Positions 1 through 64,000 of a stretch of 64,000 bases of DNA are shown here, piece after piece. The stretch lies in assembly GCF_014202435.1 (NCBI RefSeq), contig NZ_JACHGU010000001.1, positions 248,001 to 312,000 of the forward strand, written 5' to 3'. The stretch comes from Pseudoxanthomonas broegbernensis. GTDB taxonomy: Bacteria > Pseudomonadota > Gammaproteobacteria > Xanthomonadales > Xanthomonadaceae. The translations under genes and the position numbers were made by a program. The notes under the pieces are model-generated. The model was not told where the DNA came from. It made no database searches and saw only the letters and a list, made by a program, of their open reading frames with translations. How positions within the stretch are numbered: position 1 is the first letter of the stretch; every line of letters begins with the position of its first letter.

Positions 1-472
1 CCCACGGCGGCAGGCGCAGGGCGTCGGCGGCCACCTCGAGCTGGTTCTCCAGGGTGTGGGCGTCGCCGGCGGCCAGGATCGCCTCCAGGCGCTCCTGCTC
101 CTTGGCCAGCGCGTCGAAGTCGGCGCCGTCCTCGGCGTAGGCCGCGTAGACCTTGTCCAGCGCGGCCTGGGCCTGCAGCACCTCGCCCACGCCTTCCTCG
201 ACCGCCTCGCGCACGGTCTTGGCCGGGTCCAGTTGCGGCTCCTGCTCCAGGTAGCCGACCTTGATGCCGGGCTGCGGGCGGGCCTCGCCCTCGAAGTCCT
301 GGTCCACGCCGGCCATGATCCTGAGCACCGTCGACTTGCCGGCGCCGTTCAGGCCCAGCAGGCCGATCTTGGCGCCCGGGTAGAAGCTCAGCGAGATGTC
401 CTTGATGATCTGCCGCCTGGGCGGGACCATCTTGCTGACCCGGTTCATGGTGTAGATGTACTGCGAGGACAT
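1..472 (-). CDS. ettA: EttA, ABC-F translational throttle ATPase (N-terminal part, runs off the left edge)
   Basis: The reverse strand encodes the first ~157 residues of an ABC-F protein and continues past the window edge. It begins MSSQYIYTMNRVSKMVPP, closely resembling E. coli EttA, and has a Walker A motif GLNGAGKST near residues 40-48. EttA family proteins bind the ribosomal E site and gate entry into elongation according to the ATP/ADP ratio. The ATG has an AGGAG Shine-Dalgarno about 6 nt upstream. A TATAAT hexamer lies on the same strand ~70 bp upstream. It is divergent from glyA. The second ATPase domain is outside the window, so completeness cannot be judged. Confidence 0.93.
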   Translation of the reverse strand, partial: MSSQYIYTMNRVSKMVPPRRQIIKDISLSFYPGAKIGLLGLNGAGKSTVLRIMAGVDQDFEGEARPQPGIKVGYLEQEPQLDPAKTVREAVEEGVGEVLQAQAALDKVYAAYAEDGADFDALAKEQERLEAILAAGDAHTLENQLEVAADALRLPPW

Positions 473-541
473 GCTGGCTCCTGGGCGCGCGCCCGGCCCG
501 GCCCGCGCAGGCGGGCAAGGCAGTGGTAAAGGGAAACGGGG

Positions 542-547
542 ATTATA
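542..547 (-). promoter_or_regulatory. -10 element of the ettA promoter
   Basis: On the reverse strand this is a perfect TATAAT. It would start transcription about 60 nt before the ettA ATG. No convincing -35 hexamer is seen at 17 bp (GGGGCC). This is a by-eye call. Confidence 0.45.
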
Positions 548-647
548 GCGGGGTTCCCCTCCGCGGCCCCCCATGGCCTGGCCGGGCGGCCGGGACGGGC
601 GCCGCGGCCCAGGGCCGCCCAGGTTCGTACGGCGCGGCGCGGGGGCT

Positions 648-653
648 TACAAT
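648..653 (+). promoter_or_regulatory. -10 element of the glyA promoter
   Basis: TACAAT sits 41 bp before the glyA ATG, in an otherwise almost pure G+C stretch. The only -35 candidate is a weak TTCGTA 18 bp upstream. The 222-bp ettA-glyA interval holds divergent promoters and nothing else recognisable. Confidence 0.45.
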
Positions 654-694
654 CGGCGGCCCGCCTTTCCCCTTCCCGGCTGCCTGGAGCTTCC

Positions 695-1948
695 ATGTAT
701 TCGCGCGACGTCCTTCTCGAAACCTACGACCCCGAACTGGCCAGGGCCATCGCCCAGGAGTGCCGCCGGCAGGAGGACCACGTCGAGCTGATCGCCAGCG
801 AGAACTACGCCAGCCCGGCGGTGATGGAGGCGCAGGGCAGCCAGTTGACCAACAAGTACGCCGAAGGCTACCCGCACAAGCGCTACTACGGCGGCTGCGA
901 GTACGTGGACATCGCCGAGCAGTTGGCGATCGACCGCCTCAAGCAACTGTTCGGCGCCAGCTACGCCAACGTGCAGCCGCACAGCGGCTCGCAGGCCAAC
1001 CAGGCCGTGTACTTCGCCCTGCTGCAGCCGGGCGACACCATCCTGGGCATGTCCCTGGCCCACGGCGGCCACCTGACCCACGGCGCCAAGGTCAATGCCT
1101 CGGGCAAGATCTTCAACGCCGTCCAGTACGGCGTGAACGACCAGGGCCTGCTGGACTACGAGGAGATCGAGCGGCTGGCCGTGGAGCACAGGCCGAAGAT
1201 GATCGTGGCCGGCTTCTCGGCCTACTCGCGGGTGATGGACTGGGCGCGCTTCCGCGCCATCGCCGACAAGGTTGGCGCGTACCTGTTCGTGGACATGGCC
1301 CACGTGGCCGGGCTGGTCGCCGCCGGCGCCTACCCGAACCCGCTGCCGCACGCGCACGTGGTCACCTCCACCACCCACAAGACCCTGCGCGGCCCGCGCG
1401 GCGGCATCATCCTGGCCCTGGACGCGGGCGAGGAGATCGAGAAGAAGCTGCAGTCCATCGTCTTCCCCGGCATCCAGGGCGGCCCGCTGATGCACGTGAT
1501 CGCGGCCAAGGCGGTGGCCTTCAAGGAAGCCCTGGAGCCGGAGTTCAAGGGCTACCAGCGGCAGGTGGTGAAGAACGCGCAGGCGATGGCCAGGACCCTG
1601 GTCGCGCGCGGCTACAAGATCGTCTCCGGCGGCACCGACAACCACCTGATGCTGGTGGACATGATCGGCAAGGACGTGTCCGGCAAGGATGCGGAGGCCG
1701 CGCTGGGCAAGGCCCACATCACCGTGAACAAGAACGCGGTGCCCAACGACCCGCGCTCGCCGTTCGTGACCTCGGGCCTGCGCCTGGGCACCCCGGCGGT
1801 GACCACCCGCGGCTACGTCGAGCAGGACTGCGTGGACCTGGCCAACTGGATCGCCGACGTGCTCGACGCGCCGGGCGACGCGGCGGTGATCGAGCGGGTG
1901 CGCGGGCAGGTCGCCGCGCAGTGCAAGAAGTACCCGGTCTACGGATGA
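695..1948 (+). CDS. glyA: Serine hydroxymethyltransferase
   Basis: The 417-residue product is the PLP enzyme that converts serine and tetrahydrofolate to glycine and 5,10-methylene-THF, the main cytosolic source of one-carbon units. The length matches the family exactly (E. coli 417 aa). The PLP-binding lysine falls at K229 within [13 protein letters not shown], and the ASENYAS and HSGSQAN motifs are present near residues 35 and 96. The ATG at 695 follows a TACAAT promoter hexamer and gives the standard N-terminus. nrdR follows after 110 bp on the same strand. The glyA-nrdR-rib order is typical of xanthomonads, so co-transcription with nrdR is likely but not shown. Confidence 0.98.
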
Positions 1949-2058
1949 GCCGCCGCGGCACGCCGCCCTGGGGTGCCCCGTCCGGGCCGCGCGGTGCCGC
2001 CGCCCGTGGCGGGTCCTGGTGACCGGCGCCGCCGTCCGCTGAGCCGCCGAACGCCGCC

Positions 2059-2598
2059 ATGCATTGTCCCTATTGCCAGCATGTCGATACCCGCGTGATC
2101 GACTCGCGCGTGTCCGAGGACGGCGCCACCATTCGCCGCCGCCGCGCGTGCGAGGCCTGCGGCGAGCGCTTCAGCACCCTGGAGACGGTGGAGCTGAAGC
2201 TGCCGGCCATCGTCAAGGGCGACGGCCGGCGCGAGGCTTTCGACGCGCGCAAGCTGCGGGTGGGTTTCGACCGCGCCCTGCAGAAGCGGCCGGTGTCGGA
2301 GGACCGTATCGAGGCGGCGGTGCGCGCGGTGGTGCACGCGGTGCGCATGAGCGGCGAGCGCGAGCTGCCCTCGCGCCGCATCGGCGAGTTCGTGATGGAC
2401 GAGCTGCGCAAGCTGGACCACGTGGCCTACGTGCGCTTCGCCTCGGTCTACCGCAGCTTCGAGGACGTGGCCGACTTCCGCGAGGAGATCGAGAAGCTGG
2501 AGCGCGACCTGCCGGCGGACAGCGGCCAGCTTCCGCTGCTGCAGGGCGGGGACGCGGCGGCGGCCGCGCCGCCCGGCGAACGGGCGAGGAAGCGCTGA
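2059..2598 (+). CDS. nrdR: Transcriptional repressor NrdR
   Basis: This 179-residue zinc-ribbon/ATP-cone regulator represses ribonucleotide reductase genes in response to ATP/dATP. The N-terminal ribbon uses C3, C6, C31 and C34 (MHCPYC and ACEACGERF). The ATP-cone follows at about residues 49-139. The last ~25 residues are an Ala/Pro/Arg-rich tail ([16 protein letters not shown]) beyond the usual ~150-160 aa family length. No palindromic NrdR box was noticed near the gene, so its targets are probably elsewhere. It lies between glyA and ribD, a position conserved in related genomes. Confidence 0.97.
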
Positions 2599-2609
2599 GC
2601 CAGCGCTTT

Positions 2610-2667
2610 CCTGCAGGAGTCGGCTTCAGCCGGCGACCGCCAGGGCCCGCAAGCCGGCTTCTGCAGG
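2610..2667. repeat. REP-like imperfect inverted repeat between nrdR and ribD
   Basis: The left arm (2610-2626, CCTGCAGGAGTCGGCTT) pairs with the right arm (2651-2667) at 15 of 17 positions. The left arm continues CAGCCGGCGACC, matching related copies at 10021, 11506, 37721, 38905 and 41673. It is probably a dispersed extragenic palindrome and may protect the nrdR transcript end. Confidence 0.6.
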
Positions 2668-2736
2668 GGGAATGTTGGCGCATCCCCGCCACGCTCCGCT
2701 GGCCGCTCACCCCGGTCTTTGTCAGACTCCCCCCGG

Positions 2737-3822
2737 ATGACGCCTTTCGACGCCACCGACCATGCCCTGATGGCGCGGGCCCTGCGCCTGGCCGAGCGCG
2801 GCCTGTACACCGCCCGTCCCAACCCGATGGTCGGCTGCGTCATCGCCCGCGACGGCGAGGTGGTGGGCGAGGGCTGGCACCCGCGCACCGGCGAGCCGCA
2901 TGCGGAAGCGTTCGCCCTGCGCCAGGCCGGCGAGCGGGCGCGCGGCGCCACCGCCTACGTCACCCTGGAGCCCTGCGCCCACCATGGACGCACGCCGCCC
3001 TGCGCCGGCGCGCTGGTGGACGCCGGCGTGGCGCGGGTGGTGGCGGCCATGCGCGATCCGTTCCCGCGCGTGGACGGGGCCGGCCTGGCGATCCTGCAGG
3101 CGGCCGGGGTCGAGGTCGCGGCCGGGCTGATGGAGGCCCAGGCGCGCGAATTGAACCGTGGCTTCCTCTCGCGCATCGAGCGCGGCCGGCCCTGGTTGCG
3201 GATCAAGCTGGCCGCCAGCCTGGACGGGCGCACCGCCCTGGCCAGCGGCGAGTCGAAGTGGATCACCGGCGCGGCCGCGCGCGCCGACGTGCAGCGCTGG
3301 CGCGCGCGCAGCGGCGCCATCCTCACCGGCGCCGGCACGGTGCTGGCCGACGACCCGGCGCTGACCGTGCGCATGGCCGACGCCGCCGCGTTCGTGCCGC
3401 CGCTGCGGGTGGTGCTCGACCGTCTCCTGCGCAGCCTGTCGATGCGCAAGGTGCGCGAAGGCGATGCGCCCACCCTTTACCTGCACGGCCCCGATGCACG
3501 GCCGCCGGAGGATGCGGATGCCCGGTTCGCCGCGCTGCCGCTGCGCGAGGGCGGCCTGGACCTCGAAGCGGCGCTGCGCCTGCTCGGCGAACGTGGGGTC
3601 AACGAAGTCCAGGTCGAGGCCGGCCCGGTGCTGTGCGGCGCGCTGCTGCGCGCCGGCCTGGTCGACGAGCTGCTGCTCTACCAGGCGCCGGTGCTGCTGG
3701 GCGACGGCGCGCGCGCGCTGTTCGCCGGCATGGGAATCGAAACCATGGCCCAGCGCCTGCATCTGCGGCGGGTCGAGGAGGCGGTGGTCGGCGAGGACCG
3801 CCGCCTGCTGCTGCGGCCGTAG
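2737..3822 (+). CDS. ribD: Bifunctional riboflavin deaminase/reductase RibD
   Basis: RibD carries out the second and third steps of riboflavin synthesis: deamination of the pyrimidine, then NADPH-dependent reduction of the ribosyl side chain. The deaminase domain (about residues 5-140) has HAEAFAL and the zinc motif PCAHHGRTPPC. The reductase domain follows, with KLAASLDGRTALASGESKW and a C-terminal EVQVEAGPVLCGALL. I chose the ATG at 2737 (361 aa). An in-frame TTG at 2719 would add six residues (MSDSPR) but lacks a Shine-Dalgarno. The FMN riboswitch lies downstream of this gene, so ribD seems to escape direct flavin control. Confidence 0.96.
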   Translation: MTPFDATDHALMARALRLAERGLYTARPNPMVGCVIARDGEVVGEGWHPRTGEPHAEAFALRQAGERARGATAYVTLEPCAHHGRTPPCAGALVDAGVARVVAAMRDPFPRVDGAGLAILQAAGVEVAAGLMEAQARELNRGFLSRIERGRPWLRIKLAASLDGRTALASGESKWITGAAARADVQRWRARSGAILTGAGTVLADDPALTVRMADAAAFVPPLRVVLDRLLRSLSMRKVREGDAPTLYLHGPDARPPEDADARFAALPLREGGLDLEAALRLLGERGVNEVQVEAGPVLCGALLRAGLVDELLLYQAPVLLGDGARALFAGMGIETMAQRLHLRRVEEAVVGEDRRLLLRP

Positions 3823-3945
3823 AGCGCCGCGTGCGCGGGAGGTTCGCGTTTCGCCCTCCTCCCGTTGCGGGACGGCTGCGGTCGACCATGACCGCTCACG
3901 CGTTTTAATGTCGTCTTCACATCTCGGGGCGGGGTGCCGGCGCGG

Positions 3946-3954
3946 TGCTAGAAT
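3946..3954 (+). promoter_or_regulatory. Extended -10 promoter of the FMN-riboswitch/ribE transcript
   Basis: TGCTAGAAT matches the extended -10 consensus TGnTATAAT. It lies 124 bp after the ribD stop and about 40 bp before the conserved riboswitch core. Initiation near 3960 would put the whole aptamer at the 5' end of a separate ribE-ribBX-ribH transcript. Confidence 0.55.
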
Positions 3955-3989
3955 GCGCGGGCCGGTTCGCCGGCATGTCCAAACCATGT

Positions 3990-4236
3990 AGAACGTCTTC
4001 AGGGCGGGGTGGAATTCCCCACCGGCGGTAGGCGCGGCGCTCCGGCATTGCCGGGGAACCGGGCGAGCCCGCGAGCGCTTCCGGCGGCAGCGGCTTCCCC
4101 ATCGAAGCTCGCCGCCTATGCGGGCAGACCGCATGCCGGAAGGTCAGCAGATCCGGTCCGATGCCGGAGCCGACGGTTGTGGCGTGGCCTCCGCTGCGGC
4201 GGTGCCGCGCCCTAGAGTCCGGATGAAAGAAGACGC
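3990..4236 (+). ncRNA. FMN riboswitch (RFN element)
   Basis: Conserved RFN blocks appear in order: CTTCAGGGCGGGGTG and GAATTCCCCACCGGCGGTA at 3991-4030, then GAGCCCGCGAGCG near 4065, GGTCAGCAGATCCGGT near 4141-4156, a GCCGACGGTT segment near 4168, and AGTCCGGATGAAAGAAG at 4216-4232. The peripheral P2/P3 region is long and GC-rich. The element precedes ribE and should reduce expression of ribE-ribBX-ribH when FMN binds. A possible terminator follows at 4257-4284. Confidence 0.95.
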
Positions 4237-4256
4237 CGCCGCTCGGCCATCGCCGG

Positions 4257-4284
4257 GCGTCCGTGCGTGTCCCGGGACGTTTTT
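4257..4284 (+). terminator. Putative riboswitch-controlled terminator
   Basis: GCGTCC (4257-4262) can pair with GGACGT (4275-4280), directly followed by a run of five T at 4280-4284. It sits between the RFN core and ribE, where an attenuator would be expected. The stem is short, and the internal GTCCCGGGAC offers an alternative fold, so the mechanism (transcriptional or translational) is uncertain. Bases 4285-4390 hold no other recognisable feature. Confidence 0.4.
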
Positions 4285-4390
4285 CGCCACCTGCGGGAAA
4301 CGTTATGCATCCGATCGAAAGCGCGGCCGTACACCCTCCCTTCCCTCCGTGCCGATGCGGCGCCCGCGTCCGGCCGGCGGAGGGGCGCTG

Positions 4391-5017
4391 ATGTTCACCG
4401 GGATCGTCGAGGGCGTCGGCCGCCTGGCCGCGCGCGAGCCGCGCGGCGGCGACGTGCGCTTCGGCTTCGCCACCGGCACGCTGCCCTGGTTGAACGAACG
4501 CGTCGAGGACGTGCGCCTGGGCGAGAGCATCGCGGTCAACGGCGTGTGCCTGACCGTGGTCGCGTTCGACGCGTCCTCGTTCCAGGCCGATGCCTCCACC
4601 GAGACCCTGGCGCTGACCACCCTCGGCACGCTGGCCGAGGGCGCCGCGCTGAACCTGGAGCGGGCGATGCGGCCCAGCGACCGGCTGGGCGGGCACCTGG
4701 TCAGCGGCCATGTCGACGGCGTGGGCCGGGTGCTGTCGGTACACGAGGACGCGCGTGCGCAACGCTGGCGCTTCGCCGCGCCGGCGCCGCTGCTGAAGTA
4801 CATCGCCAGGAAGGGCTCGATCTGCGTCGATGGCGTCAGCCTCACCGTCAACGAGGTCGACGCCGAGGGCTTCGAGGTTGCCCTGATACCGCATACCGTC
4901 GCCCATACGCGCTTCTCGGAGACGGGCGCGGGCGATGCGGTGAACCTGGAGATCGACCTGGTCGCGCGCTACGTCGAGCGCCTGCTCGGCGCGCGCGGCA
5001 CCGGAGCGGCGGCATGA
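4391..5017 (+). CDS. ribE: Riboflavin synthase (alpha chain)
   Basis: The 208-residue enzyme dismutates two molecules of 6,7-dimethyl-8-ribityllumazine into riboflavin. It has two tandem lumazine-binding barrels. The first begins MFTGIVEGVG, with GVCLTVV near residue 50. The second begins GGHLVSGHVDGVG near residue 100, with GVSLTVNEV near residue 150. I chose ATG 4391 because MFTGIVE is the invariant family N-terminus; the frame is open further upstream but overlaps the riboswitch. The stop overlaps the ribBX start by four bases (ATGA), indicating translational coupling. Confidence 0.97.
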   Translation: MFTGIVEGVGRLAAREPRGGDVRFGFATGTLPWLNERVEDVRLGESIAVNGVCLTVVAFDASSFQADASTETLALTTLGTLAEGAALNLERAMRPSDRLGGHLVSGHVDGVGRVLSVHEDARAQRWRFAAPAPLLKYIARKGSICVDGVSLTVNEVDAEGFEVALIPHTVAHTRFSETGAGDAVNLEIDLVARYVERLLGARGTGAAA

Positions 5018-6123
5018 ACTTCGCCCCGGTTCCCGAACTGCTGGAGGAGATCCGCGCCGGCCGCATGGTCGTGATCGTCGACGACGAGGACCGCGAGAAC
5101 GAGGGCGACCTGATCATGGCCGCCGAGCGGGTCCGGCCGGCCGACATCAACTTCATGGTCACCCACGCGCGCGGCCTGGTGTGCCTGTCGCTGACCCGCG
5201 AGCGCTGCGCGCAGCTCGGCCTGGCGCCGATGGTCCGGCACAACACCGCCCAGTTCCGCACCAATTTCACCGTCAGCATCGAGGCGGCCGAGGGCGTGAC
5301 CACCGGCATCTCCGCCCACGATCGCGCCCACACCATCCGCACCGCGGTGCGGCCGGACGCCGGGCCGTCGGACCTGAGCCAGCCCGGCCACGTGTTCCCG
5401 CTGATCGCCCAGCCGGGCGGCGTGCTCACCCGCGCCGGCCATACCGAGGCGGCCAGCGACCTGCCGCTGCTGGCGGGGCTGGAGCCGGCCGGCGTGCTGG
5501 TGGAGGTGATGAACGCCGACGGCACCATGGCCCGGCGCCCGCAGCTCGAAGCGTTCGCGCACGAGCACGGGCTGAAGATGGGCTCCATCGCCGACCTCAT
5601 CGCCCACCGCCTGGCCACCGAGCACACCGTCGAGCGCGTGGACGAGCGCGACATCGACACCGAGTTCGGCCCGTTCCGGCTGGTGGCCTACCGCGACCGC
5701 ATCGCCCATGAACTGCATTTCGCCCTGGTCCGCGGCACGCCCGACCGGGGTTCCCCGACCCTGGTCCGGGTGCAGGTGGAGAACCCGCTCAGCGACCTGC
5801 TGCACTGGCGCCGCGACGACTTCGGCGTGGCCGCCACCGATGCGCTGCGCGCGATCGCCGCCGAAGGCCGGGGGGTGATGGTGGTGCTGTCCGAGCCGCG
5901 CGACGCCGATGCCCTGCTGGCGCGGCTGCGCGCCGAGCCTTCCAGCGGCCGGCCGGAGCCGCGCGCCGAGGGCAAGGACGTCGGCCAGTGGCGGCGCAAC
6001 GGCGCCGGCGCGCAGATCCTGGCCGACCTGGGGCTGGGCCGGTTGCGGGTGCTGGGCACGCCGCGCCGGCAGATCGGCCTGGCCGGCTACGGCCTGGAGG
6101 TCGTCGAGTACGTCTCCCCGTAG
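5014..6123 (+). CDS. ribB: RibBX: 3,4-dihydroxy-2-butanone-4-phosphate synthase with degenerate GTP cyclohydrolase II-like domain
   Basis: The 369-residue protein looks like RibBA, but only the N-terminal half keeps its catalytic features. DHBP synthase (about residues 1-200) shows DDEDRENEGD at 23-32, HTEAASDLP and an intact C-terminal part. The GTP cyclohydrolase II-like half has lost the three zinc cysteines: the usual SEC-x-CDC pattern reads VENPLSDLLHWRRDDFG. It therefore probably supplies only the four-carbon unit, and a separate ribA elsewhere should open GTP. Such RibBX hybrids are known in Proteobacteria. The gene sits in the riboswitch-controlled unit, overlapping ribE by 4 bp, with ribH 137 bp downstream. 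Confidence 0.93.
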   Translation: MNFAPVPELLEEIRAGRMVVIVDDEDRENEGDLIMAAERVRPADINFMVTHARGLVCLSLTRERCAQLGLAPMVRHNTAQFRTNFTVSIEAAEGVTTGISAHDRAHTIRTAVRPDAGPSDLSQPGHVFPLIAQPGGVLTRAGHTEAASDLPLLAGLEPAGVLVEVMNADGTMARRPQLEAFAHEHGLKMGSIADLIAHRLATEHTVERVDERDIDTEFGPFRLVAYRDRIAHELHFALVRGTPDRGSPTLVRVQVENPLSDLLHWRRDDFGVAATDALRAIAAEGRGVMVVLSEPRDADALLARLRAEPSSGRPEPRAEGKDVGQWRRNGAGAQILADLGLGRLRVLGTPRRQIGLAGYGLEVVEYVSP

Positions 6124-6260
6124 CGCACCTGCGCGGTGGATCGCGTGGATTCGGCGGCTGGCCTCTCCAGCGCCGCCGCGGGCCGAAACCGCCGGTTCGG
6201 CCCGTTCCTGCCGGCCCCATGCACTAAACTGCGCCATTCTCGCAACCAACCCACTCGCCC

Positions 6261-6728
6261 ATGACTTTGTACGAAGGCGACCTCCGCCTCCCGGCCGGCG
6301 CCCGTTTCGCGATCCTGGCCAGCCGCTGGAACGCACGCATCACCGACGCCCTGGTGGCCGGCGCGCGCCGCTGCCTGGCCGACAACGGCGTGCCCGAGGA
6401 CGCGGTGGACGTGGTGCGCCTGCCCGGCGCCTGGGAACTGCCCATGGCCGCGCGCACGCTGGCCGCCGCCGGCGGCCACCGCGCGCTGATCGTGCTGGGC
6501 TGCGTGGTCCGCGGCGATACCCGCCATTACGAACACGTCGCCGACCTGTGCGCCGAGGGGTTGATGCGGGTGGCGCTGGACAGCGGCGTGCCGGTGCTCA
6601 ACGGCGTGCTGGCGGTGGAGAAGGTCGAGGACGCGCAGGCCCGCGCCGGCGGCAGCCATGGCAACAAGGGCGAGGAGGCCGCGCTGGCCGCGCTGGAGAT
6701 GGTCAACCTGCTGGAGCGCCTGCCATGA
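6261..6728 (+). CDS. ribH: 6,7-dimethyl-8-ribityllumazine synthase
   Basis: The 155-residue enzyme condenses the pyrimidine intermediate with 3,4-dihydroxybutanone phosphate to give lumazine, the substrate of RibE. It probably forms icosahedral or pentameric assemblies, as the family does. Motifs are RLPGAWELP near residue 54, [13 protein letters not shown] near 80 with the catalytic histidine, and [14 protein letters not shown] near the end. The 137-bp gap after ribBX contains a TAAACT hexamer at 6225 that could be an internal promoter. The stop overlaps the nusB start by four bases. Confidence 0.97.
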
Positions 6729-7192
6729 GCCGCCCGCACCGCTCCCGCACCGGCGTCGACCCGGTCCTGCGCGCGCGCGCGCGCCGCCGCGCGCTGCAGG
6801 CGCTCTACGCCTGGCAGATATCCGGCGGCAACGCGCAGCAGGTGATCGCCCAGTTCGCGCACGAACAGGCCCACGAAATCGCCGACCTGGCCTATTTCGA
6901 GGAGCTGGTCCAGGGCGTGCTGGGCGAGCGCGCGGGCCTGGACGCGGCGCTGGCGCCGCACCTGGACCGCACCGTGGAGGAAGTGGACGCCATCGAGCGC
7001 GCGGTGCTGCGCCTGGCCGCCTACGAACTGCTGCACCGCCTCGACGTGCCCTACCGGGTGGTGCTGAACGAGGCCATCGAGATCGCCAAGCGCTTCGGTT
7101 CCGAGCACGGCCACACCTACGTCAACGGTGTGCTCGACCGCGCCAGCACCCAGTGGCGCGCGGCCGAGGTCCAGGCTTCGCGCGGCCGCTAA
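6725..7192 (+). CDS. nusB: Transcription antitermination factor NusB
   Basis: This 155-residue all-helical RNA-binding protein works with NusE (S10) in the rRNA antitermination complex at boxA. An Arg-rich N-terminus is followed by [12 protein letters not shown] and a C-terminal [24 protein letters not shown], the family signature. Length is slightly above E. coli NusB (139 aa) because of the basic leader. ATG 6725 overlaps the ribH stop, so translation is probably coupled. ribH-nusB adjacency is widespread in Proteobacteria. The 292 bp to thiL contain no convincing gene. Confidence 0.96.
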
Positions 7193-7484
7193 CCCGGGCG
7201 GCGCACCGCGGGGCCGGCGCCCGGCGGGCCACGAAGGCGTCGAGGATCGAACGGCGGCATGCCGCGCGCATGGCGGCGGGAAGCGCGAGGCTCCGAACGA
7301 ACCGAACGGCCGGGGCCGCACGCAAGCTGCCTGCCGGCCCAGCGCCGCTTTCGCAAGCCGAGGCCAGCCGGCCCCACCGCCCGGCGTGGCCGTGATCTGC
7401 CGCCGCCCCTCGATGGCCCGCCGTACGTGCCGCCCGTTGCCCGCGGGATGGCGGCGCGGCGCCGAATCCGGGCAAGATGCCGCG

Positions 7485-8585
7485 ATGGCCGAATTCGATC
7501 TCGTCGAACTGATCCGCCAACGCACCCGCCCCCGCGCCGGGGCGCGCGGCGACATCGTGCTGGGCATCGGCGACGACGCCGCGCTGCTGCGCATGCCCGC
7601 CGGGCACGAGCTGGTGGTCACCGCCGACACCCTCAACGACGGCGTGCATTTCCCCACGGGCACCGCGGCGGCCGACGTCGGCTGGAAGGCACTGGCGGCG
7701 AACCTGTCGGACCTGGCGTCGATGGGCGCGCGCCCGGCCTGGTGCACGCTGTCGCTGTCCCTGCCGGAGGCCGACGCGGCCTGGGTGGAGGCCTTCCTCG
7801 ACGGCTTCCTGGAGCTGGCCGGCGCCCATGGCATCGCCCTGGTGGGCGGCGACACCACGCGCGGCCCGCTGTCCATCGCCGTCACCGCGATGGGCCTGGT
7901 GGAGTCGGGTGCGGCCCTGCGCCGCGACCGCGCGCGCGCGGGCGACGATGTATGGGTGACCGGGACGTTGGGCGACGCGGCCGGCGCCCTGGTGCTGGGC
8001 GGGTACCTGCCGCCGCCGCCGGCCGCTGCGCCGGACCCGGCCGGCGCGGCCCATGCGATCTCTGTGATCGAGGCGACCCATGCGGCCGCTGTGCCCGAGG
8101 CGGCCGGTTCGATGCCGCCGGGCCAGCCGGCGACTCCCTCGCCACGGGCGGGCCGGGAGGCGGCCGCCTGCCTGGCCGCGCGCCTGGCACGGCCCACGCC
8201 GCGGGTGGAGGCGGGCTGCCGCCTGCTTGGCCTGGCGCATGCCTGCGTGGACGTGTCCGATGGTCTGCTCGCCGACCTGGGCCACCTATGCGAACGCAGC
8301 GGCGTGGGCGCGGAACTGGAGATCGCCGCATTGCCCGCTTCGGCCGCGCTGCGCGCCGCGTTCGGCGAGCGCCGGCATGCGCTGCAGCTCGCAGGCGGCG
8401 ACGACTACGAGCTGTGCTTCACCGCGCCGCCGTCGCTGCGCGATGCGGTGCTGCTGGCGCTGGAACAGGCCGGGACCGAGGGCGCGCGCATCGGCCGCGT
8501 CGTACCCGGCGCCGGCGTGCGCGCACGGTCCGAGGACGGGCATGCCTGGCTGCCGCCGCGCACCGGCTACGTGCACTTCCGGTAG
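7485..8585 (+). CDS. thiL: Thiamine-monophosphate kinase with a low-complexity insertion
   Basis: ThiL phosphorylates thiamine monophosphate to thiamine diphosphate. Motifs near the N-terminus are GIGDDAALL and TADTLNDGVHF, then VGGDTTRGPLSIAVTAMG. The 366 aa exceed the usual ~320-330. The excess is an Ala/Pro-rich segment at about residues 175-228, between LGDAAGALVLGG and the conserved RPTPRVEAG. ATG 7485 is supported by homology; no Shine-Dalgarno is present, and a CAAGAT hexamer ends 6 nt before it, so the mRNA may be leaderless. The TAG stop lies inside a REP-like repeat shared with convergent patB. Confidence 0.94.
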   Translation: MAEFDLVELIRQRTRPRAGARGDIVLGIGDDAALLRMPAGHELVVTADTLNDGVHFPTGTAAADVGWKALAANLSDLASMGARPAWCTLSLSLPEADAAWVEAFLDGFLELAGAHGIALVGGDTTRGPLSIAVTAMGLVESGAALRRDRARAGDDVWVTGTLGDAAGALVLGGYLPPPPAAAPDPAGAAHAISVIEATHAAAVPEAAGSMPPGQPATPSPRAGREAAACLAARLARPTPRVEAGCRLLGLAHACVDVSDGLLADLGHLCERSGVGAELEIAALPASAALRAAFGERRHALQLAGGDDYELCFTAPPSLRDAVLLALEQAGTEGARIGRVVPGAGVRARSEDGHAWLPPRTGYVHFR

Positions 8586-8659
8586 GGAGCCGGCCTCGGC
8601 CGGCGAGAGGGCGGGGAGCCGCTGAAGGCCGGTATTCCCCGGCCATGCCCGGTTCCTAC
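8582..8659. repeat. REP-like palindrome between convergent thiL and patB
   Basis: The left end GTAGGGAGCCGG (8582-8593) is an imperfect inverse of the right end CCGGTTCCTAC (8649-8659). Inside are CCGGCCTCGGCCGGCGA and further GC palindromes. It fills the whole convergent gap. The TAG stop codons of both flanking genes (8583-8585 on plus, 8656-8658 on minus) fall in its GTAGG ends. It may act as a bidirectional transcript end. Confidence 0.6.
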
Positions 8660-9819
8660 AGTGCGGCCACGGCCGTGGCCATGCGCTCCACGGCCTCGGC
8701 CAGCAACGGCCGCGGCATGGCAAAGTTCAATCGCACGTGGCCCTCGCCGCCCTGGCCGCACTCGCCGCCGTCGGTCAGCGCCACCCGCGCCTGGCGGCGG
8801 AAGAACAGGTGCGGGGCCATCGGCAGCGGCAGCGCCCGGCAGTCCAGCCAGGCCAGATAGGTGCCCTGAGGCGGCAGGTAGCCGATCCGCGGCAGGCGTT
8901 CGCGCAGCAGCCGGCCGAGCAGGTCGCGGTTGCCCTGCAGGTAGTCCAGCACCTGCCGCCGCCAGGTTTCGCCCTCGCCCCAGGCCGCGGCATGCGCGAT
9001 CACGCCCAGGGTGGAGGTGGCGCCGCCGGCGAAGCCGCCGATCCGGCGCCACGCCTGCAGGTCGTCGGCGCGGGTGAAGACCAGTTGCGCGCATTTCAGC
9101 CCGGCCAGGTTCCAGGTCTTGGAGGCGGAAACGGCGGTGATGGCCTGGTGCGCGGCCGGCTCCGAGACCGAGGCGTAGGGCACGTGGCGCTGGCCGGCAT
9201 AGACCAGCGGGGCATGGATCTCGTCGGAGAACACGCGTGCGTCGTGGCGCCCGGCGATGGCGGCGATGCGCAGCAGCTCGCCGCGGGTGTAGACCTTGCC
9301 GATGGGGTTGTGCGGGTTGCACAGCAGCAGCATCCGCGCGCCGCCGGCGAACGCGGCATCCAGCGCCTCCTCGTCCAGCCGCCAGGCCTGGCCCTCGCGG
9401 TGCATGGGGACCTGCACCACCGGGTTGCCCAGCCACTCCAGCAGCGGGAGGAACGGCATGTAGCACGGCACCGGCAGCGCCACCGGGGCGCCGGCGGGCA
9501 GGCAGTGGCGCAGCACGGCCTCGAGCGCACCGAGCACGTCGGGCATGGCCTTGATCGACGAGGCGGCGATGTCCCAGCCGTGGTGGTCGCGCTGCCAGCG
9601 CGCGCAGGCCTGCGCCATCGCGCGCAGCGGCTCGGCGGAAAGGTAGCCGAGCCGGTCGCGCGCGATCGCGTCCCGCAGCGCCTCGCGCACCGCCGGTGCG
9701 GTGCCGAAGTCCATCTCGGCGACGAAGGCGCCGATGCAGTCCGGGAAGGCGCTCCACTTCAACCCGCCGCCGGCGCGCAGTTGGTCCAGGGTGATGGCGT
9801 CGAAGTCGCGGGTGTCCAA
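8656..9819 (-). CDS. patB: PatB/MalY-type pyridoxal-phosphate C-S lyase (cystathionine beta-lyase-like aminotransferase)
   Basis: The 387-residue fold-type I PLP enzyme is of the PatB/MalY group, which cleaves C-S bonds in cystathionine or related sulfur amino acids. It shows FVAEMDFGTAPAV at the N-terminus, LCNPHNPIGKVYTR, VFSDEIHAPL and the PLP-lysine motif SASKTWNLAGLK. I place the start at a TTG (9819) because the conserved sequence LDTRDFDAITLDQLR begins there and a GGAGAG Shine-Dalgarno lies about 5 nt upstream. The open frame extends further but without recognisable sequence. It could also be annotated generally as an aminotransferase. The role is inferred from family. Confidence 0.85.
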   Translation of the reverse strand: MDTRDFDAITLDQLRAGGGLKWSAFPDCIGAFVAEMDFGTAPAVREALRDAIARDRLGYLSAEPLRAMAQACARWQRDHHGWDIAASSIKAMPDVLGALEAVLRHCLPAGAPVALPVPCYMPFLPLLEWLGNPVVQVPMHREGQAWRLDEEALDAAFAGGARMLLLCNPHNPIGKVYTRGELLRIAAIAGRHDARVFSDEIHAPLVYAGQRHVPYASVSEPAAHQAITAVSASKTWNLAGLKCAQLVFTRADDLQAWRRIGGFAGGATSTLGVIAHAAAWGEGETWRRQVLDYLQGNRDLLGRLLRERLPRIGYLPPQGTYLAWLDCRALPLPMAPHLFFRRQARVALTDGGECGQGGEGHVRLNFAMPRPLLAEAVERMATAVAAL

Positions 9820-10020
9820 GCGTGCTCTCCGGGGCGGTCGCGCCCATTGTGCAGGAGACGTCGCGGTGCCGCCCCTGGCGGCCGGCCGGTGCCGCGTCGT
9901 CTCCATGGCGATCGAGGCGGTCGCCGACCTGCAAGAGCCGGCCGCGTCGTGCCGTTGTCGGAGCCGGACATGGCCGGCGACCGCAACAGGCGCACGCCGA
10001 TCTTCGCGGCTGCCGGCCGT

Positions 10021-10047
10021 GTCGCCGACGGAAGTCGGCACCTACAG
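10021..10047. repeat. REP-like element at the 3' end of the GlcD-like gene
   Basis: Read on the minus strand this is CTGTAGGTGCCGACTTCC followed by GTCGGCGAC, a member of the family seen at 2610, 11506, 37721, 38905 and 41673. Its CTA triplet at 10042-10044 supplies the TAG stop of the minus-strand oxidoreductase. The rest of the 9820-10041 gap holds related GC-rich fragments (GAGCCGGCCGCG, GGAGCCGGACATGGCC). Confidence 0.6.
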
Positions 10048-11427
10048 CGGCGGCAGCACCTTGCCGGGGTTGAGGATGCCGTCCGGATCCAGCGCGGACT
10101 TGACCGCGCGCATCGCCGCCAGGGTCGGCGCGTCGAAGGCACGGGCCATCCAGTCGCGCTTGGCCACGCCGATCCCGTGCTCGCCCGACAGCGTGCCTTC
10201 CAGCGCGAGCACGCACTCGAACAGGCGCGGCAGGGCGGCATGCGCGCGTGCGTTCTCGCCCGCGTCGTCCGGGCGGTACATGATGTTGACGTGCAGGTTG
10301 CCGTTGCCGGCATGGCCGAACACCACGATGGGCAAGGCGGACTCGGCGGAAAGCGCCTCCATCGCGGCCACCAGGTCGGGGATGCGCGAGACCGGCACCA
10401 CCACGTCCTCGTTGATCTTGCCCGGGGCGATGCTGCGCAGCGCCGGCGAAAGCGCCCTGCGCGCGGCCCACAGGCGGTCGCGCGCGGCGCCGTCGGCGGC
10501 CACGTCCAGCGACAGCAGGCCCTCGCCCGCGGCTGCGTCGGCCAGTGCCTGCAGCGCATAGGGCAGGGTCTCGTGGTCGCCGTCGGCCTCCACCAGCAGC
10601 ATCGCGCCGGCCTCGGGCACCTCGGTGCCGTTGCGGCGCAACAGGGCGATGGCGCTGGCGTCCATGAACTCCAGCATCGCCGGTACCTGCGGCTGGCGCA
10701 TCAGCCGCGATACCGCCGCCGCCGCCGCCGCCGCATCGCGATAGAACATGCGCAGGCCGGCCTGCGCCTGCGGCCGGGGCGCCAGCCGCAGGGTGGCCTC
10801 GACGACCAGGGCCAGGGTGCCTTCGCTGCCCACGATCAGGTGGGTGAGGTCGTAGCCGGTGGCGTCCTTGGTCCATGGCCCGCCGCAGCGGATCAGCTCG
10901 CCCGCGCCGGTCACCGCGACCAGGCCCAGCACGTTGTCGCGGGTGGCGCCGTACTTCACCGCGCGCGGCCCGCCTGCATTGCACGCCAGGTTGCCGCCGA
11001 TGGTGCAGCGCTCGGCGCTGGACGGGTCCGGCGGCCAGAACAGGCCATGCGGCTGCAGCGCCTGCTGCAGGTCGCCGTTGAGCACGCCCGGCTCGACCAC
11101 CGCGCAGCGGTCGCCGGGGCGGATGTCGAGGATGCGGTCCATGCGCGCGAAGGAGACCACCACGCCGCCGGCGAACGGCACCGCCGCCGCCGCCGTGCCG
11201 GTGCCGGCGCCGCGGGCCACGAGCGGCACACGGTGCGCGCGGCAGGCGCGGACGATGGCGACGACCTGGCCGGGGTCGCGCGGCACCGCCACCGCGTCGG
11301 GCAGCGCCCATTGCCGCGAGTCGTCCTCGCCATGCGCGCGGCGCGCGGCCGCATCGGTGCGCCAGCCGTCGGCGCCGAGCAGGGAGGACAGTTCGGCGTC
11401 GAGGGCGGCAGGCAAGGCGTGGGTCAT
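10042..11427 (-). CDS. FAD-linked oxidase, GlcD/D-lactate dehydrogenase-like
   Basis: The 461-residue flavoprotein belongs to the VAO/PCMH superfamily. The FAD-binding half has VPLVARGAGTGT, CTIGGNLACNAGGPRAVKYG and TGYDLTHLIVGSEGTL. The C-terminal FAD-oxidase half has GHAGNGNLHVNIM and GEHGIGVAKR, the metal/substrate signature of D-2-hydroxyacid dehydrogenases (D-lactate, glycolate or D-2-hydroxyglutarate). The exact substrate cannot be assigned from sequence alone. ATG 11427 lies 6 nt after a minus-strand TACAAT (11439-11434) and has no Shine-Dalgarno, so the mRNA is probably leaderless. It stands alone on the minus strand upstream of patB. Confidence 0.9.
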   Translation of the reverse strand: MTHALPAALDAELSSLLGADGWRTDAAARRAHGEDDSRQWALPDAVAVPRDPGQVVAIVRACRAHRVPLVARGAGTGTAAAAVPFAGGVVVSFARMDRILDIRPGDRCAVVEPGVLNGDLQQALQPHGLFWPPDPSSAERCTIGGNLACNAGGPRAVKYGATRDNVLGLVAVTGAGELIRCGGPWTKDATGYDLTHLIVGSEGTLALVVEATLRLAPRPQAQAGLRMFYRDAAAAAAAVSRLMRQPQVPAMLEFMDASAIALLRRNGTEVPEAGAMLLVEADGDHETLPYALQALADAAAGEGLLSLDVAADGAARDRLWAARRALSPALRSIAPGKINEDVVVPVSRIPDLVAAMEALSAESALPIVVFGHAGNGNLHVNIMYRPDDAGENARAHAALPRLFECVLALEGTLSGEHGIGVAKRDWMARAFDAPTLAAMRAVKSALDPDGILNPGKVLPPL

Positions 11428-11433
11428 CGTCGA

Positions 11434-11439
11434 ATTGTA
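11434..11439 (-). promoter_or_regulatory. -10 element of the GlcD-like gene, leaderless configuration
   Basis: TACAAT on the minus strand ends 6 nt before the ATG at 11427. Transcription would start at or next to the start codon. Confidence 0.45.
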
Positions 11440-11505
11440 GGCGGTGGCGGAGGGCGTGCGTCCGGCAGGCGCGGCGCAGCGACGGAACGCCGTGTTCCCA
11501 TCCTC

Positions 11506-11532
11506 CCTGTGGAAACCGGCTTCAGTCGGCGA
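11506..11532. repeat. REP-like element upstream of the GlcD-like gene
   Basis: CCTGTGGAAACCGGCTTC plus AGTCGGCGA is a degenerate copy of the dispersed element. It merges into the long inverted repeat at 11527-11578. Confidence 0.5.
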
Positions 11533-11578
11533 GCGCATCCGGAGCCAGGCAAGGCCGGTGCGCCGGATGCGCTCGCCG
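11527..11578. repeat. Perfect 16-bp inverted repeat with 20-nt loop
   Basis: CGGCGAGCGCATCCGG (11527-11542) is exactly complementary to CCGGATGCGCTCGCCG (11563-11578). It lies in the 254-bp gap between yraN and the GlcD-like gene. No T-run follows in either direction. The remainder of 11428-11681 holds REP-like fragments and no gene. Confidence 0.75.
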
Positions 11579-11681
11579 GCGACGCCCGATTCCTGCGGCG
11601 CTGGGCGGGTTGCCAGCTTTCCTGCAGGTGCCGGGAGCCGGCGCGCGCGCGCTCCAGGGGACGCGCCGCCGATGCCGGGGC

Positions 11682-12095
11682 TCAGGCATCGCCCAGCCGG
11701 AACGCATCCTTGAGCCAGTGCATCCGCGGCGCCTGCGGGTCGCCGCTGGCCTCGACCACGTCGAAGCGGCACGGGCGCGGGGCCAGGGCGGGATGCGAGG
11801 CCAGGTACAACTGCGCGGCGCGCACCAGCTTGCGGCGCTTGCCGGCGTCGACCGAGGCGAACCCGCCGCCGAACGTCCGCCCGGCGCGGTAGCGCACTTC
11901 CACGAACACCACGGTGCCGCCGTCGGCTGGATCGAGCATGACCAGGTCCAGTTCGCCGCTCCGGTAGCCGACGTTGGCGGCCAGGGTGCGCAGGCCGGCA
12001 TGTTCGAGGCGCGCGCGCGCGGCCGCCTCGACCTGGGCACCGCGTGCGCGGCGGTCCGGTCCGGCGCCCATCCTTGGGCCGCGCGGGGGCGACAT
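11682..12095 (-). CDS. yraN: YraN family protein (UPF0102)
   Basis: The product is a 137-residue member of the UPF0102/YraN family, which has a restriction-endonuclease-like fold but no firmly established activity. Diagnostic stretches are [21 protein letters not shown] and [13 protein letters not shown], corresponding to the E-D-ExK-like core. The start could be ATG 12095 (used here) or the in-frame ATG at 12071 (MGAGPD). It follows lpoA by three bases on the same strand, the order found in many gammaproteobacteria (rsmI divergent, then lpoA and yraN), so the two are surely co-transcribed. Confidence 0.93.
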
Positions 12096-12098
12096 CGG

Positions 12099-13847
12099 TC
12101 AGCGGGTCAGGGGCACCGGCGTGCCGCCGCTGAAGGTGGCCCAGGCTGGCTGCCGGACCACGTTGCCGAAGCCGTCCAGGCGCAGGTCGCCGGTGGCGCC
12201 GCGAAGCTCGCCGTCGGTGCGCGTGACCAGCCGCTCCAGGTAGGCGGCGATGCGCCAGGCGTCGTAGCCGAAGGCGAACAGGCGCGCCGCCGCGCCGCGC
12301 GCGGTCGGCACCGTCGCGGCGGCCAGGCTGGCCTGGGGCAGGCCCGGGGCCCCGCGCGAGGACCAGGCCTCGGTGGGATAGACGATGCCGTCCAGGACGC
12401 CGTCCTCCTCGGGCCTGCCGGTGCCGGAGGTCAGTTGCGAGGTGCCGATGCGGGTGCGCGAAGCCAGCCCGGCCAGGGCCAACTGCGGGGCCAGCGCGCG
12501 CGCCTGCGGGCCGCGCACCGCCAGGAACACCGAATCGGCGCCGCCCGCCGCCGCCTGGACCAGCCGCGCCGACAGGTCGCCGGGCTGCTCGCCGACGGAC
12601 AGGCTGGCCGCCACCTGGCCGCCGCGTTCGAGCAGCCGGGTGCGGAAGGCCTCCGCCGCGCGCTGCCCGTTCTCGTCGTTGCCGGCGATGACGAGGACGT
12701 TGCGGCGCTCGCGCGCGAGCAGGTAGTCGGCGGCGGCCACGCCGTCGTCCTCCGGCGCCAGCGAGAACATGACATGGCCCGGCGGCGCGGCGATGCCGGC
12801 GCGGTTGAGGGCCAGGCTGGGCACCGTGGCGGATGGGTCGCGGAACAGCGCGGTCGCCTCGTCGCGGCCGAGCGGCCCGATCACGAAGTCGCTGCCCTCG
12901 GCGACCGCCCGGCCGTAGGCGGCCACTGCGCCGGCCGGGGTGCCGGCGGTGTCGTAGAAGGCGATCTCCGGGCGCGCGCGCTGCTCGCCGTAGTAGCCGG
13001 CGAGCAGGCCGTCGCGCACCGGCACCGCGGCGGTGGCCAGTTGCCCGGACAGCGGCAGCAGCACGGCCAGCTTGCGTGGTGGGCGGTAGCCGTCGGCCGC
13101 GGCGGGCGGGCGCTGCGCGAAGTTCCAGACATCGCCGCTATCGAACGGCCGCGGCGGGGCCAGGCCGCGGCGGACCAGCGCGCGGGCGGCGAAGTTGTAC
13201 AGCGCGTCCCCGGCCGGCAGGGCCGCCGCGCGCGCGGCCAGGGAGGCGTCGTCCAGCGAGGACAGCAGGCGTTCGATGGCACGGTGGTTCTGCTGCCGCG
13301 CCTCGCCCTCCAGGCCGGCATCGGCGCGCGCGCGCGCGGCGGCGGCGGCCAGCGCCTCGCCCCCCGCCTCGTGCGCGGCGGCCAGGGCCAGGTGCCAGCG
13401 CGCCTGCAGCGGCGCGGACAGGCTGGACGGGCTGCCGGCCAGCGCCGCCTGCACGGTGCCGGGCTGCTGCGCGGCCAGGGCCTGTTCGGCCTGCATCAAT
13501 GCCAGGCGGGCGCGGCTGGCCCCGGCGATGCGGCGCGGATCCAGTTGCGCGGCCAGGCGCCGTGCCTGGGCCGGGTCGCCGGCCTCGTGCCAGGCGAAGG
13601 CGGCGTCGGCCAGCAGCGCGTTGCGCTGGCCGGGGCCGGCGGTGGCGGCCAGGGCCTCGAAGCGTTGCGCCGCCTCGCGCGCCTGGCCCTGTTCCAACTG
13701 CATCAGGGCGGCGGTGTACTCGGGCGCGGCGCTGGGCGCGGTGGCCACGCTGGCGCAGCCGGCGGCCAGCAGCACGGCCAGGCACGGGGCGAGCCAGCGC
13801 AGGCGGAAGGAGGGCGGTGCCGGTCGCGCGTGAGTGTGCATGTCCAT
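12099..13847 (-). CDS. lpoA: LpoA, outer-membrane lipoprotein activator of penicillin-binding protein 1a
   Basis: LpoA spans the periplasm from the outer membrane and stimulates PBP1A. The 582-residue product has a lipoprotein signal with lipobox LLAAGC (Cys31), a TPR-like N-domain rich in Ala/Arg helices (about residues 40-250), and a periplasmic-binding-protein-like C-domain starting at KLAVLLPLSGQLATAAVPVRDG. It ends GTPVPLTR. It is divergent from rsmI with a 68-bp shared promoter region, and its stop is three bases before the yraN start. The same arrangement is seen in E. coli. Confidence 0.94.
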   Translation of the reverse strand: MDMHTHARPAPPSFRLRWLAPCLAVLLAAGCASVATAPSAAPEYTAALMQLEQGQAREAAQRFEALAATAGPGQRNALLADAAFAWHEAGDPAQARRLAAQLDPRRIAGASRARLALMQAEQALAAQQPGTVQAALAGSPSSLSAPLQARWHLALAAAHEAGGEALAAAAARARADAGLEGEARQQNHRAIERLLSSLDDASLAARAAALPAGDALYNFAARALVRRGLAPPRPFDSGDVWNFAQRPPAAADGYRPPRKLAVLLPLSGQLATAAVPVRDGLLAGYYGEQRARPEIAFYDTAGTPAGAVAAYGRAVAEGSDFVIGPLGRDEATALFRDPSATVPSLALNRAGIAAPPGHVMFSLAPEDDGVAAADYLLARERRNVLVIAGNDENGQRAAEAFRTRLLERGGQVAASLSVGEQPGDLSARLVQAAAGGADSVFLAVRGPQARALAPQLALAGLASRTRIGTSQLTSGTGRPEEDGVLDGIVYPTEAWSSRGAPGLPQASLAAATVPTARGAAARLFAFGYDAWRIAAYLERLVTRTDGELRGATGDLRLDGFGNVVRQPAWATFSGGTPVPLTR

Positions 13848-13878
13848 CCGTCGGGCCGGGCCTGTCGGGGAAAGGGCT

Positions 13879-13888
13879 TAGGATTCTA
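13879..13888. promoter_or_regulatory. Overlapping divergent -10 elements for rsmI and lpoA
   Basis: Plus-strand TAGGAT (13879-13884, rsmI) overlaps by two bases the minus-strand TAGAAT (13888-13883, lpoA). The start codons are 13916 (plus) and 13847 (minus). RNA polymerase could probably occupy only one orientation at a time. Confidence 0.4.
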
Positions 13889-13915
13889 CCTTCCCGTCCG
13901 CACCCCCGGATTCGC

Positions 13916-14749
13916 ATGCCCGCCGCCATCCTGCACGTCGTCGCCACGCCCATCGGCAACCTCGGCGACCTCTCGCCGCGCGCCCAGCAGGTACTGCGCG
14001 AGGCCGCGGCGGTCTGCGCCGAGGACACCCGCCGCAGCGGCCAGTTGCTGGCCCATTTCGGCATCGGCACGCCGCTGCTGGCCCTGCACGAGCACAACGA
14101 GCAGCAGTTGGCGCAGCGGCTGGTGGCGCGGCTGCTGGCCGGCGAGTCGCTGGCCCTGGTCAGCGACGCCGGCACCCCGCTGGTCAGCGACCCGGGGTAC
14201 CGGCTGGTGCGCGCCGCGCGGCAGGCCGGGGTGAGGGTGAGCCCGGTGCCGGGCCCGTCGGCGCTGATCGCCGCACTGAGCGTGGCCGGCCTGCCCAGCG
14301 ACCGCTTCGCCTTCGAGGGCTTCCTGCCGGCCAAGGCCGCCGCGCGGCGCGAGCGTTTGGCGGTGCTGGCGGGCGAGGCGCGCACGCTGGTGTTCTACGA
14401 GTCGGCGCACCGCATCGACGCATCGCTGGCCGACCTGCGCGCGGCCTTCGGCGACGGGCGCCCGGCGGTGCTGGCGCGGGAGCTGACCAAGCTGTTCGAG
14501 ACGGTGCTGGACGGCTCGCTGGCCGGGCTGCATGCGCGGGTGCAGGCCGATGCCGACCAGCGCAAGGGCGAGTTCGTGCTGGTGGTGCAGGGCGCGGACG
14601 AGGATGCCGACGCCAATCTTGCTGAAGGTCGCCGGGTGCATGCGATCCTGGCGAAGCATCTGCCGCCCTCGGCCGCGGCCAGGCTGGCCGCCGAGATCAC
14701 CGGCGCGCCGCGCAAGGCGCTCTATGGAGCGTCGGATTCCGGCGACTGA
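13916..14749 (+). CDS. rsmI: 16S rRNA (cytidine-1402-2'-O)-methyltransferase
   Basis: The 277-residue SAM-dependent enzyme methylates the 2'-O of C1402 in the 16S rRNA decoding centre. It belongs to the tetrapyrrole methylase fold and shows VVATPIGNLGDLSPRA at the N-terminus, CAEDTRRSG, LVSDAGTPLVSDPGY and VPGPSALIAALSVAGLP. Near the C-terminus ARELTKLFET and ITGAPRKALY match the family. Its base-mate RsmH (N4 methylation of the same cytidine) is encoded 1.6 kb downstream at 16359. It is divergent from lpoA and followed by the RNase P RNA. Confidence 0.97.
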   Translation: MPAAILHVVATPIGNLGDLSPRAQQVLREAAAVCAEDTRRSGQLLAHFGIGTPLLALHEHNEQQLAQRLVARLLAGESLALVSDAGTPLVSDPGYRLVRAARQAGVRVSPVPGPSALIAALSVAGLPSDRFAFEGFLPAKAAARRERLAVLAGEARTLVFYESAHRIDASLADLRAAFGDGRPAVLARELTKLFETVLDGSLAGLHARVQADADQRKGEFVLVVQGADEDADANLAEGRRVHAILAKHLPPSAAARLAAEITGAPRKALYGASDSGD

Positions 14750-14962
14750 TCTGCGGGGTCGTGGCTTGGCAGCGACAACGGCAACGGCAACCACAGAAGC
14801 GCTGGGGTCGGCTGGCTTCCGGGCGGACCGGGTGTGTTGTGGGCCGCTCGCGCGTACATCCATGTGCGCACTCGCTACCGCGGCCATCCCTGGCGCGACC
14901 AACGGTCCGCCGGCCATGGCGGGAGTCGGCATGCTGTTCCCGCAGGAACAGCCGCAAGGCCG

Positions 14963-14968
14963 TAGAAT
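14963..14968 (+). promoter_or_regulatory. -10 element of rnpB
   Basis: TAGAAT ends 5 nt before the predicted 5' end of RNase P RNA. A perfect hairpin GCTGTTCC-cgca-GGAACAGC (14933-14952) covers the -35 position. The 224-bp rsmI-rnpB gap holds nothing else recognised. Confidence 0.5.
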
Positions 14969-14973
14969 GCCCG

Positions 14974-15340
14974 CGGCGGAGTCGGCCAGGCAGTCGCGTC
15001 ATTCCCTCGGGAATGCCGAGGAAAGTCCGGGCTCCACAGGGCACGGTGCCAGGTAACGCCTGGGCGGCGCGAGCCGACGGAAAGTGCAACAGAAAGATAC
15101 CGCCGATGGCCTTCGCATCCTCGGGTGCGCGGGATCAGGCAAGGGTGAAATGGTGCGGTAAGAGCGCACCGCGAGTCCGGTAACGGACCGGCACGGCAAA
15201 CCCCACCGGGAGCAAGGCCAAATAGGGACCTCATGACGTTGCCCGCGTCGGGTCCGGGTAGGCTGCTCGAGCGTAACGGCGACGTTGCGCCTAGAGGAAT
15301 GACTGTCCACGACAGAACCCGGCTTATCGGCCGGCTCCGC
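14974..15340 (+). ncRNA. rnpB: RNase P RNA, bacterial type A
   Basis: This is the catalytic RNA that matures tRNA 5' ends. The universally conserved core is visible: GAGGAAAGTCCGGGCTCC near 15018, AACAGAAAGATACCGCC near 15088, a GGTGAAATGGTGCGGTAAGAG segment near 15204 and the 3' part CCACGACAGAACCCGGCTTAT near 15308. The 5' end GCGGAGTCGGCC pairs with the 3' end GGCCGGCTCCGC to form P1, which sets the boundaries at about 367 nt. Placement just upstream of the mraZ/dcw cluster is typical of xanthomonads. A 7-bp hairpin (GGCCCTG/CAGGGCC) follows at about 15356-15380 without a T-run. Confidence 0.96.
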
Positions 15341-15393
15341 CCCCTTCCTTTTCGACTGGCCCTGGCCCGGCGCGCAGGGCCGGTGGCTTTCGA

Positions 15394-15446
15394 CCTTGGC
15401 CGTGAGTTGCCGGGGGCGAAGGGGCACAGCCCGGCAAAGACCAAGG
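15394..15446. repeat. Nested inverted repeat in the rnpB-mraZ interval
   Basis: An inner perfect stem TTGCCGGG (15407-15414)/CCCGGCAA (15430-15437) is enclosed by an outer stem CCTTGG (15394-15399)/CCAAGG (15441-15446). The interval 15341-15915 contains no gene. It holds this structure, a GC-rich stretch to ~15660, then an AT-rich regulatory island. Confidence 0.6.
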
Positions 15447-15803
15447 CGAAGCGCCAGGGCCGTTCGATCGCCCGCCGCCCGGCCATGGCCCGCGGTGGCG
15501 CGGGTGTCCTCCGGCATCGGCCTGCGGCCGCTGCCTCCTCCTTCTCCTCACCATCGCCGGTCACGGCCGGAGGTTCCGGCCAGGGCGAGGCGGAACCGGA
15601 TGGGTCGTGGCGGGTGCGGTGGGGGATTCGGCGCGGCGACGGGCCTGCGGCTCACGCACTCTCACGTCGTCTTCACAAATCATGCTGAAGTGGAAATCTC
15701 AAAATTTGAGACTAAACAGCGACTTGTGGAAAACCTTTGAACTTATCTGTCAACATTGCTGCAACCCATTGACTGAACAGGCGATTTTTGCCGCTGGAGC
15801 CTG

Positions 15804-15832
15804 TTGACAACCCTGTTGGTGAACCCTAAGGT
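15804..15832 (+). promoter_or_regulatory. Sigma70-type promoter for mraZ/dcw (Pmra)
   Basis: A perfect -35 TTGACA (15804-15809) is followed after 17 bp by TAAGGT (15827-15832), a partial match to TATAAT. The -10 abuts the first MraZ box, so transcription would begin inside the repeat array at about 15839. Confidence 0.55.
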
Positions 15833-15875
15833 GGGTATCTGCGGGTAAACCGGGATTTATGTGGTTTTCCGTGGT
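15831..15875 (+). promoter_or_regulatory. MraZ-binding boxes: five pentamers on a 10-bp period
   Basis: GTGGG, GCGGG, CGGGA, GTGGT and GTGGT begin at 15831, 15841, 15851, 15861 and 15871, each separated by exactly five bases. This matches the known MraZ operator, direct repeats of TGGGN-type pentamers with 5-nt spacers, which is bound by the MraZ ring and represses the dcw operon. It spans the predicted transcription start. Confidence 0.8.
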
Positions 15876-15915
15876 TGAATGATCTCCCACCAGCCGGGTC
15901 CGGGTAGCAGCGAAC

Positions 15916-16362
15916 GTGTTCCAGGGCGAGACCGCCATCACAGTGGACGACAAGGGGCGCGTGGCCATCCCCACGGCCTATCGCGACCTGGTCGCAGGCG
16001 CGTGCGGCAACCGCCTGGTGCTGACCTACAACCCGTTCGAGGCCGGCTGCCTGTGGCTGTACGCGGAGAAGGAATGGCAGCGGGTCCGCGACGAGGTCAT
16101 GGCCAAGCCCAACACCCAGCGCGTGGTCCGGGTCCTGCAGCAGAAGCTGGTCGGTTCCTCGGCCGTGCTGGAGCTGGACGCCAACGGCCGCATCGGCGTG
16201 CCTTCCAGCCACCGCAACGCGGTGGGCATCGAGAAGAAGGCGGTGCTGCTGGGCATGGGCGACAAGTTCGAACTGTGGAGCGAGCAGGCCCATCGCGCAT
16301 TGATCCAGCAGACGCTGTCTGACGGGGATCTGGGCGATGGATTGCTCGACCTGCGGTTGTGA
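15916..16362 (+). CDS. mraZ: MraZ, transcriptional repressor of the dcw cluster
   Basis: The 148-residue protein carries two AbrB-like SpoVT/MraZ halves. Each half has a DxxGR motif: [13 protein letters not shown] at about residues 11-23 and [13 protein letters not shown] at about 88-100. MraZ binds the phased repeats just upstream and represses its own operon. The start is a GTG at 15916 giving [15 protein letters not shown], the family N-terminus; the Shine-Dalgarno is weak. The TGA stop overlaps the rsmH start by 4 bp. Confidence 0.96.
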
Positions 16363-17354
16363 GCCGGGGTGCCCGGATGCGCGAACAGGCGCAGTCCGGT
16401 CACCCGGTGCCGCAGACGCCGGCGGCGCACCTGCCGGTGCTGTTCGCGCAGGTGATGGACGGGCTGCGGGTGATCGAGGACGGACGTTACCTGGACGGCA
16501 CCTTCGGGCGCGGCGGCCATGCGCGCGGGGTGCTGCAACGACTCGGCCCGGGAGGCCGGCTGCTGCTGATGGACAAGGACCCGGAAGCGATCGCGGAGGC
16601 CGAGGCCAGCTTCGGCGGCGATGCGCGCGTGTCGATCCGGCGCGGCAGCTTCGCCGCGCTCGGCGGCTGGGAGCAGGCGCAGGGCCTGGATGGCGTGCTG
16701 TTCGACCTGGGCGTGTCCTCGCCGCAGCTTGACCAGGCGCAGCGCGGCTTTTCCTTCGGCAAGGATGGCCCGCTGGACATGCGCATGGACCCGGAGTCGG
16801 GCCGGAGCGCGGCACAGTGGCTGGCGGACGCCGACGAGGCGGAGATCGCCGACGTGCTGTGGCGCTACGGCGAGGAGCGGCAGAGCCGGCGCATCGCCCG
16901 CGCCCTCGTCGCCCGCCGCGCACAGCAGCCGATCGAGCGCACCGCGCAACTGGCCGAGCTCATCGCCTCGGCCATGCCGCGCGGCAAATCCGGTGCCGAC
17001 AAGAGCCGGATCCACCCCGCCACCCGCAGCTTCCAGGCCATCCGCATCCACATCAACCGCGAGCTGGCCGACCTGGAGGCCGGGCTGGATGCGGCCCTGG
17101 CCGCGCTCAGGCCCGGCGGCCGGCTGGCGGTGATCAGCTTCCACTCGCTGGAGGACCGCATCGTCAAGCGCTTCGTCGCCGGCCACGCCAAGGCGCCGCC
17201 GGCCAACCGCCGGCTGCCCCCGGCGCAGGCCTTCGTGCCGGCGCTGGCCGCCATCGGCGGGGCGATCCGCGCCGAAGAGGACGAGCTGGCCGCCAACCCG
17301 CGCGCGCGCAGCGCGGTGCTGCGGGTGGCGCAGAAGCTGGAGCGACAGCCATGA
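16359..17354 (+). CDS. rsmH: 16S rRNA (cytosine-1402-N4)-methyltransferase
   Basis: RsmH (MraW) methylates N4 of C1402, the same base modified by RsmI encoded at 13916. The 331-residue SAM-dependent enzyme shows [28 protein letters not shown] (SAM loop), [12 protein letters not shown] and RGFSF. The C-terminal motif [18 protein letters not shown] is also typical. The GTG start at 16359 overlaps mraZ by 4 bp. An ATG at 16377 would shorten it by six residues and leave a gap, so I prefer the GTG. The stop overlaps ftsL by 4 bp. Confidence 0.96.
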
Positions 17355-17614
17355 GCCGCCTGCTGCTCGTCGCCCTGCTGCTGGCCACGGTGGGCAGCGC
17401 CATCGGCGTGGTCTACGAGCGCTACCGCCATCGCCAGTTGTTCGTCGATCTGACCCGGCTGGAGCGCGAGCGCGACGAGCTGAACATCGAGTTCGGCCGA
17501 CTGCAACTGGAGCAGGCCACCTGGGCGCAGGCCAACCGCATCGACCAGCTCGCCCAGTCGCGCCTGGGGATGAAGTTCCCCGAGGCCGACGACATCGTGG
17601 TGGTGCGGCCATGA
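17351..17614 (+). CDS. ftsL: Cell division protein FtsL
   Basis: This 87-residue bitopic protein of the FtsQLB complex acts at the septum. A transmembrane segment occupies about residues 3-20 ([19 protein letters not shown]). It is followed by a periplasmic coiled coil with leucine-zipper spacing ([20 protein letters not shown]). The C-terminal [15 protein letters not shown] matches the conserved FtsL end. Identification rests on position between rsmH and ftsI and on this topology, since FtsL sequences diverge strongly. It overlaps both neighbours by 4 bp. Confidence 0.93.
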
Positions 17615-19437
17615 GCGCACCCCGCAGCCACCGCCGCCGCGGCAGCTTCAGCCTGCGCAGCCGGCTGCTGCTGGTCGGCGCCGCGCTGGGCCTGGCCTCG
17701 GTGGCGCTGGTGGGCCGGGCGGCCTACGTGCAACTGGTGGACGCGGACTTCTACCAGCGCCAGGGCGAGGCGCGCTTCGTGCGCGAGATCCCGATCCCGA
17801 CCTCGCGCGGCATGATCACCGACCGCAACGGCGAGCCGGTGGCCGTGTCCACGCCGGTGGAATCGGTGTGGGGCAACCCGCAGGAGCTGCTGCGCCATCC
17901 CGACCGCCTGCCCGAGCTGGCGGCGGCCCTGGGCGTGCCGCTGGACCAGCTCACCAGCCGCCTGTCGCAGCGCGCGGACAAGGAGTTCGTCTACCTCAAA
18001 CGCCGGATCAACCCGGACCAGGCCCGGGCGATCCTGGCGCGCAACGTGCCGGGCGTGTTCTCGCAGCGCGAGTTCCGCCGCTTCTACCCCCAGGGCGAGG
18101 CGATGGCGCACGTGCTGGGCTTCACCAACATCGACGACCGCGGCCAGGAAGGGCTGGAGCTGGCCTTCGACGAATGGCTGCGCGGCAAGCCCGGCAGCAA
18201 GCGCGTGATCCGCGACCGCCACGGCCGCATCGTCGAGAACATCGACCTGGTGCGCGCCGCCGAGCCGGGCAAGGACCTGACCCTGAGCATCGACCGCCGG
18301 ATCCAGTTCCTGGCCTACCGCGAGCTGCGCAACGCGCTGACCGCGCACAAGGCCAGCAGCGGCTCGGTGGTGGTGCTGGACGTGGCCACCGGCGAGGTCC
18401 TGGCCATGGTCAACCTGCCCGGGTACAACCCCAACGCGGTCGCCGGCGGCGCCCAGGACGCCCACCGCAACCGCGCGGTGACCGACCTGGTCGAGCCCGG
18501 CTCGACGATGAAGCCGATCACCGTGGCCGCCGCGCTCAATGCCGGCAGGATCACCGCGGCCACGCGCTTCGACACCAGCCCCGGCTACATGGCGCTGGGC
18601 CGCTACACCATCCGCGACCACCGCAACTACGGGGTGCTGGACGTCACCGGCATCATCACCAAGAGTTCCAACCTGGGCTCGGTGAAGCTGTCCGAGCCGC
18701 TGCCCAACCAGTATTTCTACGACTTCATCCGCGGCTTCGGCTACGGCAGCGCCCCGCACAGCGGCTTTCCCGGCGAGGCGGCCGGGGTGCTGATGCCGCC
18801 GGCGCGGTGGAACGGCCTGACCAAGGCCACCATGTCCTACGGCTACGGCCTGTCGGCCACGCCGCTGCAGATCGCCCAGGCCTACGCGGCGCTGGGCAAC
18901 CATGGCCGGCTGATTCCCCCGACCTTCGTCAAGGGCCAGATCAACGAGCCGCGCCAGGCGGTCAGGCCGGAGATCGCCGACCAGGTGCTGGCGATGATGC
19001 AGACGGTGACCGAGCCGGGCGGCACCGCCACCCAGGCCGCGATCCTGGGCTACCACGTGGCCGGCAAGACCGGCACCGCGCGCCAGGCCGCGGCCGGCGG
19101 CTACGCGCGGCGCTACACCACCACCTTCGCCGGCCTGGTGCCGGCCTCCAACCCGCGCTTCGCCACCGTGGTGGTGATCAACGACCCGCAGAGCGGGTCC
19201 TATTTCGCCGGCCTGGTGTCGGCGCCGGTGTTCCGCAGCGTGATGGAGGATGCGCTGCGGCTGATGGACGTGGCGCCGGACGACATCGAGACCTGGCTGG
19301 CCGCCCAGGCCAAGGGCGAGGCCAGGCGGCAGGCGGCGGTGGCGCCGCTGCCGCAGGCGATCGAGGAGACGTTCGACGATTCGACCATCCCGCCGGCCAT
19401 GGCCGAGCTGGGCGCCGGCGACGGAGGGCGGCCATGA
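17611..19437 (+). CDS. ftsI: Peptidoglycan D,D-transpeptidase FtsI (PBP3)
   Basis: This septal class B penicillin-binding protein cross-links peptidoglycan at the division site together with FtsW. It has 608 residues: a cytoplasmic basic leader, one transmembrane anchor (about 18-40), a dimerisation domain starting at [19 protein letters not shown], and the transpeptidase domain. The active-site tetrad STMK lies in EPGSTMKPI, with SSN in TKSSNLGSV and KTGT in AGKTGTARQ. The length is close to E. coli FtsI (588 aa). ATG 17611 overlaps the ftsL stop. Confidence 0.97.
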
Positions 19438-20927
19438 AGCGCCAGGTACCGCTGTCGCTGCTCCTGCCCGACGTCGCGCTGCCGCGCGACATCGTCGTTT
19501 CCGGGCTGGCGATGGACAGCCGCCAGGTCGAGCCGGGCGACGCCTTCGTGGCCATCGACGGCTTCGGCGCGCACGGCCTGGCCTACGCCGGGCAGGCCCG
19601 CGACGCCGGCGCGGCCGCGATCCTGTTCGAGCCACCGGCGCCGGATGCGCACCCGGCGCCGGCCGACGCCATTGCCGTGCCCGGCCTGCGCGCGCGCCTG
19701 GGCGCGATGGGCGACCATTTCCATGGCCATCCCTCCCACGCGATGACGATGGTCGGGGTCACCGGCACCAACGGCAAGACCTCCACCGTGCAGTTGCTGG
19801 CCCAGGCCTGGCACTTGCGCGGCCTGCGCAGCGGCAGCATCGGCACGCTCGGCGCCGGGCGCCACGGCCAGGTGCGGCCGACCGGCTTCACCACCCCGCT
19901 GGTGCTGCGCATGCACGCGCTGCTGGGCGGGCTGCGCGACGAGGGCGTGCAGGCGGTGGCCATGGAGGTCAGCTCGCACGCGCTGGACCAGGGCCGGGTG
20001 GACGGCGTGCGCTTCGACGTGGCGGTGTTCACCAACCTCACCCGCGACCACCTGGACTACCACGGCGACATGGACGCCTACGGCGCGGCCAAGGCGCGGC
20101 TGTTCGCATGGCCGGGGCTGAAGGCGGCGGTGCTGAACCTGGACGACGCCTACGGCCGTCGCCTGCACGCGGCGCTGGCGCCGGATGTACGGGCGGTGGG
20201 CATCAGCTCGCGCGGCCAGGCGGATGCGCGCCTGCGTGCCGAGGAAGTGCGGATGGACGGCCGCGGCATCGCCTTCGAACTGGTGGACGGCGGGCAGTCG
20301 CATCCGGTGCGCTCGCCGCTGCTGGGAAGGTTCAACGTCGACAACCTGCTGGCGGTGGCCGGTGTCATGCATGCGCTGGGCGATGCGCCGGACGCCATCG
20401 CCGCGACCCTGTCGCGGCTGCAGCCGGTGCCCGGGCGCATGAACCGCCTCGGCGGCGACGGTGCGCTGCCCCTGGTGGTGATCGACTACGCGCACACGCC
20501 CGATGCGCTGGAACAGGCCCTTGAGAGCCTGCGCGCGCACGCCGCCGCGCGGCTGGTGTGCGTGTTCGGCTGCGGCGGCGAGCGCGACCGCGGCAAGCGT
20601 CCGCAGATGGCGCGGATCGCCGAGCGGCGCGCCGACCTGGTGATCGTCACCGACGACAACCCGCGCGGCGAGGACGGCGATGCGATCGTGGCCGACATCG
20701 TCGCCGGCTTCGACGCGCCCGCCGGCGCGGCGGTCGAGCGCGACCGCGCCCGCGCCATCGCCCGCGCCATCGGCCAGGCCGGCCCGGACGACATCGTGCT
20801 GGTCGCCGGCAAGGGCCACGAGCCCTACCAGGAGGTGGCCGGCGTGCGCCATCCCTTCGACGACACCCAGGTGGCGCGCGCGGCGCTGGACGCGCGTGCC
20901 GCGCCTGCGCCGGAGGGCCGGGCATGA
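19434..20927 (+). CDS. murE: UDP-N-acetylmuramoyl-tripeptide synthetase MurE (meso-diaminopimelate type)
   Basis: This cytoplasmic ATP-dependent ligase adds the third residue to UDP-MurNAc-dipeptide. The 497-residue protein has the P-loop [11 protein letters not shown] near residue 106, [10 protein letters not shown] and [11 protein letters not shown]. The specificity motif DNPR is present in [10 protein letters not shown], which marks enzymes that add meso-diaminopimelate rather than lysine. Homology and the four-base overlap with ftsI both support ATG 19434. Its dipeptide substrate normally comes from MurD, which is not encoded in this cluster. Confidence 0.97.
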
Positions 20928-22360
20928 ACCGCCTCCCGCTCTCGCTGATCGCGCACTGGGCCGGCGGCGAACTGCACGGCGAGGACGTGGCGGTGGACGC
21001 CATCGTCCACGACACCCGCGCGCTGGCCGCCGGCGGCTTGTACGTGGCGCTGCGCGGCGAGCGCTTCGACGGCCACGACTTCGCCGCCGAGGCGGTGGCC
21101 CGCGGCGCGGTGGCGCTGCTGGTCGAGCGCCCGCTGCAGGTGGAGGCGCCGCAGGTGGTGGTGGCCGACAGCCAGCGCGCGCTGGCCGGCATTGCCGCCG
21201 GCCTGCAGCGCGACCGCCCGGCCCGGGTGGTCGCCATCACCGGCAGCAACGGCAAGACCACGGTCAAGGCGCTGGTGCTGTCGATCCTGCAGCGCGCCGG
21301 CAAGGCGTATGCCAACCCCGGCAACCGCAACAACGAGATCGGCCTGCCGCTGGCGGTGATCGACGCGCCCGAGGATGCCGACTTCGCCGTCTACGAGATG
21401 GGCGCCGGCAAGCCCGGCGACATCGCCTACCTGGCCGCAGTGGCGCCGCCGCACGTGGCCCTGGTCAACAACGTCGCCGCCGCGCACCTGGAGCGGATGG
21501 GCAGCCTGCTGGGCGTGGCCCGGACCAAGGGCGCGATCTACCAGGCCCTGGGCGAAGGCGGGGTGGCGGTGGTCAACGCCGACGACGCCTTCGGCGCGTG
21601 GTTCGAGCAGGAGGCGATCGGCGCCGCCGACGGTGGACGCCGGGTGCTGCGCTTCGGCCTGGAGAGCGGCGCCGAGGTGAGCGCGCGCGACATCCGCGCC
21701 GCCGGGGACGGCAGCCGCTTCGTGCTGGTCGCCCCGCAGGGCGAGGCCGAGGTGGCGCTGGCGCTGCCCGGCCGCCACAACCTGCGCAACGCGCTGGCCG
21801 CCGCCGCCATCGCCCTGGCCTGCGAAGTGCCGCTGGCGGTCATCGCCGCCGGGCTGGCCCAGGCGCGGCCGGTGCCGGGCCGGCAGGTGGCGCACGCGCT
21901 GGCGGGCGGTATCCAGCTCGTCGACGACAGCTACAACGCCAACCCGGGCTCGCTGGCGGCCGCCATCCAGACCCTGGCGGCCTGCGGCGGCGAAGGCTGG
22001 CTGGTGCTGGGCGACATGCGCGAACTCGGCCCCGACGCCGAGGCGCTGCACGCACAGGCCGGCCGCCACGCGCGCGAGGCCGGGCTGTCCCGGCTGTATG
22101 CGCTCGGTCCGCTGAGCGCGGCGGCCGCGGGCGCCTTCGGCGAGGGTGGCCGGGTGTTCGCCAGCCATGCGGAACTGGCCGCGGCGCTGCGGGCGGACAT
22201 CGGCGCGGCCGGGAGCCGGGAAGCGAAGGGCCAGGCGCAGGTGGACGGCGGCGTGCCGCGGCCGCTGCCGACCGTGCTGGTGAAGGGGTCGCGCGGCAGC
22301 GCGATGGATCGGATCGTGAACGCGCTGCTGGCGCAAGGGGACGCTACGGATGCTGCTTGA
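20924..22360 (+). CDS. murF: UDP-N-acetylmuramoyl-tripeptide-D-alanyl-D-alanine ligase MurF
   Basis: MurF attaches the D-Ala-D-Ala made by Ddl (encoded at 27281) to complete the muramoyl pentapeptide. The 478-residue ligase shows [22 protein letters not shown] in the N-domain, P-loop [11 protein letters not shown] near residue 106, [11 protein letters not shown], and [14 protein letters not shown] in the C-terminal domain. It overlaps murE by 4 bp and mraY by 11 bp, the largest overlap in the cluster. Confidence 0.97.
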
Positions 22361-23435
22361 ACTGGCGCGCTGGCTGCAGGGACTGGAGAACTTCTTCGGC
22401 CTGTTCGGCTACCTGACCTTCCGCGGCATCCTGGCGGCGCTGACGGCGCTGTTCCTGTCGCTGTGGTGGGGGCCGGCGGTGATCCGCAGGCTCGGCCAGC
22501 TCAAGGGCGGCCAGCCGATCCGCAAGGACGGCCCGCAGTCGCACTTCTCCAAGGCCGGCACGCCGACCATGGGTGGGGCGCTGATCCTGTTCACCGTGCT
22601 GGCCTCGGTGCTGCTGTGGGGCGACCTGCGCAACAAGTACGTGTGGACGGTGCTGCTGGTGATGCTGGCCTACGGCGCCATCGGCTGGTACGACGACTGG
22701 ATCAAGATCGTGCGGCGCGACCCCAACGGCCTGAAGTCGCGCTGGAAGTACCTGCTGCAGTCGGTCTTCGGGCTGGCCGCCGGCCTGTACCTGTACCTGT
22801 ACGCCGACGTGCCGGCGGCCACCACGTTCTACGTGCCGCTGTTCAAGTCCATCGCCTTGCCGCTGGCGGGGGTGGGCTTCGTGGCCATCGCCTACTTCTG
22901 GATCGTCGGCTTCTCCAACGCGGTCAACCTCACCGACGGCCTGGACGGGCTGGCGATCATGCCCACCGTGCTGGTCGCCTGCGGCCTGGGCGTGTTCGCC
23001 TATGCCTCGGGCAACGCGGTGTTCTCCAACTACCTGCAGATCCCGCAGGTGCCCGGCGCCGGCGAGCTGACCATCATCTGCGCGGCCATCGCCGGGGCGG
23101 GGCTGGGCTTCCTGTGGTTCAACACCTACCCGGCGATGGTGTTCATGGGCGACATCGGCGCGCTGGCGCTGGGCGCGGTGCTGGGCGCCATCGCGGTGAT
23201 CGTGCGCCAGGAGCTGGTGCTGGTGGTCATGGGTGGCATCTTCGTCATCGAGACCCTGTCGGTGATGATCCAGGTGGCCTCGTTCAAGCTCACCGGCAAG
23301 CGCGTGTTCCGGATGGCGCCGATCCACCACCACTTCGAGCTGAAGGGCTGGCCGGAGCCGCGGGTGATCGTCCGCTTCTGGATCATCTCGGTGATCCTCG
23401 TGCTGGTCGGCCTGGCCACGCTGAAGGTGCGCTGA
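22350..23435 (+). CDS. mraY: Phospho-N-acetylmuramoyl-pentapeptide transferase MraY
   Basis: This polytopic inner-membrane enzyme transfers phospho-MurNAc-pentapeptide to undecaprenyl phosphate, forming lipid I. It has 361 residues (E. coli 360) and about ten membrane segments. Conserved motifs are [11 protein letters not shown] (residues ~68), [21 protein letters not shown] with the catalytic aspartates, and [15 protein letters not shown] near the C-terminus. Its TGA stop shares one base with the ftsW ATG, leaving no room for the murD that sits here in E. coli. Confidence 0.98.
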
Positions 23436-24763
23436 TGAACGACCTCTCGCGCCAGGCGACCCGGCTGGAGGCCATCGGCGGCCGCTACGACCCGTGGCTG
23501 TACGGCGCGGTGGCGGCGCTGGCCTGCCTGGGCGTGGTGATGGTCGCCTCGGCCTCGATCGCCGTGGGCGAGAACCTGGGCGTGGGCCCGTTCCACTACC
23601 TGGTGCGGCACGTGTTCTTCGTCGCCGTCGGCATCGGCCTGGCGGTCGTGGCCATGCGCACCGAGCTGAAGACGGTGGAAAGGTACAACCAGCTCCTGCT
23701 GCTGGGCTGCGTGGTGCTGCTGGTGCTGCCGTGGCTGCCGGGCCTGGGCGTGAGCGTCAACGGCGCCCGGCGCTGGATCAACCTGGGCCTGTCGCGGTTC
23801 CAGGTGGTGGAGGCGGTGAAGGTGCTCTACATCGTCTGGCTGGCCAGCTACCTGGTGCGCTTCCGCGACGAGGTCAACGCCACCTGGGCGGCGATGCTCA
23901 AGCCGCTGGGCGTGGCCGTGCTGCTGGTGGGCATGCTGCTGGCCCAGCCCGACTTCGGCTCGGCCACGCTGCTGCTGGCGATCACCGCCGGCATGCTGGT
24001 GCTGGGCGGGGTGAACCTGCCGCGGATGTCGCTGCCGGTGGTGATCGGCCTGCCCCTGCTGGCGGCGGTGGCCATCTTCGAGCCGTACCGCATGCGCCGC
24101 ATCACCTCGTTCCTGGACCCGTGGGCCGACCAGCTCGGCTCGGGCTACCAGTTGAGCAACGCGCTGATGGCGGTGGGCCGCGGCGAATGGTTCGGCGTGG
24201 GCCTGGGCGCCTCGGTGCAGAAGCTCAACTACCTGCCCGAGGCGCATACCGATTTCATCTTCTCGGTGATCGCCGAGGAACTGGGCTTCGCCGGTGTGTG
24301 CACGGTGGTGGGGCTGTACGCGCTGCTGGTGGGCCGTGCCCTGTACCTGGGCCTGAAGTGCGTGGAGATGCGCCGCCATTTCCCCGGCTACGTGGCGTTC
24401 GGCGTGGGCCTGTGGATCGGCATGCAGAGCTTCGTGTCCATCGGCGTCAACCTGGGCGTGCTGCCGACCAAGGGCCTGACCCTGCCGCTGGTGTCCTCCG
24501 GCGGCTCCAGCGTGATGATGACCTGCGTGGCCATCGGCCTGCTGCTGCGCGTGTCCTACGAACTGGATCGCGCCGAGCGGCAGGTCGCGCGCCTGCGCCA
24601 GGATGCCGCGCCGGCGGAGCCCGCCGACGAATCCCCGACCGTGGCGCCGGTGTCCGCCGGTGCCTACCGCAGCGCGGTGCGGGGCGCTGCGGCGAGTGCG
24701 CCGGTCGCCAGGCACGGGCGCGGCACCTCGCGGGTCGAGCCGACCTTCGGGGGCTTCGCATGA
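23435..24763 (+). CDS. ftsW: Septal peptidoglycan polymerase FtsW (SEDS family)
   Basis: FtsW polymerises lipid II glycan strands at the septum in partnership with FtsI. The 442-residue protein has about ten membrane helices, preceded by a cytoplasmic leader. SEDS signatures include [53 protein letters not shown] and [14 protein letters not shown] ~60-residue Ala/Arg/Pro-rich cytoplasmic tail ends the protein. It directly follows mraY, and its stop overlaps murG by 4 bp. Confidence 0.97.
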
Positions 24764-25848
24764 ACGGTCGCCCGGTGATGGTGATGGCCGGCGGCACCGG
24801 CGGGCACATCTTCCCGGCGCTGGCCGTGGCCGACGAACTGCTCGCGCGCGGTGTGCCGGTGGTGTGGCTGGGCGCGGCCGGGGCGATGGAGACGCGGCTG
24901 GTGCCGCGGCACGGCATCGAGATCGATACGCTGCCCATCGCCGGGGTGCGCGGCAAGGGCGCGCTGGCGCTGCTGGGCGCGCCGCTGGCGCTGCTGCAGG
25001 CGGTCAACGCCGCGCGCGCGGCGCTGCGCCGGCGCCGGCCGCGGGCGGTGATCGGCTTCGGCGGCTTCGCTTCCGGGCCCGGCGGGCTGGCGGCGCGGCT
25101 GGCCGGGCTGCCGCTGCTGGTGCACGAACAGAACCGCGCGCCGGGCCTGACCAACCGGGTACTGGCACGGGTCGCCCGGCGCACGCTGGCCGGCTTTCCC
25201 GGCAGCTTCGCCCGCGAGGAAGTCACCGGCAACCCGGTGCGCGCGCAGATTGCCGCGCTGCCACCGCCCGGCGAGCGTCTGGCAGGCCGCGAAGGCCCCC
25301 TGCGCCTGCTGGTGCTGGGCGGCAGCCAGGGCGCGCGCGCGCTCAACCAGGCCCTGCCGCGCGCGCTGGCCGCGCTCGCCGGCACGGCGATCCGGGTGCG
25401 CCACCAGTGCGGGGAAAAGCTGCACGACGAGGCCGTGCGCGCCTACGCCGAGGCCGGGGTGGAGGCCGCGGTGGAGGCGTTCATCGCCGACATGGCCGCC
25501 GCCTACGCCTGGGCCGACCTGGTGGTGTGCCGCGCCGGCGCCTCGACCCTGGCCGAACTGTGCGCGGCCGGCGTGGGCAGCGTGCTGGTGCCGTTCGCCG
25601 CCGCGGTCGACGACCACCAGACCCGCAACGCCGAGTACCTGGTCGAGCACGGCGCCGCGCGGCTGCTGAAGCAGGACGCGGACCTGGCTGCGAACCTGGA
25701 ACCCGTGCTGCGCGCCCTGGCCGCCGACCCGGCGCGCCGGCTGGCGATGGCCCAGGCCGCGCGCACGCTGGCCCGCCCCGACGCGGCCGCGCGCATCGCC
25801 GGCATCGTCCTCGAAGAATCCCTCACCGAACCTGGAGCTTGCGCATGA
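24760..25848 (+). CDS. murG: UDP-GlcNAc:lipid I N-acetylglucosaminyltransferase MurG
   Basis: MurG adds GlcNAc to lipid I at the inner face of the membrane to make lipid II. The 362-residue GT-B enzyme has the glycine-rich loop [17 protein letters not shown] at residues 9-25, [25 protein letters not shown], and the C-domain [12 protein letters not shown] and [15 protein letters not shown]. It overlaps ftsW and murC by four bases each. The length matches E. coli MurG (355 aa). Confidence 0.97.
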
Positions 25849-27284
25849 TCCGCCGCCTCGACGACACCGACGACCTGGTGCGCGCCTTCCCGCGCGTGCA
25901 CTTCGTCGGCATCGGCGGCACCGGCATGAGCGGCATCGCCGAGGTGATGCTGACCCTGGGCTACGAGGTGTCCGGCTCGGACACCGCCGACAACGCCGCC
26001 ACCCGCCGCCTGGTGCGGCTGGGCGCGCGCATCGTCCGCGGCCACTCGGCGGCCAACGTGCTGGGCACCGACTGCGTGGTGGTCTCCAGCGCCATCCGCG
26101 AGGACAACCCCGAGCTGATGGAGGCACGCAGCCAGCGCATCCCCATCGTGCCGCGCGCGGCGATGCTGGCCGAGCTGATGCGCTTCCGCCGCGGAATAGC
26201 GGTGGCCGGCACCCACGGCAAGACCACCACCACCAGCCTGGCCGCCGCGGTGCTCAGCGAGGGCGGGCTGGACCCGACCTTCGTCATCGGCGGGCAGCTG
26301 CTGGCCGCCGGCGCCAACGCCAAGCTCGGCGGCGGCCGCTGGCTGGTGGCCGAGGCCGACGAGAGCGACGGCAGCTTCCTGCGCCTGAGCCCACTGGTGG
26401 CGGTGATCACCAACATCGACGCCGACCACCTGGAGAACTACGGCGGCGACTTCGCCCGCCTGCAGTCGGCCTTCGACGAATTCCTCAAGCGCCTGCCGTT
26501 CTACGGCCTGGCGGTGCTGTGCATCGACGACCCGGAAGTGGCCGCGCTGGCCGCGCGCACGCCCCGCCACGTGATGACCTACGGCACCGCCGCGGGCGCG
26601 GACGTGCGCGCCGACGACATCGTCCAGGACGGCGGCCGCATGCGCTTCACCCTGCGCCTGCCCGAGGGCGCGACGGTGCCGGTGACCCTGGCGCTGCCGG
26701 GCCGCCACAACGTGCTCAACGCCCTGGCGGCGGCGGCGGTGGCGTGGCAACTGGGGGTGCCCTCGGCAAGCATCGCCTCGGCGCTGGAGAAGTTCGCCGG
26801 CATCGGCCGGCGCTTCAACGACCTGGGCGAGGTGGCCACCGCGGCCGGCGCGCGCGTGCGCATCGTCGACGACTACGGACACCACCCGAAGGAACTGGCC
26901 GCGGTGCTGGCCGCCGCCCGCGGAGGCTGGCCGGACCGGCGCCTGGTGGTGGCCTTCCAGCCGCACCGCTACACCCGCACCCGCGACCAGTTCGACGCCT
27001 TCGCCGCGGTGCTGTCGGAAGCCGACGCGCTGGTGCTCAGCGAGGTCTACCCGGCCGGCGAGGCGCCGATCCCCGGGGCCGACGCGCGCGCCCTGGCCCG
27101 CGCCATCCGCGCCCGCGGCCGCAGCGAGCCGGTGGTGGTCGGGCAGGTGGCCGACCTGGCCCAGGTGCTGCCCGACGTGCTGCAGGACGGCGACCTGCTG
27201 CTGATGATGGGCGCCGGCGACATCGGCTACATCGCCCAGCAGATCGCCAGCGAGGGTTTCGCCGCCGCCGGAGGCCAGGCATGA
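25845..27284 (+). CDS. murC: UDP-N-acetylmuramate-L-alanine ligase MurC
   Basis: MurC is the first muramyl ligase, joining L-Ala to UDP-MurNAc. The 479-residue product shows the Rossmann-like [17 protein letters not shown], the P-loop [14 protein letters not shown] near residue 121, [13 protein letters not shown] and [15 protein letters not shown]. The length fits the family (~470-490). It lies between murG and ddlB with four-base overlaps on both sides. The next ligase in the pathway (MurD or MurD2) is not encoded in the window. Confidence 0.97.
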
Positions 27285-28234
27285 GCGCGCACCTGCCGCC
27301 GCCGCGCGCCAGCGACCCGGCGCTGTTCGGCCGCGTCGCCGTGCTCCTGGGCGGCACCAGTTCCGAGCGCGAGGTCTCGCTGGACTCGGGCCGCAACGTG
27401 CTGGAGGCGCTGCGCGCGCGCGGCGTGGACGCGCACCCGGTCGACGGCATCGCGGCACTGGTGGCGGCGCTGGCGGAAAAGCGCTTCGACCGCGTGTTCA
27501 ACATCCTCCACGGCCAGCGCGGCGGCGGCGAGGACGGCGTGGTCCAGGGCCTGATGGAGGCGCTGGGCGTGCCCTACACCGGCTCGGGCGTGCTCGGCTC
27601 GGCGCTGGCGATGGACAAGATCAGGACCAAGCAGGTGTGGCTGTCGCTGGGCCTGCCCACGCCGGGCTACGTGCGCCTGGCGCGTGGCGTGGACGCGGCG
27701 ACCGTGCACGCGGCCGCGCGCGACCTGGGCCTGCCGGTGATCGTCAAGCCGTCCTCGGAAGGGTCCAGCGTCGGCGTGTCGCGGGTGCCGGACGAAGCGG
27801 GCCTGGACGGCGCGGTGGAGCTGGCCGCGCGCTACCCGGGCGAGCTGCTGATGGAGCGGATGGTGGTCGGCGACGAGTTGACCGTCGGCATCCTCGGCGA
27901 CGTGGCGCTGCCGTCGATCCGGATCGTGCCCAAGGGCTGGTACGACTATCACGCCAAGTACCGGGCCGACGACACCCAGTACCTGTGCCCGGGCCTGGAC
28001 GCGGCCGGCGAGGCGCAGGTCGGCGCGCTGGCGCTGGCCGCGTTCCGCGCGGCCGGCTGCGGCGGCTGGGGCCGGGTGGACCTGATGCGCGACCGCGGCA
28101 CGGGCGCGTTCTTCCTGCTGGAGGTGAACACCGCGCCGGGCATGACCAGCCACTCGCTGGTGCCCAAGGCCGCCGGCCAGGTCGGCGTCGGCTTCGAGGA
28201 ACTGTGCTGGCGGATCCTGGAGCAGACGCTATGA
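27281..28234 (+). CDS. ddlB: D-alanine-D-alanine ligase
   Basis: This ATP-grasp enzyme makes the D-Ala-D-Ala dipeptide used by MurF. The 317 residues are typical of DdlB. Motifs are [19 protein letters not shown] at the N-terminus, [32 protein letters not shown] in the ATP-grasp core and [18 protein letters not shown] with the metal-binding Glu/Asn. ATG 27281 overlaps murC; its own stop overlaps ftsQ. Confidence 0.97.
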
Positions 28235-29061
28235 ACGCCGTCCTGCGCATCCTGGCCTGGCTGCTGGCGGTGGCGCTGGTCGCCGCGCCGGTGGTGGCCG
28301 TGCTCAACGGCTGGGTCGGCGCCGAGCGCTGGCCGCTGTCGCGCCTGCGCGTGACCGGCCAGTTCGAGCGCGTCCAGGCCGAGCAGGTGCGCCAGGTACT
28401 GGCGCAGCACGCGCGTACCGGCTACTTCGCGGTGCGGCTGTCGCAGGCCCAGCGCGCGGTCGAGCAACTGCCGTGGGTGGAGAGCGCGGTGGTGCGCAAG
28501 CAGTGGCCCGACGTGCTGGAAGTGCAGGTGGTCGAACATCGGCCGTTCGCGCGCTGGGGCACGGACCGGCTGCTGTCCGAGCGCGGCCGCCTGTTCCCCT
28601 TGCCGCAGGACCTGGCCGACGCGCACCTGCCGTGGCTGGACGGTCCCGATGCGCGCACCGCCGAGGTGGTGGCGCTGTACGACCAGACCCGCGCCCTGTT
28701 CGCGCCGCTGGGCTACGGCGTGGCGCGCCTGGGCATGGACGCGCGCGGGAGCTGGTCGCTGGTGCTGGACAACGGCACCGTGGTGGTGATCGGGCGCCAC
28801 GACGCGCGCGCGCGCCTGGCCCGCTTCGTGCGCGTGCTGCCGCAGTTGCTGGTCCGGCATGCGCGCCCGCTGCAGCGCGCGGACCTGCGCTACACCAATG
28901 GTTTCGCCCTGGAATGGGCGAAGCCGGGGGCGGGGACCGGGGGCCGGGGGACGGGAGGGGCGATGGCCGCCGCCGCTCCGGTCCGCCGCGCATTCCCCGG
29001 CCCGGCTTCCACAACGCCCGTTTCCCGCTTCCCGTTCCCCGTTCCCGGCTCCCAAACATGA
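28231..29061 (+). CDS. ftsQ: Cell division protein FtsQ with a low-complexity C-terminal extension
   Basis: This bitopic divisome protein has a transmembrane anchor (about residues 8-28). It is followed by a POTRA domain ([15 protein letters not shown] and onward) and an FtsQ beta domain with [31 protein letters not shown] split over ~30 residues. Recognisable FtsQ ends at about NGFALEW (residue 230). The last ~46 residues are Gly/Ala/Pro-rich and derive from G-rich DNA (28927-28961) and a C-rich 7-nt tandem repeat (29022-29053). Translation of ftsA begins inside the last codons. The tail is probably dispensable, but that is inference. Confidence 0.93.
28927..29053 (+). repeat. G-run tract and C-rich 7-nt tandem repeat at the ftsQ 3' end
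   Basis: At 28927-28961 six runs of 3-5 guanines occur within 35 nt on the coding strand, enough for a G-quadruplex. At 29022-29053 the units TTCCCGC, TTCCCGT, TCCCCGT, TCCCGGC and TCCC follow on a 7-nt period. The two tracts are roughly complementary. The C-rich tract ends five bases before the ftsA ATG and occupies its Shine-Dalgarno position. Confidence 0.7.
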
Positions 29062-30293
29062 ACCGCAAAGGCGACAAGTCCCTCATCGTCGGTCTCGACA
29101 TCGGCACCTCCAAGGTGGTGGCGCTGGTGGGCGAGTACTCGCCGGGCAACCCGATCGAGGTGATCGGCATCGGTTCCCACGAATCGCGCGGGCTCAAGCG
29201 CGGCGTGGTGGTGGACATCGAGTCGACCGTGCAGTCGATCCAGCGCGCGGTCGAGGAGGCCGAGCTGATGGCCGGCTGCGAGATCCGCTCGGTCTACGCC
29301 TCGATCTCCGGCAACCACGTGCAGTGCAAGAACTCGCCGGGCATCGTCCCGATCCGCGACGGCGAGGTCACCTGGGCCGACCTGGACCGGGTGCTGGACG
29401 CGGCCAAGGCGGTGGCGATCCCGGCCGACCAGCGCATCCTCCACGCGATCCCGCGCGAGTACGTGCTGGACGACTCCCAGGAGGACATCCGCAACCCGGT
29501 TGGCATGACCGGCGTGCGCCTGGAGGTGCATGCGCACCTGGTCACCTGCGCGCAGTCGGCCGCGCAGAACATCACCAAGTGCGTGCAGCGCTGCGGCCTG
29601 CAGGTGGACGACCTGATCCTGTCCTCGCTGGCTTCCTCGGTGGCGGTGCTGACCGCCGACGAGCGCGAGCTGGGCGTGGTGCTGGTGGACCTGGGCGCGG
29701 GCACCACCGACATCGCCGTGTTCGTGCAGGGCGCGATCTGCCACACCGCCTCGCTGCCCATCGCCGGCGACCACGTCACCAACGACATCGCCCACATGCT
29801 GCGCACGCCCACGCCGGAGGCCGAGCAGATCAAGGTGCGCTACGCCTGCGCGCTGGCGCAGTTGGCCACCGCCGAGGAAAGCATCCAGGTGCCCAGCGTC
29901 GGCGACCGGCCGCCGCGGCGGATGCCGCGCGCCTCGCTGGCGCAGGCGGTGCAGGGCCGCTACGAGGAGATCTTCGAGATGGTCCAGGCCGAGCTGCGCC
30001 GCTCCGGGTTCGAGGAGCTGGTGCGCGCGGGCATGGTCCTGACCGGCGGCGCCTCGAAGATGGAAGGCGTGATCGAGCTGGCCGAGGAGATGCTGCAGAT
30101 GCCGGTGCGCATCGGCATCCCGCAGCACGTCAGCGGCCTGGGCGAGGTGGTGGGCAACCCGGTCCACGCCAGCGGCGTGGGCCTGCTGCTGATGGGCAGC
30201 CAGATCGAGCACCCGCGCCGGCCGTCGCTGCCCAGCGGCCGGGCGGGCAGTTTCTTCAAGAAGCTGCGCAACTGGTACCGCGGCGAGTTCTGA
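29058..30293 (+). CDS. ftsA: Cell division protein FtsA
   Basis: This actin-like ATPase tethers FtsZ filaments to the membrane. The 411-residue protein begins with [19 protein letters not shown] (phosphate-1), has [13 protein letters not shown] (phosphate-2) near residue 215 and [18 protein letters not shown] (adenosine loop). It ends with the amphipathic membrane-targeting helix [17 protein letters not shown] 29058 overlaps the ftsQ stop. The 35 nt upstream are nearly pure pyrimidine with no Shine-Dalgarno, so initiation probably depends on ribosomes finishing ftsQ. ftsZ follows after 184 bp. Confidence 0.98.
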
Positions 30294-30302
30294 CGATGTA
30301 CC

Positions 30303-30325
30303 CCGCGGCGCGTGGAACGCCGCGG
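30303..30325 (+). repeat. Perfect 8-bp hairpin in the ftsA-ftsZ spacer
   Basis: CCGCGGCG (30303-30310) pairs with CGCCGCGG (30318-30325) around a CGTGGAA loop, 10 bp after the ftsA stop. There is no T-run, so it is more likely an RNA stability or processing structure than a terminator. Confidence 0.6.
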
Positions 30326-30330
30326 CTGCC

Positions 30331-30352
30331 GTAGGAGCGGCATGGCCGCGAC
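30331..30352. repeat. REP-like element of the 'GTAGGAGCGGCATGGCCGCGAC' class
   Basis: Starting at 30331, GTAGGAGCGGCATGGCCGCG is a compact palindromic unit (GCGGCATGGCCGC core). It resembles a widespread xanthomonad extragenic motif and lies in the ftsA-ftsZ spacer, right after the 30303 hairpin. Confidence 0.55.
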
Positions 30353-30477
30353 AGAAGGAAGGGAAGGCGGAAGCGAGTCAACAGGCAATACCGGAAGGCC
30401 CCAAGGCGACAACGCAGTACCCCGACAAGAACGCCGGAGCACAGAAAGCCGGCACGAATAATCAGAGGACAACGGAC

Positions 30478-31731
30478 ATGGCACATTTCGAACTGATCGA
30501 GAAGATGGCTCCCAACGCGGTGATCAAGGTCATCGGCGTGGGCGGCGGCGGCGGCAACGCCGTGGCGCACATGGTCAACAGCAGCGTGGACGGGGTGGAG
30601 TTCATCACCGCCAACACCGACTCGCAGGCGATCAAGAACTGCGGCGCCAAGCTGCAGTTGCAGCTCGGCGACAACGTCACCAAGGGCCTGGGCGCGGGCG
30701 CCAACCCGGAGGTCGGCCGCCAGGCCGCGCTGGAGGACCGCGAGCAGATCATCGCCGCGCTGGACGGCGCGGACATGGTGTTCATCACCGCCGGCATGGG
30801 CGGCGGCACCGGCACCGGCGCGGCGCCGGTGGTGGCGCAACTGGCCAAGGAGATGGGCATCCTCACCGTGGCCGTGGTCACCAAGCCGTTCCCGTTCGAG
30901 GGCCGCCGGCGCATGCAGGTGGCGCTGAAGGGCATCGAGGAGCTGAGCCAGCACTGCGACTCGCTGATCACCATCCCCAACGAGAAGCTGATCACCGTGC
31001 TGGGGCGCAACGCGACCATGGTGCAGGCGTTCCGCGCCGCCAACGACGTGCTGCAGGGCGCGGTGCAGGGCATCGCCGACCTGATCGTGCGCCCGGGCCT
31101 GATCAACGTCGACTTCGCCGACGTGCGCACGGTGATGAGCGAGATGGGCCTGGCGATGATGGGCACCGGCACCGCGCGCGGCGACGACCGCGCCCAGGCC
31201 GCGGCCGAGTCGGCGATCCAGAACCCGCTGCTGGACGACGTCAACCTGGCCGGCGCCAACGGCATCCTGGTCAACATCACCGCCGGCCCGGACTTCACCA
31301 TGGCCGAGTTCGACGAGATCGGCCGCACCGTCGAGGGCTTCGCCTCGGAGGACGCGACCGTGGTGGTGGGCACCGTGCTCGACCCGGAGATGCAGGACGA
31401 GGTGCGGGTGACCGTGGTCGCCACCGGCCTGAACCGCTCCGTGGCGCGGCAGCCGGTGCGCGGCGGCGACGCCGGCCGTGCCGAATTCGGCCTGCGCGAG
31501 CCGGCGCGCGCGCCCGTGCGCCTGGTCCGCGACGGCACCACCGGCCTGCCGATCGACGAAGGCTTCAACGCCGACCCGGTGGCCGGTGCGGTCGGCGGCC
31601 TGGGCCTGCGCCGCAGCGGCACCGCGGGCGCGGCGGCGGCCACGTCGTCGCCGGCCAGCGCGCCGGTGCCCGCCGAGCTGCCCAGCGACTACCTGGACAT
31701 TCCCGCTTTCCTGCGCCGCCAGGCCGACTGA
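30478..31731 (+). CDS. ftsZ: Cell division protein FtsZ
   Basis: This tubulin-like GTPase forms the Z ring. It has 417 residues: [13 protein letters not shown] at the N-terminus, tubulin signature [13 protein letters not shown] near residue 104, [11 protein letters not shown] with the T7-loop aspartate, a variable Ala-rich linker (about 320-400), and a C-terminal peptide [14 protein letters not shown] that binds FtsA and ZipA. An AGAGGA Shine-Dalgarno lies ~8 nt before ATG 30478. Unlike the upstream cluster it has its own 184-bp leader, so it may be separately expressed. A strong hairpin terminator follows at 31798. Confidence 0.99.
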
Positions 31732-31797
31732 TCCCGTGTTGCCCGGAAGGCGCGCCCGCCAAGCGCGCCGCGGTTTCCGGAAGTCCGTGGTTCCTTG

Positions 31798-31828
31798 CTG
31801 CCGGGCCTTCGCGGGCCCGGCAGGTTTT
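31798..31828 (+). terminator. Rho-independent terminator after ftsZ
   Basis: CTGCCGGGCC (31798-31807) pairs perfectly with GGCCCGGCAG (31814-31823) around TTCGCG, followed by GTTTT. It closes the dcw transcript 67 bp after the ftsZ stop. Confidence 0.75.
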
Positions 31829-31895
31829 CCCCGCGTGCGCCAGCCTGCGGGCGGTGCGCGGCCCCGGCGCTTGCGACGGGATTCAGGCCCGCGCG

Positions 31896-31904
31896 TGATA
31901 TTCT
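31896..31904 (+). promoter_or_regulatory. Extended -10 promoter of lpxC
   Basis: TGATATTCT fits TGnTATAAT and lies between the ftsZ terminator and lpxC, giving a ~67-nt leader. No good -35 is seen (TTGCGA at 31871 is 22 bp away). Confidence 0.5.
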
Positions 31905-31977
31905 CGGCACTTCGCGTTCCCAACGCTTCACGCGACCCGGCCCGGTCCTTCCCGGACCCGGCGCCCAGCCTCCAACG

Positions 31978-32889
31978 ATGACCCGGCAGCGCACCCTCAA
32001 GAACACCATCCGTGCCACCGGCGTCGGCCTGCACAGCGGCAACAAGGTCTACATGACCCTGCGCCCGGCCCCGGACGACCACGGCATCGCCTTCCGCCGC
32101 ACCGACCTGGAGCCGGCGGTGGAGGTGCCCGCGGCCGCCGGCCTGGTCACCGAGACCACGCTGTGCACCGGCCTGAGCCGCGGCGCGGCCAAGATCCAGA
32201 CCGTCGAGCACCTGATGTCGGCCGCCGCCGGCCTGGGCATCGACAACATGATGGTGGAGCTGTCCTCGGCCGAGCTGCCGATCATGGACGGCTCCGCCGG
32301 TCCCTTCGTGTTCCTGCTGCAGTCGGCCGGCATCGTCGAGCAGGACGCGCCCAAGCGCTTCATCCGCATCCTGCGCGAGGTGGAGGTGCGCGACGGCGAC
32401 AAGATCGCCCGCTTCGCCCCGCACGACGGCTACCGGCTGGACTTCACCATCCAGTTCGACCACCCGATGATCCCGGCCAAGCAGTCGCACCACCGCCTGG
32501 AGTTCTCCACCGCCGCCTACATCCAGGAGATTTCGCGCGCCCGCACCTTCGGCTTCATGCGCGACCTGGAGTACATGCGCGAGCTCAACCTCGGCCTGGG
32601 CGGCTCGATGGACAACGCCATCGTCCTGGACGAGTTCCGCGTGCTCAACGACGACGGCCTGCGCTACGCCGACGAGTTCGTGCGCCACAAGATCCTCGAT
32701 GCCATCGGCGACCTGTACCTGGTCGGCGGCCCGATCCTGGGCGCCTACGAGGGCTACAAGTCGGGGCACGCGCTCAACAACAAGCTCGCCCGCGCCCTGC
32801 TGGCCGATGCCGGCGCCTGGGAGAAGGTGAGCTTCGAGGAGGCCGGTGCGGCCGCGCCCCTGGCCTACGGCACCACCGCGCTGGCCTGA
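31978..32889 (+). CDS. lpxC: UDP-3-O-acyl-N-acetylglucosamine deacetylase
   Basis: This zinc-dependent deacetylase catalyses the first committed step of lipid A synthesis. The length of 303 residues is typical. Motifs include [16 protein letters not shown] at the N-terminus, zinc-ligand region [11 protein letters not shown], the downstream [10 protein letters not shown] and the catalytic C-terminal [13 protein letters not shown]. The start ATG 31978 lacks a Shine-Dalgarno. It has its own promoter and is separated from ftsZ by a terminator. LpxC is usually controlled by FtsH proteolysis; the C-terminus here ([10 protein letters not shown]) ends in hydrophobic residues, compatible with that. 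Confidence 0.98.
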
Positions 32890-33103
32890 AACGGGGCCGG
32901 CTTCCAGCCCGATCCGGAGTGGCGGCGCGGGCTTGCGCCCCTCTTTTCCCTGAGTCCGCGGCCGCGCCGCGATTGTCCGGCCTGCTCCGGCCCCATGGCG
33001 GATGTCCTTCGGACACTTCTCCAAAGCGTGAATCCCGCCCACGCCATCTTCGTTTCGTAACGAATATCTAACTTCCTGCTAACGACGTGATGGCGTTGTG
33101 AGG

Positions 33104-33628
33104 CTAGGATTCCCCGCGGGTTGGCCGGAAGGGGGCGTCGGATACGGGCGCATCCGGTCCCGCGCCGGACCCCGGGGGAGGATTCCCGGAACCCATGGAA
33201 TCCCCCGGACGGGATTCCCGCAAGGACGCCAAGGCATCGCTCACGGCTTGCCGCGCGGTCGCCGAAACCGGGGAGGCAGCCGTTGCCGTCGCCATCGGCG
33301 GTCGCAGTGGCGGAGGGGTCGTCTTGATGACGATCGCAGTGGGATTCAGCCCGACGGAGCGGGCCGCATCGAGGAGTTCGGGCTCGGCCAGGCGCAAGCG
33401 CGCCCGCCAGACCGGCGAATCGGTGACAAAGACGAGCTGTCCGCCGGAGACGTTGGCCAACCGGCAATGGGGCGCCAGCCCCGGCGGCAGCAGGGGGCGC
33501 AGTTGCTGGTCCAGCGCATCGAGCCACAGGGCACGGCGCAGCAGGGCGCCGGCGTCGTCCGCCAGCGCGGCTTCGGCCGCCAGGCGCGGGACGGCAGGGC
33601 GCCGGGCGTTGGGCTTCGAATCGGGCAT
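33104..33628 (-). CDS. dciA: DciA-like replicative helicase loader (DUF721)
   Basis: The product is a 174-residue DUF721 protein. DciA is the ancestral loader of the DnaB helicase at the origin in bacteria lacking DnaC/DnaI. The DUF721 core occupies about residues 20-110 (ALWLDALDQQLRPLLPPG, LANVSGGQLVFVTDSPVWRARLRL). The C-terminal ~65 residues are Pro/Ser/Ala-rich and probably disordered. Adjacency to lpxC and secA matches Pseudomonas aeruginosa, supporting orthology. Here it is reversed relative to those genes. ATG 33628 is only nine bases from the divergent M23 peptidase start. A 22-residue upstream extension of the frame is open. The 214 bp to lpxC hold small palindromes and no gene. Confidence 0.85.
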   Translation of the reverse strand: MPDSKPNARRPAVPRLAAEAALADDAGALLRRALWLDALDQQLRPLLPPGLAPHCRLANVSGGQLVFVTDSPVWRARLRLAEPELLDAARSVGLNPTAIVIKTTPPPLRPPMATATAASPVSATARQAVSDALASLRESRPGDSMGSGNPPPGSGAGPDAPVSDAPFRPTRGES

Positions 33629-33637
33629 ACCTAAAGC

Positions 33638-34579
33638 ATGAGCTACAAATTCATCGTAAGGAACCCGCACGACGCGCATGTGGGCGGGTGGCGAGGCCGG
33701 ATGCGGCACTGGGGGGCACGGCGTCCGTGGGCGTTGCTCGCCGCGGTCCTGGTCGCCGGGGCCGGGCTCGGCGCCGGCGCCAGCGCGGGCATCGGCCTGG
33801 CCGACGCGCAACGGATGGAATCGCAACTGGCACGGCAGCAACAGGAACTGGAACAGGTGCGCCGCCAGTCGCAGCAGGAGATCAACGCCCTGGCCGCGCG
33901 CCTGGGCGAACTGCAGGCCCAGGCCAACCGGCTCAACGCGCTGGGCGAGCGCCTGACCCAGGCCGGCCAACTGGAAGACGGCGAGTTCGACTTCCAGGGC
34001 GCGCCCGGCCAAGGCGGCGCCGACCTGGCCGGCGACATGCCGCTGCCGGAACTGACCGCCGGGCTGGACGACATCGAGCGCCAGTTCGCCGCTTCCGGCC
34101 AGCAGCTTTCGGTGATCGAGTCGCTGCTGTTCGACCGCCAGATGGAAAGCAACGCGATGCCCTCGCGCTCGCCGGTGCGGCGCAGCTACATCACTTCCAG
34201 CTTCGGCAGCCGCGCCGATCCGTTCGGCCGCGGCCGCCAGTTCCACAAGGGCATCGACTTCCACGCCAGCGTCGGCGATCCGGTGATGTCGGTGGCCGAC
34301 GGCGTGGTCAGCTTCGCCGGCACCCGCAACGGCTACGGCAACACGGTGGAGGTCGACCACGGCAACGGCTACGTCACCCGCTACGCGCACAATTCGCGGC
34401 TGACGGTGAAGCCCGGCGACCTGGTCCGCGCCGGGCAGCAGGTGGCCAAGGCCGGTTCCAGCGGCCGCTCCACCGGTGCGCACGTGCACTTCGAGGTGTG
34501 GGAGAACGGGCGCGTGGTCAATCCGCGCCAGTTCCTGGGCGACAGCCGGACGCCGGTAGCCAGGCGCGGCCGCGGCTGA
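33638..34579 (+). CDS. M23 family (LytM) metallopeptidase, membrane-anchored
   Basis: The 313-residue protein has one N-terminal transmembrane helix (about residues 33-55). A periplasmic coiled coil follows (RMESQLARQQQELEQVRRQS, about 60-110), then a LytM domain from about residue 190. Zinc-site motifs are HKGIDFHASVGD and HVHFEVWENG, with ITSSFGSRADPF at the domain start, all intact. It probably cleaves peptidoglycan cross-links or activates amidases. Its position beside dciA, upstream of secA, matches the M23 gene next to secA in Pseudomonas. The start codon is nine bases from that of divergent dciA. A possible terminator follows. Confidence 0.92.
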   Translation: MSYKFIVRNPHDAHVGGWRGRMRHWGARRPWALLAAVLVAGAGLGAGASAGIGLADAQRMESQLARQQQELEQVRRQSQQEINALAARLGELQAQANRLNALGERLTQAGQLEDGEFDFQGAPGQGGADLAGDMPLPELTAGLDDIERQFAASGQQLSVIESLLFDRQMESNAMPSRSPVRRSYITSSFGSRADPFGRGRQFHKGIDFHASVGDPVMSVADGVVSFAGTRNGYGNTVEVDHGNGYVTRYAHNSRLTVKPGDLVRAGQQVAKAGSSGRSTGAHVHFEVWENGRVVNPRQFLGDSRTPVARRGRG

Positions 34580-34603
34580 CGCCAACCGGGCATGTCCGCG
34601 TCG

Positions 34604-34640
34604 AGGCCCGTTCCCGCAGGGGGCGGGCCTTACGCTTTTC
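34604..34640 (+). terminator. Possible terminator after the M23 peptidase gene
   Basis: AGGCCCG (34604-34610) pairs with CGGGCCT (34624-34630), followed by TACGCTTTT. The loop is 13 nt and itself GC-rich. The 311-bp gap 34580-34890 otherwise contains only the secA promoter candidate. Confidence 0.4.
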
Positions 34641-34787
34641 CGGCCGGGTTCGCCGGGCCGCGGTCGCCGCCCAGGCGCGATGCCGGCTGCCCGGCGCCGC
34701 GCGGGACGAGGCGCCGGATCGCAGCGGTGCCGCCCGATGCCCCCAAGGCATGCGGCCGCCTTGAGATCGCCGCTTGGCGTCCCAAGC

Positions 34788-34793
34788 TACAAT
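34788..34793 (+). promoter_or_regulatory. -10 element of the secA promoter
   Basis: TACAAT lies about 98 bp before the secA ATG. A TTGAGA is found 21 bp upstream, too far for an ideal spacer. The long leader could hold regulation, but no secM-like gene is visible. Confidence 0.4.
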
Positions 34794-34890
34794 GTCACGT
34801 TGCCGCGGACCCGTTGCTGACGCATCCGGTCCCGTTCGGGCTGCCCCTCGGCGGCGGCCCTCCGGCGTTCATTCCCAACCGGCCTCATCG

Positions 34891-37629
<2,739 letters not shown>

Positions 37630-37720
37630 CGCCGCCGTCCCCGTGGGCAACGGCAAGGCCGGACGGTTCCTGCACGGCCCGTCGCGCCCCGCAGGCGCCG
37701 GCGTCCGCGGGCCCGGCCTT

Positions 37721-37742
37721 CCTGTGGGCTTCGGCCGGCGAC
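37721..37742. repeat. REP-like element downstream of secA
   Basis: CCTGTGGGCTTCGGCCGGCG followed by AC is a degenerate copy of the dispersed element. It lies in the 249-bp secA-Nudix gap, which contains no other recognised feature before the TAAGCT hexamer at 37866. Confidence 0.5.
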
Positions 37743-37878
37743 CGGCATCCGAAGCCGAGCGCCGGTGCGCGGGCATGGCCGCCACCGCCGGTGCCAGGCT
37801 CCCATGCGCCAGGGGACGCATGCCGGCGGGAGCCCGCCCGATTCCAGGCATCCCCGCGCTCCCGGTAAGCTGGCGGGC

Positions 37879-38844
37879 ATGAGTTCCCCCCTGCGTTCCA
37901 TTCACGTGGTGGCCGGCGTCATCGTCGACGTGCGCGGCCGGGTGCTGCTGGCCCGCCGTGGCGAGGACAGCGACCTGGCCGGCCTGTGGGAATTCCCCGG
38001 CGGCAAGCGCGAGCCGGGCGAGACCTCCGAGCAGGCCCTGGTCCGCGAATTGCACGAGGAGCTGGGGATCGAGGCCGAGGTCGGCGAGGCGCTGATCGAG
38101 GTGCCGCAGGAATACCCGGGCAAGCGCCTGCGCCTGGAAGTGCGCCGGGTACCGCGCTGGAAAGGCACGCCGCGCGGCCGCGAAGGCCAGGCCCTGACCT
38201 GGGTGGCGCCCGACCGGTTGCTGCGCTACTCGATGCCCTCGGCCGACCTGCCGGTGGTCGGCGCCCTGCGCCAGCCCGACCGCTACCTGGTCACGCCGGA
38301 GCCGGGCGCGGACCTGGATGCCTGGCTGGCCGGGCTGGACGACGCGCTGGCAGGCGGGATCGCCCGCGTGCAGTTGCGCGCGCCCGGCGCCGCCGCTGGA
38401 ACACCGGCCGGCCGCTGGCGCGACCTCGCCGAGGCCACGGTGACGCGCTGTCGCGACGCCGGTGCCGAGATCCTGCTCAACCGCGACCTCGCCCTGGCCG
38501 CCGAGCTGGGCGTGGGCGTGCACCTGGGCAGCGAGCAACTGGCCGCGCTGGCGTCCCGCCCGCTTCCGCCCGGCGCGACGGTGGGCGCCTCGTGCCACAC
38601 CCTGGCCGAACTGGAAGCGGCCCAGGCGCTGGGCTGCGATTTCGCGGTGCTCGGCCCGGTGCGCGCCACCGCCACCCATCCCGGCGCCGCGACCCTGGGA
38701 TGGGACGGATTCGCCCGCCTGCGCGAGCGGGTCGGGTTGCCGATCTATGCCATCGGCGGCCTTGGCCCCGACGACCTTCCCGAGGCGCGCCGCCAGGGTG
38801 CGCAGGGCATCGCCGCCATCCGCAGCTTCTGGCCGGCCTCGTAA
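37879..38844 (+). CDS. mutT: Nudix (MutT-like) hydrolase fused to a TenI/ThiE-like TIM barrel
   Basis: The 321-residue fusion starts with a Nudix domain (about residues 8-135) whose box reads GGKREPGETSEQALVRELHE followed by ELGI, all catalytic residues intact. It probably hydrolyses oxidised nucleotides such as 8-oxo-dGTP. The C-terminal half (about 140-320) resembles thiamine-phosphate synthase (LNRDLALAAELGVGVHLGSE, CDFAVLGPVRATATHPGA). The usual TPS phosphate/substrate residues are altered, as in TenI-like domains, so thiamine synthesis is unlikely. A mutT gene of the same fused type lies near secA in Pseudomonas. TAAGCT ends 7 nt before the ATG, so the mRNA may be leaderless. Confidence 0.9.
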   Translation: MSSPLRSIHVVAGVIVDVRGRVLLARRGEDSDLAGLWEFPGGKREPGETSEQALVRELHEELGIEAEVGEALIEVPQEYPGKRLRLEVRRVPRWKGTPRGREGQALTWVAPDRLLRYSMPSADLPVVGALRQPDRYLVTPEPGADLDAWLAGLDDALAGGIARVQLRAPGAAAGTPAGRWRDLAEATVTRCRDAGAEILLNRDLALAAELGVGVHLGSEQLAALASRPLPPGATVGASCHTLAELEAAQALGCDFAVLGPVRATATHPGAATLGWDGFARLRERVGLPIYAIGGLGPDDLPEARRQGAQGIAAIRSFWPAS

Positions 38845-38904
38845 GCGCGGACGAGCCGGCCTGGGCCGGCTTCGGGGACCGGGGGGCGGCATGCGGGCAT
38901 GGCG

Positions 38905-38929
38905 GTCGCCGGCTACCCGGCTCCTACAA
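38905..38929. repeat. REP-like element between the Nudix fusion and coaE
   Basis: On the minus strand it reads TTGTAGGAGCCGGGTAGCCG then GCGAC, nearly the consensus of the family. It occupies the convergent gap 38845-39028 together with GAGCCGGCCTGGGCCGGC at its left end, so it may act as a bidirectional terminator. Confidence 0.6.
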
Positions 38930-39028
38930 CCGTCCGGACTTGTCGGTGCCTGCCGGGACGCGCTTGGACGGGATGCCTTGAGCCTCCGTTCGTCGTCGCA
39001 GCCGCACGCCATCGTGCGCCAGCGCTCG

Positions 39029-39646
39029 CTAGGGCGGGGCGGCGGCCAGGGCGAGGTAGCGCCGGTGCAGCATGTCCACGGCGGTGTCCAGGCGGTCGGG
39101 GTGGCCGTCATTGAGCAGCACGTCGTCGGCGATCGCCAACCGCGCCTGGCGCGGCGCCTGCGCGGCGATCATCCGCGACGCCAGCGACTCGTCCACGCCG
39201 TCGCGCAGCATCAGCCGCGCGTGCTGCAGCTCCACCGGCGCATCCACCACCAGGATGCGGTCCAGCCAGGGATAGGCCGTGCACCCGCCGGCCTCGGCCA
39301 GCAGCGGTATCGCGGCGATCGCGTACGGGCCGGGCGCCGCCCGGCATCCGGCTTCCAGCGCGGCGCGGATGGCCGGATGGGTGATCGCCTCCAGCGCCCG
39401 CCGCTCGCCGGCGTCGGCGAAGATCCGCTCGCGCAGGCGCCGCCGGTCCAGGCGCCCGTCCGGCCGCAGGGCAGCGTCGCCGAAGTGCGCGGCGATCCGC
39501 GCCAGCGCGGGTTGCCCCGGCTCGACCACCTCGCGCGCGGCCAGGTCCGCATCGGCCACGTGCACGCCCAGCGCCTGGAAGCGGCGGGCGACCTCGCTCT
39601 TGCCCGATGCCACGCCGCCGGTGAGACCGATGATGAAACCGCTCAT
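39029..39646 (-). CDS. coaE: Dephospho-CoA kinase
   Basis: This enzyme performs the last step of coenzyme A synthesis, phosphorylating the 3'-OH of dephospho-CoA. The 205-residue P-loop kinase has IIGLTGGVASGKSEVARRF at residues 5-23, VADADLAAREVVEPG with the substrate aspartate, EAITHPAIRAAL and the LID region RDGVDESLASRMIAAQ. In many xanthomonads coaE follows pilD; here no pil gene is present and coaE stands alone, divergent from nadE. A minus-strand TAGACT at 39679-39674 is a candidate -10. Confidence 0.96.
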   Translation of the reverse strand: MSGFIIGLTGGVASGKSEVARRFQALGVHVADADLAAREVVEPGQPALARIAAHFGDAALRPDGRLDRRRLRERIFADAGERRALEAITHPAIRAALEAGCRAAPGPYAIAAIPLLAEAGGCTAYPWLDRILVVDAPVELQHARLMLRDGVDESLASRMIAAQAPRQARLAIADDVLLNDGHPDRLDTAVDMLHRRYLALAAAPP

Positions 39647-39766
39647 GCGCGCCCGTCGCTGGAAAGGGCCACCAGTCTAGGGCCGCGCGCGCAGGCGGGA
39701 ACAGGCCGGCGGCGGTGGCCTGTCCCGCCAAGGGCGCCCCGCGTCTGCCGGGGCGGGAAGCGCCAT

Positions 39767-39850
39767 GGTCCCGCCGTCTTCGGTACGAGGCCGATCTCGC
39801 GCGAGTACCGGGACGAGCGCAAAGGTCCCGCCGTCCCCCGGCGGTGCGAG
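39767..39850. repeat. Imperfect direct repeat and small palindrome in the coaE-nadE gap
   Basis: GGTCCCGCCGTC occurs at 39767-39778 and again at 39824-39835, each followed by a related CGGTACGAG/CGGTGCGAG segment. Between them lies the palindromic pair CGGTAC (39781)/GTACCG (39805). The 305-bp divergent gap 39647-39951 has no gene. A TATCAT at 39919 may serve nadE. Confidence 0.5.
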
Positions 39851-39951
39851 GCACGGCGCAGGCCGGCTGCCCGGGTGCCGTCCAGGCGGCGTGATCGGCA
39901 CCGTCGCTTCCGCCGGTATCATCGCCGCTGGCTTCCGATCCGGTCCTCGCC

Positions 39952-41589
39952 ATGAAGGATTCCCTGCGCATCGCCCTGGCCCAGTTCGATTTCCCGGTGG
40001 GCGCCGTGGCGCGCAACGCCGAGCGCATCGCGGAGATGATCGCCGAGGCCCGCGACGAGTACGGTGCCGACGTGGTCCTGTTCCCGGAGCTGGCGGTCAG
40101 CGGCTATCCGCCGGAGGATCTGCTGCTGCGGCCCGCGTTCCTGGCCCAGTGCGAGGCCGCGGTGCGGCGGATCGCCGCCGGCGTGGAGGGCATCGTGGCG
40201 GTGGTCGGCTGGCCGGAGGCGGCCGGCAGCGCGCTCTACAACACCGCCAGCGTGCTGCGCGACGGGCGGGTCGAGGCCAACTGCCGCAAGCGCGAGCTGC
40301 CCAACTACGCGGTGTTCGACGAGCGCCGCTACTTCGACGTCGACCCGGCCGGGAATGCCTGCGTGTTCGACATCGGCGGCGTGCCGGTGGGCCTGCTGGT
40401 GTGCGAGGACCTGTGGTACCCCGAGCCGCTGGCCGACGTCGTGCGCGCCGGCGCGCACCTGGTGCTGGTGCCCAACGCCTCGCCGTTCGAGCGCGGCAAG
40501 CACGCCCAGCGCGACGCGCTGCTGGCCCGCGGCACGCGCGAGTCCGGCGCGGCGCTGGTCTACCTCAACATGGTCGGCGGGCAGGATGCGCTGGTGTTCG
40601 ACGGCGCCTCGGTGGTGGCCGATGCGGACGGCACGGTGCACCCGGCCGCGGCCGCCTTCACCGACCAGTGGCTGGTGCTGGACTACGACACCGCCGCGCG
40701 CGCCTTCATCCCGCTGCAGTGGATGGACGACGGCGACGAGAGCATGGACGCGCTGGCCTGGCGCGCGGTGGTGCGCGGCATCCAGGACTACTGCGGCAAG
40801 AACGGTTTCTCGAAGGCGTGGCTGGGCCTGTCCGGCGGCATCGACTCGGCGCTGGTGCTGGCGCTGGCGGTGGATGCGCTGGGCGCGGACAACGTGACCG
40901 CGGTGCGGCTGCCCTCGCGCTTCACCGCCGGCCTGTCCAACGACCTGGCCGCCGAGCAGTGCGCGGCGCTGGGGGTGAGGCTGGAGACGGTGCCGATAGA
41001 GCCGGCGTTCCAGGGGTTCCTGCAGGCGCTGGGGCCGCTGTTCGAGGGCCGGGACGCGGATGCCGCCGAGGAGAACCTGCAGTCGCGCAGCCGCGGCGCG
41101 ATCATGATGGCGCTGGCCAACAAGTTCGGCGGGCTGCTGCTGACCACCGGCAACAAGAGCGAATACGCGGTGGGCTACGCCACCATCTACGGCGACATGT
41201 GCGGTGGCTACGCACCGCTGAAGGACCTGTACAAGACCGAGGTCTACGGCCTGTCCAAGTGGCGCAACACCGTCGGCGGGGCGCCGGTGATCCCGCCGGC
41301 GGTGATCGAGCGGACGCCCTCGGCCGAGTTGCGCGAGAACCAGACCGACCAGGACTCGCTGCCGGCCTACGACGTGCTCGACGGCATCCTCTACCGCTAC
41401 GTGGACCAGGAGCAGTCGCGCGAGGAGATCGTCGCCGCCGGCTATGCCGCCGAGGTGGTGGACCGGGTGCTGCGCCTGGTGCGCACCAGCGAGTGGAAGC
41501 GGCACCAGGCCGCGCCGGGCCCCAAGGTGTCGCGGCGTGCCTTCGGACGCGAGCGGCGCTACCCGATCAGCAACGGCTTCGACGGCTGA
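39952..41589 (+). CDS. nadE: Glutamine-dependent NAD+ synthetase
   Basis: This two-domain enzyme amidates nicotinic acid adenine dinucleotide to NAD+ using ammonia from glutamine. The N-terminal nitrilase/glutaminase domain (about 1-250) has the Glu-Lys-Cys triad in LFPELAVSGYPPEDLL, RKRELPNYAVFDERRYF and LLVCEDLWYPEP. The synthetase domain has the pyrophosphate loop GLSGGIDSALVLALAVDAL, TTGNKSEYAVGYATIYGDM and the C-terminal KRHQAAPGPKVS. The 545-residue length is usual for this type. It is monocistronic between divergent coaE and convergent bamD. Confidence 0.97.
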   Translation: MKDSLRIALAQFDFPVGAVARNAERIAEMIAEARDEYGADVVLFPELAVSGYPPEDLLLRPAFLAQCEAAVRRIAAGVEGIVAVVGWPEAAGSALYNTASVLRDGRVEANCRKRELPNYAVFDERRYFDVDPAGNACVFDIGGVPVGLLVCEDLWYPEPLADVVRAGAHLVLVPNASPFERGKHAQRDALLARGTRESGAALVYLNMVGGQDALVFDGASVVADADGTVHPAAAAFTDQWLVLDYDTAARAFIPLQWMDDGDESMDALAWRAVVRGIQDYCGKNGFSKAWLGLSGGIDSALVLALAVDALGADNVTAVRLPSRFTAGLSNDLAAEQCAALGVRLETVPIEPAFQGFLQALGPLFEGRDADAAEENLQSRSRGAIMMALANKFGGLLLTTGNKSEYAVGYATIYGDMCGGYAPLKDLYKTEVYGLSKWRNTVGGAPVIPPAVIERTPSAELRENQTDQDSLPAYDVLDGILYRYVDQEQSREEIVAAGYAAEVVDRVLRLVRTSEWKRHQAAPGPKVSRRAFGRERRYPISNGFDG

Positions 41590-41672
41590 GCGCGCCGCAC
41601 GCGCGGCCGCACGTGGCCGCGGCATCGGCCCGGAGAAGCGGGATGCAAGCACGCCGGCCTTTCCGTGGGGCC

Positions 41673-41699
41673 GTCGCCGCCTGAAGCCGGCTTCTGCAA
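41673..41699. repeat. REP-like element between nadE and bamD
   Basis: On the minus strand it reads TTGCAGAAGCCGGCTTCAGG then CGGCGAC, a near-consensus copy. The convergent nadE-bamD gap (41590-41782) also has a perfect hairpin CGCGGCC (41602)/GGCCGCG (41615). Both could end transcripts. Confidence 0.6.
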
Positions 41700-41782
41700 A
41701 GGCCACGGCGGTCCTGCCTGCCGCCGGCCCGGGGCGGAATCGAAGCGCCGCCTGGCCGTGGTCGTTCCCACGGCCGGGCGGC

Positions 41783-42664
41783 TCAGCGGCTGATCACCGC
41801 GTTGGGCTGGCCGGTGGGCGACTTCTCGCCGGCGAACGGGTTCAGGCGGCGGATCACCCATGGGTACTTGGGCCAGTCGCCGCTCAGGTAGGGGTGCTGG
41901 GGGGCGTTGAGCCTCAGCACCCGCACCGCGTCGTCGGACAGGGCTGGCTCGCCCAGCTCCTTGTAGGACTCGGCCAGCGCGGCGATCGCGTCGTATTGGT
42001 AGTCGCTCTGCGGGTAGGTTTCCAGGATGTAGCTGGCCCGGCTCACCGCCGACAGCCAGGCGCCGCGGCGCATGTAGTACAGCGCCGTGTCCATCTCGTG
42101 GCGGGCGAACACGTTGCGCAGGTTGACCATGCGCGCGCGCGCGTCGGCGGCGTAGCGGCTGTTGGGGTAGCGCTGCAGCACGCTGTTGAAGTCCTCGTAG
42201 GCCTGCTGCGGCGAGGACAGGTCGCGCCGGCTCGGGTCCAGCGACCACGCCCGGCGCAGGAACACCGCGTCGCGGTTGGAGTTGCACATGCCGCGCAGGT
42301 AGTAGAAATAGGCGATGTTGCGATGGGTCGGGTAGGTGCGGATGAAGCGGTCGATGGTGGACACCGCCTCGTCGTGCCTGCCCGCCTTGTACTGGGCGTA
42401 GGCCGTCTCCATCAGCGCCTGCTCGGTGTGCGGGCCGTAGGGGTACTGCGCGACCAGGCGCCGGAAGCCGATCTCGGCCCCGTTCCAGTCGCCGCGCTCC
42501 ATCTTGTGGTGGGCCTTCTCGTAGAGCTCGGCGACCGGCACGCCCTCGTCGGCGTCCTTCTTCTTGGCGTTGCGTCCGCAGCCGGCGGCCAGGAACACGA
42601 CCGCGAGCAGCAGCAGGGCCAGGCGCAGCGGGGCGGGGACGGTGAAGCGGGTGCGATGGGCCAT
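41783..42664 (-). CDS. bamD: Outer membrane protein assembly factor BamD
   Basis: This essential lipoprotein of the BAM complex inserts beta-barrel proteins into the outer membrane. The 293-residue product has a signal with lipobox FLAAGC (Cys29) and five TPR-like repeats. Typical stretches are AELYEKAHHKMERGDWNGAE, RRLVAQYPYGPHTEQA, AYEDFNSVLQRYPNSRYA and AVSRASYILETYPQSDYQYD. A ~25-residue C-terminal extension (WVIRRLNPFAGEKSPTGQPN) goes beyond the repeats. A minus-strand TATCAT (42704-42699) is a candidate -10. It is divergent from rluD. Confidence 0.97.
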   Translation of the reverse strand: MAHRTRFTVPAPLRLALLLLAVVFLAAGCGRNAKKKDADEGVPVAELYEKAHHKMERGDWNGAEIGFRRLVAQYPYGPHTEQALMETAYAQYKAGRHDEAVSTIDRFIRTYPTHRNIAYFYYLRGMCNSNRDAVFLRRAWSLDPSRRDLSSPQQAYEDFNSVLQRYPNSRYAADARARMVNLRNVFARHEMDTALYYMRRGAWLSAVSRASYILETYPQSDYQYDAIAALAESYKELGEPALSDDAVRVLRLNAPQHPYLSGDWPKYPWVIRRLNPFAGEKSPTGQPNAVISR

Positions 42665-42765
42665 CGGTGGGCGTGCTGGCGCGGAAATGGAAGGGCCGAT
42701 GATAGCCTAGTGGCCTGTCCGGCGACTGACCGCGGTGCCGGACCGTCCCCGCAGCGACCCCGACC

Positions 42766-43746
42766 ATGCCTCAGCCTTCCCCCGACCCGCGCCAGGCCAT
42801 CGTTCCCGACGAGGCCGCCGGCCGCCGCTTCGACGCGGTGCTGGCCGAGCTGTTCCCCGAGTACTCGCGCTCGCGCCTGGCGGCGTGGATCAAGTCCGGC
42901 GACGCCCGGCTGGACGGCGCCCTGACGCGGCCGCGCGACCCGGTGAAGGGCGGCGAGACCGCGACCCTGGCCGCGGTGGCCGAGGTCCAGACCCAGGCCG
43001 AGCCGGAGGACATCCCGCTGCAGGTGCTGTACGAGGACGAGGACCTGTTCGTGCTGGACAAGCCGGCCGGGCGGGTGGTCCACCCCGGTGCCGGCAACCC
43101 GGCCGGGACCCTGGTCAACGCCCTGCTGTACCGGGACCCGGCCCTGGCCGCGCTGCCGCGCGCGGGCATCGTCCACCGCCTGGACAAGGACACCAGCGGG
43201 GCCATGGTGGTGGCGCGTACCCTGCCGGCGCACACCGGCCTGGTCGCGCAACTGGCCGCGCGCCAGGTCCATCGCCAGTACCTGGCGGTGGTGGTGGGCG
43301 CGCTGGTGGCCGGCGGCACCGCCGATGCGCCGATCGACCGCCACCCGCGCGACCGCCTGCGCATGGCCGTGCGCGAGGACGGCCGCCAGGCGGTCACCCA
43401 CTATCGCCTGCGCGAGCGCTTCCGCGCCCATACCGCCCTGGAGTGCCGGCTGGAGACCGGGCGCACCCACCAGATCCGCGTGCACATGCAGCACCTGCGC
43501 CATCCCATCGTCGGCGATCCGCTGTACGGCGGCCCGCTGAAGCTGCCCAAGGGCGCCAGCGAGGAACTGGCCGCGGAGCTGCGCGGCTTCAGGCGCCAGG
43601 CGCTGCATGCCGAACGGCTGGAGTTCGCCCATCCGCGCAGCGGCGAGGCGGTGCGCGTGTCCGCGCCGCTGCCGGCCGACATGGCCGCGCTGCTGCGCTC
43701 GCTGCGCGAGGACACGCGCGCCTGGGACGAGAGCCAGCGGCGGTGA
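42766..43746 (+). CDS. rluD: 23S rRNA pseudouridine(1911/1915/1917) synthase RluD
   Basis: RluD makes three pseudouridines in helix 69 of 23S rRNA, needed for ribosome assembly and termination. The 326-residue protein has an N-terminal S4 RNA-binding domain ([20 protein letters not shown]) and the RluA-type catalytic domain. The catalytic Asp lies in [17 protein letters not shown], and [20 protein letters not shown] follows. It is divergent from bamD, as in E. coli, with pgeF 97 bp downstream on the same strand. That rluD-pgeF pairing is also seen in E. coli (yfiH). Confidence 0.97.
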
Positions 43747-43843
43747 GCGCCGCGCCGCCGCGTGCAGGCGGCCCGCGGCCGGGCATGGGCCGGCGTGCGG
43801 CCGCGCCGCGGCCGCGCCGCGCCCGTCCACCGGGGCCTGGCAG

Positions 43844-44623
43844 ATGAGCGGGCCGATCCTCCGCGCCGACTGGCCCGCGCCGCCGCGGGTATGCGCCTTC
43901 GCCACCCTGCGGCACGGCGCCGGGGATTCGGCCGCGCCTTTCGACACCTTCGACCTGGGCATGCGCAATGGCGACGACCCGGGCGTAGTGGCGGCCAATC
44001 GCGCGGCGTTGGCGCGGATCGGCGGGCTGCCGTCCGCGCCGCACTGGTTGCGCCAGGTGCACGGCACCGGGGTGCTGCGCTTCGACGCGCCCCTGGCCGT
44101 GCCGCGGGCGCGGGAGGACGAGCCGGAAGCCGATGCGGCGGTGACCTCCACGCCCGGCACGGTGCTGGCCGTCCTCACCGCCGATTGCCTGCCGGTGCTG
44201 CTGGCGGCCGCCGATGGCGGCGAGGTGGCGGCCGCGCACGCGGGCTGGCGCGGCCTGGCGTCCGGCGTACTGGAGGCCACCGTGGCGGCCATGCGCACGC
44301 CGCCGGGGGAACTGGTGGCGTGGCTGGGCCCGGCCGCCGGGCCGCTGGCCTACGAGATCGGCGCCGAGGTGCGCGACGCCTTCCTCGCCGGCGACCCTGC
44401 AGCGGCCTTCGCCTTCGCCGCCACCCGCGCCGGCCACTGGCGGATGGACCTGTACGCGCTGGCCCGGCGCCGCTTGCAGGCAGCGGGCATCGCGGCCGGG
44501 GCGGTCCACGGCGGCGGCCTGTGCACGATCTCCGATCCCCGGCGCTTCTATTCGCACCGCCGCGACGGGCGCGGCGGGCGCATGGCCTGCATCGCGTTCA
44601 TCGAGCCGTCGCGCGCCGGGTAG
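43844..44623 (+). CDS. pgeF: Peptidoglycan editing factor PgeF (YfiH family, multicopper-oxidase-like)
   Basis: The 259-residue YfiH-family protein has the conserved metal-site motifs LRQVHGTGVLRF, TADCLPVLLAAAD and AAHAGWRGLASGV, plus a C-terminal CTISDPRRFYSHRRDG. Family members have been reported to clear mis-incorporated L-Ser from muropeptide precursors and to act as purine nucleoside phosphorylases. Which activity matters here cannot be told from sequence. Its pairing with rluD and nearness to bamD matches E. coli. No Shine-Dalgarno is seen before ATG 43844, so translation may rely on rluD. Confidence 0.92.
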   Translation: MSGPILRADWPAPPRVCAFATLRHGAGDSAAPFDTFDLGMRNGDDPGVVAANRAALARIGGLPSAPHWLRQVHGTGVLRFDAPLAVPRAREDEPEADAAVTSTPGTVLAVLTADCLPVLLAAADGGEVAAAHAGWRGLASGVLEATVAAMRTPPGELVAWLGPAAGPLAYEIGAEVRDAFLAGDPAAAFAFAATRAGHWRMDLYALARRRLQAAGIAAGAVHGGGLCTISDPRRFYSHRRDGRGGRMACIAFIEPSRAG

Positions 44624-44641
44624 CGCGCGACGGAACGGCGT

Positions 44642-45565
44642 TCAGTCCCGGCCCGGGTCCGGCGCCCAGCGGTAGGCGCGCACCGCGTGGTCCAGCAACA
44701 GCGGCACCACCAGCAATTGCCGGTCGACCACGTAGTGGTGGTCGGCCGCGCCCTTGGGCAGGGTGAACAGCCGCGTCGGCTCGCCGTCGGCGGTGAGGTG
44801 GATCACGTGGCCGCGGGTCCAGTCGGTCACCGTGTAGCCGCCCAGCCCGTCCGGCTCGATGCCGTCGATGTGGCCGATGGGGACGGTGCCGATCCGGCCC
44901 AGCGCGCGGTCGGCGTAGGCGACCGTGGAGATGTGGCCCTCCTGGTCGCCGTCGGGGCCGGGCACGACCCAACTGCCCAGCAGCAGGCGGTCGCGCTCGG
45001 CACGCAGCCCGTTGGGCTTGCCGGTGCGCGCCGTGTCCACCTCGGCCCAGGGCTCGAAGCGGCCGCCGGCCAGGCGGAACACCGTGTCCAGCCGGCCGCT
45101 GAACACGTAGACGTTGCCGTCCGGGTCGGCGGTGCAGTCGTTGAAGCGGCCAGGGCCGTCGGCCGGCGCGTGGCGAGCGAGGATGGCGCCGGCGTCCGGG
45201 TCGATCTCCACCAGGTCGTCGTCGTCGGCCACATATAGCCGGCCGTTGGCCAGGGCCAGGCCCTTGGGGTTCTCCAGTCCGGTCACCCATTCCCGCTCCA
45301 GGACCCGGCCCTGGCCGTCCAGCAGGCTGACGAAGCCGTCGCCCGGCACGGCGCCCTCGCCCCAGGTCGCCATGTTGGAGACGTAGAAGCGGTCGCGGCC
45401 GGCGTCGAACACCACCGATTCCGGCGCCAGCAGGCCGGTGGCTTCCCACAGCGGCACGGCGGCCACGCCCGCGGCGTGCGCCGGCGCCGTGTCGGCAAGC
45501 ACCGGGCCGGCCAGTGCCAGGGCGGCGGCGGCGGCCAGCGCGCGGGTGCGGATCGATGCGTTCAT
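44642..45565 (-). CDS. Secreted SMP-30/gluconolactonase-like beta-propeller protein
   Basis: The 307-residue protein has a Sec signal (ALAAAAALALAGPVLADTAPAHA, cleaved near residue 30). It continues as a six-bladed propeller-like sequence with repeated DPDG/ADGE turns: GLLAPESVVFDAGRDRFYVSN, GLENPKGLALANGRLYVAD and GRFNDCTADPDGNVYVF, where N-D at the SMP-30 metal position is retained. The substrate is unknown; lactones or sugar derivatives are typical. ATG 45565 is favoured by a GGGAG Shine-Dalgarno 6 nt upstream. An in-frame ATG 18 bp earlier is possible. It is adjacent, same strand, to the DUF481 gene. Confidence 0.8.
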   Translation of the reverse strand: MNASIRTRALAAAAALALAGPVLADTAPAHAAGVAAVPLWEATGLLAPESVVFDAGRDRFYVSNMATWGEGAVPGDGFVSLLDGQGRVLEREWVTGLENPKGLALANGRLYVADDDDLVEIDPDAGAILARHAPADGPGRFNDCTADPDGNVYVFSGRLDTVFRLAGGRFEPWAEVDTARTGKPNGLRAERDRLLLGSWVVPGPDGDQEGHISTVAYADRALGRIGTVPIGHIDGIEPDGLGGYTVTDWTRGHVIHLTADGEPTRLFTLPKGAADHHYVVDRQLLVVPLLLDHAVRAYRWAPDPGRD

Positions 45566-45603
45566 GCGGACTCCCGATGACATGCCGGCGGCGGGCGCCG
45601 CCC

Positions 45604-46392
45604 TCAGCGGAAGTTATAGACCAGATTGACCGTGGTCAGCGTATCGGTCCTCTCGACCCCGGCCGTCCGGTCCACGTCGGTGTTGTGGCGCGCCTGCAGG
45701 CCGGCCTTCAAGGCGAAGCGCTCGTTCATCGCCACCGACACGCCCAGGTCGTTCTGGACGAAGGTGTTGTCCCGGCCCGATTCCACCAGCAGCGTGTCGA
45801 ACAGCTCGGTGTTGGCGGTGAGCTGGTGGCGGAAGTCGAGCAGGCCGCGGCCGATCAGACTGCTCTGCACCAGGCCGGTCTCGGTCTCGCGCGCACGGCG
45901 GTAGCCGGGGCCGATCTCGCCGACCAGCTTGGTGCGTTCGTTGTCGACGAAGCGGTGGCCGTAGCCGAGGGTGAGCGTGGCCTGGTAGTCGTATGAGGAG
46001 AAATCGTCGCGCTCGTAGCGGGCCGAGCCGTAGGTGTGGTTGCGCGGGTCGAAGCGGTAGGCGCTGGTCGCGCCAAGATCGTAGCGGTTGGCGCTGAGCA
46101 CGTAGCGCCGCTCGGCCACGCCGTCGCCGTCGAAGTCGCCGTTGACCTCGCCCTTGGCGCGCAGCGCGGCCGCGCTGAAGGCGTGCTTCCACTGCGCGTC
46201 CTCCCGCGAGAAGGCGATCTTGGCGTTGAGGTTCTCCGAGCGCGAGTTGCCGCGCGCCATGGCGAGGCCGAGTTCGCCGGTGCCTTTCCAGCCATCGTCC
46301 TGGGGGGTGTCCTGGGCCAGGGCGGCGAAGGGGAGCAGGGCCGCCAGCAATGCGGAGGCGGGCAGCGATGCGATCGATGTGGGGTGTGGCAT
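45604..46392 (-). CDS. DUF481 (YdiY-like) outer-membrane beta-barrel protein
   Basis: The 262-residue protein has a Sec signal (ASLPASALLAALLPFAALAQ, cleaved about residue 28) and then a DUF481 barrel. It opens WKGTGELGLAMARGNS, alternates amphipathic strands with acidic turns (FDGDGVAERRYVLSANRY, YGSARYERDDFSSYDYQ), and ends with an aromatic strand LVYNFR typical of outer-membrane insertion by BAM. E. coli YdiY is acid- or salt-induced, but the role here is unknown. ATG 46392 is preferred over 46407 because AGGAC lies 6 nt upstream. Confidence 0.85.
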   Translation of the reverse strand: MPHPTSIASLPASALLAALLPFAALAQDTPQDDGWKGTGELGLAMARGNSRSENLNAKIAFSREDAQWKHAFSAAALRAKGEVNGDFDGDGVAERRYVLSANRYDLGATSAYRFDPRNHTYGSARYERDDFSSYDYQATLTLGYGHRFVDNERTKLVGEIGPGYRRARETETGLVQSSLIGRGLLDFRHQLTANTELFDTLLVESGRDNTFVQNDLGVSVAMNERFALKAGLQARHNTDVDRTAGVERTDTLTTVNLVYNFR

Positions 46393-46533
46393 GTGGGTCC
46401 TGTGCATGGCGAGAGGGTCGAGGGTGGAAGCTGGAGGCCCCGCCGCCGCATCCTGCGCGCGGCCGGGCCGTGCGCGATGCGGCGGGGGCCGTGCGCGTGC
46501 TACATGATGCGAAGCGTTCCTGAGCCGGACCTG

Positions 46534-47901
46534 TCAGGCGCTCTCGAGCGCGGCCAGGTAGTTCTTGCGCCAGGCGTGGATGTCGCGCTTGCGCAGCCGT
46601 TCCATCATCGCGTGCCAGCGTTCCCTGCGCTCGTCCAGGGGCATCGTGGCGGCGGTGGCGATGGCGTCGGCAACGCCGTCCAGGTCGTGCGGGTTCACCT
46701 GCAGGGCCTCGGGCATTTCCTGAGCCGCGCCGGCAAGCAGGGACAGCACCAGCACGCCGGGGTTCTCGCGGTCCTGCGAGGCCACGTATTCCTTGGCCAC
46801 CAGGTTCATGCCGTCGCGCAGCGGGGTCACCAGGCCCACCCGCGCGCTGCGGTAGAAGCCGGTGAGGGTGGCATGGGGGAAGTTGCGGTTGACGTAGCGC
46901 AGCGGCGTCCAGTCGGGCGCGGCGTGGGCGCCGTTGATGTGGCCGGCGATCTGTTCGAGCTGGTTGCGGAGCTGCTGGTACTCGCCCACGTCGCCGCGCG
47001 AGACCGGGGCGATCTGCAGGTAGGTCAGGCTGCCCTTCTGGTCGGGGTGGCGCTGCAGGTAGCGCTCGAAGCCGTGGAAGCGCTCGGGCAGGCCCTTGGA
47101 ATAGTCCAGCCGGTCCACCCCGATGGCCAGCATCCTGCGCTCCAGGCTGGTGCGCAGGTTGCGCAGCGCCGGCTTGGACATGGCCGCGGCGGCTTGCCGC
47201 TCGATCTGCGCGGTGTCGATGCTGATGGGAAAGTTGCCGGTGCGGAAGCGGCGCCCGTCCGGCGCCTGCAGCAGGTCCGGCTCGATGATCCGCCCGCCGC
47301 CGTACAGGCGCACGTAGGACTGGAAGCGGTCGTTGTCGCGCCGGGTCTGGAAGCCGAGCAGGTCGTAGGCGTAGAGCGTGGAGAACAGCCGGCGGTGGTC
47401 GGGCATGGCCATCATCAGGTCGGCCGAGGGCACCGGCACGTGCAGGAAGAAGCCGATCCGGCAGCCGATGCCGCGCTCGCGCAGCAGCGCCGCCAGCGGG
47501 ATCAGGTGGTAGTCGTGGATCCAGACGGTGTCGTCCTCGCGCAGCAGCGGCGCCAGGCGGTCGGCGAACATCGCGTTGACCCGGCCGTAGCCCAGGCGGG
47601 TATCGCGGTCGTAGTCGACCAGGTCCAGGCGGAAGTGCAGCAGCGGCCACAGCGTGCGGTTGGAGAAGCCGTTGTAGTAGGCGTCCAGGTCGGCGCGGTT
47701 GAGGTCGACGGTGACGTAGCGGATGTCGCCGTCGCGCTGCTCGTGCAGCTCGCCGCTGTCGCCGCGCACGGTGCGGCCGCTCCAGCCGAACCACATCCCG
47801 CCGCGCTCGCCCAGCGCTGCCTGCAAGGCCACGGCCAGGCCCCCGGCCCGGTTCTCGCCCGGGATAGCCACGCGGTTGGAAACCACGACCAGACGGCTCA
47901 T
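46534..47901 (-). CDS. otsA: Trehalose-6-phosphate synthase OtsA
   Basis: OtsA makes trehalose-6-phosphate from UDP-glucose and glucose-6-phosphate. The 455-residue GT20 enzyme begins [13 protein letters not shown] and has [55 protein letters not shown] and the nucleotide-sugar loop [16 protein letters not shown], all intact. A strong AGGAGG sits 5 nt before ATG 47901. The start overlaps the GH15 stop by four bases, placing it last in the otsB-GH15-otsA operon. Confidence 0.97.
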
Positions 47902-49685
47902 GAAGCCTCCTGCCAGGAACGCGAAAGCCGCGTGGCGGCGATGATCAGGCCCACGTGCGAGTAGGCCTGCGGGAAGTTGCCCCAGCCCTCGCCGTCCTCG
48001 AAGGCCATGTCCTCCGAGAGCAGGCCCAGCCGGTTGCGGCGCGCGAGCACGCGCTCGAACAGTTCGCGCGCCTCGTCCATGCGCCCGATCGCCGCCAGCG
48101 CATCGATGTACCAGAAGGTGCAGATGGTGAAGCTGGTCTCGGGCGTGCCGAAGTCGTCCGGGGCCACGTAGCGGAACACCCCGTCGCCGTGGCGCAGTTC
48201 GCGGCCGATGGCCTCCACCGTGGCCACGTAGCGCGGGTCGTCCGGGGGCAGGAAGCCGATGTCGGCCAGCAGCAGCAGCGAGGCGTCCAGGTAGTCGCTC
48301 TGGAACGAGGCGCTGAAGTGGCCGGCCTCGGCCCGCCAGGCGCGCGCCAGGGTCGCCTCGCGGACCACGTCGGCGCGTTCGCGCCAGTAGCCGGCGCGCG
48401 CGTCCAGGCCCAGTCGCAGCGCGATCTTGGCCAGCCGGTCGCAGGCCGCCCAGCACATCGCGGCGGTGTAGGTATGGACCTCGGCGCGGCCGCGGAACTC
48501 CCACAGGCCGGCGTCGGGCACCTCGTACAGGGCGAAGGCGCGCTCGCCCAGCGGTTCCAGCTTGGCGAACGCGTCCGCGTCGCCGGGGTCGACCAGGCGC
48601 TGGTCGAAGAACAACTGGGTGGAGGCCAGGACCACGCTGCCGTACACGTCGTGCTGCTTCTGCACCCAGGCCAGGTTGCCGCGCCGCACCGGGCCCATGC
48701 CGCGGTAGCCGGCCAGCGATTCGACCTCGTGCTCGTCCAGGCGGTCCTCGAAGCCGATGCCGTACAGCGGCTGAAGGCTGCCGTCGCTGGTGGCGATGTT
48801 GAAGATGTAGCGCAGGAACTCCTCCATGCTGCGGGTGGCGCCCAGGCGGTTGAGCGCGCGCACCACGAAGGCCGCGTCGCGCAGCCAGCAGTAGCGGTAG
48901 TCCCAGTTGCGCGAGGTGCCCGGCGCCTCCGGCACGGAAGTGGTCATCGCGGCGATGATCGCGCCGCTGTCCTCGTACTGGCACAGCTTCAGGGTGATCG
49001 CGCTGCGGATCACCGCCTCCTGCCATTCCAGCGGGATGGACAGGTAGCGCACCCATTCGCGCCAGTAGTCCAGGGTGCGCCCCAGCGCCTCCTCCACGTA
49101 GCCGGCGATGGAACGGTCGAGCGGTTCGTCCGGGCCCAGCACCAGGTGCAGGCGGTGGGTGAGGGTGAAGGGCAGGCCGTCGCGGACGAAGCGCACCGGC
49201 ACGTCGGTGGTCAGGCGCAGGGCGAAGCCGGGCAGCAGCCAGCGCATGTGGTTGCTGCCCCAGGTGTACTCGGGCACGCGCGCGCCCCAGTCGGCCAGCG
49301 GGCGCATGCGCACGCGGATGCGCGGGCTGCCGGCCAGCGGGGTGATCCGGCGGATGATCGACACTGGCCGGTAGACGCGGCCGTTCTGCTTCCAGCGCGG
49401 GGCGAAATCGACGATCTCCAGCGCCCCGCCGCGGGTGTCGTGCAGCACCGTGCGCAGCACCGCGGTGTTGGGCAGGTAGGCCTGCTCGGCGTGGCTGAAG
49501 TCCTCCAGGTCGATGCCGAAGTCGCCGCCGGCGTGGTTGCGCGGCGACAGCAGCGCGCAGAACGCCGGGTCGCCGTCGAACGCGGGCAGGCACCCCCAGA
49601 CCACGCGCCCCCGCGCGTCCACCAGCGCGCCGAAGCTGCCGTTTCCGATGACGCCCAGTTCCAGGTTCGATTCGTGAACTTCCAT
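47898..49685 (-). CDS. Glycoside hydrolase family 15 protein (glucoamylase/trehalase-like)
   Basis: The 595-residue GH15 enzyme has an N-terminal beta-sandwich (about 1-220). An (alpha/alpha)6 catalytic barrel follows, containing TSRNWDYRYCWLRDAAF, CTFWYIDALAAIG and FEDGEGWGNFPQAYSHVGLI. Acidic residues of the family's catalytic positions are present. Bacterial GH15 proteins of this layout include intracellular trehalases and glucoamylases; there is no signal peptide, so it acts in the cytoplasm. Its place between otsB and otsA suggests trehalose turnover or trimming of a related glucan. The Shine-Dalgarno is GGAAGG, and the end overlaps otsA by 4 bp. Confidence 0.9.
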   Translation of the reverse strand: MEVHESNLELGVIGNGSFGALVDARGRVVWGCLPAFDGDPAFCALLSPRNHAGGDFGIDLEDFSHAEQAYLPNTAVLRTVLHDTRGGALEIVDFAPRWKQNGRVYRPVSIIRRITPLAGSPRIRVRMRPLADWGARVPEYTWGSNHMRWLLPGFALRLTTDVPVRFVRDGLPFTLTHRLHLVLGPDEPLDRSIAGYVEEALGRTLDYWREWVRYLSIPLEWQEAVIRSAITLKLCQYEDSGAIIAAMTTSVPEAPGTSRNWDYRYCWLRDAAFVVRALNRLGATRSMEEFLRYIFNIATSDGSLQPLYGIGFEDRLDEHEVESLAGYRGMGPVRRGNLAWVQKQHDVYGSVVLASTQLFFDQRLVDPGDADAFAKLEPLGERAFALYEVPDAGLWEFRGRAEVHTYTAAMCWAACDRLAKIALRLGLDARAGYWRERADVVREATLARAWRAEAGHFSASFQSDYLDASLLLLADIGFLPPDDPRYVATVEAIGRELRHGDGVFRYVAPDDFGTPETSFTICTFWYIDALAAIGRMDEARELFERVLARRNRLGLLSEDMAFEDGEGWGNFPQAYSHVGLIIAATRLSRSWQEAS

Positions 49686-49717
49686 TTCCTTCCCAAGGTC
49701 GGGGCGGCGCGCGGGCG

Positions 49718-50500
49718 CTACCGCGTGGTGGCTTCCTCTTCCCGCACGGCATTGGCGGCCAGCCAGGCGTGCACGGCGCCGGTGCCGGGCAGCGCGTGGG
49801 TGGCGATGCTGCCGGCGCGCTCGCCGACCAGCACGCTCCAGCCTCCGGCGCGATGCGCCGCGGCGAAGCCGAACTCGTCGGTGAGGTCGTCGCCGACGAA
49901 TACCGGCACGCGTCCGGCGAACGGGGCGCGCGCCATCATCCGCTCCAGCGCGCGGCCCTTGTCGGCGCCCTCGGGCACGAACTCGATCACATGGTCGCCG
50001 GGCTGCAGCCGGTAGCCGGGCAGCGAGGCGATGCGCTCGCGGGCGAAGCCGGTCACCCGTTCGGCTGCTTGCGGCGCGGTGCGCCAGTGCAGCGCCAGGC
50101 TCACGCCCTTGTCCTCCACCAGGACGCCGGGATGGGCGGCGGCCAGTTGCGCGGCCTGGCGGTGCAGTTCGTGGAGGAGACGGGAGGCGGCGTCGAGCGC
50201 CGGCGCGCCGGCCTCGGCTTGCGCACCGGCGCGGAGCTGGTGGCCGTGCAGGCCGGCGGCGGGCAGCCGCAGCGGCGCGAACAGGGCGTCCAGTTGCAGC
50301 AGCGGGCGGCCGCTGACCAGGGCCACGGCGCCGCCGAGGCGGTCGCTTATCCGGCCGATGGCCTCGCGCACCTGCGGCAGCAAGCGCACGCTGGCGGGAT
50401 CGGGAGCGAAGTCGATCAAGGTGCCATCCACGTCGAGGAACAGCGCGCAGGCGTCGTCGAGCGGCGGTGGCGACGGGCGGTGGGGAATCGCGTCGGCCAT
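49718..50500 (-). CDS. otsB: Trehalose-6-phosphate phosphatase OtsB
   Basis: This HAD-superfamily phosphatase releases trehalose from its 6-phosphate. The 260-residue product has motif I LFLDVDGTLIDFAPDP, motif II-like LVSGRPLLQLD, lysine region EFVPEGADKGRALE and motif IV VFVGDDLTDEFGF. ATG 50500 is preceded by GGAGG with only a one-base spacer, shorter than usual. An upstream GTG (50515) lacks any Shine-Dalgarno. It is the first gene of the otsB-GH15-otsA operon, with GH15 32 bp downstream. Confidence 0.95.
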   Translation of the reverse strand: MADAIPHRPSPPPLDDACALFLDVDGTLIDFAPDPASVRLLPQVREAIGRISDRLGGAVALVSGRPLLQLDALFAPLRLPAAGLHGHQLRAGAQAEAGAPALDAASRLLHELHRQAAQLAAAHPGVLVEDKGVSLALHWRTAPQAAERVTGFARERIASLPGYRLQPGDHVIEFVPEGADKGRALERMMARAPFAGRVPVFVGDDLTDEFGFAAAHRAGGWSVLVGERAGSIATHALPGTGAVHAWLAANAVREEEATTR

Positions 50501-50666
50501 GCCTCCATTCTGCACGAATGCGGCGTGAGGGTCAGGTTGTGGATGCGCGCCCGGCCGCGCCGCGGCCTCCGCCACCGGGTCCGGCGGATAGCCGCGCGGT
50601 ATGCGGGAGCGCGCCGGAACGGCCCGCGGCGCTATGCTTCATGCCATCTTCGTACCCGCCAGACCC

Positions 50667-51197
50667 ATGTATCCGACCGTGTTCCAGCAGGTGCTGCGCG
50701 CGCCGTTCTTCACCTTGCCCGACGCGGTGCGCGCGCTGCACTCGATCCGCGGGCGCGGCACCTATGCCGGACGCGTGGACATCCAGCGCGGGACCAACGC
50801 ACTGGCGCGGCTGTGCGCGGCCGTGGCCGGGCTGCCGCCGGCGATGCGCGACGCCCCGCTGCGGGTGGAGTTCACCGCCGGCGCGGACGCGGAGACCTGG
50901 CGCCGCGACTTCGGCGGGCATCCCATGGCCTCGCGGCTGCGTTGCCGCGACGGCCTGCTGGTCGAGCGGCTGGGGCCGCTGCAGTTCCGCTTCGCCCTGC
51001 ACACCGCCGGCGGCGCGGTGTACTGGAACGCGGTCGGCGCGCGCCTGTTCGGCATCGTGCCGCTGCCGGCGCGGCTGTTCGCGCAGGTGCGCTGCCGCGA
51101 GCGCGTGCACGAGGGCCGCTACCAGTTCCTGGTCGAGGCGACGCTGCCGCTGCTCGGCCTGCTGATCCGCTACGAAGGCTGGCTGCAGCCGGCCTGA
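50667..51197 (+). CDS. DUF4166 domain-containing protein
   Basis: The 176-residue protein consists almost entirely of a DUF4166 domain: FQQVLRAPFFTLPDAVRALHS, an LARLCAAVAGLPPA segment, ETWRRDFGGHPMASRL, ERLGPLQFRFAL and C-terminal LLIRYEGWLQPA. The domain often forms the tail of saccharopine-dehydrogenase-like or membrane proteins, but stands alone here. The function is unknown. I place the start at ATG 50667 (MYPTVFQQVL), where similarity begins. TATGCT at 50633 is a candidate -10. It is divergent from otsB. Confidence 0.8.
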   Translation: MYPTVFQQVLRAPFFTLPDAVRALHSIRGRGTYAGRVDIQRGTNALARLCAAVAGLPPAMRDAPLRVEFTAGADAETWRRDFGGHPMASRLRCRDGLLVERLGPLQFRFALHTAGGAVYWNAVGARLFGIVPLPARLFAQVRCRERVHEGRYQFLVEATLPLLGLLIRYEGWLQPA

Positions 51198-51575
51198 ACC
51201 GCGCCGGTGGAGCGGGGTGCAGATCGTGCGCTCGGCCGCGGAGGCGGCACCGGCGCAGCGGCATCCGGGCTGCGCCGCCTTGCCGGCCATGGCCGGCGCC
51301 GATGCAGGACGGCCAGCGCCAGCGGGGCGTCCCGTGCCGGCGATCACCATGGGCTCCGGCCGCGGGCCAGCGGGCACCATGCCGAGGCCGAGCGCGCGTT
51401 CCACCGTTCCAGTGGCGGCGGCAACGCCTGGGCGAGGGCAGCGGCATCACCTGGTACAGCGCCGCGCTGTGGGGGCAGCGAGCTGCGCCGAATCGGCCGC
51501 ACCGGCCGAAGCCGCCGACATCCAGCGCGACGCCCTGCGCCGGCCGGGCAGCCGCCGTGCACGCCGGCCGCGCCG
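51198..51575. other. 378-bp interval without a recognisable gene
   Basis: The frames that stay open here are GC-bias shadows without family resemblance, start signals or neighbours to support them. I see no tRNA, terminator or repeat of the REP family. It is long for this otherwise compact region and may be the remnant of a lost gene. Confidence 0.4.
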
Positions 51576-51878
51576 TTACGCCACCGGCGTGGCGGCGCGC
51601 GCGGGATCGCCCCCGGCCTCCTCGTCCAGCAGGAAGGCCAGCTTGCGCTCCCGCGGCAGTTGCCGGATCGCCCATTCGGCCCGCGCGGCGGCCGCGCGGT
51701 CGGCGAAGCGGCGGCTGCCCAGCAGGCGCAGCGGCGGGTTGGCGCGGGTGTAGCGGGCGCCCTTGCCGGCCGCGTGCGCACGGTAGCGCGCCTCCACGTC
51801 GTTGCTGATCCCGGCGTAGTAGGCGCCGTTGCGGCACAGCAGCAGGTACAGGTACCAGGGCGCGGAGGCGGCGGGCAT
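51576..51878 (-). CDS. GIY-YIG superfamily endonuclease-like protein (YhbQ/UvrC-N type)
   Basis: The ~100-residue single-domain protein has the GIY-YIG elements [20 protein letters not shown] (YLY... AGI), [20 protein letters not shown] with the conserved Arg, and [18 protein letters not shown]. Small proteins of this group are common, and their nuclease activity is mostly untested. The C-terminus is a short Ala/Pro tail. ATG 51878 lies 6 nt after a minus-strand GATAAT (51890-51885), so transcription probably starts at the start codon. It is divergent from clpB. Confidence 0.85.
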
Positions 51879-51884
51879 GGCGGC

Positions 51885-51890
51885 ATTATC
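51885..51890 (-). promoter_or_regulatory. -10 element of the GIY-YIG gene, leaderless configuration
   Basis: GATAAT on the minus strand, 6 nt before ATG 51878. The same spacing is seen at 11434. Confidence 0.4.
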
Positions 51891-51925
51891 TCCCGGTGGC
51901 GGCATGAACCGGGGGCCGCGGCGCC

Positions 51926-51953
51926 CTTGAAACGGAGGGGGGCAGCCGCATCT
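51926..51953 (+). promoter_or_regulatory. Sigma32 heat-shock promoter of clpB
   Basis: The -35 element CTTGAAA (51926-51932) is a perfect match. After 13 bp comes CCGCATCT (51946-51953), matching CCCCATnT at all but one position. It lies 50 bp upstream of clpB, the expected place for a heat-shock chaperone gene. Confidence 0.8.
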
Positions 51954-52003
51954 GGATAGCATCGCCGGCGCCGCCGGCCGCGGTTTCCACTGGGAGATTC
52001 CCG

Positions 52004-54589
<2,586 letters not shown>

Positions 54590-54777
54590 GGGCGGTTCCC
54601 GGCGCATGGCCGGGGAGGGCGCCGCCGGCGCGGCGCATCCGCCCGGCCGCCGCGCCGGCTCATGCCCGCGCGCGATGACGACATGCCGCCCCGCACTCCG
54701 TAACAACTGAAAGCGTACATGCCCGCGGGCGGGCGCTGGGCTATCGTGACCGATGCCGTCACACCGAGTGCATCGCC

Positions 54778-56064
54778 ATGACCGAACAGAACTGGAAGCC
54801 CGAAACCATCGCCGTCCACGGCGGCTACAGCCCCGACCCGACCACCCGCTCGGTGGCCGTGCCGATCTACCAGACCGTCGCCTACGCCTTCGACAACACC
54901 CAGCACGGCGCGGACCTGTTCGACCTGAAGGTGCCGGGCAACATCTACACCCGGATCATGAACCCCACCACCGACGTGCTGGAGAAGCGGGTGGCGGCGC
55001 TGGAGGGCGGCATCGCCGCGCTGGCGCTGGCCTCCGGGCAGGCGGCGGTCACCTACGCCATCCAGACCATCGCCGAGGCCGGCGACAACATCGTCTCCTC
55101 CAGCGCACTGTACGGCGGCACCTACAACCTGTTCGCCCATACCCTGCCGCAGTTCGGCATCCAGGCGCGCCTGGCCGACTACCGCGACCCGGACGCCTTC
55201 GCCCGGCTCATCGACGACCGCACCAAGGCGGTGTTCGTCGAGTCCATCGGCAACCCGCGCGGCAACGTCACCGACATCGAGGCGGTGGCCAAGGTCGCCC
55301 ATGCCCACGGCGTGCCGCTGATCGTGGACAACACCGTGGCCTCGCCCTACCTGCTGCGGCCGATCGACTTCGGCGCCGACATCGTGGTGCACTCGCTGAC
55401 CAAGTACCTGGGCGGGCACGGCAACAGCATCGGCGGGGCGATCGTCGATTCCGGCAGGTTCCCGTGGGCCGAGCACAAGGCGCGCTTCCGCCGCCTCAAC
55501 GAGCCGGACGTGAGCTACCACGGCGTGGTCTACACCGAGGCGCTGGGCCCGGCCGCCTACATCGGCCGCGCGCGGGTGGTGCCGCTGCGCAACACCGGCG
55601 CGGCGCTGTCGCCGTTCAACGCCTTCCTGATCCTGCAGGGCATCGAGACCCTGGCCCTGCGCATGGACCGGATCAACCAGAACACCCTGGCCATCGCCAG
55701 GCACCTGCAGAAGCACCCGAAGGTGGCATGGGTGAACTACGCCGGCCTGGACGACCATCCCGAGCACGCGCTGGTGCGCAAGTACCTGCCCAAGGGCGCC
55801 TCCGGGCTGTTCACTTTCGGCCTGCCGGGCGGACGCGAGGCGGGGGCGAAGTTCCTCGACGCGCTGCAGTTGTTCACCCGCCTGGTCAACATCGGCGACG
55901 CCAAGTCGCTGGCCACCCACCCGGCCTCCACCACCCACCGCCAGCTCTCGCCCGAGGAGATGGAGAAGGCCGGCGTCAGCGAGGACACCGTGCGCCTGTG
56001 CATCGGCATCGAGCACGTGGACGACCTGCTGGCCGACCTGGAGCAGGCGCTGGCTGCGGTCTGA
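54778..56064 (+). CDS. metY: O-acetylhomoserine sulfhydrylase (homocysteine synthase) MetY
   Basis: This PLP enzyme of the Cys/Met metabolism family forms homocysteine directly from O-acetyl- or O-succinylhomoserine and sulfide. The 428-residue length and the start TEQNWKPETIAVHGGYSPDP are typical of MetY. Motifs are YTRIMNPTTDVLEKRVAALEGG, ASGQAAVTYAI, DNTVASPYLLRP and PLP-lysine VHSLTKYLGGHGNSIGG. Together with PatB/MalY at 8656 it covers two sulfur routes to homocysteine. The upstream 188 bp contain no clear regulator site, and the Shine-Dalgarno is weak. Confidence 0.94.
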   Translation: MTEQNWKPETIAVHGGYSPDPTTRSVAVPIYQTVAYAFDNTQHGADLFDLKVPGNIYTRIMNPTTDVLEKRVAALEGGIAALALASGQAAVTYAIQTIAEAGDNIVSSSALYGGTYNLFAHTLPQFGIQARLADYRDPDAFARLIDDRTKAVFVESIGNPRGNVTDIEAVAKVAHAHGVPLIVDNTVASPYLLRPIDFGADIVVHSLTKYLGGHGNSIGGAIVDSGRFPWAEHKARFRRLNEPDVSYHGVVYTEALGPAAYIGRARVVPLRNTGAALSPFNAFLILQGIETLALRMDRINQNTLAIARHLQKHPKVAWVNYAGLDDHPEHALVRKYLPKGASGLFTFGLPGGREAGAKFLDALQLFTRLVNIGDAKSLATHPASTTHRQLSPEEMEKAGVSEDTVRLCIGIEHVDDLLADLEQALAAV

Positions 56065-56110
56065 CCCGGCGCCGCGTTGGGCCGCGGGCGGCCGCCGCCG
56101 CGGCGTCGCC

Positions 56111-57322
56111 TCAGCGGCCGCGCCCGAAGGAGAACAGCGCCTTGAGCGGGTGCGGCCGCCGTTCGAGGGTGGCGCGCAGCAACCCGGCGCCCAGCGCGGA
56201 GTAGGTGATGCCGTTGCCGCCGTAGGCCATCGCGAACAGCACCCGCGGTCCCCACTGCGGGTGCGTGCCGAACCAGGGCAGGCCGTCCTCGGTCTCGGCG
56301 AAGGTGCCGGCCCAGGCGAAGGCCGGCCGCAGCGGCAGGTGCGGGAACAGCTCCTGCGCGCGGGCGGCCAGCTTCCGGGCCTTGGCCATCACCCGCGCGT
56401 CGCGCCGGGCCGGCAGGTCGACGGCATCGTCCTGGCCCCCCACCAGCAGGCGATGGTCGGGGGTGGTGCGCAGGTACAGGTAGGGGCGGGCCGTTTCCCA
56501 GACCAGGCTGTCCACGAGCCCGCCCAGCGCTTGCGGCGGCAGCGGGTCGCTGACGAAGGCATAGCTGCTGCGGTTGCGGGCCACGCGCTTGCGCAGCCAG
56601 CGCTGGCTCTCGTAGCCGCAGGCCAGCACCACGTGCCCGGCCCGCACCCGGAAGCCGGACACCGTGCGCAGCACCGCCCGCCGCGAGGTCGCCCGCAACT
56701 CGGCGATCTCCTCGTGGTCGTGCACGGGCGTGCCGCCGCGCGCCAGCCGCTGCAGCAAGGCCAGGGTCATGCGATAGGGGTCGACCTGGGCGGCCTGCCG
56801 GCTGAGGATCGCCGCCGGCGCGCGGAAGCCGTAGGCGGCCTGGATGTCGCCGGCCTCCCACCACTCCACCTCGATGCCGTGGCGCAGGCGCGCGGCGAAC
56901 TCCTCGCGCAGGCCGCGCACGTGCCGGCGCCGGCTGGCGTAGTAGAGGCTGCGGCAGGGGGAGAAGGGAACCCGGCCCAGGCCGGCGGCGCGTTCGTGCA
57001 GCCAGTCGATGGCGTCCACGCAGGCACGGTAGGCCAGCACCGCATCGGCCTGGCCGTAGCGCCGGGCCAGGTCGACCAGGTGGGTGTCGATCTCGTACTG
57101 CAGCAGCGCGGTGCTGGCGCTGGTGCTGCCCCAGCCGAGGTCGCGCTTCTCCAGCACCGCCACTGCGTGCCCGTGCCGGGCCAGTTCGTCGGCGATCAGC
57201 GCGCCGGTGATGCCGCCGCCGACCACGGCCACGTCGCAGTCCAGGTCGGCGTCCAGTGCCGGCCGCGGGCGCGCCAGCCCGTTCCTGATCGCCCAGAAGG
57301 GATATCCGCTCTTGAGGTCCAT
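56111..57322 (-). CDS. FAD-dependent amine oxidase/glycine oxidase-like oxidoreductase (DAO family)
   Basis: The 403-residue flavoprotein has the dinucleotide fold VAVVGGGITGALIADELARHG (split by one base pair of turns near residue 31). It also has GWGSTSASTALLQYEIDTHL, an FAD-contact HVVLACGYESQRWLRK, and a C-terminal MAYGGNGITYSALGAGLLR. This is the DAO layout used by glycine oxidase, sarcosine oxidase and putrescine/gamma-glutamylputrescine oxidases. The substrate is not assignable. ATG 57322 (MDLKSGYPFW) starts the conserved part. An in-frame ATG at 57349 is possible, and neither has a Shine-Dalgarno. The 194-bp gap to the antiporter gene holds a degenerate GC palindrome only. Confidence 0.86.
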   Translation of the reverse strand: MDLKSGYPFWAIRNGLARPRPALDADLDCDVAVVGGGITGALIADELARHGHAVAVLEKRDLGWGSTSASTALLQYEIDTHLVDLARRYGQADAVLAYRACVDAIDWLHERAAGLGRVPFSPCRSLYYASRRRHVRGLREEFAARLRHGIEVEWWEAGDIQAAYGFRAPAAILSRQAAQVDPYRMTLALLQRLARGGTPVHDHEEIAELRATSRRAVLRTVSGFRVRAGHVVLACGYESQRWLRKRVARNRSSYAFVSDPLPPQALGGLVDSLVWETARPYLYLRTTPDHRLLVGGQDDAVDLPARRDARVMAKARKLAARAQELFPHLPLRPAFAWAGTFAETEDGLPWFGTHPQWGPRVLFAMAYGGNGITYSALGAGLLRATLERRPHPLKALFSFGRGR

Positions 57323-57516
57323 GTCGCAGTCAAGCCCGCGCCGGCGCATGGTGTCGTGAAGATCGGGCGCGGCGTGCGGGGCGCGGCTGCCGGTCCGCCG
57401 GTGCCGGGAACGCGGACCGAAGCCGGCGCCTGCAGGGGGCGAGGCGGGCCGCGTTCCCGGGGCCGGGCGGGCGGCGCCGGGAAGCGACCGGTGCGCCGGC
57501 GGCCGCGGCCCGGGGG

Positions 57517-59217
57517 TCAGACCGGAGGCAGCGCGGTTTCGCGGCCGATGTAGCGGAACGGCGGGGTGGCCATGATCATCTCGGCCAGCGAGTGGGCCAG
57601 CTCGCGCTCGGCCATCACCGCGCCGTCGGCGCCGTGCGCCAGCAGGTGCCTGACCTCGGTGTCGCTGTGCGCGCGCGCCAGCAGGGTCAGCCCCGGGTTG
57701 ATCGCGCGCAGCTTGGCCAGCGCCTCGCCCGCCTCCAGCGGCTGCGGGATCGCCAGGACCGCGATCTTGGCGCGTTCCGGGTGGGCCTCGGCCAGCACCC
57801 GGTCGGCGGCGGCGCTGCCGCGGATGGCGGGGATGCCTGCGCGGTGCGCGCGCTCCACGTGTTCCTTGTTGTCGTCGATCACCAGCACCGGCACGCCGCG
57901 TTCGCGCAGGATCGCGGCCAGGGTGCTGCCGACCCGGCCGTAGCCGATGACGATGGCATGGTCGTGCAGGTCCAGCGGCGGCCCGGGCGGCACTTCCGGC
58001 TCGGCCTTGGCGGGCAGGGCCTCGGGATGGCGCAGTACCCAGCGGTCCAGCAGGCCGAACACGAACGGGTTGAGCATGATCGAGATCAGCGCGCCGGCCA
58101 GCACCAGCGACTGCGCGGTGAGCGGCAGGATCTTCAGCGACACGCCCAGCCCGGCGATGATGAAGGCGAACTCGCCGATCTGCGCCAGCGAGGCGGAGAT
58201 GGTCAGCGCCGTGCCCTTGGAGTGGCCGAAGGCGCGCACGATGAAGAACGCCGCCGCCGACTTGCCGAAGATGATGATCAGCACCGTCGCCAGTACCTGC
58301 CACGGGTGCTGCACCAGGATCGCCGGATCGAACAGCATGCCCACCGAGACGAAAAACAGCACCGCGAAGGCGTCGCGCAGCGGCAGCGAGTCGTGCGCCG
58401 CCTTCTGGCTCAGCTCGGACTCGTTGAGCATCATCCCGGCGAAGAACGCGCCCAGCGCGAACGACACCCCGAACAGGTAGGCCGCGCCGAACGCCACGCC
58501 CAGGGCGATGGCCAGCACCGACAGGGTGAACAGCTCGCGCGAGCCGGTGGCGGCGATCTTCTCCAGCACCCACGGGATCACCCGCCGGCCGACCACCAGC
58601 ATCACCGCCACGAACAGGCCCAGTTGCACGAAGGTCCAGCCGATGGAGGCCAGCACGCTGCCGAGGCTGGGCTGCCTGCCGGCCTCGGGGCCGAACACCC
58701 CGGCGATCACCGGCATCATCACCAGCGCCAGCACGCAGGCCAGGTCCTCCACGATCAGCCAGCCCACCGCGATCTTGCCGCGCGTGGTGTCCAGCAGGCG
58801 GCGTTCCTCCATCGCCCGCAGCAGGACCACGGTGGAGGCGGTGGCCAGCGAGAAGCCGAAGATCACCCCGTGCAGCGCCGGCCAGCCCATCAGCGAGGCC
58901 ACGCCCCAGCCCAGCACGGTGGCCACGAGGGTCTGGCCGACCGCGCCGGGGATGGCGATGGTCTTCACCGCCAGCAGGTCCTTGATCGAGAAGTGCAGGC
59001 CCACGCCGAACATCAGCAGCATCACCCCGATCTCGGCCAACTGGTGGGCGATCTCCTGGTCGGCGACGAAGCCGGGGGTGAACGGGCCCACGCAGATGCC
59101 CGCGAGCAGGTAGCCCACCAGCGGCGACAGGCGCAGGCGGTTGGCGATGGCGCCCAGCACGAAGGCAAGGGCGAGACCGACCGCGACGATGTCGATCAGG
59201 CTGGTGTCGTGGTGCAT
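57517..59217 (-). CDS. CPA2 family cation:proton antiporter with RCK_N domain (KefC/YbaL-like)
   Basis: The 566-residue protein has about 12 membrane helices (residues ~8-395), including VGYLLAGICVGPFTPGF, LMFGVGLHFSIKDL, ASTVVLLRAMEE and SLAQIGEFAFIIAGLG, the CPA2 signature. It also has a cytoplasmic Rossmann RCK_N/TrkA-N domain from HAIVIGYGRVGSTLAAI. It probably exchanges K+ or Na+ for H+ under nucleotide or redox control. The layout matches YbaL more than KefC because there is no clear glutathione-site motif I could confirm. ATG 59217 (MHHDTSLIDIVAVG) begins the first helix. The 222-bp gap to the TonB receptor holds nothing recognised. Confidence 0.92.
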   Translation of the reverse strand: MHHDTSLIDIVAVGLALAFVLGAIANRLRLSPLVGYLLAGICVGPFTPGFVADQEIAHQLAEIGVMLLMFGVGLHFSIKDLLAVKTIAIPGAVGQTLVATVLGWGVASLMGWPALHGVIFGFSLATASTVVLLRAMEERRLLDTTRGKIAVGWLIVEDLACVLALVMMPVIAGVFGPEAGRQPSLGSVLASIGWTFVQLGLFVAVMLVVGRRVIPWVLEKIAATGSRELFTLSVLAIALGVAFGAAYLFGVSFALGAFFAGMMLNESELSQKAAHDSLPLRDAFAVLFFVSVGMLFDPAILVQHPWQVLATVLIIIFGKSAAAFFIVRAFGHSKGTALTISASLAQIGEFAFIIAGLGVSLKILPLTAQSLVLAGALISIMLNPFVFGLLDRWVLRHPEALPAKAEPEVPPGPPLDLHDHAIVIGYGRVGSTLAAILRERGVPVLVIDDNKEHVERAHRAGIPAIRGSAAADRVLAEAHPERAKIAVLAIPQPLEAGEALAKLRAINPGLTLLARAHSDTEVRHLLAHGADGAVMAERELAHSLAEMIMATPPFRYIGRETALPPV

Positions 59218-59439
59218 CGGGGGGCAGAGGCGTGCGCGGTGCGCTCGGGTAGGGAGTTTCGCCGATCGACCGGGGCGACGGCAAACGGGACGGCCGCCAT
59301 TCCCGGCCCGGCTGGCCCGTGGCGGCGCGGATCGCGCCCGTGCGGCGGCACCCGCCGGCCCGCATGCCGGGCCGGGCGCGAACATCGCCGCGGCCGGCCA
59401 GGGGAAACGGCGCCCCGCCGATGCGGGACGCCGGTGCGC

Positions 59440-61824
<2,385 letters not shown>

Positions 61825-61843
61825 GGGGGGGACTCCGAAGTGG

Positions 61844-61881
61844 TGCGGTGATGCGGATGCGGGGATGCAGGGATGCGGTGA
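61844..61881. repeat. Short tandem repeat in the TonB-receptor leader
   Basis: Units TGCGGTGA, TGCGGA, TGCGGGGA, TGCAGGGA and TGCGGTGA run head to tail, four of five being 8 nt. They lie 20-57 bp upstream of the receptor ATG. Confidence 0.65.
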
Positions 61882-61939
61882 CGCCCGCCGATGCGGCGGG
61901 AGGCGCCGGGGTTTTCGTGTACGCCGACCCCGTGCGCAA

Positions 61940-61959
61940 TGTCAAGTATTCGTTAAAAT
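61940..61959. promoter_or_regulatory. AT-rich divergent promoter zone between the TonB receptor and yheS
   Basis: The minus strand carries TTGACA (61945-61940) as a -35 candidate; the -10 18 bp on is a weak TACACG. The plus strand carries TAAAAT (61954-61959) as a -10 candidate for yheS. AGTATTC occurs twice, at 61946 and 61975. The zone stands out by low GC. Confidence 0.4.
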
Positions 61960-62037
61960 AGAAGGAATGTCGCAGTATTCATCGGCATCTGCTGATTCCC
62001 GTTTCTTCATAAGCCTCGCCGCCTGTAGCCCTTTCCC

Positions 62038-63975
62038 ATGATTTCCTTGCGCAATTTCGCCCTGCGCCGCGGCGAACGCCTGCTGCTGTCCAACGTCGAC
62101 CTGGCCCTCCACGCCGGCTACCGGGTGGGCGTGGTCGGCCGCAACGGCACCGGCAAGTCCAGCCTGTTCGCCGCCATCCGCGGCGAGCTGGAGGCGGACA
62201 AGGGCGACGTCGACCTGCCCGGCAAGGTGCGCATCGCCTCGGTCGCCCAGGAGACCCCGTCGCTGCCGGACCCGGCCATCGATTTCGTGCTCGGCGGCGA
62301 CGCGGTGATCGCCGCCGTGCTGCGCGAGGAGGCCGCGGCCAATGCGCGCGAGGACTGGGAGGCGGTGGCCGCCGCGCACCAGAAGCTGGCCGAGCTCAAC
62401 GGCTACGACGCCGAGGCCCGCGCCGGCCGCCTGCTGCACGGCCTCGGCTTCCCGGCCGACACCCACCGCCGGCCGGTGGCCTCGTTCTCCGGTGGCTGGC
62501 GCGTGCGCCTGAACCTGGCCCGCGCGCTGATGATGCCCAGCGACCTTTTGCTGCTGGACGAGCCGACCAACCACCTGGACCTGGATGCGGTCTACTGGCT
62601 GGAGCAGTGGCTGCTCAAGTACCCCGGCACCCTGCTGCTGATCTCCCACGACCGCGAGTTCCTGGACAACGTCGCCACCCACACCCTGCACCTGCACGGT
62701 GGCGGGGCGAAGCTGTACGTGGGCGGCTACACCGACTTCGAGCGCCAGCGCGCCGAGCAGTTGCGCCAGCAGCAGATCGCGCACGAGAAGGAGCAGGCCG
62801 AGCGCGCCCACCTGCAGAGCTTCATCGACCGCTTCAAGGCCAAGGCCTCCAAGGCCAAGCAGGCGCAGAGCCGGATGAAGCGCCTGTCCAAGCTGGCCGG
62901 CACCGAGGCGGTGCGCGCCGAGCGCGAGTTCCGGATCGAGTTCGCCCCTCCGTCGAAGCTGCCGCACTCGCTGATCCGCTTGAACGAAGTGGACTGCGGT
63001 TATCCGCTGCATTCGCGGCCCGGCGATGCGGACCCCGCGCAGCGCGAGGGCCTCGCGCCGGCGCGAGAACCGGCATCGGGCGAGCGCCACGTCCTCGTCC
63101 TCCGGGAGATCGGCTTCGGCCTGGAGGCCGGCGACCGCATCGGCCTGCTCGGCCCCAACGGCGCGGGCAAGACCACCCTGGTGCGCACCCTGGTCGGCGA
63201 GCTGCCGCCGCTGGCCGGCGAGCGCGGCGCGCACCCGGACCTGCGCATCGGCTACTTCGCCCAGCACACGGTGGAGTCGCTGCACGAGGGCCAGTCGCCC
63301 ATCGACCATTTCCGCGACCTTTCGCCGGACACGCCGACCCAGGCCTTCCGCGACTTCCTCGGCAAGTGGAACTTCCCCGGCGACCGCGCCTTCGAGACCG
63401 TGGACGGCTTCTCCGGCGGCGAGCGCGCGCGCCTGGCGCTGGCGCTGATCGCCTGGCAGCAGCCCAACGTGCTGCTGCTGGACGAGCCGACCAACCACCT
63501 GGACCTGGAGATGCGCGAGGCGCTGGCCGAGGCGCTGAGCGACTTCGACGGCGCCATCGTCATGGTCAGCCACGACCGGCACCTGATCGGCCTGGTCTGC
63601 GACACCTTCTGGCGCGTGGCCGACGGCGCGGTGGAGCCGTTCTCCGGCGACCTGGACGACTATGCGGCCTGGCTGCGCACCCGCCCGGCCGCGCAGGGCA
63701 CCCGCCAGCGCATGGCCGAGGCCGTGCCCGTGCCCGCGCCGGCGACACCGGCCGTGGCGAGGAAACCGGCCAACCCGGTCAAGCTGGCCGCCGCCGAGAA
63801 GCGGGTGACCGAGCTGGAGAGCCGGATCGCCGACCTGGACCGGCAACTGGCCGATCCATCGCAACTGTCCGACCCGGCGCGGGTCACGGTGCTGGGACGC
63901 GAGCGCGAGACCGCCGCCCAGCACCTGGAGCAGGCCGAGCAGGCCTGGCTGGAATTGCTGGAAAGCGCCGGCTGA
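62038..63975 (+). CDS. yheS: ABC-F ATPase YheS
   Basis: The 645-residue tandem-ATPase ABC-F protein is closest in pattern to E. coli YheS. The first domain has GRNGTGKSS, the signature SGGWRVRLNLARALM and LLLDEPTNHLDLDAVYWLEQ. A charged linker follows (FIDRFKAKASKAKQAQSRMK), then a second domain with GPNGAGKTTL, SGGERARLALALI and a second LLLDEPTNHLDLEMRE. A C-terminal coiled coil (about 580-640) ends the protein. No membrane part is present, so it acts on ribosomes. An unusual ~30-residue Ala/Arg/Pro segment (about 322-352) precedes the second domain. It is the last gene; 25 bp remain to the window edge. Confidence 0.95.
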   Translation: MISLRNFALRRGERLLLSNVDLALHAGYRVGVVGRNGTGKSSLFAAIRGELEADKGDVDLPGKVRIASVAQETPSLPDPAIDFVLGGDAVIAAVLREEAAANAREDWEAVAAAHQKLAELNGYDAEARAGRLLHGLGFPADTHRRPVASFSGGWRVRLNLARALMMPSDLLLLDEPTNHLDLDAVYWLEQWLLKYPGTLLLISHDREFLDNVATHTLHLHGGGAKLYVGGYTDFERQRAEQLRQQQIAHEKEQAERAHLQSFIDRFKAKASKAKQAQSRMKRLSKLAGTEAVRAEREFRIEFAPPSKLPHSLIRLNEVDCGYPLHSRPGDADPAQREGLAPAREPASGERHVLVLREIGFGLEAGDRIGLLGPNGAGKTTLVRTLVGELPPLAGERGAHPDLRIGYFAQHTVESLHEGQSPIDHFRDLSPDTPTQAFRDFLGKWNFPGDRAFETVDGFSGGERARLALALIAWQQPNVLLLDEPTNHLDLEMREALAEALSDFDGAIVMVSHDRHLIGLVCDTFWRVADGAVEPFSGDLDDYAAWLRTRPAAQGTRQRMAEAVPVPAPATPAVARKPANPVKLAAAEKRVTELESRIADLDRQLADPSQLSDPARVTVLGRERETAAQHLEQAEQAWLELLESAG

Positions 63976-64000
63976 CCCGCGCACCGCCGGCACCAGGGGT

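Follow-up and report, generated by a model that had tools for sequence, protein, structure and literature searches.

In E. coli, the dcw cluster carries murD between mraY and ftsW. In X. oryzae, the D-Glu of peptidoglycan comes from the MurD2-MurL route (XOO_1320 and XOO_1319), and a review aligns E. coli MurD residues Asp182, Lys348, Ala414, and Leu416 with Glu197, Arg358, Pro433, and Phe435 of X. oryzae MurD2 (PMC8788868). According to the same review, the MurD2 mutants E197D and R358K had altered specificity, and the double mutant was switched completely (PMC8788868); MurL was found to convert ATP to AMP, and its discoverers proposed an adenylate intermediate (PMC8788868). In another paper, MurL is described as having no known conserved domains (PMC5808125). 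Other routes into the wall are also on record; for Vibrio fischeri, a further report describes the broad-spectrum racemases RacD and BsrF as able to feed peptidoglycan (PMC12502697).

The dcw Cluster Without murD

The window analyzed here is a stretch of 64,000 nucleotides (C1:248001-312000) on the 806 kb contig C1 of a genome in 32 contigs. Its plus strand carries a dcw cluster from mraZ to lpxC (15916..32889; ORFs, tblastn, and profile searches), in which 14 of the 16 dcw proteins of E. coli queried by tblastn have a counterpart, arranged as in E. coli: mraZ, rsmH, ftsI, murE, murF, mraY, ftsW, murG, murC, ddl, ftsQ, ftsA, ftsZ, and lpxC. The two clusters share this order for the 14 genes found, but that of the window has no murD, and mraY runs into ftsW. 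The mraY ORF (22350..23435, plus strand; TIGR00445, 437 bits, cut-off 192.05) and the ftsW ORF (23435..24763, plus strand; TIGR02614, 421 bits against 337.5) have base 23435 in common, as the last letter of the mraY TGA (23433-23435) and the first of the ftsW ATG (23435-23437), leaving no room for a gene; ftsW, directly after mraY, thus occupies the place of E. coli murD. The 3′ end of murF (20924..22360, plus strand; start from tblastn, end from the ORF) overlaps the mraY start by 11 bases, and murG (24760..25848, plus strand; tblastn, end from the ORF) begins with an ATG at the ftsW stop. With the E. coli MurD query, tblastn gave no dcw counterpart between mraY and ftsW of the window.

The original prediction, that murD is absent from this cluster with mraY abutting ftsW and that no other ligase of the window is MurD, is borne out on both points. 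The weaker matches of the murD profile in the window are murE (19506..20927, plus strand; tblastn-matched part to the stop, so that the start is approximate, with the end from the ORF; TIGR01085, 488.1 bits), murF (TIGR01143, 431 bits; a Mur ligase, not MurD), and murC (25893..27284, plus strand; start likewise approximate, end from the ORF; TIGR01082, 543.4 bits). One more weak match, on contig C5, is Mpl, the murein tripeptide recycling ligase (G000:C5:108093-109169, L004; 494.6 bits against 388.7). E. coli FtsL likewise gave no tblastn match at 1e-6 in the window; between rsmH and ftsI, positions 17354-17611 leave room for a short gene, and FtsL found no match there. The gap in the cluster alone means that the gene is not in that place; it is not proof of the MurD2-MurL route.

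A murL-murD2 Pair on the Same Contig

Across the whole genome, the murD profile gave one match over cut-off (G000:C1:400173-401483), outside the window. This MurD-family gene lies 88 kb past the window end on the same contig, and its protein reaches about 303.5-303.8 bits with TIGR01087 (cut-off 211.95). By that profile and its diagnostic residues the gene is assigned as murD2 (G000:C1:400143-401537, an ORF of 464 aa). Just upstream, with an overlap of 20 bases, is murL (G000:C1:398720-400162, an ORF of 480 aa), whose product scores 781.8 bits against the curated cut-off of 700 for the equivalog NF041275 and spans the model from position 2 to 446 of 447. Upstream of murL stands a gene for a bifunctional aspartate kinase/diaminopimelate decarboxylase (1369.4 bits against 802), and about 1 kb downstream of murD2, on the opposite strand, is an octaprenyl-diphosphate-synthase-like gene (370.3 bits against a model cut-off of 412).

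Aligned with E. coli MurD, the MurD2 of the window organism carries Glu, Arg, Pro, and Phe where E. coli has D182, K348, A414, and L416. The same residues prevail among relatives. An alignment that took in 36 of 39 MurD matches (G063, G018, and G007 were left out) holds 34 rows from MurL-bearing genomes, two of them from one genome; the 358 position is Arg in all 34, the 197 position Glu in 33 (Asp in G016), the 433 position Pro in 33 (Ala in G020), and the 435 position Phe in 31 and Tyr in three. Beyond these, at least 588 stretches from named organisms matched murL, of which 586 were confirmed and the best 80 kept. A MurD2 match adjoins murL in 77 of these best 80 of at least 586 loci, and residues were counted for 75 of the 77 (two were left out): 68 have the set ERPF, four ERPY, two ER with gaps, and one DRPF, the 358 position being Arg in 75/75. 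These residues, together with the partner gene, make it very probable that the MurD2 of the window organism uses L-Glu.

Other sources of D-Glu were sought in two families, MurI and D-amino-acid transaminase. Glutamate racemase MurI (TIGR00067) had no match at E ≤ 0.001 in the whole genome. No protein passed the cut-off for D-amino-acid transaminase (TIGR01121; best 139.5 bits against 277.45), and the sole match of that model is the branched-chain transaminase IlvE (TIGR01122, 368.9 bits against 245.55).

The organism, a member of the Xanthomonas/Lysobacter order, very probably relies on the MurD2-MurL route for its peptidoglycan D-Glu, as the original prediction had proposed; the genome-wide search that it called for, run with MurD, MurL, and MurI profiles, returned a murL-murD2 pair, no MurI match, and a single MurD-family gene of MurD2 type. 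By analogy with the published X. oryzae enzymes, from which the activities of both proteins are predicted, MurD2 would add L-Glu to the cell-wall building block, and MurL would then epimerize the terminal L-Glu to D-Glu, spending ATP to AMP. Like X. oryzae, the organism has the two genes adjoining, the same diagnostic residues, and no MurI match; the route is already published for this group, of which the organism is a further case. That a canonical, D-Glu-adding MurD has simply been relocated from the dcw cluster, with D-Glu coming from a racemase or transaminase, would fit a protein that clears the murD-model cut-off, but each of the four discriminating residues is as in MurD2, murL overlaps the gene, and neither a MurI match nor a transaminase match other than IlvE was found, which makes such a relocation very improbable. 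Still less credible is an artefact of assembly or annotation behind the murD gap: the genome is indeed split into 32 contigs, but mraY and ftsW share their base within a single long contig, and a ligase is present elsewhere on that contig.

Distribution of MurL and MurI

Among 200 genomes of the order, MurL was matched in 191, 82 of these over cut-off, and the survey suggests that the MurD2-MurL route is the norm across the order. Few of its genomes have a MurI over cut-off (3/200 and 4/397), with matches under cut-off in a further 54 of the 200. In a sample of the phylum, MurL was matched in 20/398 genomes, 10 in this order, 10 marked as same phylum only, and none marked as same class only; this is not in conflict with the published distribution. 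From viral contigs, 17 stretches fitted the MurL pattern and none was confirmed by tblastn. In family f11 (G030 and G011; L073-L076), murL and murD2 lie on separate contigs, away from the contig ends, and the pair is therefore not always adjacent. A TGA flagged inside the MurL of G011 was dismissed, as it is either the gene's terminal codon or a stop immediately before it; the MurL genes of G021 and G109 carry the same flag.

A Likely PP-Loop Assignment for MurL

SGGxDS-type motifs are the form found in PP-loop ATP pyrophosphatases. In MurL, the motif GGGKDS is unchanged across alignments of 11, 15, and 79 sequences, and it was not part of the search patterns behind the largest of these. The same alignments also show five invariant Cys, four of them late in the protein and one elsewhere; among the 79 sequences this conservation partly reflects selection, since the search pattern held three of those Cys. 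When a profile of 15 MurL sequences was searched against PDB, TtuA, itself a PP-loop enzyme, took the four top places, aligned at GGGKDS (lowest E 0.0013), and the family's form of the motif is visible in TtuA. Single-sequence MurL searches of NCBIfam and Pfam gave ThiI, MnmA, and TtuA among the matches, all at E 0.018 or worse, with four other Pfam families above ThiI.

As a control, 95 E. coli proteins were scored with a 94-sequence MurL profile. The six PP-loop enzymes among them, picked beforehand, ranked 1, 2, 3, 4, 6, and 8, at E values from 0.0006 to 2.5, of which only those of TtcA (0.0006) and MnmA (0.034) were under 0.05, and two unrelated proteins were within the top eight. With hhalign the six ranked 1, 2, 3, 5, 7, and 8, the TilS alignment lying off the motif. 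With QueC, represented by a profile of nine sequences of which three do not have the Cys, hhalign placed the MurL Cys region on the QueC Cys region, not on the motif, with a P of 0.0068 and a probability of 5.6%. The spacing in MurL of the window organism is C-x15-C-x2-C-x2-C, late in the protein, compared with C-x2-C-x2-C, also set late, in E. coli QueC.

MurL resembles TtcA, TtuA, and QueC in its PP-loop-like motif but differs from them in having about 150 residues ahead of the motif, no significant full-length match, and an epimerization reaction. By these profile matches, weak but recurrent, MurL is likely a relative of the PP-loop ATP pyrophosphatases, and a QueC-like zinc site is plausible. 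The assignment fits the reported conversion of ATP to AMP and the adenylate that the discoverers proposed. QueC adenylates a carboxylate. If MurL is a PP-loop enzyme, possibly with a zinc site like that of QueC, it would adenylate the carboxylate of its substrate, and this could let the alpha proton exchange before hydrolysis.

Relatives Without MurL and a Candidate Reversion to the D-Glu Route

Nine of the 200 genomes gave no MurL match. Seven of them also had no MurD match at 1e-40, and because these are assemblies of 110-680 contigs and 65-99% completeness, the missing MurL and MurD are read as assembly gaps; MurL may truly have been lost in some of the seven. Against the reading as gaps, three of these (G042, G092, and G132) have weak, full-length-like MurI-family matches (46.6-72.6 bits against a cut-off of 146.65), G092 with an additional match of 25.2 bits, but similar weak matches occur in relatives of family f7 that have MurL. 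The eighth genome, G019, at first seemed a second revertant: MurL is missing, MurI scores over cut-off, and between mraY and ftsW is a MurD of the canonical type. It was dropped and treated as apparently outside the order, as its RpoB and dcw cluster look foreign: the comparable half of its RpoB (about 540 residues) shows 58-60% identity both with E. coli and with six genomes of the order, whose full-length RpoB, not a like-for-like comparison, is 65-69% identical to E. coli and at least 68% to one another, and some 1.2 kb separate murC from ddl, as though a further gene lay between them. G019 (L067, L096, L097) is filed in the order; the RpoB match falls in two open frames. Two further genomes with MurI over cut-off, G121 and G394, were set aside because they retain MurL. 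G121 (L071:3032-5819; L072:4618-9424) carries both MurL and MurD2 along with a MurI that has the two Cys motifs, and beside the MurI gene stand an unassigned gene and, next, methyltransferase- and glycosyltransferase-like genes; in G394 (L104:3929-4558), the matched part of the MurI-family protein does not include the first Cys motif.

The remaining genome is G119, whose only congener in the sample is G020, with an RpoB 92% identical. G020 has a sensor kinase, the aspartate kinase/decarboxylase, murL, and murD2 in this order; G119 has the sensor kinase and the aspartate kinase/decarboxylase (each 76% identical to G020) and then murD, about 80 bases past the decarboxylase stop (L069:7363-11412). 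By tblastn no murL remnant was found at this locus, and MurL had no match anywhere in the G119 genome. The order decarboxylase-murL-murD2 is common to the window organism and G020, and G119 is therefore suggested to be the derived state. The G119 MurD shares 61% identity with G020 MurD2, and the two group together with 100/99 support, separate from E. coli MurD, in a tree whose outgroup consists of E. coli and G019 only, on long branches, and in which G119 was flagged for odd letter make-up; the terminal branches are 0.39 for G119 and 0.22 for G020. Identity and tree together indicate that G119 MurD is a descendant of MurD2.

At the 358 position, G119 has Lys (codon AAA) and G020 has the codon CGT, so that a single base error cannot account for the Lys, a residue seen there in 0/34 other MurD rows from MurL-bearing genomes and in 0/75 named loci among the best 80. 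A nearby conserved Asp, present in 33/34 others, is Val. G119 keeps Glu197, and because of this the switch might be partial. G119 also has a MurI (220 bits) with both Cys motifs, which are catalytic in this enzyme. Together with an amidotransferase-like gene, it lies in a stretch of about 2.3 kb with no match in G020 (L070:3495-5766), flanked by sequence matching G020 at 69-81%. Farther along, G020 has about 2.3 kb beyond G119, and the region is therefore variable.

Read parsimoniously, it looks as if G119 gained MurI, lost murL, and turned its ligase back to D-Glu. The combined proposal is somewhat favored: that the MurD2-MurL route is reversible, the G119 lineage having deleted murL, gained MurI with the amidotransferase-like gene, and returned MurD2 to D-Glu through Arg358 to Lys, and that MurL belongs to the PP-loop enzymes and has a QueC-like zinc site, features that would explain its ATP-to-AMP chemistry. 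It is less likely, if far from negligible, that G119 MurD is still an L-Glu ligase, with an unrecognised epimerase in place of MurL and MurI serving another purpose. In favor of this alternative, Glu197 is kept, so that of the two specificity-switching residues only Arg358 is changed, the case comes from one genome (60 contigs, 98% complete), and the MurI that G121 has along with its intact MurL-MurD2 pair means that a MurI gene alone is no proof of use in the wall. Against an unswitched ligase count the absence of murL from its place and from the genome, a MurI with both motifs in a stretch missing from the sister genome, and a Lys found in none of the other rows or named loci.

Among the literature matches listed, which comprised titles and abstract openings with subscription papers mostly outside scope, there was no report of a reversion of the MurD2-MurL route or of a PP-loop assignment for MurL. 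The latter would put a protein described as having no known domains into a family with known adenylation chemistry. If confirmed, G119 would parallel in nature the published change of MurD2 stereospecificity and would mean that a lineage can abandon the MurD2-MurL way of making D-Glu after acquiring it.
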